Below are positions 1 to 64,000 of a DNA stretch of 64,000 nt, piece by piece. A program made the position numbers and the translations under genes. The notes below the pieces were generated by a model, which was given only the letters and a program-made list of their open reading frames with translations, searched no databases and was not told the origin of the DNA. The number at the start of each line of letters is the position of its first letter. Within the stretch, counting starts at the first letter, position 1. Origin of the DNA: Cordylochernes scorpioides (taxonomy: Eukaryota; Arthropoda; Arachnida; Pseudoscorpiones; Chernetidae); assembly GCA_030710605.1 (NCBI GenBank), contig CP092879.1, positions 79,957,853-80,021,852 on the forward strand, written 5' to 3'.

Positions 1-1169
1 GATTTAAACAAGATAAGAGGCAGCCTTGTGTCTTAAAAACTTTCAGTGGAAGCAGATGCCACTGCAAATATTCAGGTCTAATAATTTCCAAATTTGAAGT
101 CATGCATGACGGGTTAGCACGGGATTGACGCCTGGACGGGCTTTTCACTGGGATTAATCGAGCTTGCGAAAGAACTAGAAGAAGTGTGACATGTCACGCC
201 ACTGTACTAAGATAATAATTGAGAAGATTTATGTTGAGCCAACTGAAATTAGTAAAGAATTAAGAGATTAAGGTCTTATTCTTTGAGTTTTACACTAATT
301 TCAATTACGCGATATGGACGGCGTTATAAGTTGGGTGGAAATGGTTCGGCCGCAATGGGATGGTCTCCTGGAGGTGGTACGATCAAATACTTACTTATTG
401 AATGCCGGGCGGGATCGCATGGAGCATTAAATGACATCGAGAAATGCTTAAAGAAATACCCTAGAAGATTGGGGATCGACAAATGACGACATGGAAAATG
501 CTCAACATTGTACATTGGCAGCAAAATGATATCTTGCTATTGTATGGACGACCACTCCTTCCTGAAATGTGCAACGGATGTTAGTCCCAGAATTAGGTCC
601 TTTGAGGCGACACTTTCCTTTGCAGATGACATAAAGACGCATGACAAAACAGCACATGAGCATTTAAACTAGCTTCAATTCCTGCCATTAATTAATTTAG
701 TTGACCAATAGCTATAGAACCGCTGGAGACCTCCATACCCTGTGTGAATATTTTAGTGAGAAATGAGCGATTCAATTCTATGAGCCATGAGGTATCCTGT
801 AAGATCAGAGATGTACCCCATTCAATTTTTTTTTATAGTAGCCAGTGCGAGATATTTCCAGAATGTTTTTTTTTTTTTTTAACTGTCATATAATTCGGAA
901 ACTAGAAAACTACACCATTTTAATACAGTTTACGTTCAGCACCCATGTGGACTCAATATGACCATTGAATAAAAAAATCGAAGACTAATGAGCGAGCCAA
1001 CCTAAAGAGAACGAGTTTAATAGGCTTACAATCAATAGTTGAAGCAAACTATTCGCACAAATTTGTTATGTTCTCTCTCTAAATGATCTATGACATTATA
1101 GGTTTTCTTAACAAGGTAACTACCCCGCCGAGTGTATATGGAGTTATAAAGCTTAAGGGTCATAGGCTG

Positions 1170-2440
1170 TTGGAATAGAGTAGTTCAAAATTAAGAGTGA
1201 TAATAGATCGGGATCCAGATCCCGATGACGGGTTTCGAAGAGACTTCAGAGGGATGAAAGAGGTGTTGAAAGTAATGGAAGGGCGATGAAATATGAAGAA
1301 AAAGGCGTTGAACTGTGTTATAAGGTGATGAATAAGAGATGAAATGTGTTGAAGGCGTTGAAGAGAGATGCGATGGAAGTAAGTTGAAAGGCGTTGAGGA
1401 TGATGAAGGATGATGCAAGAGTGAGAAAGCGTTGAATGTTGATGAGGAAGAGATAGAAAGATGCAGAAAGATATTGAAAGAGAAAGAATTGAAAAAAAAA
1501 ATTGGATAAAGGGTTTTGTAAATAGTAGATGAAGATTGATGGAAGAAAGTACATTTAATGTATAAAGCGTAGCTGTCGACCGCAATATCGCCTCGATAGA
1601 ACTATTTCTTTTAAAATAAGACATATTATGCACTGGGGGTTTGTGTAAGCTGAATTACATAAGTTTCGGCAACAGTATACACTATTTAATATAGATAGGT
1701 CTTTATTAATTACAATATTAGGTTATATATTAAATAGCAAATATGTCTTAGTGTTATGGTGAACTTTAAACAGTTTGCAGTTTTTTTTTTTTAAACATGT
1801 GTTCTAGTGCTAAGTGTTGAAAGGAGCTTTAACACCATGTTTCAGGGTTTGTGTGTTATTTGTCTCAACCTTGTCTTTGTGCAGAATACCGTCTCACAAC
1901 CTTACTGTAGTGTTTGTTGCCATCTTTAAAGATCTTCACAATTTGTTTTAATATTAGTGTGTCATTTAGAGAAAATTGTCACAACCTTATCCTTGTATAG
2001 AACACCGTTTTTACACCGTTTTATTTAATAAGTTATATGAGAGATTTTAGATATAGTATAAGAATTACTATTTACATGAGCCAAATCGACCCAACAGTTA
2101 GAGCAAGAGGGGGGAACTCAGATATTTCCTCCTTTCACGTGACGCGACTGTTCACCCCGACTGGTCGTGCCAGATAAGAGGGAATACCAGGAAACTCTGT
2201 CCTCCTTGCACTTCGGGTTTTGTGATAGGGCTCCATGCTCGCTACAAGGACTACATCTTGGGTTTTCGTGTTCTCCTAGTGTAGAATTGGCTCAGCCTCA
2301 TTTTTAGTATAGTATATAATTAAGAGTTGTCTCACAACCTTGTTTTAATATGACACACCGTTTTGAAGAGCTTGTACAACCTGTCAGGATATGATTTAGG
2401 AAAATTTTAGTTTCTTTTTATTGTTATGTTACAATTTTAT
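1170..2440. other. Block unique to copy A, with purine-rich degenerate repeat
   Basis: Between the shared flanks of copies A and B this block replaces the pol region that copy B keeps. Positions 1200-1560 are almost purely purine on the plus strand, built from irregular GATGAAG and GTTGAA words; the minus-strand frames there are a by-product of that composition. From about 1850 to 2370 a motif of roughly 35 bp (CTCACAACCTT ... ACACCGTTTT) recurs three times in diverged form. No gene was recognised. Confidence 0.5.
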
Positions 2441-2586
2441 CCAACAAGGGGTGACAACCAGAGCGAACTCAGAAGTAATGAGACGAGAGGAAGTTGACAG
2501 AGTTAGTGTGAACAGTTTAACTTTACGCAGGTCTACAAGGGTGAAAAGGCCCACACAGTGTAAATTCTGCTTAGACTGTCGCCTCT
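2440..2586 (+). pseudogene. Gypsy pol C-terminal tail fragment
   Basis: The reading frame here encodes the last ~48 residues found at the end of the intact-looking frame at 54577-54720, including an RRSTRVKRP stretch and a Cys-x2-Cys pair near the stop. The upstream GPY/F-like domain is missing in this copy. It is a fragment with no function expected. Confidence 0.6.
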
Positions 2587-5500
2587 AACTAGGATTTTGG
2601 AGTGTGTACGGAGAATCAGCTCGATAGAATGAGAAGTTTAGAGATTTCAACCTTTTTTTTTTTAAACCTTTTTTTTTTTTAAAGTAGGACTTCATTAGGA
2701 TTCCTTTTTTTTTTTTACAAACTATTTCTTGTTAAAACCCGAGTTTCAAAGACCAATGAGAATAATGTATACCATTGTGAATTAACTATTTAGTGTAAAT
2801 CTGAAATTTTAGTTATTATCAGGAGTAATAGGTGAAGGAAGGTGTAGGAAATCACAACTTAGAGGGGGGCTATGTCTAAAACAACAAACCTAATAGGCAT
2901 CCTATGGCTTGTGTTGGGTAATTCAGAAACCCTATAATCCCTGGCCTTCAGGTAGTAGCTTTGAAATAGGTTTCTAATGAGGACATGAAAGGTCAATCTT
3001 TCAGAGTAAAGTTGTGAAGTATAGGGACCCTAAGCCAGGGGTAGAAGTTAAGTAGGCCCAGACCGTAGTCGATCCTCGGAAAGCACTTGAGAATGTTAGT
3101 GTTGGGTAGTGAATCGTAAACCCTATAAATCCATCTTTCAATAGAGTGTTGAGGTCGGACTACTGCAAAGGGGGCAGACGCACGAGGAAGTAAGAAGAAA
3201 GTGACTTCACCCACGGTGGCTAGGGGAATGACTCAATTCCGCTTTTATGAGGTGTCACGTTTAATGGTCCTTTATTCACCATTATAATTTGTGTGTGTCT
3301 TTATAGAATTGTCGTGAAAAGTCGCTTAGTGTCAAGGCAAGGGCAGTTTTTGAAGTTACACTGATTCTTTTTTTTTTTTGGTAGGTTAGCTTCCAGATTA
3401 TTTAGAATTGTTAACAATTATTGTTAACAATCATTTATCGAGTATAAAGTGTTAGTATATATAGAGCTTGTACAGAGGCATTTTCTTTGAGTAACCTAGG
3501 GCTTTAGTTCCCAATTTGATCTAATTAGAAAACTTTATTTGATTTCACATTAGTCCTGGAATTTAGAAATTGTTAGGGTTTATTTGATAGAGATTATTAA
3601 GTGTTTTGGCATTTATAGCAATTTTTAACTTTAGTTTGTATGCAAGCCGTGAATGAAGGGGGGGAGGGTGTATGAATGGATTGGCTTAATGAATGTGTAA
3701 GAAGGTTAAAAACTAGTATACTGTTAGACCAAAATTATTTTAGAGTAGTGTTAGGGAATTTAATAGGTTCAATTTTCAATTTTGATTTCTTTATTTGTTA
3801 AGAACGATAGCCTCACAGGACTGTAAAAACTCTATTGTTAGGAAAATATTCGCTCCATTTTTGTTAGGTCTCCTTTTGGAGGAGTATAAATTTTTTTTAA
3901 TTTCTATTACTAGGGTAATAAAGTACTCTTTGTTATTTATATCAACTTGAATTTTAAGAGTCGTAGATAATGATCATATCTCGATTCCCAGACTGGAAGG
4001 TTGTGGGAGGTTATGATCAGACCAGAAAACCCACAAAACTTCTCCTCATTAGAGGAAACGAAGAGGTATAGATTGAATTTTATGCAGGATGGGGGATTTG
4101 TTTTAGCCATGCCGTATAACCTGGGGTATAACGGCGCGACCTTGGGTAACCGATCTGACACCGTAGTTTCGACGCTTTTAGCGTGGCTGGAGTGAGGGTG
4201 TTCTAGACGGGAGGTCCTGTAAGATTGGCATGTAGGCAGAGATTGCCCAGTTATTCTAGACGAAGTAGTTTCCGTCTATTGAATTTTTTTTGGTACCAGT
4301 TTGATCCCCCATAGCTAGCGGAAGTTTCTTCTAATAAAGGATTCGCCCTGCCATACGTTTTGTTGGAATGAATTCGAGCATAAGACCGATTCGAGAGGCA
4401 GAATAAGTAATTATTAGGACCTTCAACGAGTTTAAACTCGTTTCATGATAGGATAAGATTTTAAAGTATTAGTTAACTATAAGGACCGCGAACGAGACGC
4501 CAGAACGAGCCAATGAGTAAAAATTTTAGAAGTGTTGTATTGAGGACAGTAGAATTAAGAGCAGTTATACAGGGAGTAGAATTCTGAAGGAATTTGTAAA
4601 AGAACCAAAATTTCAGATTGATAAAATTCAAATTTATAAGATGTAGATTTGTAGGATTCAGGTCAATGAATAGAGGGTATATTAGTAGATGAAAGTAATA
4701 TGAATTTCTTGGAAGGGGGAGGTAGCTGAACTGTACACACCCCAGAGACAAGGTAAACGGAGTCACAAACAAAATAGTAGAAATTGATTAGTCGCTCTGC
4801 CAAAACAGAAAAATTCTCTTCATACGGTTGTCACCCTAGATTTAAATGGACTGTGTAGTTTAATAGAGGTCTGGGCTATGCTCCATTTGACCAAGATTCT
4901 AAATGACGTTCCCATCTGGGTTGAGAGAGTATTGGAATTTGAGGAATCTAACACACAAGAGAGAACCCACCCTCCAGTAGGATCGGGATAGACGAATATT
5001 ACCCAGTGACCAACTCGTGATTCCAGACTGGATAAGATTGAAACTTAACTGAGATACTAAACCTTGAACCTTCATCGCACAAATATACATTATGTTTACA
5101 TTTTCTTTTTCAATATGTTATTATTTTTATATCATATATATTATATTATAGTCATATACTATTCATTTCAACAATTTTATTTTGACATTCATGATATTAA
5201 TATTTATATTAAATATTTAATTATATATATTTTGTCACCATATATAATCTTGTAGTAGTTTTCTTTTGTCATCTATCATGGGATGATTTTTATCACTTAT
5301 ATCTTAACATATTTAATCACTATCTACATGATAGGTTTTTACTTCAATATATATGTTATACTCATCATATAACATGGAAGGATTCATTTTATCATTACAT
5401 ATTTCGTGCCTTATTTAATGATTACTTACATAATTTGTTTTCTGTAATTTTTATTTAGCAAAAGTCATCATGTCATAGGCTAATCATTATATACCAAGAT

Positions 5501-5716
5501 ATTTCTTTCAGCTAACTATAATTATCCTTTCCTTTGATTGTATATATATATAACTATACCACACGAATGTCTTGATTGGTACGAAAATAAAGATGCTGGC
5601 ATGTTTTAGGAGTTGGACTAGTCAGTTATTTCTAAACGACTTCTTGGCGCCCAATTTTTTATATATAATATGTAATAGGGAAATGTCCTAACTGTATTGT
5701 TAGCAGAAAGAAGGTA

Positions 5717-6177
5717 GCAATGAATCCAGTACCCCAAGAGGCAAGGATGGGGTTGAGAGGACTTACCACTAGGAAGGCCTACTCCTCAAGACCAAAGAAG
5801 AAAGTGGAAGGGTGGTATATATACCCATGAATGGTAAGACAGATGACCTTGCTTACTTCCATACATATGATATGACTGTCCCCAATAACCTATTTTGATA
5901 ACAGTGTTCTGACAGAATAATAGCACATAAAAACCCCTTTGCCAGGATGCGCAATGCCCACTAATGTTCGGAATAATAAACATCTAGAATGGCATACCAT
6001 CATTTTGACTAGTCTTACCTTCCCTATAGGTTTCGGTACATCTGGCTTCACCTAGTAATGGAAAATGCATTTTGCTAGAAATGGGCCTGCTTTCATAGTA
6101 ACTGATGAAAGGCAGATGAATAATGAATAGCACAAACGCATTTGTCCATTACTTGGCAGGGGGAGGATTGTTGGGGC
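5717..6177. other. Intergenic, no gene seen
   Basis: This stretch lies between the end of gypsy copy A and the first U repeat. Short frames here have no recognisable protein similarity. It is not part of the A/B duplication. Confidence 0.5.
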
Positions 6178-7672
6178 ACGTTTTTGTAACCATACCCCAA
6201 CAGAAGGCGTATGTATAATCAAATCAAATGGATACATGGCTTCCCTCCCACATAGACTTACAGACCATTCTTTTTGCCCAGAAACCTAGACAACAGATGA
6301 CACCAGACTTCCATGCCGAAAGCTGATGCCTGGTAAAGAAGAAGACATCCAGAGACATCCGAGCTGGAAACTGTTGTTTCATATGTACATATATTCCCCT
6401 CACCAAAAATTTAGGTAAAGGTGACCAGAAAAAAAAAAAAGGAGAAAAATGGAGAAGGAAGATCTCTAAAGACTGAAACTTATAAAATATCCTTCCAGAG
6501 AAAGGAAAGCATCACATTACAGTCCAGGTAAAAAGGGCCTGGGTCAATTTTAGCCAAGACGGGGGGGCGATATATATACCATCCCGAGAAAAAGGGAGGA
6601 TTGTATTTCAACCCATGTGGAAAGGAGGGGGGGGGCTGGAGTCTGAAATCTTACACTACCGCCGGGGTTGTTTCTCTCTTTAGATTTTTTTTTTGTTTTG
6701 GTAATACTATAGGTTCTATTTTGATGAGGCCTGGGGCGTCTATGAAATTGATACTGGAGCCGTTGGCCATTTTGATTGGTGTTGCTTTCGGCGAATGAAA
6801 ATGGAGAGAGAGATGATATAAAAGAAGGTTCTCTGCCAAAAGGCAGGATTCGATCGGAGTCGCTCAGTGAGAAGGACGATTTTTAGTCGGGCCTGAGACG
6901 TAGAGGAGACCAGACCTTGCCGCCACTTTCGAGAAAAGGTAAGCCATTTGTCATTATGACTTAGCGCCTTCCCCCCCTTTTTTGTGTAGTAGCCAACCTA
7001 GATTTCGCATGAGCCCTAAAGGGCTATAAAGTAACTTCAGGTCACCTCTATCTAAATTTTACTATGTACATAGCATATCTCGTCAGTATAGACATGTTCC
7101 CAAATTTTAAGATATTTAAATAAATATCTAGAGAAATTTTCTTGTTTCCTCTGTTACCTATTTCATACATAATTTGCCTTATGGTGCTATTCCCACTGTT
7201 TAAATGAAATGTTGTATGTTTCTTACCTATTTGAAGGGAATGTTACTAATAATCAAGTCTCCCATAAATTACCGGCCACATACATTGCCGCGAGTGTCTG
7301 TGTTTCAGTGTTTTATAGATTGCCCAATTTAATAACGATTTCATGGGTTGTCTGATGAAATTGTATAATAGTGTCGCGGCTGTTTCCATCTTTAGACCAT
7401 TGTTCTGACAAAATTATATGCTCGAACCTTGTTTTAGCTCAACCCTTAATCAATTACAGAGTTTTTTTTTCCTGTGAATGTGATGATGTAAAGACATATG
7501 CCGATAGTGCATCACTGACAGCTGTGCTGCTATTATACAACATCAAGGTCTTCCTGCGGGTTATATACATGGGGTTGTTGGCCTAATTTGCTATATATAT
7601 ATATATACTTAAGTAAGGAAACTTTTAATAAGTCACATTGTGTATCCTCCCTTTTCAACTATCCAAACCGGG
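6178..7672 (+). repeat. Repeat U, copy 1 (3'-truncated)
   Basis: Begins GTTGGGGCACG followed within 30 bp by the complement CCCCAAC. It matches copy 3 at 49612 onward and, inverted, copy 2 at 7860-9893. Similarity to the others stops at CCGGGAAC near 7672. Together copies 1 and 2 form a very large inverted repeat (arms about 1.5 kb, spacer about 0.7 kb). Short shared frames (for example 6224-6406 on the minus strand) are not convincingly coding. A strong splice-donor-like AAAAGGTAAGC near 6935-6945 is conserved in all copies. Confidence 0.7.
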
Positions 7673-7859
7673 AACCCATCACATATAACACAATAAATCC
7701 TAGTACCAGCTAATAATATCAACAATAATATAAGTAACTTATATGTAATAGCCAATAACTATTATAAAACTACTTAAATAATAGAATTTCTAACCTATAA
7801 GATAATTCATAGAATATAGCAAACAATAGTAGAATATGTGTAATACCTTAATAAAAAAA

Positions 7860-9893
7860 AATATGTCTTAAGAAAACAAATAATATGCAAAACTTTCTAA
7901 TGTATATATATATATGTACATAGAATCATAATAGTTTTAGCATCAGGCGACGTTATATTTTCTTGATATATTGTATATGTTTCTCCTGTAGAAGGGCGGA
8001 CAAGCTCGAAAGCTCGAGAAGACCAGAATAAAAGATACTCATCCCCATAGACGTTTTACTTTGATATCAGAAATCAATGATAATATTAAGGTTTTGCCAC
8101 AAACAATGTGAATCGTAAAAGACAGCGGCGAGAGATGCGGTATACACCGCCTCAACATAACTTTCATTGCCTGATAAAATGCCAGTGAAACGGAAAGCAT
8201 AAATTAAAATTCACGATTTATAATAGACTGTTAATCTCAGGATGCGTGGACTACTTCACCAATACTTAAAAATAGTATGGCTTTTCATTAGGTATATATT
8301 TCTAAAGTATAGGGGAAGAAACATATACTAAATTCGAGCCCCGCGGCGGGCGACATTGTTGAGTTCCCGGTTTTGGATAGTTGAAAAGGGAGGGTACACG
8401 ATGTGACTTATTAAAAGTTTCCTTACTTAAGTATATATATATATAGCAATTTAGGCCAACAACCCCATGTATATAACCCGCAGCAAGACCTTAATGTTGT
8501 ATAATAGCAGCACAGCTGTCAGTGATGCACTATCGGCATATGTCTTTACATCATCACATGTAATGCAATTTGTGCAAACAGGATAAATAAAATAAATAAA
8601 AAAGAAAAGGGGGGAAAAACTCCGTAATTGATTAAGAGTTGAGCTAAAGCAAGGATCGAGCATATAATATTGTCAGAACAATGGTCTAAAGATGGAAACA
8701 GCCGCGACACTATTATACAATTTCATCAGACAACCCATGAAATCGTTATTAAATTGGGCAATCTATAAAACACTGAAACACAGACACTCGCGGCAATGTA
8801 TGTGGCCGGTAATTTATGGGAGACTTGATTATTAGTAACATTCCCTTCAAATAGGTAAGAAACATACAACATTTCATTTAAACAGTGGGAATAACACCAT
8901 AAGGCAAATTATGTATGAAATAGGTAACAGAGGAAACAAGAAAATTTCTCTAGATATTTATTTAAATATCTTAAAATTTGGGAACATGTCTATACTGACG
9001 AGATATGCTATTTACATAGTAAAATTTAGATAGAGGTGACCTGAAGTTACTTTATAGCCCTTTAGGGCCCATGCGAAATCTAGGTTGTCTACTACACAAA
9101 AGGGGGGTTGGGGGAAGGCGCTAAGTCATAATGACAAATGGCTTACCTTTTCTCGAAAGTGCCGGCAAAGGTTTGGTCTCCTGTCTGCAGACTGTCCTTT
9201 CACTGAGCGACTCCGATCGAATCTCCTGCCTTTTCGCAAAGAACCTTCTTTTATTCATCTCTCTCTCCATTTTCATTCGCCGAAAGAAACACCAATCAAA
9301 ATGGCCAACGGCTCCAGTATCAATTTCATAGACGCCCCAGGCCTCATCAAAATAGAACATATAGTATTACCAAAACAAAAAAAAATCTAAAGAGAGCAAC
9401 AGCTACGGCGATAGTGTAAAATTTCAGACGCCAGCCCCCCCCTTCCACATGGATTGAAAAACCATCCTCCCTTTTTCTCGGGACGATATATATATATCGC
9501 CCCCCTCCGTCTTAGCTATAAATCGACACAGGCCCCTTTTCACTTGAACTGTAATATAACGCTTTCCTTTCTCGGGAAGGATATTTTATAAGGTTCAGTC
9601 CTTTAGAGATCTTCCTTCTCCATTTTTTTTTTTCTGGTCACCTTTACCTAAATTTTTGGTGAGGGAAATATATGTACATATGAAACAACAGTTTCCAGCT
9701 CGGATGTCTCTGGATGTCTTCTTCTTTACCAGGCATCAGCTTTCGGCATGGAAGTCTGGTGTCACCAAGTGTCTAAGTTTCTGGGCAAAAAAAATGGTCT
9801 GTAAGTCTATGTGGGAGGGAAGCCATGTATCCATTTGATTTGATTATACATACGCCTTCTGTTGGGGTATGGTTACAAAAACGTGCCCCAACA
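7860..9893 (-). repeat. Repeat U, copy 2 (full length, inverted)
   Basis: This is the inverted, near full-length version of the repeat at 49612-51362. The minus strand runs from the TGTTGGGG end at 9893 to the CTTAAGACAT-like end near 7860. It includes the ~500 bp (7860-8355) absent from copy 1: GC-rich words such as GCCGCGGGGC, and an AT dinucleotide run. No protein of known family was recognised. It could be an LTR or a non-autonomous element; a gag-like fragment follows it at 9959. Confidence 0.7.
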
Positions 9894-9958
9894 AATCCAC
9901 CAATCCAATCCCAACTTCCAGTTGACAGCACTGTTGTTTATGTTGTTCTTGTGTCTAT

Positions 9959-10147
9959 GACAAACTGAAAGTTGCCATTTTATTAAATTTTATTGGCGAA
10001 GAAGCCTTGGAAGTTTTCAACACATTTCATTTAAAAGAAGATGAAGCAGAAAATTTCGATCTTGTAATAAACAACAAGCACCTTCGCTATCACAACTACC
10101 ACAGAGCAAACGGAGAATCGGCAATATTCTCCACATATATAAAGTAA
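9959..10147 (+). pseudogene. Gypsy-like gag fragment
   Basis: A 62-codon open frame reads KVAILLNFIGEEALEVFNTF, followed by an acidic stretch. This is the pattern of the conserved gag segment (LL..IG.EALEVYNTF) seen in many Ty3/gypsy elements of invertebrates. It has no start codon in context and ends at TAA 10145-10147, so it is a fragment. It lies directly beside the U repeat, which might therefore be related to a retrotransposon terminus. Confidence 0.55.
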
Positions 10148-10680
10148 TTATTGAATATAAAAATATATAAATTCATATAATGAATATAAGAAGTACAAAA
10201 GTCAAATTTCTTTCTACAAGTGTGAAGTACATCTTACATGGAAACCATTTATCCACAGTGATTATCCGCTCCAGGAACCTGGGTTATAAATATCTTCTAC
10301 ACAACATGTACTATAGTGATAGGAAGAAATAGGATGAGTTATAACAATCAGAGAGAGAGGTTGTATTATTTATTATTTTATCGTCTTAATATTTTATAAG
10401 TTAAAATCAACAGATGGGTTCACTCTGATGTAAACATGTCATAGATTGATGATGTATCAATTAATAGACAGATCCCCAGTCAGTTCAAATGATAATTTCT
10501 AAGAATAGCTATATAGAAATGTGAATTTATTTATACAACATAGTTACTTGAGTATCTATATATACATATATTATAATTAAATAACACAGCAATAGTTTAT
10601 TTAACAGATATTCCATATAGGTTTATATATTACAATACATTTTTATATATAGTTATAAATATATGTTGTGTAAATTTGTA
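10148..10680. other. AT-rich stretch, no gene seen
   Basis: Mostly A/T with short TATA-type runs. No frame longer than chance and no repeat family was recognised. Confidence 0.5.
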
Positions 10681-10689
10681 ATCTACCCA

Positions 10690-11360
10690 TTGTGCCATGC
10701 CATCTTTCTAACCTTTACATTAAGGAACCTCCTCCTAAAGCTGAGTTTGATTAGTGTCCATTTGTAATCCTAGAATTTTATGTTTTAATAAGAGCCATTC
10801 AACCGTTTAATTATAAAGATTGCATTCAGCTGAGTTTCCCTTTCACGCTCCAACAGCAGCAATGATTCCAGAGTCCAGAGATGATCAGGTCCAGAGTCCA
10901 TATCTCGAGGGGAAAGCTGGAGGTCTCCATCAGTTAAGCGTCCACTTCGAGAAGCAGCATTGGTCCAACGTCCCAGAGATGATCAGGTCCAGACTCCAGA
11001 TATTGAGAGGAAAGTTGCAGGAATTGCTCAGTTGGTTTGCAGTTGAGCGTCCACTTGAACATATTAGTTAAGATTGCAGGGGTGGTGATGTCCATTTATA
11101 AAATCCGGCCATTAAGGCACATGGGCCAACAGGCCACGTTCAAGGCCACACAGCCAATAGAGTACACGGCAGTCACCCATAGCCATTATAGGCAAAATAA
11201 TTCTAAGCCCGTAAGGCAAATTTAAAGACACCACCACCCAGAAGGACTGCCAAAACTCTATGATTGTTGAGACAGGTTACTAAGGCAACAATGAAGTGTT
11301 CAAGAATCCTTTAAAGTGTCCCCATCTGATATAATTCTCAGATAGTCTAATAAATATATG
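10690..11360. repeat. Dispersed repeat, copy 1 (shared with 14190-14850)
   Basis: About 650 bp closely matching 14190-14850. Inside it is an imperfect tandem pair of about 110 bp units, each containing AGAGATGATCAGGTCCAGA and ending in GCGTCCACTT. The most conserved part (11030-11280) includes CAGGGGTGGYGATGTCCA and GCCAACAGGCCACGTTCAAG. No coding function is recognisable. Confidence 0.65.
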
Positions 11361-11499
11361 TGGTAATTTAAGAATTATAAACACCTGTGTAAATACTCAC
11401 CACCTCTTCTTACACCCCCTACTCTAATATGGACTTTTAATCATTGTACCCAATCCTCCTTTAATCAATTTAACTTTGTATGTATCGTTTTTGTGTGTT

Positions 11500-12045
11500 C
11501 AATTAAATAAAGAGGTACATCTAGAGGGAACATAGAAACCAAAAGGGCTTACCCCGCAGACAATGAGGTCAATCGCCTGTCAACGCGGCGCCAATAAAAT
11601 GACGTAACAGGGCTTACCCGCAGCCAAATAAGGTCAACCGTCCCCTCGACGCCAGACGTCCGGTGACGTAAGACTTGAGCATATAAAAAGGGCTTGCCCC
11701 GCAGCAGTCAGTCAGTTCAGTGGATGCAAGATAGCGGATAGCAGACAGATCGTTAGGAAGTCTTTGTGAACGGGGTGGATGGCCCACCGGCCGCAACTTG
11801 GTCTCTGCGTTCTCTCTCTCTGATGCCTCGGATTCCCCTGTGATTCGTCTCTGTGTGCTTTACCACTCACCACCATCACGACTGCGCAATCATCATCTTT
11901 CCCCCAAGACTCAATACAACAGACCAGATCACCGAAATACCACAGCTAAAGAAGAAAGTCGACAGGATTCGACATATATATATACAGCGTATAAAAAGCT
12001 TTAAACAATAAATCTATGGAGAAGTTCCACGTAATACACTGGGGT
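11500..12045 (+). promoter_or_regulatory. LTR-like promoter block with TATA, initiator and poly(A) signal
   Basis: Three spaced copies of GGGCTTRCCCCGCAG-like words (near 11548, 11610 and 11691) flank a CRE/ATF-like TGACGTAA at 11664-11671 and a TATA box at 11682-11690. A TCAGTC initiator-like word at 11708-11713 sits about 27 nt downstream of the TATA box, the usual core-promoter spacing. AATAAA follows at 12007-12012. Promoter and poly(A) signal within 350 bp suggest a solo LTR, but terminal TG/CA ends and target duplications were not confirmed. The 21 bp at 11651-11671 recur at 49591-49611. Confidence 0.4.
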
Positions 12046-12467
12046 GTAGGGGATCAAACTGACTGACTACAGTACATCATGTTTAAAGCCTTGTTCCACA
12101 TAGCCATCTACATACCCTAACGGTTCAAAAATATTTTCCACATATTCTGTACACAATTATTATATTTAAATATTATATTTCACATATACAGGGTGGCCTA
12201 TAAGTCCCGAAAGAGTGAATTTGTTGTATAGCTATTCTGGTTCTCAATTTATTTTTGGTATTTGTTCACCACAATAGGTTTTTTTCATTCGCAAAATCTA
12301 GCTTTAAGGGTATCTATAAAATATTTTTAATTTCTAAAATTTATATATTTTTAACACACTAATGTTAAAAAAATATACATAATCAGTATAAATCTATATG
12401 ACTAGAAATGAGAGAGTGTTAAAGTTACCTACCAGAATCATTATTTATTCCAATCAATTAATATCTA

Positions 12468-13085
12468 ATGGATAAAAACCATAAATACTCTTATATTCCT
12501 TCTGAACAGGGAACCCAACCGAATTTCAGAACCAATTGCTACATAGCTTATTCACCTACAAACGAAAAAATGGCGCTAGAACTAAAGAAATTTGGCATAA
12601 GGTTTATCTTCCACAGCTCTAGAACAATAGAAAATATTTTCAAAAATCCCTTCACTAGACCATCTATAAATCAGAATCCCCAACAGAAGAAAAATGCCAT
12701 TTATTCTATATCATGTCTAGATTGTCAATCCATTTATGTTGGCGAAAGCAGCAGGAAAATAGAAACCAGAATAAAAGTACACATATACAATATAATGAGA
12801 GAGATCTCCAATATACCACAAATACCACTACTGTAATATTATCCAAGTCAGAATTCCTTGAATCCCTCATATATAAAAATAAGAACAGTATCAACAGAAG
12901 ACATCCCAGAACAATTAGCATATTCCAAATGAAGATTTAATAACCATCACTTAGTAAATCTAGTTCTCCCAGTGTTTACCCTCAGTTGTAACATCGCCAG
13001 TTGAAGAGAGAGAGGCTCGAAAGCTGGCCGTGTTTTTGAAATAAAGAAACTGATTGCGCAAGGTTTTTAGATATTTTTATAAAGC
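12468..13085 (+). pseudogene. Penelope-like element relic, GIY-YIG endonuclease end
   Basis: The frame at 12468-12836 contains YSISCLDCQSIYVGESSRK followed by ETRIKVH. This matches the GIY-YIG endonuclease at the C-terminus of Penelope-like retroelements (I-x-C-x2-C ... YVGET/S ... R...H). Reading continues in a different frame at about 12800-12940, so at least one frameshift is present. The reverse transcriptase is absent upstream. The tail (12960-13085) has GGCTCGAAAGCTGGCC and AATAAAG, a layout typical of Penelope 3' ends. The element is dead. Confidence 0.75.
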
Positions 13086-13297
13086 ACTAGACGGGTGACC
13101 TGGGCTTCGTCCCGGGATTGACCCGTGTGCATATCTACCCGAGTGATATATATTTAGATAAGATTTTTTTTATAATTGTTTGTTATTAGCATTATCTATT
13201 TGTTTGCCTCAGCATAATTTACTCTAATCTTTGATAGAGGGCGCTGTTCGTGAGCTAAGTAGAATAATTTGAATATATAGTTTTAATAATTTATTTA

Positions 13298-13621
13298 CAG
13301 TGGACCCTCGGTTTGCGAGCATAATCCGTTCCAGAGCCATGCTCGTACTCCAAAACTAATTTCTTATTTTTAATAATTGAAACTCGGGCAATTCTTCTTG
13401 CTACGAACAATTGCACAGTTTCCCACATTTTACATATTTCCCGAATCTGATCTGAAGGGAGGGATCCCAGTGAATTTTCATCCATCACGATTACGGGCAA
13501 CCATCACGAGTTGCTCGTAATGCGAAATTTCACTCGTAATCCGAGGTAAAATTTTTCAAAAAATTTGCTCGTACTGCGAAAAGCTCGTACTCCAAGGTGC
13601 TCGTAAACCGAGGGTCCACTG
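13298..13621. mobile_element. Tigger/pogo-type MITE
   Basis: A 324-bp element with terminal inverted repeats CAGTGGACCCTCGGTTTGCG and its near complement at the right end, flanked by TA on both sides (13296-13297 and 13622-13623). Internal sequence repeats CTCGTAC and CTCGTAAT words. No transposase is encoded. The ends resemble those of the larger Tigger element at 32238-33376. Confidence 0.8.
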
Positions 13622-14189
13622 TATATATTTTTTAAAATAGCCTATCGTCTTCCCCTTTTTTTTTTTTTACCTATGTATGGAAATTTTGGTTTGAATTAGT
13701 GAACTACTGCAAATTTGTATACCGCGGACATACATACAAACAAACAAACATACATACATACATACATATATACAGACAAACATTGATTTTTATATATAGA
13801 TATCGCAATTTTTTGAAATTCTGAATAAATATATTATCACATTTAAAAAATGAATCTGCCTGTAAATTGAATTTCCCAACTGCTATTCCAAGTACATTGT
13901 TTAAAATCATTATTGTAAATTTAAATTATTGTAAATTATTTTGACCCTATAACTAGTGCAATCTTATTTATAAATTTTGTTCATCTTAATGAAACAACTC
14001 TCGTCAGTACCAGAACAATATTTTTGGCTCCTCTTTACCTCTTTCCTATAATTTTTTAAATTTAATAAATTGCTGTCCTAATCTGAGGAGTTTGTTTTTC
14101 CTATATTAATTTCTACATTACAACATCCCACTAGTTTTACAAATTATCTCACGTTTATATATATATTTACATATGGTATCAAGTTGTAT
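13622..14189. other. AT-rich stretch with (AAAC/ATAC)n microsatellite
   Basis: A simple repeat of ACAAACA and ATACATAC words occupies about 13728-13775. The rest is low-complexity AT-rich DNA without a recognised gene. Confidence 0.5.
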
Positions 14190-14850
14190 ATTTATTTCTC
14201 CAACTAATATCTTCCCAGTGCCTACAATCTTTCTTAGCTTTAGACTGAGGAGCCTCCTCATGAAACTCATCTTGATTAGTCATTTAACCATTTTATTAGA
14301 AAGACTGCATTCATCTGAGATCATGCTTCACACTCCAACAGCAGCAATAATCCCATGTCCCAGAGATGATTAGGTCCAGAGTCCATATTTGAGGGGAAAG
14401 CTGGAAGTCTCCATCAGTTGAGCATCCACTTCGAGCAGAAGCATTGATTCCACGTCCCAGAGCTCTGAGATGATCAGGTCCAGACTCCAGATATCGAGAG
14501 GAAAGTTGCAGGAATTGCTCAGTTGGTTTGCAGTTGAGCGTCCACTTGAACAGCATTAGTTAAGATTGCAGGGGTGGCGATGTCCATTTATAAAATCCGG
14601 CCATTAAGGCACATGGGCCAACAGGCCACGTTCAAGGCCACACAGCCAATAGAGTACACGGCAGTCACCCATAGCCATTATAGGCAAAATAATTCTAAGC
14701 CCGTAAGGCAAATTTAAAGACACCACCACCCGGAAGGACTGCCAAAACTCTATGATTGTTGAGACAGGTTACTAAGGCAACAATGGAACGCCCAAGAAGT
14801 GTCCCAAACTGACATAATTATCAGATATTCTAATAAATAAATGTGGTATC
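14190..14850. repeat. Dispersed repeat, copy 2 (shared with 10690-11360)
   Basis: Same order of blocks as copy 1, including the tandem ~110 bp pair containing GATGATCAGGTCCAGA and the shared GCCACGTTCAAGGCCACA segment. Differences are scattered substitutions and small indels, so the copies are not recent duplicates. Confidence 0.65.
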
Positions 14851-15223
14851 CCACAATCACTAGCAGTTATGGTGCCAAATGGCGTCTATGGGCAACACAA
14901 AGCAGGTTGGATAGCACTTAAGAGAGGACAGCGGCCAAGATGTGGCAAGGTCCAGAAGGGTTTCTGAACTGCACGAGAAATAATGGTTTTGTTCGGCCTG
15001 TTTGTCGGTGTCTGGCGGCGGATTCCAGATGGCTACACTCCTTGGATTGCCTTCTTTCAACAGAGCTGATCTGTTTAACTCACTAAGAAACAAACTGGCC
15101 TGGAGACATAGGGTGAACTGGCTCCCTACGGCAACCAAGACTGACTCATAAAGCGCCAGACAGTAGTTGGCTATATATGGATATGAATTTTCCAACTACC
15201 TGATAAATGAAACCATCAAAATA

Positions 15224-15373
15224 CAGTAGAACCTCTCTGTAAAGGACAACGCCTAGTTGCAGAGCAGTGTCCTTTTGGGAAAGATGTTACTTTATCAGAA
15301 AGCACCAAATAAACAAACTGGTCATCTTGGCAATGAATGCTGTCCTTCATAGAGAGATATCCTCTCATGGAGG
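15224..15373. mobile_element. Small pogo-like MITE
   Basis: Left end ACAGTAGAACCTCTCTGTAA and right end GGAGGTCCAACTGT are imperfect inverted complements of about 20 bp. The interior has GGACA/TGTCC pairs. Target-site TA is present on the left. Family assignment is by end similarity to the pogo/Tigger ends elsewhere in the window. Confidence 0.5.
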
Positions 15374-15490
15374 TCCAACTGTGGTGCATACATTGTTGGT
15401 TTGTATTGTCCTCAAAATGCTATATTGTATTTGTCATTGAAAGATTGCAGAACTTTTTGGATAAGCCAATATTTTGTGACTGAAAAACAC

Positions 15491-15496
15491 TTTATT
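15491..15496 (-). terminator. LSM8: Candidate LSM8 poly(A) signal
   Basis: AATAAA on the minus strand, about 175 nt beyond the LSM8 stop codon at 15671-15673. It is the first canonical signal in that direction. Confidence 0.5.
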
Positions 15497-15670
15497 TAAT
15501 ATTTAAAAAATCTTGTAAGGTTTAAAGAAGGATTAATGCCAGACCTAGAATGCTCTTCATGACAAAACCAAAAATAGAAGTATTTATTGGCACAGATGAT
15601 GAACAGGACCAATATGTAGCTAGGGGAGGGCAACTGTGGTGACAATGAAGTTTACATCATGATGGATTTC

Positions 15671-18600
15671 TCAGTTTACAACGGGGTTCAGTGGCTCTGC
15701 CTTTATCGACCCAAAGTCCAACCTCGAGTCCAGCTCATCGTCCACCTCTCCAATGACAGCTCTGCAACACCAACAAATAGCTTCAACCTACAAGTTGACT
15801 AAATACACAAAATTATATCTTTACATTCTTTATTAAAATTTGTGAAAATAATTCAGTGGAGTTTTTGAAAAAATGGAAGTAAAAATTAAAAACTAGCAGC
15901 TTTATCACAATTTTGGCAGCTGTCCCCAAAGAATGATTGCTTAAACAGAACTGAGAGTGGATTGACATTACCCCAGCCTGGAGAATTGATCCCCCCAAAA
16001 AAAAACTTCACAGAAAAAAGTTACTTCCATCAAGTACAGAATGTAACAGAGTATTAAGTCAGGACCTCACTGATGGTAAGAGACTTCTTGAAAGTGTGGT
16101 GTTTGATTCATTCTTCAAACTGTTTATAAATAAACAAAACAGCAAGCACAATCTCCTAGAAGCATCCTTGGCATCGGACCAATAGTCTCGGAGCTTTGCT
16201 TCAGACACCACAGAACTTGGGACAACCACGGATGCTGTGATACAACATGTGTTCCCAACAATGGGTGGGTGAAGATAAATGTTTCACAACTGTGTGACAG
16301 GACTGGAGTTGGTAGAGACTCACACATTGTCCCCCCGGATGATGTAGAGCCCCAGCACCACCTGCTCCACCCCCTGGCTCGACCTGTAGACCCGCTCATG
16401 GCTCTCATCCAGGATCACATTGATGGTCTGGTCGAACCCCTTCAGTGTGCCCTGGGTGCACCACTCTGTCAGTGACCTCACATCGGCCAACAAGGGACAG
16501 TGACAGCCTGGGTAGCTTCCAAAGAGACCAAAGCATCAAGGAGGGCAGAAGGTATCTCATGGTTGAAAACAAGCCACTTAAAATATCGCCTACTATCCAT
16601 TTAAAAATTTATATTTGTAAAAATATCATTAGTGACTATAAATACAAGTAATTTTATACAAGAGGAAAGTACATAGGACTGAATAGAAACAAGCCCATTA
16701 AAAGGTTGAATCGTCACTAGTACATCCCTCAATCTATCAAAGTGAACAAAATGTAGATTTTTAATAAACAAATATTTTTATCAAATTTTGAAACTATTTT
16801 AAAGGCGCAAGATTCTTTTTTATATTAAACAATTTCTACTGCCCTTACTGCAATGGAAAAATTAATGAGAGGGCCTGGCTCATCAGTGGTGAACCCTCTC
16901 AGCGGTTTCGCCAGTTTAATCTACCATACCGCTGTTATATTTCATTTTTGGAACTTCCTTTTATAGTGATACAATATAACAGCGGTATGGTAGATTAAAA
17001 CTGGCGAAACCGCTGAGAGGGTTCACCACTGATGAGCCAGGCCCTCTCATTAATTTTTCCATTGCAGTAAGGGCAGTAGAAATTGTTTAATATAAAAAAG
17101 AATCTTACGCCTTTAAAATAGTTTCAAAATTTGATAACAGATGGCGTGCATCAAACAAATATTTTATTAAACATTATGAAATTTGTATTGAAAGGTTTTA
17201 GAGAGAATAAACATTTATAATAAATCTTAAGGATTTAAAAAAAAAAGAAAAACTAATATAAATTAATTCAAATATAAACCAAAACGAGGCAGCAGATATT
17301 GGGGTCCATAAGATCACCTCTATACAACTCTCGCCAAGCACCTCCATGTTCATTAACAGGCTTCGGAGACCCACTCCTCTAAAACAAGAGATTTTAGTTT
17401 GAGAAGGATGTTCTGTGGGGCTCCAATGCATCTCTCTAAGGCATCCCAGATTGATTCTGTTGGCTGCAAGTCAGGCTGGCTAGTGATTCACTACTTTTGT
17501 CTGAAAATGGTAGCAACAGTGTTACTGATACATACACAGCAGAACCTCTCTAGTTGCAGAGCTCCTCCTATCAGAGAGCTGCTAAATACTAAAAGTGGTC
17601 ATTTTTATAATGAAAACTATTCCTTGTAGAAAGGTAGCAACACCTGGAGGTTCTACGGTAACTTATTTGGACTGGTTACTTTGTAAGGAATGATTAAATA
17701 GAATGAATTGTTGAAACAGATTTATTCACCAGATAATTTTGCATATGTTTGTCAATTTCGGTCTTTTAGCTTTAATGAATAATGTCAAATTATAGTCATA
17801 GAAATTAAAGAAGATAACTTGGTTGGGATTTGATAACCAGTTGAATTGAAGAGGTTAAGTTGTAGAGAGTTTTATTATATAAAAAAGGCATTTTTTTTAA
17901 ACATGGAAACTTTCTCCTTGGATTATAAATACTATAGAATAAAGCGTTAGGAGAAAATAATAATAATAAAAAAAAAAAAAAAAACTAATAAAAATTAATT
18001 CAAATATAAACCAAAACGAGGCAGCAGATATTGGGGTCCATAAGATCACCTCTATACAACTCTCGCCAAGCACCTCCATGTTGATTAACAGGCTTCGGAG
18101 ACCCACTCCTCTAAAACAAGAGATTTTAGTTTGAGAAGAATGTTCTGTGGGGCTCCAATGCATCTCTCTAAGGCATATAGCATAAATTATTTTCTCCTAA
18201 CGCTTTATTCTATAGTATAAAAAAGGCATTTTTTCACTCAATTTTGGACCCCAGGATCAAGAGCTGTTTCCAATTTGACCAAAGTATTCTTTAAGCAAAC
18301 CCTATGGAAGAAATTTACATTTTACCACACACCTGGTCTTATCACATGTCTGACCTTTCTTAAGCACCGTGATTTTCTCAGATTGATCACAAACCTGTTG
18401 TCTCCTGCAATGAGAACATCACTGATGCCTCAATGTGACGGAAGGAAATGTGGAACACACTAGCAAGACAGATCACATGTTTGATCAAGGGAAACACATC
18501 AATGTGAGTGGGTCTGTGTCAACCAACAGGGTTCAAAATCTCCGTTGAGGAGTCCAGCTCCAGCAGCAAGGGATGTGAAGTTAAGTAAAAGACATCAACC

Positions 18601-18727
18601 TAAGTAAGAGACGTCAAGCTAAGCAAGGGACGTCAAAGCTAAGTAAGTAAGACATGGGAGAGAAAGACATGAAAAAACCAACTCACCACTATATTCCGGC
18701 CATCTGAGGTAATAATGGAGACTGTGT
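15671..18727 (-). CDS. LSM8: LSM8, U6 snRNA-associated Sm-like protein (first exon not found)
   Basis: Spliced gene with three coding exons on the minus strand: 18687-18727, 16324-16451 and 15671-15761. Exon phases agree (ends ATAGTG|GTGAGT and AATGT|GTGAGT; starts after CCCAG and TTGCAG). The product reads TVSIITSDGRNIV, then GTLKGFDQTINVILDESHER, then EQVVLGLYIIRGDNV and AVIGEVDDELD, ending in NPVVN. This is the Sm1-Sm2 fold with the LSM8-specific GFDQT and the RGDN of the Sm2 motif. LSM8 caps the LSM2-8 ring that binds the U6 3' end in the nucleus. About the first 15 residues, including the start Met, should lie above 18727 and were not located. The 41-nt exon is unusually small. Confidence 0.9.
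16779..17152. mobile_element. Fold-back element with hammerhead-like core and 13-bp target duplication
   Basis: Arms of roughly 160 bp (about 16779-16938 and 16975-17139) are near-perfect inverted copies around a ~35-nt loop. The element is flanked by AAACAAATATTTT at 16766-16778 and 17153-17165. Each arm contains, on its own sense strand, CTGGCGAAAC, then 25 nt later CTGATGAGCCAG: the two invariant hammerhead words bounded by a complementary CTGGC/GCCAG stem. Stem I of a hammerhead cannot form, because only about five bases separate the candidate cleavage site from CTGATGA. It lies in the intron between the last two located LSM8 introns' exons (16452-18686). Confidence 0.75.
17244..17510 (-). 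pseudogene. Tc1-type transposase C-terminal relic
   Basis: On the minus strand a broken frame reads SQPDLQPTESIWDALERCIG followed by LKSLVLEEW. This matches the C-terminal part of Tc1-family transposases (SPDLNPIENLWD.LER ... L...EW), including the last acidic residues. It is interrupted and truncated. A ~200 bp copy of the same sequence sits at 17979-18178. Confidence 0.6.
17536..17656. mobile_element. Small pogo-like MITE relic
   Basis: Left end CAGCAGAACCTCTCTAG and right end GGAGGTTCTACGGTA are inverted complements, similar to the ends at 15224-15373. It is short and non-coding. Confidence 0.4.
17931..18216. mobile_element. Inverted-repeat-bounded copy of the Tc1 relic
   Basis: A 30-bp perfect inverted repeat (CTATAGAATAAAGCGTTAGG and onward; complement at 18187-18216) brackets a ~200 bp segment (17979-18178) that nearly duplicates 17250-17444, including the transposase-derived region. 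Nearby, ATAAAAAAGGCATTTTTT occurs on both sides (17880 and 18219), possibly a target duplication. The packaging of a transposase fragment between unrelated inverted ends is unusual. Confidence 0.55.
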
Positions 18728-18944
18728 CTGGGTCAGGGTCAAGGAATACTTGGAGCACTACCAGCTTGTGATCATCAGGAAGGCAAAATCATGAAGGTTA
18801 TCATGGTATGTGGTGATAAGCTGCCCCAATACAGTGGTCTCTAGGTATAGTCCATTGGCCTGAGTTCATAACCCATCTAATGCCCAACAGTGTTGACAGC
18901 TATAATAGGATATAAAACTCCTGCTGAGAACAAATAGTGAAATT

Positions 18945-19182
18945 GATAAGGAACAATTTGGATTATAGATTATAAACACAAGGTAATTAGACCAAATCCT
19001 AATAAATAAATAGTGTTTCACGTTTCAGTAACAGCATTGTTACCATCATCAGACAAAAGTATTAAAACAGTACAAGTTCAGAGAAGTACAACAGTACTTT
19101 TGTCTGATGATGGTAACATCGCTGTTGCTGAAACATCACACACTATTTATTTGGATTTGGTCTTATTACCTTGTGTTTAAAA
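18945..19182. mobile_element. Hammerhead-bearing fold-back retroelement, copy 1
   Basis: Two inverted arms share CAATTTGGATTATAGATTAT, ACACAAGGTAATTAGACC and a ribozyme-like core. The plus strand has CTGATGA at 19104-19110, a stem (GGTAACA/TGTTGCT-like) and GAAAC at 19130-19134. The left arm carries the same core on the minus strand (CTGATGA at 19047-19053). A 9-bp target duplication, AGTGAAATT, lies at 18936-18944 and 19183-19191. Confidence 0.75.
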
Positions 19183-19609
19183 AGTGAAATTATATGCTAG
19201 AATTCCAGCCAAAGCTGATCAGCAGCAAAGATGGCTGCCTCCGTGTGACTTCAGCAGAAGCAAGGTTGGCCTGCCTCAGATTCTCGGTATCACATTGACC
19301 CATCAAGAACAAATAAATGCACAAAGAGATGCAGCATTGTCTAACAGCTAATCTATATTTGATACTTCATAGTCTGTCCAATAACTGCCTCCGTTGATTT
19401 CAGCATCACATTATCTACAGGGCTGCTGATTGGTCAATTGCCAAGATGTTAATTTCATACAAATCTGATCTTATTTACATAAATGGGATGTGACATTTCA
19501 TGTTTCTCCTCATACAGCTGCCATTGTTCTGATGCCCTGTATTTGTATTTACATTTTTGCTTGAATGTTGTAGGTGACATATGTAAAAGTGGGTGCACTC
19601 AACTTACTT

Positions 19610-20299
19610 ACAGGGAAACACAAGGTAATAAGGCCAAATCCAAATTGTGCCTTATCATTGGTTACAGGGAGACACAAGGTAATAAGGCCAAATCCAAATT
19701 GTGCCTTATCATTGGTTACAGGGAAACACAAGGTAATAAGGCCAAATCCAAATTGTGCCTTATCATTGGTTACAGGGAGACACAAGGTAATAAGGCCAAA
19801 TCCAAATTGTGCCTTATCATTGGTTACAGGGAGACACAAGGTAATAAGGCCAAATCCAAATTGTGCCTTATCATTGGTTACAGGGAGACACAAGGTAATA
19901 AGGCCAAATCCAAATTGTGCCTTATCATTGGTTACAGGGAGACACAAGGTAATAAGGCCAAATCCAAATTGTGCCTTATCATTGGTTACAGGGAAACACA
20001 AGGTAATAAGGCCAAATCCAAATTGTGCCTTATCATTGGTTACAGGGAGACACAAGGTAATAAGGCCAAATCCAAATTGTGCCTTATCATTGGTTACAGG
20101 GAGACACAAGGTAATAAGGCCAAATCCAAATTGTGCCTTATCATTGGTTACAGGGAGACACAAGGTAATAAGGCCAAATCCAAATTGTGCCTTATCATTG
20201 GTTACAGGGAGACACAAGGTAATAAGGCCAAATCCAAATTGTTCCTTATCATTGGTTACAGGGAGACACAAGGTAATAAGGCCAAATCCAAATTGTGCC
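19610..20299. repeat. 54-bp minisatellite, about 13 units
   Basis: Units of 54 bp, nearly identical, each ACACAAGGTAATAAGGCC + AAATCCAAATTGTGCC + TTATCATTGGTTACAGGGA/G. The unit length is divisible by three, so open frames of ~275 codons exist in several frames on both strands; these are artefacts. The unit fuses the two end sequences of the fold-back retroelement family seen at 18945, 25148 and 37354. Confidence 0.9.
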
Positions 20300-22130
20300 C
20301 AGGGAGTTAGTTCCCTGTCAGTTTCTGAAGTTTGTGAGAGACTCACAACAAATAAAATATTAGTGGAAATAGTCTCCATGACTTTGTGGACTTGAGAATA
20401 ATGATAAATCATTGACATTAGGAATCACCTCTTGTTGGCTTTATAAGAAATTTTGTCTTTCCAAAGGATAGAATCCTCCCTCTGCATAACACTAGTGTCT
20501 CTACTTGACAGCCAACACTCTAAAATACAAAATATATATGAAATAAGAATGAAAATTTGAGAATATTCTCAATTATAAAATCTTTTGATGCACTCTTTAT
20601 TCAAGATGGCCAAGATTTCATGTTTTGACCAAGTGGGTAACTAGGAAGAAAAGCCGCTAGCTGCCTCTGATATGTAAAATTCTTGTTATTCTATCAGCTA
20701 GAATGATGCCATGGCTGGACATGCCATCTCACTGTGTTTATTTCCACCAATCATATGAGCAAAAAAGGAACTTTCCTCTAAAAATAATGGATACCAACCT
20801 CCCATTAAATCACAATATACAATGGAATCTCATTATAACACCTCAATTCTAATGTCCATTTTGTTTTAACTGTGGTTATAACAACATAATCTTGTTCCCA
20901 AGGTATTTTGCTATGGTTTGGTTTGTCTGTATGCGCAATATATATTTACAAAAGTGGAATCCAAACACAAGCATTGTCTTTGTATAGATGGAATAAAATC
21001 GTTTGTAGCTGTTTTATCATAAAATAATTTAAATAAGTTAGTCGATTTAATGTTTAGCTTTTTAAAACATTTTAATTTGATGATTTTTTTTATATTATCT
21101 TTAGTTTATCAAAACCGTAAGCATTAATTAACATGTGGGATTTAGGTATATTATGTATAAACATTTTTTAAATATAATATTTATTAAAGGATACGATTAA
21201 CCAAACCTTCCAACGCCGAAGACATTTTAAATGCAACAAATGTGAATAAATTTTATTTTATAGATAATAAACGTAAGTCGGAAAAACATAGAAAAACTAA
21301 AGAAAAAAAATTATATAGCTAAAGCGGCGATTTTAAATACAATAAAGAAAAATAATAATTCGGAATAAACAAAGTTTTTCATACAGAGTAAACACATAAT
21401 AGATTAATCTAATGCTAATATCTTTTGAGAAAAGAAAAAAATGTGGAAATTGTTTAAATATTAATACTAGAAAGTATTTAGAGTTAGGTTTATATTTATT
21501 TTAAATTTTAAATAATAATTGCACATTCACAACTGACACATTATTACTCATTACTCTGTTTAGTATTATTTGGCCAAAACTATTTATTTTTGTTACCAAG
21601 AGCACATTTACGTTATTTTTCTCTATTTCTTGTACAAATATATTTTGTGTAGGATCGACGATTACGTCGTTGTTACATTTAAACCGCTCAAGAACCAAGT
21701 CCTTACATTGCAAAAAGTTCGGTTGAGGTAAGTTTATTGCCTTATATTTAAAAAGTTATTTTATTTTTAAAATATAGTAAAAGAGAAATATCACAACTTT
21801 TCAGGTCAATATCTTTAGGACACATCGATTATCTACGATTTTGTTTTTAATAAAAAAAAACTACTATTTGATTGACTTATGCGCTACCAGACATTTCTTT
21901 GCATTGATGGAATGGGAACATGAAAAAGTGAGAGAGAATAAGGATAAACATTATCTCTGTACATTATCAATAGCTGAATTCATTTTTTATTTCAAAGATG
22001 ATTTTTTTCACTACATAATTAATATTTTCTAAACAAGTATTTAACTGCTTTAATTTCTGGGTTCCATGATCTATGCTGCTCCCACCACTGATTGGTTATT
22101 TGCTAATATGTTTTTTTTTTTTTTGCTTAT
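20300..22130. other. AT-rich intergenic stretch
   Basis: A pogo-like end (ACAATGGAATCTCATTATAA) is visible near 20819 without a partner. From 20940 to 22060 the sequence is strongly AT-rich with only short frames (for example 21841-22032) that resemble no known protein. Confidence 0.45.
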
Positions 22131-22134
22131 CCCT

Positions 22135-22431
22135 AGTACAGGTGGTACAGGCCATGATAATCATGGTGGGTAGTTAGCGACTGCTTTTTACTGTAAGCGC
22201 ACCACATGTCTACACATGTGAAAGCAGTTCGACTTTGCACTTACAAATGTGCCAGAGCCCCGTTTGGTTACTTGCACTCGCTGGTGGGGTTGGACTTTTG
22301 CAAGAATCGGGGGGCCATTGGAGCATTTTTTTTTTTTTTTTTAACATAAAAAGTGTCCAATGTGGGAATCGAACCCGGGTCGTAGTGGTCGAAACCAAAC
22401 GGTTTAACCAGCCTTCCACCGACCCATGTCA
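22135..22431 (-). mobile_element. tRNA-derived SINE, copy 1
   Basis: Read on the minus strand: a tRNA-like head with B box GGTTCGATTCC (plus 22365-22375), an A/T linker, a conserved body (CCAACCCCACCAGCGAGTGC, ACATGTGTAGACATGTGG) and a 3' end ACTAGGGATAAGC followed by an A-run. This is the layout of a polymerase III SINE. Partial copies lie at 22636-22884 (plus, head missing) and 59363-59455 (minus). Confidence 0.75.
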
Positions 22432-22434
22432 AAG

Positions 22435-22578
22435 TACAATTTGGATTATAGATTAGGAACTTAAGGTAATAAGACCAAAATAAATAAATAGTGTGTGACG
22501 TTTTGGTAACAATACTGTTACCGAAACGTTATACACTTATATTTATTTGCATTTGGTCTTATTACCTTGTGTTCCTAA
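22435..22578. mobile_element. Hammerhead-family fold-back element, copy 2 (short)
   Basis: Inverted ends ACAATTTGGATTATAGATTA and CTTATTACCTTGTGTTCCTA enclose a fused core GGTAACAATACTGTTACC followed by GAAACGTT. The CTGATGA word has been lost, so the two arms are collapsed into one palindrome. It lies between the two SINE copies. Confidence 0.65.
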
Positions 22579-22635
22579 TAATTTAAATGTATTAAAATTA
22601 AATCTGATTTATTAATATTATGATATGCGACACAT

Positions 22636-22884
22636 CCCGCATTGGACACTTTTTTCCTCTTAAAAAAAAAAAATGCTCCAATGGCCCCCGATTCTTGCAA
22701 AAGTCCAACCCCACCAGCGAGTGCAAGTAACCAAACGGGGCTCTGGCACATTTGTAAGTGCAAAGTCAAACTGCTTTTCACATGTGTAGACATGTGGTGC
22801 GCTTACAGTAAAAGCAGTCGCTAACTACCCACCATGATTATCATGGCCTGTACCACGTGTACTAGGGATAAGCAAAAAAAAAAA
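22636..22884 (+). mobile_element. tRNA-derived SINE, copy 2 (head truncated)
   Basis: Matches the body and tail of the SINE at 22135-22431 in opposite orientation, starting at the ATTGGACAC linker and ending ACTAGGGATAAGC plus a 12-base A-run. The tRNA-like head is missing except for its last bases, which suggests 5' truncation. Confidence 0.75.
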
Positions 22885-23079
22885 AGATGCCATGTTTAGC
22901 TGGAGGAGCATGGACTCGTGGAATTTGTGTAATATTTGCACAAGGGGATAAGAAACGACATCAACAAATGCCATGTTTCCTCTCCAATGCCAAATGCCTT
23001 TTTCAGATTGGCTGATGAAAATATTTCTGGTAAAAATGGCTTTACTGCAATAATATTGAAATATTAACATTGTTTAAAG

Positions 23080-23409
23080 CAGTGATTCTCAACCAATGTG
23101 CCGCGGTAATTTTGTGTGCCGCGAAATTCTAAAAATGTGCCGCCGAATTTTAGTCATATGATTATGTTCACGTTTGTATTGGTTTTTCTTTTTTTCTTTT
23201 TCATTTTTTTACTTTTTAAAATAACGAAATTAGCAAATTGAATGTTAGAGATGTATATTACTTATATTTTGCATAGAAATATTGATACATAATTTGAATT
23301 TTCTTGCATTCAAGTTAGCAAAAGTGTGCCGCGAAATTCTAAAATTGTGCCGCCAAATTTTCAAATCTTTAAAATAATGCCGCAACAAAAAAAAGGTTGA
23401 GAATCACTG
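23080..23409. mobile_element. hAT-type MITE with 8-bp target duplication
   Basis: Terminal inverted repeats CAGTGATTCTCAACC and its complement GGTTGAGAATCACTG bound 330 bp. The perfect 8-bp duplication GTTTAAAG is at 23072-23079 and 23410-23417, as expected for hAT transposition. The ends match the CAGTG-TTCTCAACC type known from Charlie-like hAT elements. The inside repeats GTGCCGCGAAATTCTAAAA and has no transposase. Confidence 0.92.
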
Positions 23410-23429
23410 GTTTAAAGTATTTTGACAAC

Positions 23430-24480
23430 CTATGACGACTATATATTAGACTTCAAGTACACAATTGGCCAATGTTGTCCTTCCAGTCCACTGACTTTAT
23501 TCCTCACTGCTGCCACAAGCCATCAATTGGAATGGCAATCCTGATGACTGGCTTGCCGCTACTACCCCACCTCATGGATACACATGGGTTGCTCAATGTT
23601 TGGACACCAAGAAGCCACCAAAGCCAATGTAAATATGTAACAAAGGTGGAACCTTTCTCTTTAAAGTCATTTATGTAAATTACTTCTTGGGAGCTACCCA
23701 GATGTTTTAGGTGCCTCAGCACATTTGTGACAACACTGCTACTCAAACATCTCCTACTTGGATTGGTTGAGAACCTACTCTGAGACACAAGGAGCAGAAG
23801 ACATCGGTCTGAAGACAGTAGTTATTGTGGCATTCAGTGGAGATGTTGGGGCTACAAGTCCAAGCTAATCTGTGTCCTGTCATCAACATCTTCATTTACA
23901 GTGGTGCTGCCAAACCCGATCATCTTGAAACACCACTGAATGGTGATCAGTGTTATTTATAGTGATGGATGCCACTTTGTGTCTGAAGATATCTGGAGGT
24001 AATCAGCACTGTTGCACAGCATACATCAGCACTGTTGCATAGCACACATCAGCACTGTTGCATTCACGGACCTCAGGCAAGGTAGCTGACCCTCCCTTAC
24101 ATGGCACATTAAATGCACAGCTGGCACATATGGCTTAATGTTCTCCCCTTCCTATTGGATTCCTGAAGCAATTTTCCATTAGGCCAATGTTTGGCTGTCC
24201 TACATGATGTTTCAGACTTCCACACCACCCTACTGTGTGGGACCAGTGCCATAATATTCCAAATTTGAATGCTTCCGTCCAAGAGACACAACTTTCACAA
24301 GACCTCCGACATCTCTGATCCACCACCACCAGGTCACATCTGAGGTTTTGCTGTGGTACTTGTTGCTTTGTTTCAATTGTAGTTGTCAAACTCTCACCCA
24401 GTGTAGTTTTGATAATTGGGAAGATTTCTGAGTTAAAGAGAATATTGAGAATTTGTAGAGAAGTTTACTCTCAATTTTTT
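23430..24480. other. Non-coding stretch, no gene recognised
   Basis: Moderate GC content. Frames on the minus strand at 23504-23788 and 24135-24389 have no recognisable family. A triple repeat of CATCAGCACTGTTGCA lies at 24000-24066. The first LSM8 exon could be anywhere from 18728 to here but was not identified. Confidence 0.4.
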
Positions 24481-24833
24481 AAAAAAGTGTAGTTACACCA
24501 CGGTAGATATGTTCCTGAGAAAAACGTGTAAATCGGGGGATAGGTGTACACAGAAATAAAATGCATTGACAGGTTAAAATATGTAGTCAGCACATAAGCT
24601 CGGGATTCCTCGTGAGATGTGTACACAGCGCATGTGTTCAATCACAGTAGCATTTAGTATAGTGCGATAAAAACAAAAAAAAAACTTATTTGGAAAACCA
24701 TGTAAAATCAAAAACGTGTAAAACAAGTACCGTGTAAATCGGGGGATAAGTGTATTTTAATAAAGATGATTTCAGCTTCCAGTTTGGCCCAAGGCCATAG
24801 CCACTAGTTAAATCCTGCCATGTGCCGTGCAGG

Positions 24834-27800
24834 ATGCTAGGTGCCATCAGAAACTCGCTGGCCAGGACTCCAGCCCTCCTCAAGGCCACAGCTGACCCAA
24901 TGGTTCAGCAGATGGAGAGGCTCCACATCAGCTCTGTCCTAGAACGGCGCTACCGTCAGATCCGTGGGGGAGGCCGCCCGCTCCCAGAACATGTACCTGT
25001 GCCAGAGCCCGGGAAATATGCCTGGAAGGTGGTCAAGCCAGAGGACGGCAAGTACACCACCGAGCCCCTGAAGGTGATCAAGCTCGGGGGCCGCAACGAA
25101 GAGGGTAGGTTGTGGGAAATATTCTAATAATTATTTTCAAAATAATTATAAGACAATTTGGATTATAGATTATAAACACAAGGTAATAAGACCAAATCCA
25201 GATAAATAAATAGTATGTGACGTTTCGGTAACAGCATTGTTACCATCTTCAGACAAAAGTATTGAATGAGAAATTTTACCACAGCATGTTATCTTGTTTA
25301 CACATTTTGATAACAGTAACTATTTAAAACATGCTGTGGTAAAATTTCTCATTCAGTATTTTTGTCTGAAGATGGTAACAATGCTGTTACAGAAATGTCA
25401 CACACTATTTATTTATTTTGATTTGGTCTTATTACCTTGTGTTTACTTTGAAAATAATTTTAAAATTTGATTTTTTTTGTATAGGGCCAGTTTAGCAAAG
25501 TAAAACAGAACAATTATGATTTTTTAAACTCATTAATTATTTGGTCTTGTTTTACCTTATAATCATTAGTATAAATTAAGTACTTTATTTAGTTAATTCA
25601 ACAATAAAAAGTGTTAGAAAGAAAATGAATATAGGAAGTATAAATAGAATATTTTAAATTTTTTAATAACAATAAAGGGCTATAACGGTGTCATATACAC
25701 AGAACATGGGGGGAAGATAGAGTAGAACAAGAGCTAAAGACAGAACATGGGGGGAAGATAGAGTAGAACAAGAGCTAAAGACAGAACATGGGGGGAAGAT
25801 AGAGTAGAACAAGAGCTAAAGACAGAACCATGATAATTTTTATTCAAGTGAATTAAGTTTATAAGATTTAAGTCGTTTTGTATTTTTACTTTTTTAATAT
25901 AAGTTCTAGAATATAATTCCTAGTGTGAAAATTGGAGATAACTGCAATGTTTTTTTTTTTGTATAATTTTAAATGGAAACATAATGGTTCAACCAGGGTG
26001 GAAAGATATTGGCCAGGTCTTGTCAAAAGTTAACCTGGCGGTTTTTCAACCCTCAGCTTTACAACCATACCAATCTCTTAGACCTTGTACAGAGTCAAAA
26101 GGAAAAACATATTTTAGATATATACTCATTTATAATACAATTTCCCATCCCTGGACACTTTTATTTTTCCGTTTATCATTACTCTTAGCAATTCATCCTT
26201 CGTCCCTAAGGTTAGAAATAATCGTTATTTCTCCTTAAAATAAATTTTGATTTTCGATTAAAAGAAACACATGCGGGATCAAATGTCGTTATACTCATGT
26301 GAGAGGTCAGGATATGTCCTTCTGTTTTTGAAATCAGCACCTGAACTTTTTCTATTTATTTTTTTTTTCACATGAACAGCGATTTTTCAGAAAATTTGAC
26401 CTCAAATATTCATTTCTCAGGAAGCCTACATTTGTGGTTGTAGAGCTACAGCCTGACGAGGGCCAACAGCCCAAAATGTGTTAATGGTTGGATTTTTATG
26501 TTTTATCAAGAAAATGGGTTGGCCAAATATCATGGAACAATTTTAATTAACCATTAGTTGATTTTGTTCCACTAGATGGCACTCTGCCATCTAAAATTAA
26601 CATGTGAGCGACCAGGCTGTCAGCCTAGTGCAGGCTGTATACAGGCAACCCGGGATATAGCGAACCTTCCTTTATAACAAACCAAAGGTAACATTCCATT
26701 GAAAATACCATTATTACAACAAACTTTGTGATTTTTTAAATGATGAACCTAATTTTAAATCCCAAAATGATAAATCCTATTCAAAATACTAGGCTTACAA
26801 CAAACTTAAAATTCTAATTAATAAATTAAAAACAAAAAAATTTAGTGGCATTGTTTGTTTATATAAATTTTTACACATACTTTTTATAAAATAGAATATT
26901 CCTGTCTACAACCTGTCTATAGCGCCCCCTCTAAATAGCGCCTTCCTCTCTATAGCACCCGATTTTAAATACATAGTATGATGCGATTTACATTAAAAGT
27001 GACCAGTCTATAGCACCTTATTTTGGTGAGTCCCAAGAGCTATAGAGAGGTTTAACTGTATAATTATTAAAACTTTGCCTAGGATTTGTCTTGATTTTTA
27101 AATTAGACATAGTGGTACATGTATGTTAATGATAATAATAAACTATCATCTAATGATTTATTTATTATTCAGTATTAATGTAAGGAAATTGGTCAATTTT
27201 TAGGAAATTAAAACAAAGTGGCCACTATTAAGATATAAATATTTCCTGTATGTATGTATTTAATTATACAATCTAAAAATTTAGAAAAGTGAAAATAGCC
27301 AAACTGTGAACCAAAAGTTCCATTGGGGCTCACTATCGAGTGGGTTTACTGTATATATAAGACACCTCTCTACAAAGAACAGATAAAAGTCGGTGGATGA
27401 GAGGGTAACACGCTCGATTTCCGACAGTCATGAACCGGGATTGAATCCCGCGTTAAAAATTGTTTAATATGTGAATAACCTTCATATATTATTCATTGTT
27501 CAATTATCATGAACTAGGTTGCTCTTGTTGAGCGGTACCTATTAATGTGATTTGAACCAGACAAAGAACAGTTTTCATCACCAAAATAATATTTTTTACT
27601 ATTTAACAGCTCTTCAATAAGAGGACACTGACTCTAGGTGTTTGTGAGATAGGTAAGATTTTGGCTGAGATCAAAGTGTAGTTTATATCTTTGTGGCCCA
27701 AAAGTCTTTCTTACATTTGTTTCCCACAGGTGGTGATAAAGCCATAACACAGTTCAAACATCAACCTGTAGACCATGGTTTGGCCTTAATCATTTCCAGG

Positions 27801-29376
27801 GATGTCCATAACATTCTATGAGAGCCATGGTGTGGCTCAATCAACATTTTGTACCGTGGTGATGTGTATTGTTTTATTGTGAGATTTTGGTACTTGAATA
27901 CTTTTGTTTCAGGTGTTCATAAAGATGTTCCATAAAAATGGGAATCAGACAAATGTTTTCCAGAGACCATTGTTCTTAGTTATGTCATATCTTCTTTCTT
28001 ATCTCCACTCAATCACATATCAGGGTATCAAGCTTGTAGAGCTTGTTGATGGTGTCTGCTGGGGATGAGTAGAGCTCATCAATGGATGAGCCAATACAGT
28101 CAATAATGTGGGTTGCAGGATGAGAATTGCAAGTTACAACATTGAAATGATACGGTACAGTTTGGATTATTGATTGTAAACACCAGGTATCTATCTATTT
28201 GGATTTGGTTTTATTACCTTGTATACATGGAAAATTTGCCGGGAGGAAATTAATCCATAGAAGCAATGGGCGCCGCTCCCGTCAAAATAAACATCAAAAC
28301 CTGACGCCATCTATTGACCGTCGCCGCAACTAGCGGCCTCGGGACGGTGACAAAGCCAAAACACCTGCTTTGGAAAACTGAGAAGCGTCCACCTAGAGAC
28401 CATGGTTTCGGGCTAATGGCCCTCGTCAGTCTACAGCGGACTGTGGCTTTGTCACCGACCCGAGGCCGCTAGTTGCAGCGACGGTCAATAGATGGCGTCA
28501 GGTTTTGACGTTTATTTTGACGGGAGAGGAGCCCATTGCTTCTATGGATTATTACCTTGTGTTTACAATTTATAATCCAAATTGTGCCTTATCATTTCAA
28601 TGTTGTGACTTTTGAAAACTTGAAGCTAAAGTGTGAGATTGCAGGCAGGGTTGCTGTGAGGACAATTGGGGGCGGATCCAAGAAGAAATTCCGCTGGGTG
28701 GACAACAAGCGCCACGTGCCGGATGGGCAAGAAATCTTGCAAGAGAGAGTGGAGCAGGTGCGATATTCCCCCTGCCACGTTGGGCGCATTGCGCTCGTGG
28801 CATCTGGGCTGAACAAACGCTGGATCACGGCCTCCCAAGAAATAAAGGTCGGTGACCTCGTCACTACCCACAAGGCCATTCCTCGTATCCCAGGTGGGTG
28901 ATCCCTATGTTCCCAGCTGCCCCCAGGGCCAACTGTGCCATGTTCCAGTGGATCCCAAGATCGGAGATGCCCATCCTGTAGGAGCCTTGCCTCTCGGCAC
29001 ACTGGTTCACAATATTGAAATCATACCTGGGAAGGGTGGACAGTATGTCCATTCTGCCGGCTCCTCCGCCCAGATTCTGCGCAAGCTGGATGATGGCATG
29101 GTGACACTGAAGCTGCCCTCCAAGCAGGAGATCTGTGTCAAGGAGAATTGCATGGCCGTAGTAGGAACAGTCTTAGACTCTGGCAGCAAGTTCCCACTAC
29201 GCTCCACTGCTCGCCGCTCATGGGTCGGCCTCAGACCCAGGTCAGGCTGGTGGCACCGTAAAGATGGCTACTGCGGCTTCAAGAACCGCCCGACCCCACC
29301 CATGAAGGTTTATGACAAGCCACTCCCACCAAAATCCAGGCAGTACAAGATCTCAATGGATAGTTGCTTCCATTAA
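24834..29376 (+). CDS. MRPL2: MRPL2, mitochondrial large-subunit ribosomal protein uL2m
   Basis: Three exons: 24834-25104, 28645-28893 and 28949-29376 (948 nt, 315 codons plus stop). Introns are 25105-28644 and 28894-28948 (55 nt), both GT-AG, both phase 1; joined codons give Gly and Val. The product has an Arg-rich start (MLGAIRNSLARTPALLKA), fitting a mitochondrial targeting peptide, then GRVAVRTIGGGSKKKFR, KRWITASQEIKVGD, IGDAHPVGALPLGTLVHNIE, and the C-terminal GLRPRSGWWHRKDGYCGFKN with NRPTPPMK: the uL2 RNA-binding and C-terminal domains around the peptidyl transferase centre. Length is close to human MRPL2. The ATG at 24834 was chosen because upstream in-frame reading gives only a GTG. 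The coding sequence appears intact. Confidence 0.95.
25148..25450. mobile_element. Hammerhead-bearing fold-back retroelement, copy 3
   Basis: Lies in MRPL2 intron 1. Two ~120-bp inverted arms share the AATTTGGATTATAGATTATA end, a GGTAACAATGCTGTTAC stem and a further TGAATGAGAAATTTTACC inner stem. Core words are CTGAAGA/GAAATGTC on the plus strand and CTGAAGA/GAAACGTC on the minus strand, both with one deviation from consensus. The 9-bp target duplication AAAATAATT is at 25139-25147 and 25451-25459. Confidence 0.75.
25701..25826. repeat. 41-bp tandem repeat, 3 units
   Basis: Three identical units starting ACAGAACATGGGGGGAAGAT lie in MRPL2 intron 1. Identity between units suggests recent expansion. 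Confidence 0.85.
26432..26490 (+). ncRNA. Degenerate hammerhead ribozyme motif
   Basis: CTGACGA at 26453-26459, a GGGC/GCCC stem (26460-26463 with 26469-26472) and AAAA where GAAA is required. The catalytic G12 position is therefore lost, and the motif should be inactive. It has the same stem II as the intact motif at 28387-28441, so it looks like an old relative. Confidence 0.5.
26642..27058. mobile_element. Pogo/Tigger-type MITE
   Basis: Left end CAGGCAACCCGGGATATAG and right end CTATAGAGAGGTTTAACTG are imperfect inverted repeats with TA on both sides (26640-26641, 27059-27060). Internally it repeats CTATAGCGCC/CTATAGCACC. Non-coding; within MRPL2 intron 1. Confidence 0.65.
27390..27455 (+). 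repeat. tRNA-like SINE head
   Basis: A TCGGTGGATGAGAGGGTAAC region resembles a pol III A box. GGATTGAATCC at 27438-27448 is a B box with one mismatch. The acceptor stem does not close, so this is a tRNA-derived SINE fragment rather than a tRNA gene. It may be related to the head of the SINE at 22135-22431, which begins with the same GTCGGTGGA. Confidence 0.45.
28155..28222. mobile_element. Hammerhead-family retroelement remnant, copy 4 (split, left part)
   Basis: CAGTTTGGATTATTGATTGT and TTGGTTTTATTACCTTGT are family end sequences; the matching other end is at 28549-28583. The intervening 28223-28548 is a later insertion, so one fold-back element is nested in another. The ribozyme core of this copy is gone. 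Confidence 0.6.
28223..28548. mobile_element. Fold-back element carrying a hammerhead ribozyme
   Basis: Nested in an older repeat inside MRPL2 intron 1. Inverted arms of 108 bp lie at 28251-28358 and 28444-28551 (CCATAGAAGCAATGGGC and complement), with a loop of 85 nt holding the ribozyme motif. A 12-bp duplication, TTATTACCTTGT, is at 28211-28222 and 28549-28560. The left end has about 28 unpaired bases (28223-28250). No protein is encoded, so mobilisation would need enzymes in trans. Confidence 0.8.
28387..28441 (-). ncRNA. Type I hammerhead ribozyme, predicted intact
   Basis: Minus strand, 5' to 3': outer stem I GTCC (28441-28438), inner stem I TAGA, CTGACGA (28429-28423), stem II GGGC-CATTA-GCCC, GAAA, stem III ACC-AT-GGT, the cleavable TC, then inner stem I TCTA and outer GGAC (28390-28387). 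All core positions of the hammerhead consensus are met, including the G10.1-C11.1 and A15.1-U16.1 pairs. Predicted cleavage is between 28398 and 28397. It sits in the loop of the fold-back element and is antisense to MRPL2, so only a minus-strand transcript would cleave. Confidence 0.8.
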
Positions 29377-29381
29377 ATAAA
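29376..29381 (+). terminator. MRPL2: MRPL2 poly(A) signal overlapping the stop codon
   Basis: AATAAA begins at the last base of the TAA stop (29374-29376). If used, the 3' UTR would be only about 15-30 nt. Confidence 0.6.
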
Positions 29382-29686
29382 TCTATCTCAGTGGTCTCTC
29401 TTGTTGTCAAGTCCTGGTTTGTGACACCACTTTGCTTGCAGAACTCCGTGGTTCCAAAGTTTGTGTGAGAGGTTAAACATAGCTACACTCAGCGTAAGAT
29501 TGATTTGGCAGTAGTCTACATATAAGGTGACAAAACCAAATTCCAAAAATTGTGTTTGATTTGGTCCTTTTAATTTGAATCTATAATCCATATATATCAT
29601 AAACATTAGTTGTGTTTATTAGGGAGACGGTTAAACATACTTTAATGTTCATATAAAATTATATATAGTGTAATGCAGAAAAAAAA

Positions 29687-30133
29687 GAAAGGTCTTTTCA
29701 GCCGGTGATGTCTTCCTCCATTGGGAGTTGTTTTTTCCTGGTCGACGAGCTCATCCCAGTTGGTAGAAGGTTTATTAGGGAGAGAGATTGATTGAGAGAA
29801 TCAACTTTTATTACATCGTTCATAAAATATCATGGTGACAGATGAAAACTAAAGAAAATAATAACAAGGATGAATAATGAAATCTATACAGGCTTCATTG
29901 GTTTAGATCAAGGGCTACAAGACATCCTGGCCCTTGGTTATAAATGGGTTCCCAACATGGTCAATTGCCATGTTGAGGAAATCCCGCAGAATTATCTTGT
30001 TTTCTGTCGAGAGTGTCTCGGGGAGTACCTCCCTCACAAGCTGGTATAGGACCGCTACTTCAAACCTACAAACCTCCTCATAGAGGGGATATAGGAATGA
30101 ATCAGCATTCATTTGTTCAAAAATTCCCTCCAC
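29687..30133 (-). pseudogene. Unidentified minus-strand frames, possible gene remnant
   Basis: The frame 29915-30133 encodes 72 residues with an amphipathic look (YEEVCRFEVAVLYQLVREVL, ENKIILRDFLNMAIDH). Downstream, about 29700-29790, the same strand reads MSSSTRKKQLPMEEDITG before a stop. Composition looks protein-like, but no family was recognised and no splice pair joining the two was established. It could be a decayed mobile or viral-derived gene. Confidence 0.25.
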
Positions 30134-30412
30134 ACGCTTAGGGAGAGAGAGAGAGAGGCATTATACCCAGACCAACCACCCTACATAACACTACCAGGAG
30201 TAATGGCACAAAGGGATGATTATATATTCACAATTGTGACACAAGGGCTGATAGAAACAAAGTTTATTTTACATCGGGTTGTTTGTTACACAAGTGATAT
30301 GAGGGAGGAAGAGGTATCAAAAATAGAATGTACTCTGCGACACACCCAATTTCCCAGCTCAACAAATAAGTTTCTAAATGATGGAAATTACATTAAAATC
30401 ACTCATCAATGA
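30113..30412 (+). pseudogene. Unidentified 99-codon plus-strand frame
   Basis: After a (GA)n run, the frame reads ALYPDQPPYITLPGVMAQRD and continues to a stop at 30410-30412. No family was recognised. It overlaps the start of the opposite-strand frame at 29915-30133, so at most one is real. It lacks a good start codon before the microsatellite. Confidence 0.2.
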
Positions 30413-30419
30413 TGGTTTC

Positions 30420-31815
30420 ATGATTTAGATGTCTGGAACAAGTGTTGAGCTGTTCAGTACCACTAGGTCATCCCAACTACTGGGAATGTTGTGTTTCTCT
30501 GTGGGGAATTACAATGGGAACCTCACATGTTACAAGGGTGTTGGTCTGAAAAACAAATCTATGCCAAAGCTTACAGATTGTCCCACAGGGTATCTATAAA
30601 CAAGTAAGCTGTAAATAAAAATACATAAATTTTAAGAATTGGTAAAAAAATGGAATGTTATAATAACAACAAAATGGAGAAAAGTGATATTTATTTATTT
30701 ATAGAAATTATTGCCTTTGGTCAAAAACAAAAAATAAGGTAAAACAATAATGGACTAGATAAATCAGGAATAAAATTTATTTAATTAATTATTTATAAAA
30801 AAAATCATAAAATGACAGTGATTATGTATAATAATAACAAAGTACATTTAACCAAGGTCTTAAGTCTCGGAGCAAACAATGTTGGAGGGGGCCGACTGTC
30901 CTTCCCACAAATGTGGATTTGTGAAACACATTTGTAACATTTAGATGGCTAGAGAAGAAACCAGGTGGACAAGAAACAAAATACGAAGCCTGTGCCTATA
31001 GTTTGACATTGGGCTTCAGTTTGTTTCTAACAATGGAGTTTAGAGCAAAAGTTTGATATGAAGGTTATTTTTGAGAACTTCTCAGAGTAGTTCTCTATTT
31101 AAGACCAAATGGGGACCAGAATCATTTAAGTGTTGAAACAAACTGTGCTAGGAGCTCAGCTTATCTTTGGGGGGAACCTTCCATTGCACTATATAGAGCT
31201 GCAGCTTTTTAAACTTGCTGAGAAATCCATTGATATATAAACCATTTGTTCTCCACTAGCACATGTGACAGAACATTTCAGGAATGACTAAATCTACAAA
31301 TGTGCCGATGTAATAACCTTGAACCATTTTTACACATCTAAAATCCCCCATCACAGAATGTGAGGAGACCAAGTGACCTATAAAACAAAGAATAAAACTA
31401 TCAAAATAATTGCTGAATACAACTCTGAAATAGTCTAAGTACAGATAGAATGACGACAAATGTTTTTAGTATTAACAAAAAAGAATTCCTAGAATTGAAA
31501 CCATATCTACTATAGAAGAAATTGTTCAAAACAAACTCTGAGCTAAAGATTGAGGTGGTAAGCAGCCAATCAAATAAATATTGTGTTTCTAATCTATGAT
31601 CCAAATTGTGACTTATCGAAACTACATAGAGATATTATGGCCAACCTATCTATAGGTTTTAAGGCTTAAGATTATTTTAAACCATATACTTCACAATAAA
31701 ATTTGGACTACAACTAGGAAGTTTTGTTGATTTCAAAAAGAAGCGATGAGCTGAGTTAATAACTTTGCTTACAGATGTCAGTCACAATTGTCCAATTATT
31801 TCAGTTTGACCATGA
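30420..31815. other. AT-rich intergenic stretch, nothing recognised
   Basis: No frame of note. An isolated family end (ATGATCCAAATTGTGACTTA) of the hammerhead retroelement group is seen near 31599-31618 without a partner. Confidence 0.45.
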
Positions 31816-31817
31816 TG

Positions 31818-31930
31818 TGGTACAAATTGGATTAAAGATTAGAACTACAAGTTAGTCTGAGGATGGTAACAGAGCTGTTACTGAAATGTCACACACTATT
31901 AATTTGGATTTGGTCTTATTTCCTTAGATT
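31818..31930 (+). mobile_element. Hammerhead-family retroelement, single-arm relic
   Basis: ACAAATTGGATTAAAGATTA on the left, then CTGAGGATGGTAACAGAGCT, GAAATGTCACACAC and TTTGGTCTTATTTCCTTAGA. The core carries mutations in CTGATGA and GAAAC. The inverted partner arm is mostly deleted. Confidence 0.6.
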
Positions 31931-32237
31931 AACCAGTCTTGTAAACTGGGGATCGCAGCTGTCATCATTTTAGATGGAAGAAAATAACACTGACACCACG
32001 TGACAACAGATCTTGCTGGTGATGATAGACATCAATATCATCATCATTTCCTGACCCCAAGCTATAAGTTTGATACAGGCCAAGTTTTATAGGTGTATCT
32101 ACCTCCATGTGGGTACAGTAGGCTGTGGAGAAGTCTCCAGTATATATATAGATGGGCATTCCAAGGACAAAGGCAGCAACACTATAAAGTCAGGTGGTAA
32201 AATGTTTGAAAGTTGAAGTAAACAATTTTTTTAAATA

Positions 32238-33376
32238 CAGTGGTACCTCGACATACGAGCGCCCCAACATACGAGTTTTTCGAGATACGAGCCGACGAGC
32301 AAGTGATTTTTTGCTTTTAGTTACGAGAGAAATTCGAGATATGAGTTAGTGTTGAAGATATTAATCTGTGATTTTAAATGTTTCTTTTTGACCAGTACTT
32401 TTGTTTTGTTTTTGCTTTTCCTAAAATGTTTCTTTCTTCTTCTTCATTATTATTTGTACTATATGCAAAGCTTTGTTTTTTGAGACTTGAATAAACAAAT
32501 TCAAGTTTATTATATTTTTGTGTGCTTTTAAAGTTAAAACACAACAGGTAGTAACACGCAGTCGCGCCATCACGATCAGTTAGCAGCGTGCTTCCGCTGT
32601 GATAAGTTGTGTTTTGTGTTCGCGTTTACAATTACAGTTTTAGTTAATTTATTTTTATAACCATGGATCGGAAGAAAGTTTGTAAAAAGTCAAGTGCTAA
32701 GAAAAAGATGATGAGTATTGAATTAAAACGTGAAATTATAGAAAAACATGAGCAAGGTGTTCGAGTTGTTGACTTGTCGGGGCAGTATGGCCGTAGTACG
32801 TCCATGATATATTCTGTGCTTAAACGGAAGGAGTCGATAAAGAGTGTAACGCCGGCTAAGGGCCTTACGATAATTTCCAAGCTGAAAATATGGAGAAACT
32901 GCTGATGGTGTGGGTGACAGAAAAGCAGCTCCAAGGAGATACCTTGACGCAGACCATCATTTGTGAGAAGGCAAGAGCGATCTACGGAGATTTGCTGAAG
33001 CAAACCCCGCAGACTTCCATCGACGAAGCATCGGAAGAGTCATTTAGAGCCAGCCGGGGCTGGTTTGAGAATTTTAAACGGCCTACAGGTGAAAGCGAGA
33101 AAAATGTAGCGAAAAGGGCAAAGACCAGTGAGGATATCTAATTTATTTCTTTACATTCTCTTTTTGTTTTTGTGCAATAAATATTTGATATTTATAAATA
33201 CGTTTTTATTATTTAAAACCACGTAACAAAAATAACTGGGGTGACATTTTGGAGGTTGGAACGGATTAATGGTAGTTCAATTGTTTTGTATGGGGAAATT
33301 TGCTTCGAGATACGAGTAATTCAAGATACGAGCAAGGTTGCGGAACGAATTAAACTCGTATGTCGAGGTACCACTG
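32238..33376 (+). mobile_element. Tigger/pogo element with truncated transposase
   Basis: Terminal inverted repeats start CAGTGGTACCTCGACATACG with the complement at 33357-33376, and TA duplications lie at 32236-32237 and 33377-33378. Internal ends repeat ATACGAG words. Length is 1139 bp, about half of a full Tigger. The gene inside keeps only the DNA-binding part (see 32663-33141). With both ends intact it could be moved by a transposase in trans. Confidence 0.9.
32663..33141 (+). pseudogene. Tigger transposase, CENP-B-like DNA-binding part, frameshifted
   Basis: ATG at 32663 (ACCATGG context) opens a frame reading KKKMMSIELKREIIEKHEQG and DLSGQYGRSTSMIYSVLKRK: the Psq/CENP-B N-terminal helix-turn-helix. 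A frameshift near 32885 moves reading to the frame with MEKLLMVWVTEKQLQGDTLT, ICEKARAIYGDLL and FRASRGWFENFKRPTG: the second CENP-B-type helix-turn-helix (residues ~75-150). It stops at 33139-33141 before any DDE catalytic region. The catalytic domain has been deleted. Confidence 0.9.
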
Positions 33377-33508
33377 TACATGTTTTAGTGTGTTATTTAC
33401 GTGACAATAAAGACACATTTCAAGTACTTGGCTTCGTACTTGAGGAATCAAAGGGAGATTCCCAGCTGGATCATTGACTTGCTGGACTAAATATTTCAAA
33501 TTTAATTG

Positions 33509-33661
33509 AATCATAAACACAATGTAATAAGACCAAATAAATAAATAGCATGTGATGTTTCGGTAACCACGCTATTACTGAAACGTCACACACTATTTAT
33601 TTATTTGGTTTTGGTCTTATTACCTTATGTTTATAATCTATAACCCAAATTGTGTCTTATC
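33509..33661. mobile_element. Hammerhead-family fold-back retroelement, copy 5
   Basis: Short inverted pair: AATCATAAACACAATGTAAT on the left, TTACCTTATGTTTATAATCT on the right, with GAAACGTCACACAC retained and CTGATGA deleted from the centre. A 7-bp duplication, TTAATTG, is at 33502-33508 and 33662-33668. Confidence 0.65.
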
Positions 33662-33668
33662 TTAATTG

Positions 33669-34533
33669 GAACACTCTGCTCAGATATACATTTGAAAACA
33701 GTGATATATTGGGGCAATTTAACTTGCAAGCTCCTAGATTTGGTCTTAAATAGAGAACTGACAACAGGAGGGAAGGCTTCAACACACGACGAATGGTGAA
33801 ACCACACCCGGAAGTTATTTCTAGATTATCCACCTGGTTTCCCGCTGCTGAGGAAAGTGCAATTTGGGATCAGTGACCAATGATTGGTAGAACTTACAAT
33901 GAACAATCGGAGATATGTTAGGGACAGCGGCAGAAAATCAATAGATAACAATGAGGGAGCTCCCACACCACGGCAGCTACTTTGAACATACAATAGATTA
34001 TAACATCCTCAATTCAACACTTACTATAAATGATCTCCTACTTTGATTCAAATAATGGGAATTAGAGAGGTTATGACACAAACAATCAACACAACAAAGA
34101 AGGAAGGCCTCAGGTTTGGCACACTAGACTACTGGGAGGTCCCTCTGCAACACACCAACACACTTAGTGGTATGCAAATCTACATCTGATCTCATGGAAT
34201 GGGGTCATTGATCACATGGCACGCTTTGGTGAAAGTCTGACTGTAATTTGAGGCTGTTCCACATCAAATATATTTTTTAATGCACAAAAATGTTGTGTAG
34301 CCAGGTTTACAGAGGCCCTCCACAATGATGACCTGTCACCTGACACCATCAGCATTTCATCGCATTCAAAGCTGTTGTTATTTCAGGAGACTGACACAAC
34401 TTCACACAGAGGGAGTGCACAATCCGACACAAGGCTGTAAATACCCAAGGAGGCTCTGTATTGTTGGCAGAGGAGCAAAATAAATGAATTCCTACAGACC
34501 TCAGAGCTGAGTCCAAGATTTCCTCCAAGTGCT
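33669..34533. other. Intergenic stretch with a dispersed repeat fragment
   Basis: No gene recognised. About 34185-34250 (TCATGGAATGGGGT ... CTTTGGTGAAAGTCTGA) recurs inverted at about 40600-40670, so it is part of an uncharacterised dispersed repeat. Confidence 0.4.
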
Positions 34534-35692
34534 GGCTATATATAGCTCACTACAATATTAGCTAGAGCAGTATGGTGTCAGGGAGGTGGGGCTATATATA
34601 GCTCACTACAATATTAGCTAGAGCAGTATGGTGTCAGGGAGGTGGGGCTATATATAGCTCACTACAATATTAGCTAGAGCAGTATGGTGTCAGGGAGGTG
34701 GGGCTATATATAGCTCACTACAATATTAGCTAGAGCAGTATGGTGTCAGGGAGGTGGGGCTATATATAGCTCACTACAATATTAGCTAGAGCAGTATGGT
34801 GTCAGGGAGGTGGGGCTATATATAGCTCACTACAATATTAGCTAGAGCAGTATGGTGTCAGGGAGGTGGGGCTATATATAGCTCACTACAATATTAGCTA
34901 GAGCAGTATGGTGTCAGGGAGGTGGGGCTATATATAGCTCACTACAATATTAGCTAGAGCAGTATGGTGTCAGGGAGGTGGGGCTATATATAGCTCACTA
35001 CAATATTAGCTAGAGCAGTATGGTGTCAGGGAGGTGGGGCTATATATAGCTCACTACAATATTAGCTAGAGCAGTATGGTGTCAGGGAGGTGGGGCTATA
35101 TATAGCTCACTACAATATTAGCTAGAGCAGTATGGTGTCAGGGAGGTGGGGCTATATATAGCTCACTACAATATTAGCTAGAGCAGTATGGTGTCAGGGA
35201 GGTGGGGCTATATATAACTCACTACAATATTAGCTAGAGCAGTATGGTGTCAGGGAGGTGGGGCTATATATAGCTCACTACAATATTAGCTAGAGCAGTA
35301 TGGTGTCAGGGAGGTGGGGCTATATATAGCTCACTACAATATTAGCTAGAGCAGTATGGTGTCAGGGAGGTGGGGCTATATATAGCTCACTACAATATTA
35401 GCTAGAGCAGTATGGTGTCAGGGAGGTGGGGCTATATATAGCTCACTACAATATTAGCTAGAGCAGTATGGTGTCAGGGAGGTGGGGCTATATATAGCTC
35501 ACTACAATATGAGCAGTATGGTGTCAGGGAGGTGGGGCTATATATAGCTCACTACAATATGAGCAGTATGGTGTCAGGGAGGTGGGGCTATATATAGCTC
35601 ACTACAATATTAGCCAGAGCAGTATGGTGTCAGGGAGGTGGGGCTATATATAGCTCACTACAATATTAGCCAGAGCAGTATGGTGTCAGGGG
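34534..35692. repeat. 56-bp minisatellite, about 20 units
   Basis: Units of GGGGCTATATATAGCTCACT + ACAATATTAGCTAGAGCAGT + ATGGTGTCAGGGAGGT. Most are identical. Two shorter units lacking TAGCTA occur near 35490-35570, and the last two carry TAGCCA. AGCT-centred palindromes are present in every unit. Near identity implies recent expansion or homogenisation. Confidence 0.95.
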
Positions 35693-35745
35693 CTCACCAC
35701 TGATGAGCCAAGCCTTTCTAATAATTTCTCCATCCAAAAGATGAC
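35690..35745 (+). repeat. Fragment of the hammerhead-like fold-back family
   Basis: GGCTCACCACTGATGAGCCA and following bases match the arm of the 16779-17152 element. Only the CTGATGA half remains. It abuts the last unit of the 56-bp minisatellite. Confidence 0.55.
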
Positions 35746-36059
35746 AAACAAATTGTTTGATTTGTGAGAAGAAATTACTGGCTGAAGTAGTTGTAAATTC
35801 CAGAGGTGTGAAATGAACACAACTGACAACTTGAAGAACACACAATGTCTACCAGCCTGGATGCTATTGAGATTCTCTGTAGAATTAAAAAAAAAAGTAA
35901 TTTCTAGATGGAAGGATATTTAAAAGAATTTTAGGAACTCTGGGGCAGTATACCATTCCTCATCACTTCCTTAATAGTGTTATTAAGTTTGGACAACGGT
36001 GGAATATTTTTGTATAAATATATATTGAATTGAGAGGTGGACTCTCGGAAAACAAAAAC

Positions 36060-36390
36060 AAGAAAATAATTGAAGCTTCTATAATGTGGACATGGAGAAA
36101 GCTACTCAGTGCCATGGACAGATGAAATGACAACTATTTAAATATTAAGTGAAATCAATATTGGTAGATTCCAGGCCTCCCAAATATGTAAACAAAGACT
36201 GACCTACTTCGGACATATAATGAGAACAAATGGTTTAGAAAAGATGTTGGGAAAATTGAAGGAAGATCTGCAATGAGCTGGCTGGAAGGCTACCAGGTGA
36301 CCAGATGATCTATTACAGATCAAATTGGAGAATATTTGTCCATGCAGTCACCAAAAGTCAACTTGATGAACACTAAAAACAATATATTGA
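36060..36390 (+). pseudogene. LINE reverse transcriptase C-terminal relic (RTE/craniofacial-type)
   Basis: A broken plus-strand frame reads KIIEASIMWTWRKLLSAMDR, then later frames give QRLTYFGHIM-like, MLGKLKED and LEGYQVTR-like words. This is the conserved stretch after the reverse transcriptase in RTE-like LINEs (KRI.AFE.WCWRRLLR.PWT ... YFGH..R ... EKT...G...G.R). It has several stops. It matches the minus-strand copy at 42270-42760. The copy lies 3' of the sorting nexin gene. Confidence 0.65.
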
Positions 36391-36910
36391 ATATATTCAA
36401 ACTAATCATTGTCTCGTTTTTTTTTTTATGTAGAATTATCCATTATTCTAATTGATCTTTGTTTTGACAGTGATTTGGGTACTTTGAAAATTAAGGAAGG
36501 TCACATGCAGCTTCTCTTCCTGCTCTATGTTTTATCAGGGTGAATTGGGACGTCTTGAAATAAATAATTGATTTGGAAGAGGTATTCTCCTTTCCTACTG
36601 AATTTTAAAATTGTTGTCTAATATTTATCCCAATACATGGTGCAACTTGCACAATAAGGAGAATTCAACCCTGTGAATCTGACACAGCACTTGTCAAAAT
36701 TACCAAATTCAGAAAAAAGTTCTGGATTTTTTTTTGTCATCTCAGTTGCTATCAGGAATGCCTCTCTGACTTTAATACACATTTTGAGCAAGCTCCGTGA
36801 GTAATTCTAACCTTTTTGCTACCTCTACAAAGTTGACAAATATCTCCCATCCCATGACAACTGCAGATTCCACAGAGTTTAAACATCTATGTACATTTGA
36901 GGAGCAAAGA

Positions 36911-36916
36911 TTTAAT
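36911..36916 (-). terminator. Candidate variant poly(A) signal of the sorting nexin
   Basis: ATTAAA on the minus strand, about 37 nt after the stop at 36953-36955. ATTAAA is the common variant of AATAAA. No canonical signal was noted closer. Confidence 0.3.
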
Positions 36917-36952
36917 AAGATTCATAGGAGTAGTTGGCAGGTTTTCCCTCAC

Positions 36953-39900
36953 CTAGGAAATGTCAAATGTCTTTAGCCGGCCTAAGGAATGGGTCAGCAT
37001 GGCGTAGAGGTCCCTGGATGTGCGGACCTTGGACTCTGCAAACTTCTCCAAGTGTTCTTGGAATGTGCGGACTCTCCGCCGGTGGAATCTCTTGATCTGG
37101 AATCCTCAGGGGTCAGCACGGCCGGCTGCAGGTCCGCCTGGCTGACCTTACCTCCTGGCGGGCCACGTCGGAGCAATCCTCGAAGGCTTTCTCTGCTGCT
37201 AGCTTGGCCTGCTGCGCCTGCCGCACATTTTGTACACATAGTCACATTCAATATCTCATGGGAGCAGAATTATCAGTTGAATTATAGGCAGTAAAATTAA
37301 AGTGAATAGGCTGATTGGGGAATTTTAAAAAATGGCTAATTAAAATAGGTGTTAAGGCACAATTTGGATTATAGATTATAAACACAAGGTAATAAAACCA
37401 AATTCAAATAAATAAATAGTGTGTGACGTTGAAACATTTCAGTACTTTTGTCTGAAGATGGTAACAATGCTGTTACTGAAACGTCACACACTATTTATTT
37501 ATTACCTTGTGTTTAAAATAGGTGTTGAATTATAGTCAGCTGAATTAAAGAGTATGTATATATATTGTAAAACATGACAAGCTATCCGAGAGGCCAAGAT
37601 TCCAGAGTAAACTTGGGGAAAGATGGCTGGACTCCATCTGCAAAAGATGGCCCATGTGTGAGGGGAACAGGCAGCAAAAACAGCATTCCAGTGTGGAGGA
37701 GGGAGAACAGACAGTCTGATGACATTAACATCTGTGGTAGAAGGCGTTGCCTCCGGATATGTGGATGATCCTGCAAGATGCTGCCACGACATTGGAGCGG
37801 CCTACAAGGCGGTGTAGCCCAATGTACAGTGTGGACACAAGTCCACAGCACCAATGATCCTTCTGACAGGTAGTTTGAAGGTAAGTTCCACTTATTGTAC
37901 TCAGTGCGACGTATAATAAAGTTCTAACTTTTGCTGCATCCATTACGAACTCGCGGGTGTATCTTTGTGCCATCCTGTTAGACAAAGAACAGAGTCTGGG
38001 TACGACATAACAATATATATACATACAGTATAATATATATGCAGTTACAAGGAGTGATTTCTTCAAAAAAAAGATCAAGACAGAGTTGGTAGCAGACTCA
38101 CAGCTTCGAGCTTGTTGGGCTTGGCCCGGTCCAGCGCCTTGTTGGCAGTCTCATAATCCACCAGCAGGCAAGTTCTCTGGAGCAGCATCTCCTGCAACTC
38201 CCCCATGTCAACTTCTGCCAGGTACAGAATGTCTACGGAGGAAGTTGTGCCAGTAGATACCTACCTTCTCCATCTCAAGGTAGCGAGCGTAGAGGTTGCA
38301 GTAGTCACCCAGCGTGGACTCGTCGTTGTAGTTCACTATCTGCAGGGAGTGCTGCACACAGCACCAGCTTACAACCCCAACTTTGTGCCAAGTCTTGAGG
38401 TCAGGTAACTAATCCATCCCAGCACCAGAGGACTGCCCCACATACTTTGCCCCACCAAGTGACAACCCGTCACTTTCTACTATTCTAAAACATACAGTTG
38501 GGTTTGAAGAATAGCTTTAAAATTTGCGCCCCCAGAACATTGTCACCAAACTTACCCGGATGTCTTCCAGGGCCACAGAGAAGAGCGTACAGATCCTGGA
38601 GCAACCAAGGATCAACTCTCCAACATCCAACAAGACATTGTGCGGACTCACTTGAGGCAGGTCTTGCTGGAGTCATCCTCTCCCCCGGTGCTGAGAGTGA
38701 AGGCAGTTGCCAGGTGGCCAATGGCAGTGCACAGCTCTGCTCAAACCACCCTTTGTCATTGCCAACACAAGTCTAGAGACACAATTGTACAATATTTGTA
38801 CAAAATTATAAAAAAATGGATTGACAAAAGTCTGGTGACTTACTTTTCTGTGAGTAGAGGAGGTTGTTGAAGGCCTGCAACACAACAACACACAGTCTGA
38901 CAAGTTTTCAATTGTTTATCTTCTTGTGATGAGATCTATGAGGGAAGTTCAATAATTACCCATGTTATCAGATTTTTTTTTCTAATGCATTTTTTTCAGA
39001 ATCAAATAATTTATTTTTCAATTTAGTTCCATTTCAGGGATACACACCTCTCCAAATGTTCCTACCATTTATTCAACTCCTCCAAAAATTGGAAATTTCT
39101 CCAAAATACACATCTGTCTTAAAGAAGAATTCCTCATTGGAGTCAAATTCCATTCCTGCCAGCCATTTCTTCATGTTTGGGAACACATGGGGCCAGGTCA
39201 GGAGAATAGAGGGGGTGTGGTATAAATCACAATGCAATTCATGTAGTTTGTGTGCGACAACTTGGAATGATTGTATTGGTGCTTTGTCATTGTGAAAAGC
39301 ACGTTTTCTTTGCCAAATGGAGCCAGGAATCCTTAAATACCTTGTTGAAGCATTCCAATAACCCACTGGTAGTGTCCAGAGTGTGTTGGTTTTCCCTGTT
39401 CTGAGCAGTCTCTGAGAATGATACCCTGCCACGGCCAATAAATGCTTTCCCAGCAGATAGGACCATCTTTGCAGCAGATTCCTGGAAAATTGCTGCGTTG
39501 TTGGTTGCAGCAATGAAGTCTTAATGACAGTCACAACTCAAACCTTTGGATCTGGCTTGAATATGGCTGACAACAACCTTTCAATGTGATAAGACACAAT
39601 TTGGATATAAACACAAGGTAATAAGACCAAATCCAAATAAATAAATAGTGTGTGAACACATTAATGTATACACATGTATCACACACTATTTGTTTATTTG
39701 GATTTGGTCTTATTACCTTGTGAACTTTTCAATGTCTAAAATATTAAACACAGTTCCTCTGCCACCTCGCACACTTTAGTTTGTCAAACTGAGGAAATCA
39801 TGTTGTGGACTATTTCATTTCCTCACTAACCACATCTCCTGGTCAAACTTCCTCAAATCCTGATGTTTCAACTTCTAAATTTGTTGAACCAACATCTGAC

Positions 39901-42900
39901 TGCAGTCGTAAATAGAGTTCTCAGCTGGAGCTTTCTTCACAAGTTTCCCAAATTGAATCACTTACTTTACTATCTTAGCCTGAACAATGTGGGATGACAA
40001 ACAATCCCATGAACCATTGTGAAATTTAGAGAATTTAAAGGCTGCCATCGCACAGCGGTAACTTTCTTTATCAACGCGCCATCTATGGCACTGTACAGTT
40101 CTACCTCGCACAGTTTACAAACACCCACCCACCTCACTGGTCTCTTTCATGCTGGTTCCGTACTTGGTCACCCAGTCCCTCTCCTTCTGGAAGAATTCCT
40201 CGCAGTCCTGAGCCACAGAGGGTCAGCCAGCTGTGCACCAGGGACTGTGGCTCCTACCTTGTGGGAGCCCTTGCGGTTCTCTATGCCCTCTGTGATCTTC
40301 CGCAGCAAGCTCTTTTTGACTTTAGTTCTGGGGGGAGCCTAGGACAGGTACATGTAGGCATCATTCTTGGAATAATGGACTTACTCTCTAGATGTGAAAC
40401 CATTCTAAAATATAACCTTCTTTCATCATTTCAATAATAAGCAGGCACTAAATATCCATTATCACAGATTTTTTTTTGACATTTCATCCAATCATCCATT
40501 TCGACAAATTACAAAAAAAAGCATAAGACGCCACACAACACATTTTTATTTACTTAATTAAAGGAACCTTCCGGTTAAGTAGCTGAAGAAGAATTGCCCG
40601 TTCAGACTTTCACCAAAGTCTGCCATGGCATCAACAAAAGCTGCACCCCATTCCATGATTCACTAAACAAGATCTTTGGGAGAGGTGGTTGCTTATCATC
40701 AAACAGCTCAAGGAGTGTGAACTCATTGAATCTGTGTAATCTTTGCACAAGGGGATAAGAAACAACAACAACGGAATTGCCTGAAAGCCTCTATTAATCA
40801 AGTAAATATAAATTAGTGCAGCGTCTCATCATATTTTGCAATGTACTATTGTAGTGAGGTGGTAAAATGAAGCCAGTTGTCCAGTGGTACCTGAGGCACA
40901 GTGAGGAAGTGCTCCAAGGCCGGGTCCTTGCCCAGGATGTGGTGGGACAGGAGCAGACGCAGGTACCTGCGCACCACCAGGGGCTTCAACCACTTGGACG
41001 TATTCATCAAGTTACAGGCCACAAGGGGACGTCCCTCAGCACCTCAGCTCTGGCAGTTGTCCAGAGGTCTGTCGTCCAATAGCTGGGATTGAATAAGGAA
41101 ATTATAAAATTTGACAAAACTGCCATTTAAACCTCTTCATTAATGTTATTGTGACCCCAATCCTGTATTATATTTATTGTATAATTCAATATTAAAAGTC
41201 ATAATTAAGATTAGAGATTAGAAATATAAGGTGACCAAATCTAAATGAAGATCATTTGTTGCTTGGAAGTTTTTTAGAAAAATCCATGGCGACATCAGCC
41301 AATATTTTACTGAAGTTTCTGCCTGAGTGACAGCGGATCAGTGAAACTAAGGAAAAAATTGGTGCAGCAGCCGTATATTTTTCCAAATCCAACTTAAGAG
41401 GACAATATTAAATTTTTAGAAATGTCGGGAAATAATTGGCTTTTGTTAAATCTCCCTTAGTGAGTTCTAAGATCGATATTTTGTGGGGAAAGATGGATTG
41501 TAATATGTCAATACAGGATTTTATACAATAAGTTTGGATTATAAACACAAGATTTGGTCTTATTACCTTGTGTAGACAAATGTTTATAACAAAGGAGAAT
41601 GATTACAGTCAATACAATTAGAGAAAGTGAATCTCTCCAAGCAGCTGTGGACTCACTGCTCCAGCTGCCGGCAGTCCCGGTGGAAGTCATCCCCCAACAG
41701 CAGCTGGGTGTTCTTGCCAAACTGCTTCTTGGACTGGGCCTCAGCCATCTCCGAGGTGATGGGGGGGCGAGGGGGCAGGGGGGGCACCTGGCAACACCAC
41801 CAGCAGTCTGTGGCCCCCAGGTCCAGGGAGGGGGGACCCACTCACAATGAGGCCGTGGAGGGACACTGAGGTCAGCAGGCAGTGCTCCAGCCATTCAAAG
41901 TCCGCGTACTCCCGCTCCACCACGTAGTCCTGGCCATCCTCCAGCCCTCCCACCTGTAACAACTCCTTGTTACAACACTTGTACCTGATCCAACCTCCAA
42001 TGAAAGACCACCTCCAGGAGAGACCATCCAGATTTTAAAGAGAGTCTCTCATTGGAGGGAAGGTTGTTATGTACGAGACATTCTGTTTGGTCTGATAACA
42101 TCAACCAATGTTTGCACATCTTGTTATAAAACTACACAACTGGTGCTTCATTCCCCTCTGAGACTTCCAACTGATGCTAAGGTGGATTGGCTGTTAACTG
42201 GAAGTGATCAAACCGAATTGACACATAATTTGGTTCTTTCTGCTGTTGTTGTGGTTAACATCTATAAATCAACTTTTGGTGACTACATGGTGACAAATAT
42301 TCTCCAATTTGATTTGTAATAGACCATCACTCATCTAGTCACCTGGTAGCCTTCTATCCAGCTCATTGCAGGTCTTCCTTCAATTTTCCCAACATCTTTT
42401 CTAAACCATTTGTCCTCACTATATGTCTGAAGTAGGTCCTCAGTCTTTGTTTACATATTTGGGATTCAAGGAATCTTCCAATATTGATTTCATTTAAGAT
42501 TGAAACATTTGACCTTTTATCTGTCCATGACACTCTGAGTAGCTATCTCCTTGTCCACATTTCAAAGGCTTCAATTCTTTTTCCTTCTTCATTTCTGAGA
42601 GTCCAGCTCTCACATCCATAAGTAGTGACCACAGAGAATACCAATGCCTCTATGATTCTCCTGTTTGTCTTCAATAAATTGCCTTTATCTTTCATAATCT
42701 TGACTGATTTCATCATCCCTTCCTAGTGCTGTTCTTATTTTTAACTTCCTCTAGGCAACCTTCCTTTCTTGATACTTTGTGTAAAATTGTGACATTCCCC
42801 ATTTGGTAAATTTGAACAACACGAGATAATTTATAATTCTAGGGCATCTAAGAATAAAAAAAACACAGCACAAGGCTGATCATGAAGCACGGCAGGGTAC

Positions 42901-45900
42901 AAATGTTACAACAGCCAAGGAGGAAAAGGTGTTATGATAAGGTACAATTTGGATTATAGATTACTAGCGGATGTACCCGGCTTTGCCCGGGTTTTACCCG
43001 AGTAAAGGTTTGTCTAACGAACATTTGTTAAAACAATTCTCTATAAACTTATTTAAAAAAAAAAAGATATATTTTGAGATAATTTGAAACTCGTAAATTT
43101 TAATCTCTCGATAAAGTGATCATTTTTTTCCGGTCCCTGTGTGCCGTGTCATCCTGAATTTTGTCTTTCCTAATTTTCTACATTACAAAATCATCGTTTT
43201 ATCTAGTGAACATTTTTTCCCGGTCCCTTGAAAAATACTCGATAAGTTGAATAAAATCATGGTCATTTATGGAAGATGGACGAAGTTCCAGGAGGTCATC
43301 TTGGGCAAGCCCCCGCGAGGCTTTTTTCTTGTCTACTTGGCACAGCTGTGTCACCAACTCTGCCCCCGCACGCCAGGACCTCTTGACCCCTCTGCCCCTC
43401 CGATTGGTCGTTGGGTACTTGGACTGTCCATCCGGCAGGTGGACGATTACATTCTCTCGACAGGAGGAGGGGGGCGGACGATTACATTCTCTCGACAGGA
43501 GGTGGGGCAGACTTCCTGCCTAAGCCTATCTCCGTCGCAAGGTGGCGCTGCTTGCGAGTTAAATCTACAAATAAGTCTAAAGATATTCAAGAAATTATTT
43601 TTCAGAAACCTTCCCAGTACTATACTAAATAGCTTCCCAAAGTTTCATGGCGTCCCAATGAGTGGTTTGGTCAGGCATAAAGGACAGACACACACACACA
43701 TACATTCATTTTTATATCTATACTAGCGGATGTGCCCAGCTTCGCCCGGGTTTTACCCGAGTGAATGTTTGTCTAACGAACATTTGTTAAAACAATTCTC
43801 TACAAACTTATAAAAAAAAAAAAGATATATTTTGATAATTTGAAACTCGTAAATTTGAATCTCTCGATAAAGTGAACATTTTTTCCCGGTCCCTGTGTGC
43901 CGTGTCATCCTGAATTTTGTCTTCCATAATTTTCTACATTACAAAATCGTCGTTTTATCTAGTGAACATTTTTTCCCGGTCCCTTGAAAGATATTCGATA
44001 AGTTGAATAAAATCATGGTCGTGAATCTCTCGATAAAGTGATTATTTTTTCCCGGTCCCTGTGTGCCGTTTCATCCTGAATTTTGTCTTTTCTAATTTTC
44101 TACATTACAAAATCATCGTTTTATCTACATATTTTCCCGGTCCCTTGAAAATTACTCGATAAGTTGAATAGAATCATGGTCGTTTATGGAAGATGGACGT
44201 AGTTCCCGGAGGTTACCCGCCCCCCCCCCCCCCCCAGCGCCAGGACCTCTTGATCCCTCTGATTGGCCGGCGGCCGGATGGGGGTGAGGGGGGGGATCTT
44301 GATCCCTCTGATTGGTCGGTGGGAACTTGGACTGTCCAATGGCTGGCGGCCGGACGGGGGGGGCAGACCTAAGCCTAAGGTGGCGTTGCTTGCGAGTTAA
44401 AGCTACAAATCTGCAAATAACTCTAAGGATATTAAAGATATTCAAGAAATTATTTTTCGTAAACCTTTCCGGGGATACACCTAATAATATCCCAAAATTT
44501 CACGGCGATTGGATGTATGGTTTTCGAATCCATAGAGGACACACAAACACACACACACAGACACACAGACATTCAATTTTATATATATAGATATGTATAA
44601 AAATGAATGTCTGTCTGTCTGTGTACTCTATAGATTCAAAAACCATACATCCAATCGCCTTGAAATTTTGGGATATTATTAGGTATATCCCCGGAAAGGT
44701 TTTTGAAAAATAATTTCTTGAGTATCTTGAATATCCTTAGAGTTATTTGCAGATTTGTAGCTTTAACTCGCAAGCAGCGCCACTTTGCGACGGAGATAGG
44801 CTTAGGTCTGCCCCACCCCCTGTCGAGGGAATGTAATCGTCCGGCCGCTGGCCGGATGGACAGTCCAAGTACCCACCGACCAATCAGAGGGGTCAAGAGG
44901 TCCTGGCCCGCGGGGGCAGAGTTGGTGACACAGCTGTGCCAAGTAGACAAGAAAAAAGCCTCGCGGGGGCTTGCCCAAGATGACCTCCGGGAACTTCGTC
45001 CATCTTCCATAGACGACCATGATTTTATTCAACTTATCTAGTATTTTTCAAGGGACCAGGAAAAAATGTTCACTAGATAAAAGGATGATTTTTTAATGTA
45101 GAAAATTAGGAAAGACAAAATTCAGGATGACACGGCACACAGGGACCGGGAAAAATGATCACTTTAACGAGAGATTAAAATTTACCAGTTTCAAATTATC
45201 AAAATATATCTATTATTTTTTTTACAAGTTTATAGAGAATTGTTTTAACAAATGATCGTTAGACAAACCTTTACTCGAGTAAAACCCGGGCAAAGCCGGG
45301 TACATCCGCTAGTACAGTCGAACCTCTTTAATTCAACACCCCAAGGGATCAGAGCTTTCGGTTGAATTAAAGGAAGTGTTGAATTAAGGTGAGATGATTA
45401 GGTAATCATCTAACTCGCTAAAATAATATTTTTTTTAAATAGCCTTGTAATATAAATTAATGATATTAATTGAAACCATTGTTTGTTTTTATTTTATTTT
45501 CATGATTAACTTTTAGTATTAGGGACAAAATGGCATTAATACATATTTTAGAAACAAAAATAATTGTAACAAATAAATTTACTGGCAATGTGTTTCTTTT
45601 CAGTAATATAATCAAATATTAACTCTACAGACATTAAAATATTAAATATAATATATTAAATAATATTTTATTCTAATTGAAAAATATAGCAGTTGAAAGG
45701 AAATAAATATGGTAAATAAAAAGAAAATTTTAAAATATTATTTAAAAATTATCATGAAGATCTTTTAAAAAATTCCTTTATAGATGTCTGTTTTTGCACT
45801 GAAATCCTATTCAGGATGTATTCCAGACGGTCATTTTGAAAAAACATGCATGTCTTTCTTCTAAAATGTTTTTTTAATAAATAAATTTTAATGTATTAAA

Positions 45901-46739
45901 GTCATCCACTGCTGCTGCAGGTATTATTGATTTTGTGTTTAAATCTTTTATAATAACACAGAAATGGAATATTGAAATAAAATGTTATCATAATCATTGT
46001 GGCTACATTTTATAAAGATTTATTTATTTAAAAAGAAATTATTTATAAATTTAAAAATAGCTAAAATATTTCAATGTTAAAAATAAAAATTATTATTAGT
46101 TAGCGCATGATGCCGAAATTCCCGCGTAAAAAAACAACAATAACATCCGCGAAATTGCGCAACGGCACTGCAAAGTGAAACTTAAACTAACCAGAAACCA
46201 AAAGTGCGCAGGCGTGATCCGATCGGCGCCCGCCGATGCCGATCGGCGCCCGCCGTAATACCGTTTAGCGGTAAAGTTGCATGTAAAATAACATTCAACT
46301 GTCGAAATTCGAATTTTTAAATGGTCGAACTATCGGAACTGTTGTATTATCGATACTGTCGAATTACTGTTTGTTATTTGATAGGCCGGAGGTCAGGACA
46401 TCGGAACATGGTGGTCGAATTATCGTGGTCGAATTATCGCCGAGTGTTGAATTGGGGTGTGTCGAATTAACGAGGTTATACTGTATATAGATAAACACAG
46501 GGTAATAAGACCCAATCCAAATAAATAAATAGGAAAAGATGTGTAAATGAGCAGCAGTGGCGGCAGACCTTGGTGGAATTGATGGTGTATTTGACAACAC
46601 TGCCATCTTTGGTGACCTCCCCTGGCAACTTGACTAGGAACCGGGGCTCAAAGGGCTCCGGGGGTAGCGGGGAAGAGCAAGTGGAGAGTCCGGACACCGT
46701 GTCCAGGGTGGGAGAGGGGTCCCCGTCGGACTCCTCCAT
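36953..46739 (-). CDS. PX-BAR sorting nexin, SNX5/6/32-like
   Basis: Thirteen coding exons: 46569-46739, 41846-41953, 41657-41787, 40891-40966, 40258-40338, 40133-40207, 38844-38874, 38652-38736, 38556-38595, 38265-38351, 38102-38191, 37152-37217, 36953-37096. They sum to 1185 nt (394 residues plus stop), and every junction keeps phase. Residues ~35-170 form the PX domain (VKYTINSTK, REYADFEWLEHCL, GLIVPPLPPRP, QYLRLLLSHHILGKDPALEHFL), which binds or mimics phosphoinositide recognition on endosomes. Residues ~200-394 are a helical BAR region with DYETANKALDRAK and RFHRRRVRTFQEHL, matching the SNX5/6/32 pattern LVDYENANKALDKAR and FK.RRVAAFRKNL. The long helical PX extension of SNX5/6 seems shorter here. 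The ATG at 46739 follows an open, acceptor-like stretch, so an upstream exon is possible. The first donor (AAG|GTCTGC) is weak. Confidence 0.88.
37354..37512. mobile_element. Hammerhead-bearing fold-back retroelement, copy 6
   Basis: In sorting nexin intron 11. Ends AAGGCACAATTTGGATTATA and TTTATTACCTTGTG. The plus-strand core is CTGAAGA (37452-37458), a GGTAACAATGCTGTTACT stem, and GAAACGTC. The 14-bp target duplication TTAAAATAGGTGTT at 37340-37353 and 37513-37526 is the longest in the window. Confidence 0.8.
38935..39545 (-). pseudogene. Mariner transposase relic
   Basis: The 153-codon minus-strand frame reads YHSQRLLRTGKTNTLWT-like, AFHNDKAPIQSFQVVAHKLH, then PNMKKWLAGMEFDSNEEFFF. This matches mariner transposases (HHDNAPAH..... 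FPNMKKWLAGK.F.SNEE). The catalytic HHDNA is altered to FHNDK, and the PPYSPDL segment is corrupted. The trailing GAGGGAAGTTCAATAATTACC resembles a mariner end. It is inactive and lies in sorting nexin intron 6. Confidence 0.8.
39588..39726. mobile_element. Hammerhead-family fold-back element, copy 7 (core lost)
   Basis: Inverted ends GATAAGACACAATTTGGATA and GGTCTTATTACCTTGTG surround AGTGTGTGA / TCACACACT without the CTGATGA-GAAAC core. A 9-bp duplication, TTTCAATGT, is at 39579-39587 and 39727-39735. In sorting nexin intron 6. Confidence 0.7.
40560..40800 (-). repeat. Uncharacterised dispersed repeat fragment
   Basis: TTTGGTGAAAGTCTG and CATGGAATGGGGT (minus strand) recur at 34185-34250. 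GCACAAGGGGATAAGAAAC recurs near 22930-22955. In sorting nexin intron 4. No coding assignment. Confidence 0.4.
41515..41578. mobile_element. Hammerhead-family end-to-end remnant
   Basis: GTTTGGATTATAAACACAAG joined directly to ATTTGGTCTTATTACCTTGT, so the two ends are fused and the interior is deleted. In sorting nexin intron 3. Confidence 0.5.
42270..42760 (-). pseudogene. LINE reverse transcriptase C-terminal relic, copy 2
   Basis: The minus strand reads LLKTNRRIIEALVFSVVTTY, GCESWTLRNEEGKRIEAFEM, then WTDKRSN and EINIGRFLES. This is the YGCESWT...KRI.AFE.W motif of RTE-like LINEs. Stops interrupt it after WTRR. It resembles the plus-strand relic at 36060-36390. In sorting nexin intron 1. 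Confidence 0.75.
42944..42962. mobile_element. Hammerhead-family end interrupted by a short element
   Basis: GTACAATTTGGATTATAGAT of the family end is followed immediately by the CTAGCGGATG end of the next repeat, which probably inserted here and displaced the rest. Confidence 0.5.
42963..43720 (+). mobile_element. CTAGCGGA short element, copy 1
   Basis: Non-autonomous family. It starts ACTAGCGGATGTACCCGGCT, then TTTACCCGAG, CTCTCGATAAAGTGATCATT, TCCCGGTCCCTGTGTGCCGT, GGTGGCGCTGCTTGCGAG, and ends in a (CA)n run plus ATTCATTTTTATAT. Six copies occur in the window. Open frames inside vary between copies and are probably not genes. It could be a SINE or a LINE-derived short element; the simple-repeat 3' end favours retroposition. 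Confidence 0.75.
43721..44590 (+). mobile_element. CTAGCGGA short element, copy 2
   Basis: Head-to-tail with copy 1, starting ACTAGCGGATGTGCCCAGCT. It contains an internal partial duplication of the CTCGATAAAGTGA block (43860 and 44027) and an 18-base C-run near 44219. Ends in (CA)n and TTTTATATATA. Confidence 0.75.
44597..45312 (-). mobile_element. CTAGCGGA short element, copy 3 (inverted)
   Basis: Begins at its simple-repeat end (GTCTGTCTGTCTG) and finishes GGGTACATCCGCTAGTA. With copy 2 it forms a tail-to-tail inverted pair of ~0.7-kb arms. Closest in sequence to copy 1. Confidence 0.75.
45315..46483. mobile_element. Pogo/Tigger-type element, decayed interior
   Basis: Ends CAGTCGAACCTCTTTAATTC and ATTAACGAGGTTATACTG are imperfect inverted repeats with TA on both sides (45313-45314, 46484-46485). 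Repeated CGAATTATCG and GAATTAA words occur near the ends. The 1.17-kb interior is AT-rich with no transposase. It sits exactly at the end of the preceding short element. In sorting nexin intron 1. Confidence 0.7.
46487..46532 (-). mobile_element. Hammerhead-family half-arm
   Basis: GATAAACACAGGGTAATAAG and ACCCAATCCAAATAAATAAATAG-like sequence match one arm of the family. No core is present. It lies just 3' of sorting nexin coding exon 1, in intron 1. Confidence 0.5.
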
Positions 46740-46934
46740 TAGAGCTGCACCACAGCAGCAGGCTATTTTACTTCATGTCAGTGGAAACCTGAAGTTTCCC
46801 CACTGGGTCACAACACATTCCTGGTGATAACTGGTTGTCGCAGTATGAACCAGCTGTGACATCCATTCCTCAGTTTCTGAGTGGTGAGAGCTGTGTAGAA
46901 GACAGCCCTGAATTAACCACAAGTTATACACATC

Positions 46935-47627
46935 TCTGGTGGCCAGAGAGTGGGCTGTGACCTGGGTGATTCTACACTGCAAAACCTCTGGTGGACAGAG
47001 AGTGGGCTGTGACCTGAGTGATTCTACATGGCAGAACCTCTGGTGGACAGAGAGTGGGCTGTGACCTGGGTGATTCTACACTGCAAAACCTCTGGTGGAC
47101 AGAGAGTGGGCTGTGACCTGAGTGATTCTACATGGCAGAACCTCTGGTGGACAGAGAGTGGGCTGTGACCTGGGTGATTCTACAAGGCAGAACCTCTGGT
47201 GGCCAGAGAGTGGGCTGTGACCTGAGTGATTCTACACGGCAGAACCTCTGGTGGCCAGAGAGTGGGCTGTGACCTGAGTGATTCTACAAGGCAGAACCTC
47301 TGGTGGCCAGAGAGTGGGCTGTGACCTGAGTGATTCTACATGGCAGAACCTCTGGTGGACAAAGAGTGGGCTGTGACCTGAGTGATTCTACATGGCAGAA
47401 CCTCTGGTGGACAGAGAGTGGGCTGTGACCTGGGTGATTCTACACTGCAAAACCTCTGGTGGACAGAGAGTGGGCTGTGACCTGAGTGATTCTACACGGC
47501 AGAACCTCTGGTGGCCAGAGAGTGGGCTGTGACCTGAGTGATTCTACAAGGCAGAACCTCTGGTGGCCAGAGAGTGGGCTGTGACCTGAGTGATTCTACA
47601 CGGCAGAACCTCTGGTGGCCAGAGAGT
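46935..47627. repeat. 52-bp minisatellite, about 13 units
   Basis: Units of CTCTGGTGGMCAGAGAGTGG + GCTGTGACCTGRGTGATT + CTACAYGGCAGAA. It begins about 200 bp upstream of the sorting nexin start codon, so it may overlap its 5' untranslated or promoter region. Variant positions (GGCC/GGAC, CACTGCAAA/CATGGCAGA) alternate between units, suggesting higher-order duplication. Confidence 0.9.
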
Positions 47628-47639
47628 TGAGGGAGATAA

Positions 47640-49590
47640 GAAATATATCTTATCTCTTATCCCATCAGTCTTACAACCAACACTGTCAGTCCAACAGGAT
47701 ACTTAGAACAAACCTAGTTGCTAATGATGATAGTTATTTATATAAATAGATGATAGTATGGTAAATGTAGTGTTGATCATGTAGGAAGTTGGTCCACAGA
47801 ACCAGAGTGTTACACAACTCTACATTTCATCATTGATTCACCAATCTATCCTGTGTGGACTGTCTCTGACATATGGCTACATGTTGGAGCAAGTGCAATA
47901 AATTTTATTCAAACCACAAGAATGTTTAGACAATTCTGTAAGTGAGGGAGGAGATGCCAAAGTATTGTATTTTTATCAATAAATTTGTATTTAAACAAGA
48001 ATTATCTAATGCTGTCAAAAAATGGTCAAAATATCGATGATTTCAAATTTACATTGGTTATTTGATAGGCTGGAGGTTGGGACATGAAAACATGGTTGTA
48101 TTATCAAATGTTAAATTAACAAGGTGATATCAATCCAATCTGGCTCAACTCTGGAGGTTTCTTAATTTTAAAATTGGGATTGAGATCTAACACCTAACAA
48201 GCTAATCTACCACCAAACAAGCTCACCTCAATGTTAAAATAGAGTTTCAGATGGTTTTTAAAAGAGTTCTGTATACTCATCAAGTTCCTTCAGACCCTGT
48301 CTTAGAATTAGAAATTCCAATCCACATAGAGGTTACATAGTGGAAGCCCCAGCTTCAAGAGAAGTTGAGAGATATATAGCAAGTCCACACCCATCCACCA
48401 GTTTATATTCAACTACAACTTTCTTGCACAAGTTCACCAGTTAGATTTGGTCAGTAGGCAAGAAAATGCAAATCAAATGGTTCTACATATGGCTCACTAA
48501 TCACATTGCAGCCTGCACTATGATTCTGTAATATGTGATTCCTTGAGGTGTGGAATTAAAGAGGTTTGACAGTATTGTAAATTTCATATATAGGTGTCTT
48601 GGATCCCCAGAGATAACACAGCCCAACAGTGAATCTCTGATTTTCATTATCTTCTCTCATACACCTTATTTGGAACTGTTTTTATAGGTGCAATAGTAAA
48701 TTTTTGTGCAAATATAGAGGTCATTAAAATTTTAAATATTTTTTTTATTAACACAATTATATTTTAAAAAATTTAACCGTCCTGGTGACAAATAATTCAT
48801 TTGATAAATCAAAAGTATTGACGGCTATAAAAATAATCCTTCAGGACATAATTACCATTTAAAATTTGTTAAAATTTTGATGTTTCAAAGTAAAAATTAT
48901 TTTTTATTTATTTAAATATCTTAATAGCAGCATTGTACTTGGGTGATTTAGTTTGTGGAAAAAAAAACTCAAAATGATTATATTATAGTTTTACTGAGAA
49001 TTGTATACTATATATATATACCAGAATTTTTGATATTAAAAAATCTAAATAATTATAAAGATATTTTTATAACTAAAATATTTGTAAAACGAAACGTAAC
49101 TTTGATGAGAGTTGATAACTAGAGTATTGATACAAGTTAGTCACACAAGCATTTCATTTTATTTAAATGAAACAGTGACCCCATTTTATTAGCTGAGGTT
49201 GGAGAGATGATATAATCTTAATTTAAATATATTACTAGAATGAAAAATATTTATTATGTAAAAAAATATATTGAAAAGAAAGGCATCTCAAAAGAAGAAA
49301 CACCTACCGAGGGAGTTTCCAAATAAACAAATATAAGTTATTAGTCAAAAAATGAGACATTTTAAATAAATCTGTTTTCAAAATAAGACTTTAAGATTAT
49401 AAAAATTCACAGAGGTCGTCACAATTTATATTTTATTAAATCAAATGTATTTAATTTTATTATGTATTAAATATATACATTATATATGCCTTTTTTATTT
49501 ATGTTAATATTAATATTTAATATGGTGAAAGTAAAAAATACTCGGCGGACTCCCTTTTATTTCTTGCGTTTGTCTGGCCGACGCCATGGC
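47640..49590. other. AT-rich stretch with pogo-like relic
   Basis: About 48056-48128 (TTATTTGATAGGCTGGAGGT ... TTAACAAGGT) resembles the right end of the element at 45315-46483, and TTAAAGAGGTTTGACAGTA near 48555-48575 is a second pogo-like end. From 48700 to 49500 the sequence is strongly AT-rich. No gene was recognised. Confidence 0.45.
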
Positions 49591-49611
49591 GCCAGACGTC
49601 CGGTGACGTAA
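49591..49611 (+). promoter_or_regulatory. CRE-like 21-bp word shared with 11651-11671
   Basis: GCCAGACGTCCGGTGACGTA plus A occurs identically at both places. It contains TGACGTAA, a CRE/ATF-type site. Here it abuts the left end of repeat U copy 3; at 11651 it precedes a TATA box. Confidence 0.4.
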
Positions 49612-51362
49612 CACTGTTGGGGCACGTTTTTTGTAACCATACCCCAACAGAAGGCGTATGTATAATCAAATCAAATGGATACATGGCTTCCCTCCCACAT
49701 AGACTTACAGACCATCTTTTTGCCCAGAAACCTAGACAATTGATGACACCAGACTTCCATGCCGAAAGCTGATGCCTGGTGAAGAAGACACCAGTGACAT
49801 CCAGGGACATCCGCGCTGGAAGCTGTTGTTCCATATGTACATATATTCCCCTCACCAAAAATTTAGGTAAAGGTGACCAGAAAAAAAAATGGAGAAGGAA
49901 GATCTCTAAAAGACTGAACCTTATAAAATATCCTTCCCGAGAAAGGAAGCATCACATTACAGTCCAGGTAAAAGGGGCCTGGGTCGATTTTTAGCCAAGA
50001 CGAGGGGGCGATATATATACCGTCCCGAGAAAAAGGGAGGATCGTATTTCAATCCATGTGGAGGGGGGGGGGGGCTGGGGTCTGAAATTTTACACTATCG
50101 CCGTAGCTGTTTCTCTCTTTAGATTTTTTTGTTTTGGTAATACTATATGTTCTATTTTGATGGGAGAGGCCTGGGGCGTCTGTGAAATTGTATACTGGAG
50201 CCGTTGGCCATTTTTGATTGGTGTTTCTTTCGGCGAATGAAAACGGAGAGAGACATGAATAAAAGAGGGTTCTTTGCCAAAAGGCAGATTCAATGGGAGT
50301 CGCTCAGTGAGAGGACAGTCTTCAGACGGGAGATCAGACCTTTGCCGACACTTTCGAGAAAAGGTAAGCCATTTGTCATTATGACTTAGCGCCCCCCCCC
50401 CCTTTTTTTTTTGTGTAGTAGCCAACCTAGATTTCGCATGGGCCCTAAAGGGCTATAAAGTAACTTCAGGTCACCTCTATCTAAATTTTACTATGTAAAT
50501 AGCATATCTCGTCAGTATAGACATGTTCCCAAATTTTAATTTATTTAAATAAATATCTAGAGAAATTCTCTTGTTTCCTCTCATACATATTTCATTCCTT
50601 TTTGCTTTATGGTACTACCCCCCACACCTTAATTTCACAAATTGCATTACATGTGATGATGTAAAGACACATGTCGATAGTGCATCATTGACAGCTGTGC
50701 TTCTATTATACAACATTAAGGTCTTGCTGCGGGTTATATACATGGGTTGTTGGCCTAAATTGCTATATATATATATACTCAAGTAAAGAAACTTTAATAA
50801 GTCACATCGCGTATCCTCCCTTTTCATCTATCCAAACCGGGAACGCAACAATGTCGCCCGCCGCGGGGCTCGAATTTAGTATATGTTTCATCCCCTATAC
50901 TTTAGAAATATATACCTAATGAAAAGCCATACTATTTTTAAGTATTGGTGAAGTAGTCCACGCATCCTGAGATTAACAGTCTATTATAAATCGTGAATTT
51001 TAATTTATGCTTTCCGTTTCACTGGCATTTTATCAGGCAATGAAAGTTATGTTGAGGCGGTGTATACCGCATCTCTCGCCGCTGTCTTTTACGATTCACA
51101 TTGCTTGTGGCAAAACCTTAATATTATCATTGATTTCTGATATCAAAGTAAAACGTTTATGGGGATGAGTATCTTTTATTCTGGTCTTCTCGAGCTTTCG
51201 AGCTTGTCCGCCCTTCTACAGGAGAAACATATACAATATATCAAGAAAATATAACGTCGCCTGATGCTAAAACTATTATGATTCTATGTACATATATATA
51301 TATATATATATATATACATTAGGAAGTTTTGCCTATTATTTGTTTTCTTAAGACATTTTTTT
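49612..51362 (+). repeat. Repeat U, copy 3 (full length)
   Basis: Starts at CTGTTGGGGCACG and runs through the conserved ATATATATACCGTCCCGAG, the AAAAGGTAAGCCATTTGTCA donor-like site, GATGATGTAAAGACACATG, and the GCCGCGGGGCTCGAAT segment to a (TA)n run and CTTAAGACATTTTTTTT. It matches copy 2 along its whole length. The TATA-like box, exon-like GC-rich segment and donor would fit a promoter-plus-leader, but no downstream gene was identified. Confidence 0.7.
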
Positions 51363-51369
51363 TTGGGGA

Positions 51370-52763
51370 ATGTATTGCCTTTTATTCTCTGTTTTGGTTA
51401 GTGGGTTTTATGATAGTAGGATTATTTTAGATAGTGGACTTTTATGGTGGAGCCTATGTTAGGGGAATTACAGTAATATGTTTGGATGCCAGAGTTTCTT
51501 AAGTAGTTGGCTATTGTTATAGATGTTTGTGAGTATGGAATGTAACATATCGCCCTATAGATATTTTGTGGAAATGTTGTAATATAAAGGTGGTTTGGTA
51601 TCCTACTTGCTGGACATTATTTATAATGTTCTGTGTCTCAATCATTTTGAATTCTGTTGCGAGCACCATTGATTACAATTTCTTTATTTTACTTTCTCAA
51701 ATTATTATATACAGTATGAGAAATGAGGTTGGATTTCCCATGGTTCAAATTTAGAACGGTGATCAGTGTTTTACAGTAATCTACTGAAATGACTTAGCAT
51801 TTTTTTTCATCATAGCTCTGATATAATTTTCTCACAGCAGAGGTGAGTTCTGATAATTATTGCTGGATACAAATATCTTAACTTCATTTTTAATAGTGCT
51901 TTCTATCAAATCATACTAGCCTGTGCATCCAGATTAGGGCTAACATGCTGAATGATAGTTAATCGATTTTATTTTTTTTAACGCATAGTGGATTGGGAGA
52001 GTGGCAGATATATGAGCCTTAAGGTGAAAATAGAATTGAAGATCCAGTTAGCGTACCCGTGAAGAGAGAAGTTTGATCACCATAAAAAGACGCGTCAGGC
52101 AACCGACTATTTTTTTTTTCATGATGCCTCCAACTGCATATGATCTTAAATATCCTGTATACACTCTGACAAGGGAAGGTTATCCTGAATTGACAAATGT
52201 ATAATTTTTGTCTTTAGTAGAGATTTCCAAGATTCTATTTCTGAAACATTTTTTTTTTTGGATGAAGACAAATAAAACCATCTTGATAGTATTGAATTTT
52301 ACAGTAAATATTTGCCAGCAGAAGGCATGATGAGATTACATGAAATTTAAACCAGTTATATGCTTAGTATGTTTCTTCAGCTGTAATTTGACACAGTCAT
52401 CAAATGAAGAAATGGGCAGTACGCCATATCTTGATGCTGGACACTTCTGTGTCAGGAAGGTGTAGTTAGTCTGTTTAATGAGAATTCAATAATTATCGAA
52501 ATTTAGCAGATTATCATTGGGGATTTGAACAACTGTCTTGAAAATTTTGAACAGCCTGAGTAGATAAAGGAATCCTGGAGTTAGAGTGGAGAATTAGTAG
52601 TACAGACTGACCACTCGACGCAGATAACTCTAGGGAACAATTATTGTGTTAATCCGCCGTAGACAAGAAGAACATTGATTCTCAGGATATTCGATAGGCA
52701 GAATTTTGAGAATTGATAAGGTCATGGTTAAAGTTTACACAGGCATATGGGTGTAAAGACAGT
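51370..52763. other. Stretch between repeat U and gypsy copy B
   Basis: AT-rich and T-rich on the plus strand, with no long frames. It may be decayed retrotransposon interior, because the corresponding sequence for copy A is outside the window and cannot be compared. Confidence 0.35.
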
Positions 52764-55700
52764 GATTTAAACAAGATAAGAGGCAGCCTTGTGTCTTAAA
52801 TACCTTCAGTGGAAGCAGATGCCACTGCAAATATTCAGGTCTAATAATTTCCAAATTTGAAGTCATGCATGACGGGTTAGCACGGGATTGACGCCTGAAC
52901 TGGCTTTCACTGGGATTAATCGAGCTTGCGAAAGAACTAGAAGAAGTGTGACATGTCACGCCACTGTACTAAATTAATAATTGAGAAGATTTATGTTGAG
53001 CCAACTGAAATTAGTAAAGAATTAAGAGATTAAGGTCTTATTCTTTGAGTTTTACACTAATTTCAATTACGCGATATGGACGGCGTTATAAGTTGGGTGG
53101 AAATGATTCGGCCGCAATGGGATGGTCTCCTGGAGGTGGTACGATCAAATACTACTTATTGAATGCCGGGCGGGATCGCATGAAGCATTAAATGACATCA
53201 AGAAATGCTTAAAGAAACACCCTAGAAGATTGGGGATCGACAAAAATGACGACATGGAAAATGCTCAACATTGTACATTGGCAGCAAAATGATATCTTGC
53301 TATTGTATGGACGACCACTCCTTCCTGAAATGTGCAGCGGATGTTAGTCCCAGAATTAGGTCCTTTGAGGCGACACTTTCCTTTGCAGATGACATAAAGA
53401 CGCATGACAAAACAGCACATGAGCATTTAAACTAACTTCAATTCCTGCCATTAATTAATTTAGTTGACCAATAGCTATAGAACCGCTGGAGACCTCCATA
53501 CCCTGTGTGAATATTTTAGTGAGAAATGAGCGATTCAATTCTATGAGCCATGAGGTATCCTGTAAGATCAGAGCTGTACCCCATTCAATTTTTTTTAATA
53601 GTAGCCAGTGCGAGATATTTCCAGAATGTTTGTTTTTTTTCTAACTGTCATATAATTCGGAAACTAGAAAACTACACTATTTTGATACAGTTTACATCTA
53701 GCATCCATGTGAACTCAATATGACTATTGAACGTAGATTGTAGATTAATGAGCGAGCCAACCTAAAGAGAACGAGTTTAATAGGCTTACAATCAGTAGTT
53801 GAAACAGACTATTCACACAATTTTGTTATGTTCTCCCTCTAGCTGATCTATGACATTATAGATTTTTTTTTAACAAGGTGACTACCCCGTCGAGTGTATA
53901 TGAAGGTATAAAGGTTTAAAGGTCATAGGCTGTTGGAATAATAATACACTAGTAATAATTATAGTTCATTCTGATGTACAGTAGAGGCAGTGAGAACAGC
54001 GCCTCTACCATCATGGCTAGTTAGTTTCAATACACCCAGAAAGAGCATTGATCTAAGATTACTATCCACCCACATGGATGAACATGTACCTCTCCCATTT
54101 CCTTTCCCTTTTGGGCCATGAACCCATCTTTCACCCCTCGGTTCTCTGCCCCCATTAATACATGAGATTCTCTTCTCCAATCCCCACTACTAATCTGGAA
54201 TATTTCAGACAGCAGACTGAGAGAGAACTGAGAGAAAAGGCTGAGAACTTTCAATAACGGGGACTTAGTCCTAGTGGAGAGAATGCATGAGACGAAGGGG
54301 CGTCACAAATTTGAGCCAAGGTATGGGGGTCCATATGAGGTACTAAGAAGAGCTGGTGATACTGTATATCTCTTGAAGAATCTAGAAACTGGGAATTTGG
54401 ATAAATACCATATAGATAGGTTAAAACAATACCATATACCAATTAGGATTTTCCCCACAGAGGAGGAGGAAACTAGCGATGGTAATTCAAGTCAAGGTTC
54501 CAGTGATGAAGATCATTGGATTCATCTTACAGGTCCAGCTTATCTCCCTAATAGGTCCGTTAATGTAGTGGTTCCACAAGGGGTGACAACCAGAGCGAAC
54601 TCAGAAGTAATGAGACGAGGGGAAGTTGACAGAGTTAGTGTGAACAGTTTAACTTTACGCAGGTCTACAAGGGTGAAAAGGCCCACACAGTGTAAATTCT
54701 GCTTAGACTGTCGCCACTAACTAGGATTTTGGAGTGTGTACGGAGAATCAGCTCGATAGAATGAGAAGTTTAGAGATTTCAACCTTTTTTTTTTTTTTCA
54801 TTTAAAAACCTTTTTTTTTAAAGTAGAACTTCATTAGGATTTTTTTTTCTATACAAACTATTTCTTGTTAAACCCCGAGTTTCAAAGACCAGTGAGAATA
54901 ATGTATACCATTGTGAATTAATTATTTAGTATAAATCTGAATTTTTGGTTATTATCGGGAGTAATAGATGAAGGAAGGTGTAGGAAATCACAACTTAGAG
55001 GGGGGCTATGTCTAAAATAACAAACCTAATATGCATCCTATGGCTTGTGTTGGGTAATTCAGAAACCCTATAATCCCTGGCCTTCAGGTAGTAGCTTTGA
55101 AATAGGTTTCTAATGAGGACATGAAAGGTCAATCTTTCAGAGTAAAGTTGTGAAGTATAGGGACCCTAGGTCAGGGGTAGAAGTTAAGTAGGCCCAAACT
55201 GTAGTCGATCCTTGGAAAGCACTTGAGAATGTTAGTGTTGGGTAGTGAATCGTAAACCCTATAAATCCATCTTTCAATAGAGTGCTGAGGTCGGACTACT
55301 GCAAAGGGGGCAGACGCACGAGGAAGTAAGAAGAAAGTGACTTCACCCACGGTGGCTAGGGGAGAGACTCAATCCGCTTTTATGAGGTGTCACGCTTAAT
55401 GGTCCTTTATTCGCCATTATAATTTGTGTATGTCTTTATATAGAATTGTCGTGAAAAGTCGCTTGGTGTCAAGGCAAGGGCAGTTTTTGAAGTTACACTG
55501 ATTTTTTTAGTAGGTTAGCTTCCAGATTATTTAGAATTGTTAACATTTGATTGTTAACAATCAAATTTGTTTATTTGTTTAAATATAAATAATGTTTATC
55601 CACGTATAGATAACTTTTATGTAGAGTTTGTATGAGGCATTTATTTAAGTCAATAGGGCTTTAGTCCCCACTTTGTTTTAATTAGATAACTTTATTTGAT

Positions 55701-57943
55701 TTCTCATTGGTCCTGAAAGACTTTATTATTGTTAGGGTTTATTTGATAGATAATTGTAGTACTTTGGCATTTATAGCAATTTTTAACTATAGTATGAATG
55801 CAGTCTGCGAATGAAATATGTATGAATGGAATGACTAATGATTGTTGTCAAAGTTAAAAACTATTATACTGTTAGACCAAATTTACTTTAGCATAGGATT
55901 AGGGAACTAATAGGTTCAATTTTAAATTTGATTTCTTTATTTGTTAGGAACGATAGCCTCACAGGACTGTAAAAACTCTATTGTTAGGAAAATATTCGCT
56001 CCACTTTGTTAGGTCTCCTTTTAGAGGAGTGCAAATATTGATTTCTTGTATTAGGGTAATCAGTTACTCTATTTCATTATATCAACTTGAATTTTAAGAG
56101 TCGTAGATAATGATCATATCTTGATTCTCAGACTGGAAGGTTGTGGGAGGTTATGATCAGACCAGGAAACCCACAAAACTTCTCCTCATTAGAGGAAACG
56201 AAGAGGTATAGATTGAATTTTATGCAGGATGGGGGATTTGTTTTAGCCATGCCGTATAGCCTGGGGTATAACGGCGCGACCTTGGGTAACCGATCTGACA
56301 CCGTAGTTTCGACGTTTTTTTAGCGTGGCTGGAGCAAGGGTGTTCCAGACGGGAGGTCCTGTAAGATTGGCAAGTAGGCAGAGATTGCCCAGTTATTCTA
56401 GACGAAGTGTTTCCGTCTATTGAATTTTTTTTTGGTACCAGTTTGATCCCCCATAGCTAGCGGAAGTTTCTTCTAATAAAGGATTCGCCCTGCCATACGT
56501 TTTGTTGGAATGAATTCGAGCATAAGACCGATTCGAGAGACAGAATAAGTAATTATTAGGACCTTCAACGAGTTTAGACTCGTTCCATGTTAGGATAAGA
56601 TTTTAAAGTATTAGTTAACTATAATGACCGCGAACGAGACGCCAGAACAAGCCAGTGAGTCAAAGTTTTAGAAGTGTTGTATTGAGGACAGTAGAATTAA
56701 GAGCAGTTATACAGGGAGTAGAATTCTGAAGGAATTTGTAAAAGAACCAAAATTTCAGATTGATAAAATTCAAATTTATAAGATGTAGATTTATAGGGTT
56801 CAGGTCAATGAATAGGGAGTATATTAGTAGATGAAAGTAATATGAATTTCTTGGAAGGGGGAGGTAGCTGAACTGTACACACCCCAGAGACAAGGTAAAC
56901 GGAGTCACAAACAAAATGGGAGAAGTTGATTAGTTTCTCTGTCAAACAGAGAGCTTTCTTCATACGGTTGTCACCCTAGATTTAAATGGACTGTGTAGTT
57001 TAATAGAGGTCTGGGCTATGTTCCATTTGACCAAGATTCTAAATGACGTACCCATCTGGGTTGAGAGTATTGTAACAGAGGAATCTAACACATAAGAGAA
57101 AACACACCCTCCAGTAGGATCGGGATAGACGAATATTACCCAGTGATCAACTCGTGATTCCAGACTGAATAAGATTGAAAACTTAACTGAGATACTAAAC
57201 CTTGAACCTTCAGCGCACAAATATATATAATGTGTTTTCATTTTCTTATTGAATAGGTTATTATCTTATATCATTTATATTATATTATAATTATATACTA
57301 TTCATTTCAACAAATTTATTTCCTTTGATATTCATGATATTAGTAATATTTACCTGCCATGTTGCATTTTTTTTTTTTTAACATGTTGTCGTGGCTTATT
57401 CTTCCCTCAAGGCATGATCTATTTTATCCTTATTGTCTTTTATCCGCCTTACTAATATATGTATATATATTTTGTCATCATATATAATTTTGTAGTGGTT
57501 TTCTTTATCATCTATCATGGGATGATTTTTATCATATTTAATCACTATCTGCATGATACGTGTTTTCTTCAATATATATATTATACCCATCATATAACAT
57601 GGAAGGATTCATTTTATCATTACATATTTCGTGCCTTATTTAATAATTACTTTCACAATTTGTTTCTGTAATTTTTTTAATTTAGCAAAAGTCATCATGT
57701 CATAGGCTAATTATTATGTATCAAGATATTTCTTTCAGCTAACTATAATTATCCTTTCCTTTGATTGTATATGTATAACTATACCACACGAATGTCTTGA
57801 TTGGTACTTAAATAAAGATGCTGGCATGTTTTAGGAGTTGGACTAGTCAGTTATTTCTAAACGACTTCTTGGCGCCCAAATTTTTATATATAATATGTAA
57901 TAGGGAAATGTTCTAACTGTATTGTTAGCAGAAAGAAGGTTAG
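52764..57943 (+). mobile_element. Gypsy-type LTR retrotransposon segment, copy B
   Basis: Same order as copy A: shared leader (52764-53940), pol C-terminus (54230-54720), purine tract 54997-55005, a ~2.8-kb AT-rich block, AATAAA 57811-57816, TGGCGCCC 57870-57877. Homology ends after GAAAGAAGGT in both copies. It keeps the pol end that copy A lost. Confidence 0.7.
54230..54720 (+). pseudogene. Gypsy integrase C-terminus, GPY/F-like module
   Basis: The frame reads NNGDLVLVERMHETKGRHKF, EPRYGGPYEVLRRAGDTVYL and NLDKYHIDRLKQY: the GPY/F module at the end of Ty3/gypsy integrases. An acidic linker and a basic tail (RRSTRVKRP, CKFCLDC) follow, to TAA/TAG at 54718-54720. The N-terminal integrase core is missing, and a stop lies just upstream near 54222, so only the end of pol survives. 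Confidence 0.8.
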
Positions 57944-58324
57944 TTTTTGAATAGCCTATATGTTAAACGAAATCTTCAGCTACCTACATGCGAAATTCCA
58001 TAATGATTGAGTCAGTAGATTTTGCGTGATGCGATAACAAACATCGATTTCGCATTTCATTTTTATATATATAAGGATAATCAATATTATTCCCCTCTTT
58101 TTCTCTCGCCTCAACTTTGTTGTATGAAGAATAAATTATTAGTCAGAAATACTAGCCTATTCAATTCACAGCCTTGACACCTAACATGTAGTAAAATGTA
58201 ATAGATATTGTGGGAACCAGCTTCTAAGTTTGGCTTCTTGTAGACTAAGAAAAAGGATAGCCAGGCCATAAAAATACTTTTAAAAATTGTCTCTCTACAT
58301 GCTATCTGCTATATCAACCTAATC
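57944..58324. other. Stretch without recognised feature
   Basis: AT-rich, with no frame and no repeat shared within the window, apart from a short TATATATA run. Confidence 0.4.
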
Positions 58325-59202
58325 TATATATATAAAAATGAATGTCTGTCTGTCTGTCTGTGTGTGTGTGTGTCCTCTATGGATTCAAAAACCATACATC
58401 CAATCGCCGTGAAATTTTGGGATATTATGAGGTGTATCCCCGGAAAGGTTTACGAAAAAAAATTTCTTGAATATCTTGAATATCCTTAGAGTTATTTGCA
58501 GATTTGTATATTTAACTCGCAAGCATCGCTACCATTGAGACGGAGATAGGCTTAGTTTGTTGCTCCTGATGACCTTGGGTCATCGTGTGAGTCACAGCAT
58601 GATGCTACAAAAACACTCTCTCTGGGGATTTTACAGCGTCGACAACCTGTAAGATTGCCTCTCTCATATATTATACTTTAAACATCTGCTTAATTAAAGC
58701 ATTTTTAGACAACATTTTAGACAACATTAAATGATATCCCGTGTCGATGATTTTGTAATGTATAGAATTAGGAAAGACAAAATTCAGGATGACACGGCTC
58801 ACAGGGAACGGTAAAAAATGTTCACTTTATCGAGGAAATACAAAATTCGGGATGACACGGCACACAGGGACCGGGAAAAAATGATCACCTTTTCGAGAGA
58901 TTCACGACCATGATTTTATTCAACTTATCGAGTATTTTTCAAGGGACCGGGAAAATATGTTCACTAGATAAAACGATTATTTTGTAATATAGAAAATTAG
59001 GAAATACAAAATTCAGGATGACACGGCACAAGGGACCGGGAAAAAATGATCACTTTATCGAGAGATTCAAATTTACGAGTTTCAAATCATCAAAATATAT
59101 CTTTCTTTTTTTATATGTTTATAGAGAATTGTTTTAACAAATGTTCGTTATACAAACCTTTACTCGGGTAAAACCCGGGCGAAGCCGGGCACATCCGCTA
59201 GT
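58325..59202 (-). mobile_element. CTAGCGGA short element, copy 4
   Basis: Starts at its simple-repeat end (GTCTGTCTGTCTG(TG)n) and ends GGCACATCCGCTAGT. The internal part differs from copies 1-3: about 58560-58740 is foreign sequence, and the TCGATAAAGTG block is present three times. Confidence 0.75.
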
Positions 59203-59362
59203 TAAAATATAAATTTGGGAGTGTATGGTATTCATCTACCAAAAGAGACACCTCACCTATAAAAAGCATTTGAACAATGTATTTTGGTCCATCAGGTTGA
59301 GGTTTGTCTGAATTTGCTGAAACTAGTGTTGTGGCACATATTTTATCACCACCTTTTTCTTT

Positions 59363-59455
59363 TTTTTTTTTTGCTTATCCCTAGTACACGTGGTACAGGC
59401 CATGATAATCATAGTGGGTAGTTAGCGACTGCTTTTACTCTAAGCGCTCCACATG
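59363..59455 (-). mobile_element. tRNA-derived SINE, copy 3 (3' fragment)
   Basis: GCTTATCCCTAGTACACGTG, GCCATGATAATCATAGTGGG and AGCGACTGCTTTTACT match the 3' end of the SINE at 22135-22431. The rest is truncated, as expected for 5'-truncated retroposition. Confidence 0.65.
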
Positions 59456-59819
59456 TTATCACCATCACCACCTTAACTTTCTCTATTGGTTGTAATGAAT
59501 CAAAATGCTTTATTTTAATGGTTTTTATGGAGAGACCTCTTTTGATCCATTATTGCATATATATAAATTCTATTCTTACCCACTACTTTGAGAATGAGCA
59601 TTTTTAAAAATCTGTAAACATTCAATTATATCAAACCTGGCTTCTCATTTCTAAAGAGGAATTACCATTTTGGGCGAGGCCAGTCTATTTCATTCTTTTC
59701 TCTTTCTCTCTCTTTCCTTGCAATCAGGATCTCCCATACAATTCCCTTTTACCAGCATTGCTAGCCTCCTCTATCCTATTTAATTAAGATTTTAAAAAAA
59801 GTAAGTTGATGAAAAATAT

Positions 59820-59960
59820 TGGGAGGGCTTGGCTCATCAGTGGTGAACCCTCACAGAGAACCCAATCAGAGTCGTCCAATATAATATTAGAGCTCTAAGA
59901 GAAGCAGTCTGGTATATTAAATTGGCGAAACCGCTGGGAGGATTCACCACTGGAGAAAAC
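59820..59960. mobile_element. Degenerate member of the hammerhead-like fold-back family
   Basis: Left: GGGCTTGGCTCATCAGTGGT (complement of CTGATGAGCCAAGCCC). Right: AATTGGCGAAACCGCTGGGA followed by TTCACCACTGGAGA. Here the stem partners are TTGGC and GCCAA instead of CTGGC and GCCAG, so pairing is kept despite the base change. CTGATGA in the right arm is mutated to CTGGAGA. Confidence 0.6.
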
Positions 59961-60293
59961 TAGCAAAATTCTTGGAAACGCACGTTTAAGCCAAAATTCT
60001 TATGGTGATATACATGTTTTATCACACCTGCAACTTTGGAAAATCAGCCTGTTTTCTTGAAAGAGCGTAATATAGCGTGGACTTCTGCAACTATAGTCAA
60101 GCAATTAAACCCTGTATCATATGCGGTGAGATCTCAAGATTGGATATCGTGGATATTCAAATACTATTCGTTACAATTATAAATTGGCGCCATGGATGTC
60201 ACTCTTGTGAAACGTCCCGTTCCAAACTGTGTGTTTTTAAAATGTTTAAACTATATATAATATAACGGTATAATAACGGTATAAAGAAATAAT

Positions 60294-60366
60294 GAGCCTA
60301 TAGCCTAGTGGTCATGGCATCTGCCCGGTAAGCGGAAGGTCGTGGGTTCGATTCCCATCCCTTGAC
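60294..60366 (+). repeat. tRNA-like sequence, probable SINE head
   Basis: A box TAGCCTAGTGG (60301-60311) and perfect B box GGTTCGATTCC (60345-60355). The anticodon-arm-like stem TCTGC/GCGGA has loop CCGGTAA, which lacks the universal U33. The acceptor stem does not pair. It is more likely a tRNA-derived repeat than a functional tRNA. Confidence 0.5.
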
Positions 60367-60389
60367 CTTGTATACATCTTGCTTCCTAG

Positions 60390-61795
60390 GGTTGCCTAGA
60401 GTGGCCGCTATAGACAGGGTGGTCTGTATAGACAGGTGGATGTATCACACAGCTGATAACAGGGTTGCCTAGAGTGGCCGCTATAGACAGGGTGGTCTGA
60501 ATAGACAGGTGGATGTATCACACAGCTGATAACAGGGTTGTCTAGAGTGGTCGCTATAGACAGGGTGGTCTGTATAGACAGGTGTATGTATCACACTGCT
60601 GATAACAGGGTTGCCTAAAGTGACCGCTATAGACAGGGTGGTCTGTATAGACAGGTGGATGTAGCACACTGATGATAACAGGGTTGCCTAAAGTGACCGC
60701 TATAGACAGGGTGGTCTGTTTAGACAGGTGGATGTATCACACAGCTGATAACAGGGTTGCCTAAAGTGACCGCTATAGACAGGGTGGTCTGTATAGACAG
60801 GTGGATGTAGCACACTGCTGATAACAGGGGTGTCTAGAGTGACAATGACAATTGAAAAATATTTATTGTCATCTAGACAATTTTACAATTCAGCGAGAGA
60901 GAACAAGAGAAAAATATACAGGTGAAAAATAATACAAAATTTTTACAAAGTGATGATGGAGGATGAAGGAAGGCATCCCCTGCGCACGAGGGTCCTCGTC
61001 CAGGCGATGAGCGGGTCCTCCACTCCACCGAGCCCAACCTGGACAAAGTGGCGATAGACGCGCAGCTTTGCCGACGCCAGGATGGTCAGGGCGTCGTCCT
61101 CAAAGCCGGACCCGCCGAAGATCCAGGCCTGCAGGTCAGGGGGCCGCCCGATGATGTTGAAGGCCTCTCTGATGAGGGGCCTGATGGAGGAGCAGCTCCA
61201 GTAGCGGTGGCCGAGGGAGCGGTCGACGGAAGGGGTGTCTAGAGTGGCCGCTATAGACAGGGTGGTCCGTATAGACAGATGGATGTATCACACAGCTGAT
61301 AACAGGGTTGTCTAGAGTGGTCGCTATAGACAGGGTGGTCTGTATAGACAGGTGTATGTATCACACTGCTGATAACAGGGTTGCCTAGAGTGGCCGCTAT
61401 AGACAGGGTGGTCTGTGTAGACAGGTGGATGTATCACACAGCTGATAACAGGGTTGCCTAGAGTGGCCGCTATAGACAGGGTGGTCTGTATAGACAGGTG
61501 GATGTAACACACTGCTGATAACAGGTTTGTCTAGAGTGGTCGCTATAGACAGGATGGTCTGTATAGACAGGTGTATAACAGGGTTGCCTAAGGTGACCGC
61601 TATAGACAGGGTGGTCTGTATAGACAGGTGGATGTAGCACACTGCTGATAACAGGGGTGTCTAGAGTGGCCGCTATAGACAGGGTGGTCTGTATAGACAG
61701 GTGGATGTAACACACTGCTGATAACAGGGTTGTCTAGAATGGCCGCTATAGACAGGTGTATGTATCACACAGCTGATAACAGGGTTGTCAAGAGG
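60390..61795. repeat. 73-bp minisatellite, about 13 units, interrupted by a LINE
   Basis: Units of GGTTGCCTAGAGTGGCCGCT + ATAGACAGGGTGGTCTGTAT + AGACAGGTGGATGTATCACA + CAGCTGATAACAG. Units vary at several positions. The array is split at 60842-61231 by a LINE insertion. Minus-strand frames starting 73 bp apart are by-products of the array. Confidence 0.9.
60842..61231 (-). mobile_element. 5'-truncated LINE insertion with 15-bp target duplication
   Basis: GGGGTGTCTAGAGTG occurs at 60827-60841 and 61232-61246. Between them the minus strand encodes the end of a LINE protein (SLGHRYWSCSSIRPLIREAF, then LIAWTRTLVRRGCL) to a TAA, then a 3' UTR with AATAAA and a terminal doublet of ATTGTC. GC content is far above the surroundings. 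Hexamer 3' tails and truncation at the 5' end are typical of CR1/Jockey-group LINEs; the clade is not certain. Confidence 0.85.
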
Positions 61796-61892
61796 GGGGC
61801 AGGGAGGTCACGTGTTCGCCAGGCAGCCAATGGGCGCGCATTCTATCCGTGAGCTTCAGACAGACAGACAGAATAAGGCAATTATATAAGTA

Positions 61893-62276
61893 GATGGACG
61901 AAGTTCCTGGAGGTCATCTTGGGCAAGCTCCCGCGAGGCTTTTTTTCTTGTCTACTTGGCACAGCTGTGTCACCAACTCTGCCCTGATTGGTCGGTGGGT
62001 ACTTGGACTGTCGGCCGGCGGCCGGACGAATCCATTCTCTCACGGGGTGGGGCAGACCTAAGCCTATCTCCGTCGCAAGGTGGCGCTGCTTGCGAGTTAA
62101 AGCTACAAATCTGCAAATAACTCTAAGGGTATTAAAGATATTCAAGAAATTATTTTTCGAAAACCTTTCCGGGGATATGCCTAATAATATCCCAAAATTT
62201 CACGGCGATTGGAAGTATGGTTTTTGAATCCATAGAGGACACACACACACACAGACATTCAATTTTATATATATAG
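61893..62276 (+). mobile_element. CTAGCGGA short element, copy 5 (5'-truncated)
   Basis: Starts inside the element at GATGGACGAAGTTCCTGGAG and runs to the (CA)n plus ATTCAATTTTATATATATAG end. It matches copies 1-3, with GGTGGCGCTGCTTGCGAGTT intact. Confidence 0.7.
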
Positions 62277-62280
62277 AAAA

Positions 62281-62650
62281 CTAGCGGACGTACCCGGCTT
62301 CGCCCGGGGAACGCGTAAATTTGAATCTCTCGATAAAGTGATCATTTTATCCCGGTCCCTGTGTGCCGTGTCATCCTGAATTTTGTATTTCCTAATTTTC
62401 TACATTACAAAATAATCGTTTTATCTAGTGAACATTTTTTCCCGGGCCCTTAAAAAAACTCGATAAGTAGATTTCGATAATTGAAACTCGTAAATTTGAA
62501 TCTCTCGATAAAGTGATCATTTTTTCCCGGTCCCTGTGTGCCGTGTCATCCTGAATAAAATCATGGTGTCGTTTATGGAAGATGTACGTAGTTCCCGGAG
62601 GTCACCCGCGAGGCTTCTTTCTTGTCTACTTGGCATAATATTACATGTTG
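62281..62650 (+). mobile_element. CTAGCGGA short element, copy 6 (3'-truncated)
   Basis: Starts ACTAGCGGACGTACCCGGCT directly after copy 5 and breaks off after GTCTACTTGGCA. The CTCTCGATAAAGTGATCATT block is present twice (62325 and 62500). Confidence 0.7.
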
Positions 62651-62683
62651 GAGTTTCAATTACCTGCATATTTAATGGCGATT

Positions 62684-63322
62684 TCAACAACAACAACAAC
62701 AACAAAAAAGCCTTTATTTAGGGTCACTGACCCTATACAGGATTCACCAGAGGTATGCATAAGAACAAAGCAATGAGACAAAGGAAATAACGATATATAC
62801 AGAGTAAGAAGAAAAAGAAAAAAAAAACAAGAAAAAAAAAAGAAAGAGGGAAGCAAGAAATCAACACAAAAAGAGTAGCAGTAAGAAAGTGAGGAGTGAG
62901 TATCACTTGGCCTTCTTCTGAGATATGGACTTGTGGAAACCATAAAACGCCGTAGCAATATACTTATTCTAGGTCATATTGTCAATTATTGATGGAAGTG
63001 AAGCACAGAGTTGCCCAGTTTTGAGCATAAGGGTTCTTCTTTCTTCTTTCAGAGCAGGGCAATCAAAAATATAGTGAGTGATTTCATTTTTTAGTTTTGA
63101 ATTACAGAAGGTACAAGTCGGGTCCTCACCGCAGAGCATCTTGGTGTGGTTTTCTCTAAAAAAACTTGAAAGTATTCTAACTTGTGCGAGTAGTCTTACA
63201 ACCGGGAAAGGAAAATCTCCTAAAAGGTATCCCTCCATCATGAAAGATATGTGAATGTCTTTGTAGTGAGAGTATAGCTTAGATTTATCCATTCTTGTAA
63301 GGTCGTTTTGTATAGATTGGTC
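62684..63322 (-). mobile_element. LINE 3' end with CCHC-type tail (degenerate)
   Basis: The minus-strand frame 62969-63292 reads SFFRENHTKMLCGEDPTCTF, CNSKLKNEITHYIFDCPALK and EERRTLM: the C-x2-C...H-x4-C knuckle near the C-terminus of Jockey/I/R1-group LINEs. A ~270-bp 3' UTR follows, ending AATAAAGGC and a (GTT)n tail (plus 62684-62704). The 5' truncation point is near 63322, at the palindrome described next. Confidence 0.75.
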
Positions 63323-63410
63323 TATAAAAAGAGAGATTAAGAGGAACGTGGTAAGTTTCTTTATTTAAATAAAGAAACTTACCACGTTCCTCTTAATCTC
63401 TCTTTTTATA
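63323..63410. repeat. Perfect 88-bp palindrome
   Basis: Two 44-nt arms (TATAAAAAGAGAGATTAAGA onward) are exact complements with no spacer, centred on ATTTAAAT at 63363-63370. It lies at the junction between the LINE fragment and the helicase-like fragment. Confidence 0.9.
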
Positions 63411-63770
63411 TTCCAAACGTGGCTTATCATGTCTGATAGATTGGTCTGCCGCTGTTTTTAAGAGCCCTGTAATCGCGCTCCTCGGCGTTTCAGGGTCATC
63501 ACAGGAAACAAGTGCAGGGGATCCATTATTGTTAAGCAGATTGATGTGCTTTTTAATGAAACCGATGGGTGTGCCCGAAGCATTAGACAGTTCCCGTGTT
63601 CTATTAAAACATATACGTGACAATCTGTCACTGCTAATGGCGATTTCAACGCTGAATGTGCTGTTCGACCACCGTTCAAAAGTGTTGCTGCAATACCAGA
63701 TGATGCAATAGCCACCGTGACGTCACGACCAATGAGAAGGCAAGTTCCACATTCGGCCAAATATCTCCCC
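63393..63770 (-). pseudogene. Possible Helitron Pif1-like helicase fragment
   Basis: The minus-strand frame 63458-63760 begins with VTVAIASSGIAATLLNGGRT and AHSALKSPL. This closely matches the A.SSGIAA.LL.GGRTAHS conserved stretch of Helitron Pif1-type helicases (nucleotide-binding domain). Beyond about residue 45 the similarity stops; the other frame at 63393-63623 (RELSNASGTPIGFIKKHINL) was not recognised. A short decayed fragment. Confidence 0.6.
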
Positions 63771-64000
63771 GTCTCCCGTGTTTCCTTTTAGATTTCAACA
63801 AATTAAATTACGTGAATAAATAAAAATATTATTGATTTCTAGCTGAAGAAAATAATTGGAATAACGTTTTATTTAACCCCACAATTATTTAATCCTCTTA
63901 AGTGGATTCGTCAGTGTAGAGGACAAAACGTTCCGTCGGCGGTTTCATGTTCAAGTCTTTCGCGCAGTCTCTTGGGATTAAAGGATTTGCTTCAAGCGAG
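63771..64000. other. Right edge, no gene recognised
   Basis: AT-rich to 63890. Then a higher-GC stretch (CGTCAGTGTAGAGGACAAAA ... GTTCAAGTCTTTCGCGCAGT) runs to the window end, with no identifiable frame. Confidence 0.35.

Follow-up and report, generated by a model that had tools for sequence, protein, structure and literature searches.

What is the mobile unit behind the fold-back insertion at 28223-28548? Within the 64,000-nucleotide stretch analysed (hereafter, the window), two near-perfect inverted arms enclose a type I hammerhead ribozyme, and a preliminary description took the whole hairpin for the element, with the ribozyme as a feature of its loop. We addressed this from the borders of the insertion, its relatives across the genome, and the insertion habits of Penelope-like elements (PLEs). 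The published work is cited for the excerpts used.

A discrete insertion with unequal ends

The insertion is 326 bp long, lies in a dispersed host repeat, and is bordered by a 12-bp target-site duplication (Table 1). When its flanks are joined, the resulting sequence matches paralogues in the window that lack any interruption, at 37418-37350 (91% over 69 nt) and also at 19012-18933, 33594-33661, and 25212-25144, so the borders are sure and the insertion is discrete. The earlier view of a small retroelement that encodes no protein holds, and the target duplication is genuine. The inverted arms were likewise as first described, at 108 nt each (28251-28358 and 28444-28551, 95% complementary) with 85 nt between them. 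Three bp of the arms fall in the target duplication, leaving 105 bp with 5 differences inside the insertion. The longest stop-free run is 72 aa, no reading frame for RT plus GIY-YIG was found in the insertion (the 319-nt unit described below is too small to hold one), and the GC content is 52.1%. A match to the ribosomal protein L2 N-terminal domain, which we read as mitochondrial L2, starts ~90 bp downstream on the plus strand, so the hammerhead lies on the strand opposite L2, and in this lone copy it probably has no role. For the next L2 stretch, the highest-ranking hit that carries an organism name, behind four others, came from the bivalve Solemya velum (52% over 61% of the query). Elsewhere in the window, a 54-bp tandem array (19608-20299, 12.8 copies, three frames open) has sequence in common with the host repeat that holds the insertion.

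Table 1 Features of the insertion and its surroundings, in window coordinates.
Feature	Position	Strand	Remarks
Whole insertion, very probably two 5'-truncated copies of the 319-bp hammerhead retrozyme unit, head to head	28223..28548	.	
Target-site duplication, left, TTATTACCTTGT	28211..28222	+	direct repeat; empty-site paralogues
Target-site duplication, right	28549..28560	+	direct repeat; empty-site paralogues
Longer copy, with hammerhead and tail	28223..28443	RNA sense -	5' end 28443, 3' end 28223; locus L022, unit -44 to 176
Shorter inverted copy, 105 nt, tailless	28444..28548	RNA sense +	ends at proximal start site
31-nt tail, one side only	28223..28253	-	distal 3' end 28223, proximal 28254
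"Loop": 5' part of longer copy, unmatched by shorter copy	28359..28443	-	
Hammerhead core, 32 nt: CTGACGA, stem II, GAAA, palindromic stem III ACCATGGT, C17	28398..28429	-	
Hammerhead with both stem I strands (TAGA/TCTA, distal GTCC/GGAC)	28387..28441	-	
Host repeat, left part	28131..28222	.	
Host repeat, right part	28549..28611	.	

A complete hammerhead core predicted to work best as a dimer

The core reads CTGACGA/GGGC-CATTA-GCCC/GAAA/ACC-AT-GGT/C on the minus strand and is complete, as the preliminary description held; a cut is predicted from the sequence between 28398 and 28397. It was the sole locus found in a structural scan of the window. A stricter structural scan of simulated sequence gave 1 match in 241 Mb on both strands (0.00027 per 64 kb), thus a chance origin of the core is unlikely. 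A loose sequence pattern without pairing gave 2 matches vs 2.48 expected, which is not significant. The support from Rfam, to which the preliminary description had looked for confirmation, was weak: neither the window nor the element gave a hammerhead at the gathering threshold, nor at E ≤ 10, and an 80-nt query aligned the core to Hammerhead_HH9 at 16.4 bits (cut-off 52, E = 0.054). Rfam listed no hammerhead on three loci of the family or on one PLE locus. Both helices of stem I were present as first described, but the internal loop between them did not hold up as a family trait; it is largely private to the window copy, which has GTCCGCTGTAGA vs GTCCGCCCTAGA in 9 of the 14 aligned copies.

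A single 66-nt hammerhead stretch was predicted to take another form (-22.2 kcal/mol, vs -16.0 kcal/mol for the best hammerhead form evaluated). For two such copies, the predicted co-fold has two active cores linked by ACCAUGGU (-49.0 vs 2 x -22.2 kcal/mol), with a shared stem III that is an 8-bp palindrome, and the common family form gave a similar prediction (-55.0 vs 2 x -23.9 kcal/mol). The predicted dimer fits the dimeric type I hammerheads already published (PMC7229834). In both the linear and the circular RNA of the whole insertion, the hammerhead region was predicted in another fold, so the window copy is predicted to be poorly active.

A second stretch of the window, at 26430-26500 on the plus strand, is hammerhead-like (CTGACGAGGGCC...AGCCC, then AAAA instead of GAAA) and perhaps decayed. 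A comparison with the 319-bp unit gave nothing at E 1e-3.

An abundant family with a 319-bp tandem unit

In a search of the genome (2.62 Gb, 24 contigs), the 32-nt core had 8,774 exact matches and the reversed control 0. At locus L028 the family forms direct tandem repeats, with 319 bp between cleavage sites. Among the 100 core matches listed, all on contig C1, the neighbours within 1 kb comprised nine minus/plus (head-to-head) pairs, three same-strand pairs spaced by exactly 319 bp each, and no plus/minus (tail-to-tail) pair. The window copy is not tandem, and L052 is a single direct unit whose inverted arm is absent from the 1.6 kb examined. Family matches were also present in 5 of 20 blind 10-kb stretches of C1 (L005, L011, L014, L015, and L018). 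The arms had also been considered as the pLTR of an autonomous PLE, and this was abandoned once the 319-bp tandem unit was found.

The unit has a GC content of 47.6%, i.e., below 50 yet not below 45. Its 319-nt circle is predicted to fold at -115.4 kcal/mol, and 0 of 100 simulated sequences folded as low. No match to the core or the arm was detected in the viral contigs searched. A 29-aa open frame spans tail and arm; no proteins sharing its start were found, and its lack of a stop is unremarkable (P = 0.30).

Of 26 family loci, 12 retain the whole core together with 4 bp or more of stem I; the remaining 14 are mutated, reduced to short fragments, or truncated within or ahead of the hammerhead. 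A lack of core bases in other copies, named in advance as evidence against the hammerhead, is thus not the rule. Divergence from the majority was 3.2% in the core (839 cells) vs 6.6% in the arm (4,651 cells), with values of 9.7%, 5.8%, and 6.0% for the spacer, stem I, and the tail and linker, based on 47 aligned pieces whose cells are not independent (L024, a duplicate, and L028, the reference source, were left out). A lower divergence of the core is as expected if it is under selection in the source copies. In the stems 98.1% of cells were paired with one two-sided change (L026), but 64 of 500 shuffles were equal, so this covariation is not decisive; the 14 rows (7 distinct) were pre-chosen for a complete hammerhead.

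Head-to-head pairs with a tail on one side

To resolve the anatomy of the insertions, the unit was aligned to 24 loci (8 from the first search, 11 with matches on both strands, 2 representing the tandem class, and 3 from blind stretches). As many as 21 of them came from the 40 best-scoring of 3,704 first-look candidates in the whole-genome DNA search, and L040-L050 were chosen for matches on both strands. We obtained 24 inverted arrangements in 23 loci, with L052 single. In 20 of the 24, one outer RNA 3' end lay at unit positions 167-181 and its counterpart at 131-155, the proximal end being 15-47 nt (median 35) nearer than the distal end. The one-tailed count becomes 19 of 23 if L023 and L024, which have common flanks and may derive from one event, are a single duplicated locus. 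In L042 and L047 the arrangement runs to the edge of the sequence examined, and two arrangements are irregular (L011, ends 177 and 52; the second in L014, at 8621-8867, ends 180 and 315). For the window copy the second end aligned to 155, past the border, and the real border is at about unit position 145. Among the 20 resolved pairs, none was two-tailed and none tailless. The longer copy extended beyond the cleavage site in all 20, indicating that the template RNA was uncut at that site. Target duplications of 9-15 nt were detected in 12 of 20 copies, whereas a shuffled-flank control gave at least 8 nt in 44 of 378; those of the other 8 were unclear, and several duplications are TA repeats.

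The inner junctions, compared by eye, were all different among 22 loci. Seven of them (L022, L026, L027, L029, L041, L042, and L050) had clustered junctions, in which a point at -44 to -51, immediately upstream of stem I, is joined to +31 to +62. The junctions are thus not random, and the cluster may mark a favoured stopping point. The variable inner junctions, combined with two discrete outer ends, indicate that each fold-back arose afresh from a head-to-head pair of 5'-truncated copies. The ribozyme sits in the loop because one of the two facing copies was truncated short of the hammerhead.

The window holds a second fold-back insertion (16779-17152), with arms of 163 nt at ~99% and a 13-nt border repeat, AAACAAATATTTT (region 16766-17165). 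It has ~16 extra nt on one side only, i.e., the same one-tailed anatomy in a different sequence, and parts of it are repeated at 59812-59952 and 35690-35733. Rfam found no hammerhead in it. A further repeat-rich region (60301-61787) consists of 73-bp tandem arrays directly downstream of a tRNA match (60301-60358), possibly a SINE with satellite expansion.

Penelope-like elements in the same genome

A typical Penelope insert in Adineta has an inverted pLTR and an 8-10 bp target duplication, is mostly head to head, and may carry a 31-bp tail on one inverted pLTR (PMC3846280). The PLE protein of Poseidon from Anolis cleaves and extends both strands of AT-rich targets, its synthesis begins at two adjacent internal sites, which explains the tail, and insertion is unaffected by hammerhead mutants (PMC11167929). 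PLEs have been proposed as the movers of animal retrozymes, on the grounds that the two co-exist and share type I hammerheads and a tandem arrangement (PMC7229834).

GIY-YIG domains are abundant in the genome studied here (17,015 candidates, with 146 matches among the 150 scored), and we chose four PLE pairs in which the GIY-YIG matches point apart. Inverted arms were present in all three with the centre examined (L051, L055, and L057), measuring 1.93 kb at 97.9% and 546 bp and 301 bp at 100%; such near-perfect head-to-head pairs suit the study of PLE second-strand priming. Two of the four pairs with outer ends examined share the one-tailed anatomy, with 10-nt target duplications and tails of 32 nt (with GATTCAGGTA) and 22 nt (with CAAATTATGC). 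Of the other two, one is ambiguous (the best direct repeat implies 58 nt) and one stretch is short of its ends. Hammerhead-like stretches were recognized by eye near the PLE 3' end in L056, L058, L059, and L061, and no hammerhead came up when 11 further PLE stretches were scanned strictly. In the window itself, a fragment with a GIY-YIG domain at 12462-12836 is likely the C-terminal end of a PLE.

A proposed mechanism and its alternatives

Taken together, the insertion is very probably a head-to-head, 5'-truncated pair of a ~319-nt animal non-LTR retrozyme with one type I hammerhead, integrated by a PLE-like enzyme. A GIY-YIG/RT protein would cut both strands of an AT-rich target, and the 3' end at each target side would prime reverse transcription of the retrozyme RNA. 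Synthesis would start at the distal site on one side, which yields the ~31-nt tail, and at the proximal site on the opposite side; both cDNAs would halt at variable upstream points and then be joined, giving the inverted repeat. The template would be an uncleaved or re-ligated (circular) RNA. We expect the hammerhead to be active in multimeric transcripts, and most so as a dimer via the palindromic stem III, releasing unit-length RNA.

We also considered a more general proposal, to which we give even chances: PLE enzymes move animal retrozymes in trans, and each two-sided insertion primes its strands at two different RNA starts, one each. Independent and equal starts predict that about half of the pairs are one-tailed, and the 20 of 24 seen in our loci would fit a built-in asymmetry, e.g., one start per subunit of a dimeric enzyme, to either side of a stem-loop TATGGA...TCCATCTA (read by eye). 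Unlike the two sides here, the PLE in vitro showed no start-site difference between strands (PMC11167929).

Four other readings were weighed, all of them improbable. The one that fares best among them, though unlikely, is that LINE machinery inserted the retrozyme units and twin priming made the inversion. LINEs also leave target duplications, but twin priming inverts the 5' part of a copy without duplicating its 3' end at both borders, and poly-A is absent from both ends of the insertion. LINEs or PLEs are named as possible helpers in PMC7229834, yet the one-tailed head-to-head form is the one described for Penelope (PMC3846280).

We consider it very unlikely that a fold-back hairpin element propagates as a unit with a functional ribozyme in its loop. 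The near-perfect arms, the folding of the insertion (z -25), and the many best-scoring genomic copies that match on both strands (40 scored of 3,704) would fit such an element, but it is contradicted by the variation of inner junctions and arm lengths between copies, and both the direct 319-bp tandem units and the single-sided tail speak against it. The hairpin as such is therefore not the element.

Slightly less probable again is an origin by reverse transcription of a rod-like circular RNA, with the 326-nt insertion as one monomer of a viroid-like retrozyme circle. Its size is inside the 170-400 nt range (PMC7229834), and a 326-nt circle is predicted to be 82% paired with the hammerhead intact inside; this is contradicted by the tandem unit, which is 319 nt long, includes a ~100-nt linker missing from the insertion, lacks the 105-bp arms, and is predicted to be 66% paired as a circle. 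A circular 319-nt RNA may be the template in the real mechanism. A DNA transposon (MITE) with terminal inverted repeats and a hammerhead by chance is scarcely credible: fold-backs are common in the window (11 inverted repeats of at least 50 nt), but the unequal ends, with 31 nt extra on one side, contradict it, and the 12-bp target duplication and the recurrence of the same core 8,774 times, also in tandem, oppose it.

Under the retrozyme-pair reading, an abundant retrozyme family bears the PLE signature in a genome whose own PLE pairs show it, which makes the helper proposal testable, and the one-tail pairing constrains how PLEs prime the second strand. Animal retrozymes and the proposed involvement of PLEs are already in print (PMC7229834; review PMC7761336). 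In the open-licence literature we found no report of head-to-head one-tailed retrozyme insertions, a weak negative, and the PLE insertion signature on a retrozyme appears to be new. What makes the case interesting is the one-tail rule and the link between retrozymes and PLEs, rather than a hairpin that contains a ribozyme. As a caution, a ribozyme found in the loop of a long hairpin does not by itself make that hairpin an element.

Comparison with known systems

The SMalpha and W-elements of Schistosoma are likewise SINE- or satellite-like repeats with type I hammerheads and a very short stem III, and head-to-head one-tailed insertion is not described in the excerpts of PMC8490949. Plant LTR retrozymes (PMC4918200; features via PMC7229834) are also protein-less retroelements with a hammerhead and a circular RNA, but theirs is type III, with LTRs and 4-bp duplications, in contrast to the type I hammerhead and 12-bp duplication here, where no LTRs are described.

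Closer are the metazoan non-LTR retrozymes (Cervera & de la Pena 2020, PMC7229834), which according to the excerpts have the same type I hammerhead, its stem III weak and palindromic, units of 170-400 nt in tandem (319 bp here), target duplications longer than 4 bp (12 bp here), a strongly self-paired circle (predicted here), and no protein, as here. Their GC content is given as below 50%, or below 45% in a figure legend, against 47.6% in the unit and 52.1% in the window copy, and they are expressed as linear and circular RNAs that self-cleave. The window family differs in being often head to head, with a one-sided tail and two discrete 3' ends, which those excerpts do not describe.

The PLEs differ in carrying an RT/GIY-YIG frame, absent from the retrozyme unit, and in a minimal hammerhead, whereas that of the unit is canonical; the unit shares no sequence similarity with the 23 PLE stretches sampled in this genome (E ≤ 1). 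As far as the excerpts go, Penelope of Adineta vaga (PMC3846280) and Poseidon of Anolis (PMC11167929) nonetheless have the same head-to-head copies with one ~31-nt tail, the same short target duplication in an AT-rich target, and the same position of the hammerhead, upstream of the start of reverse transcription.
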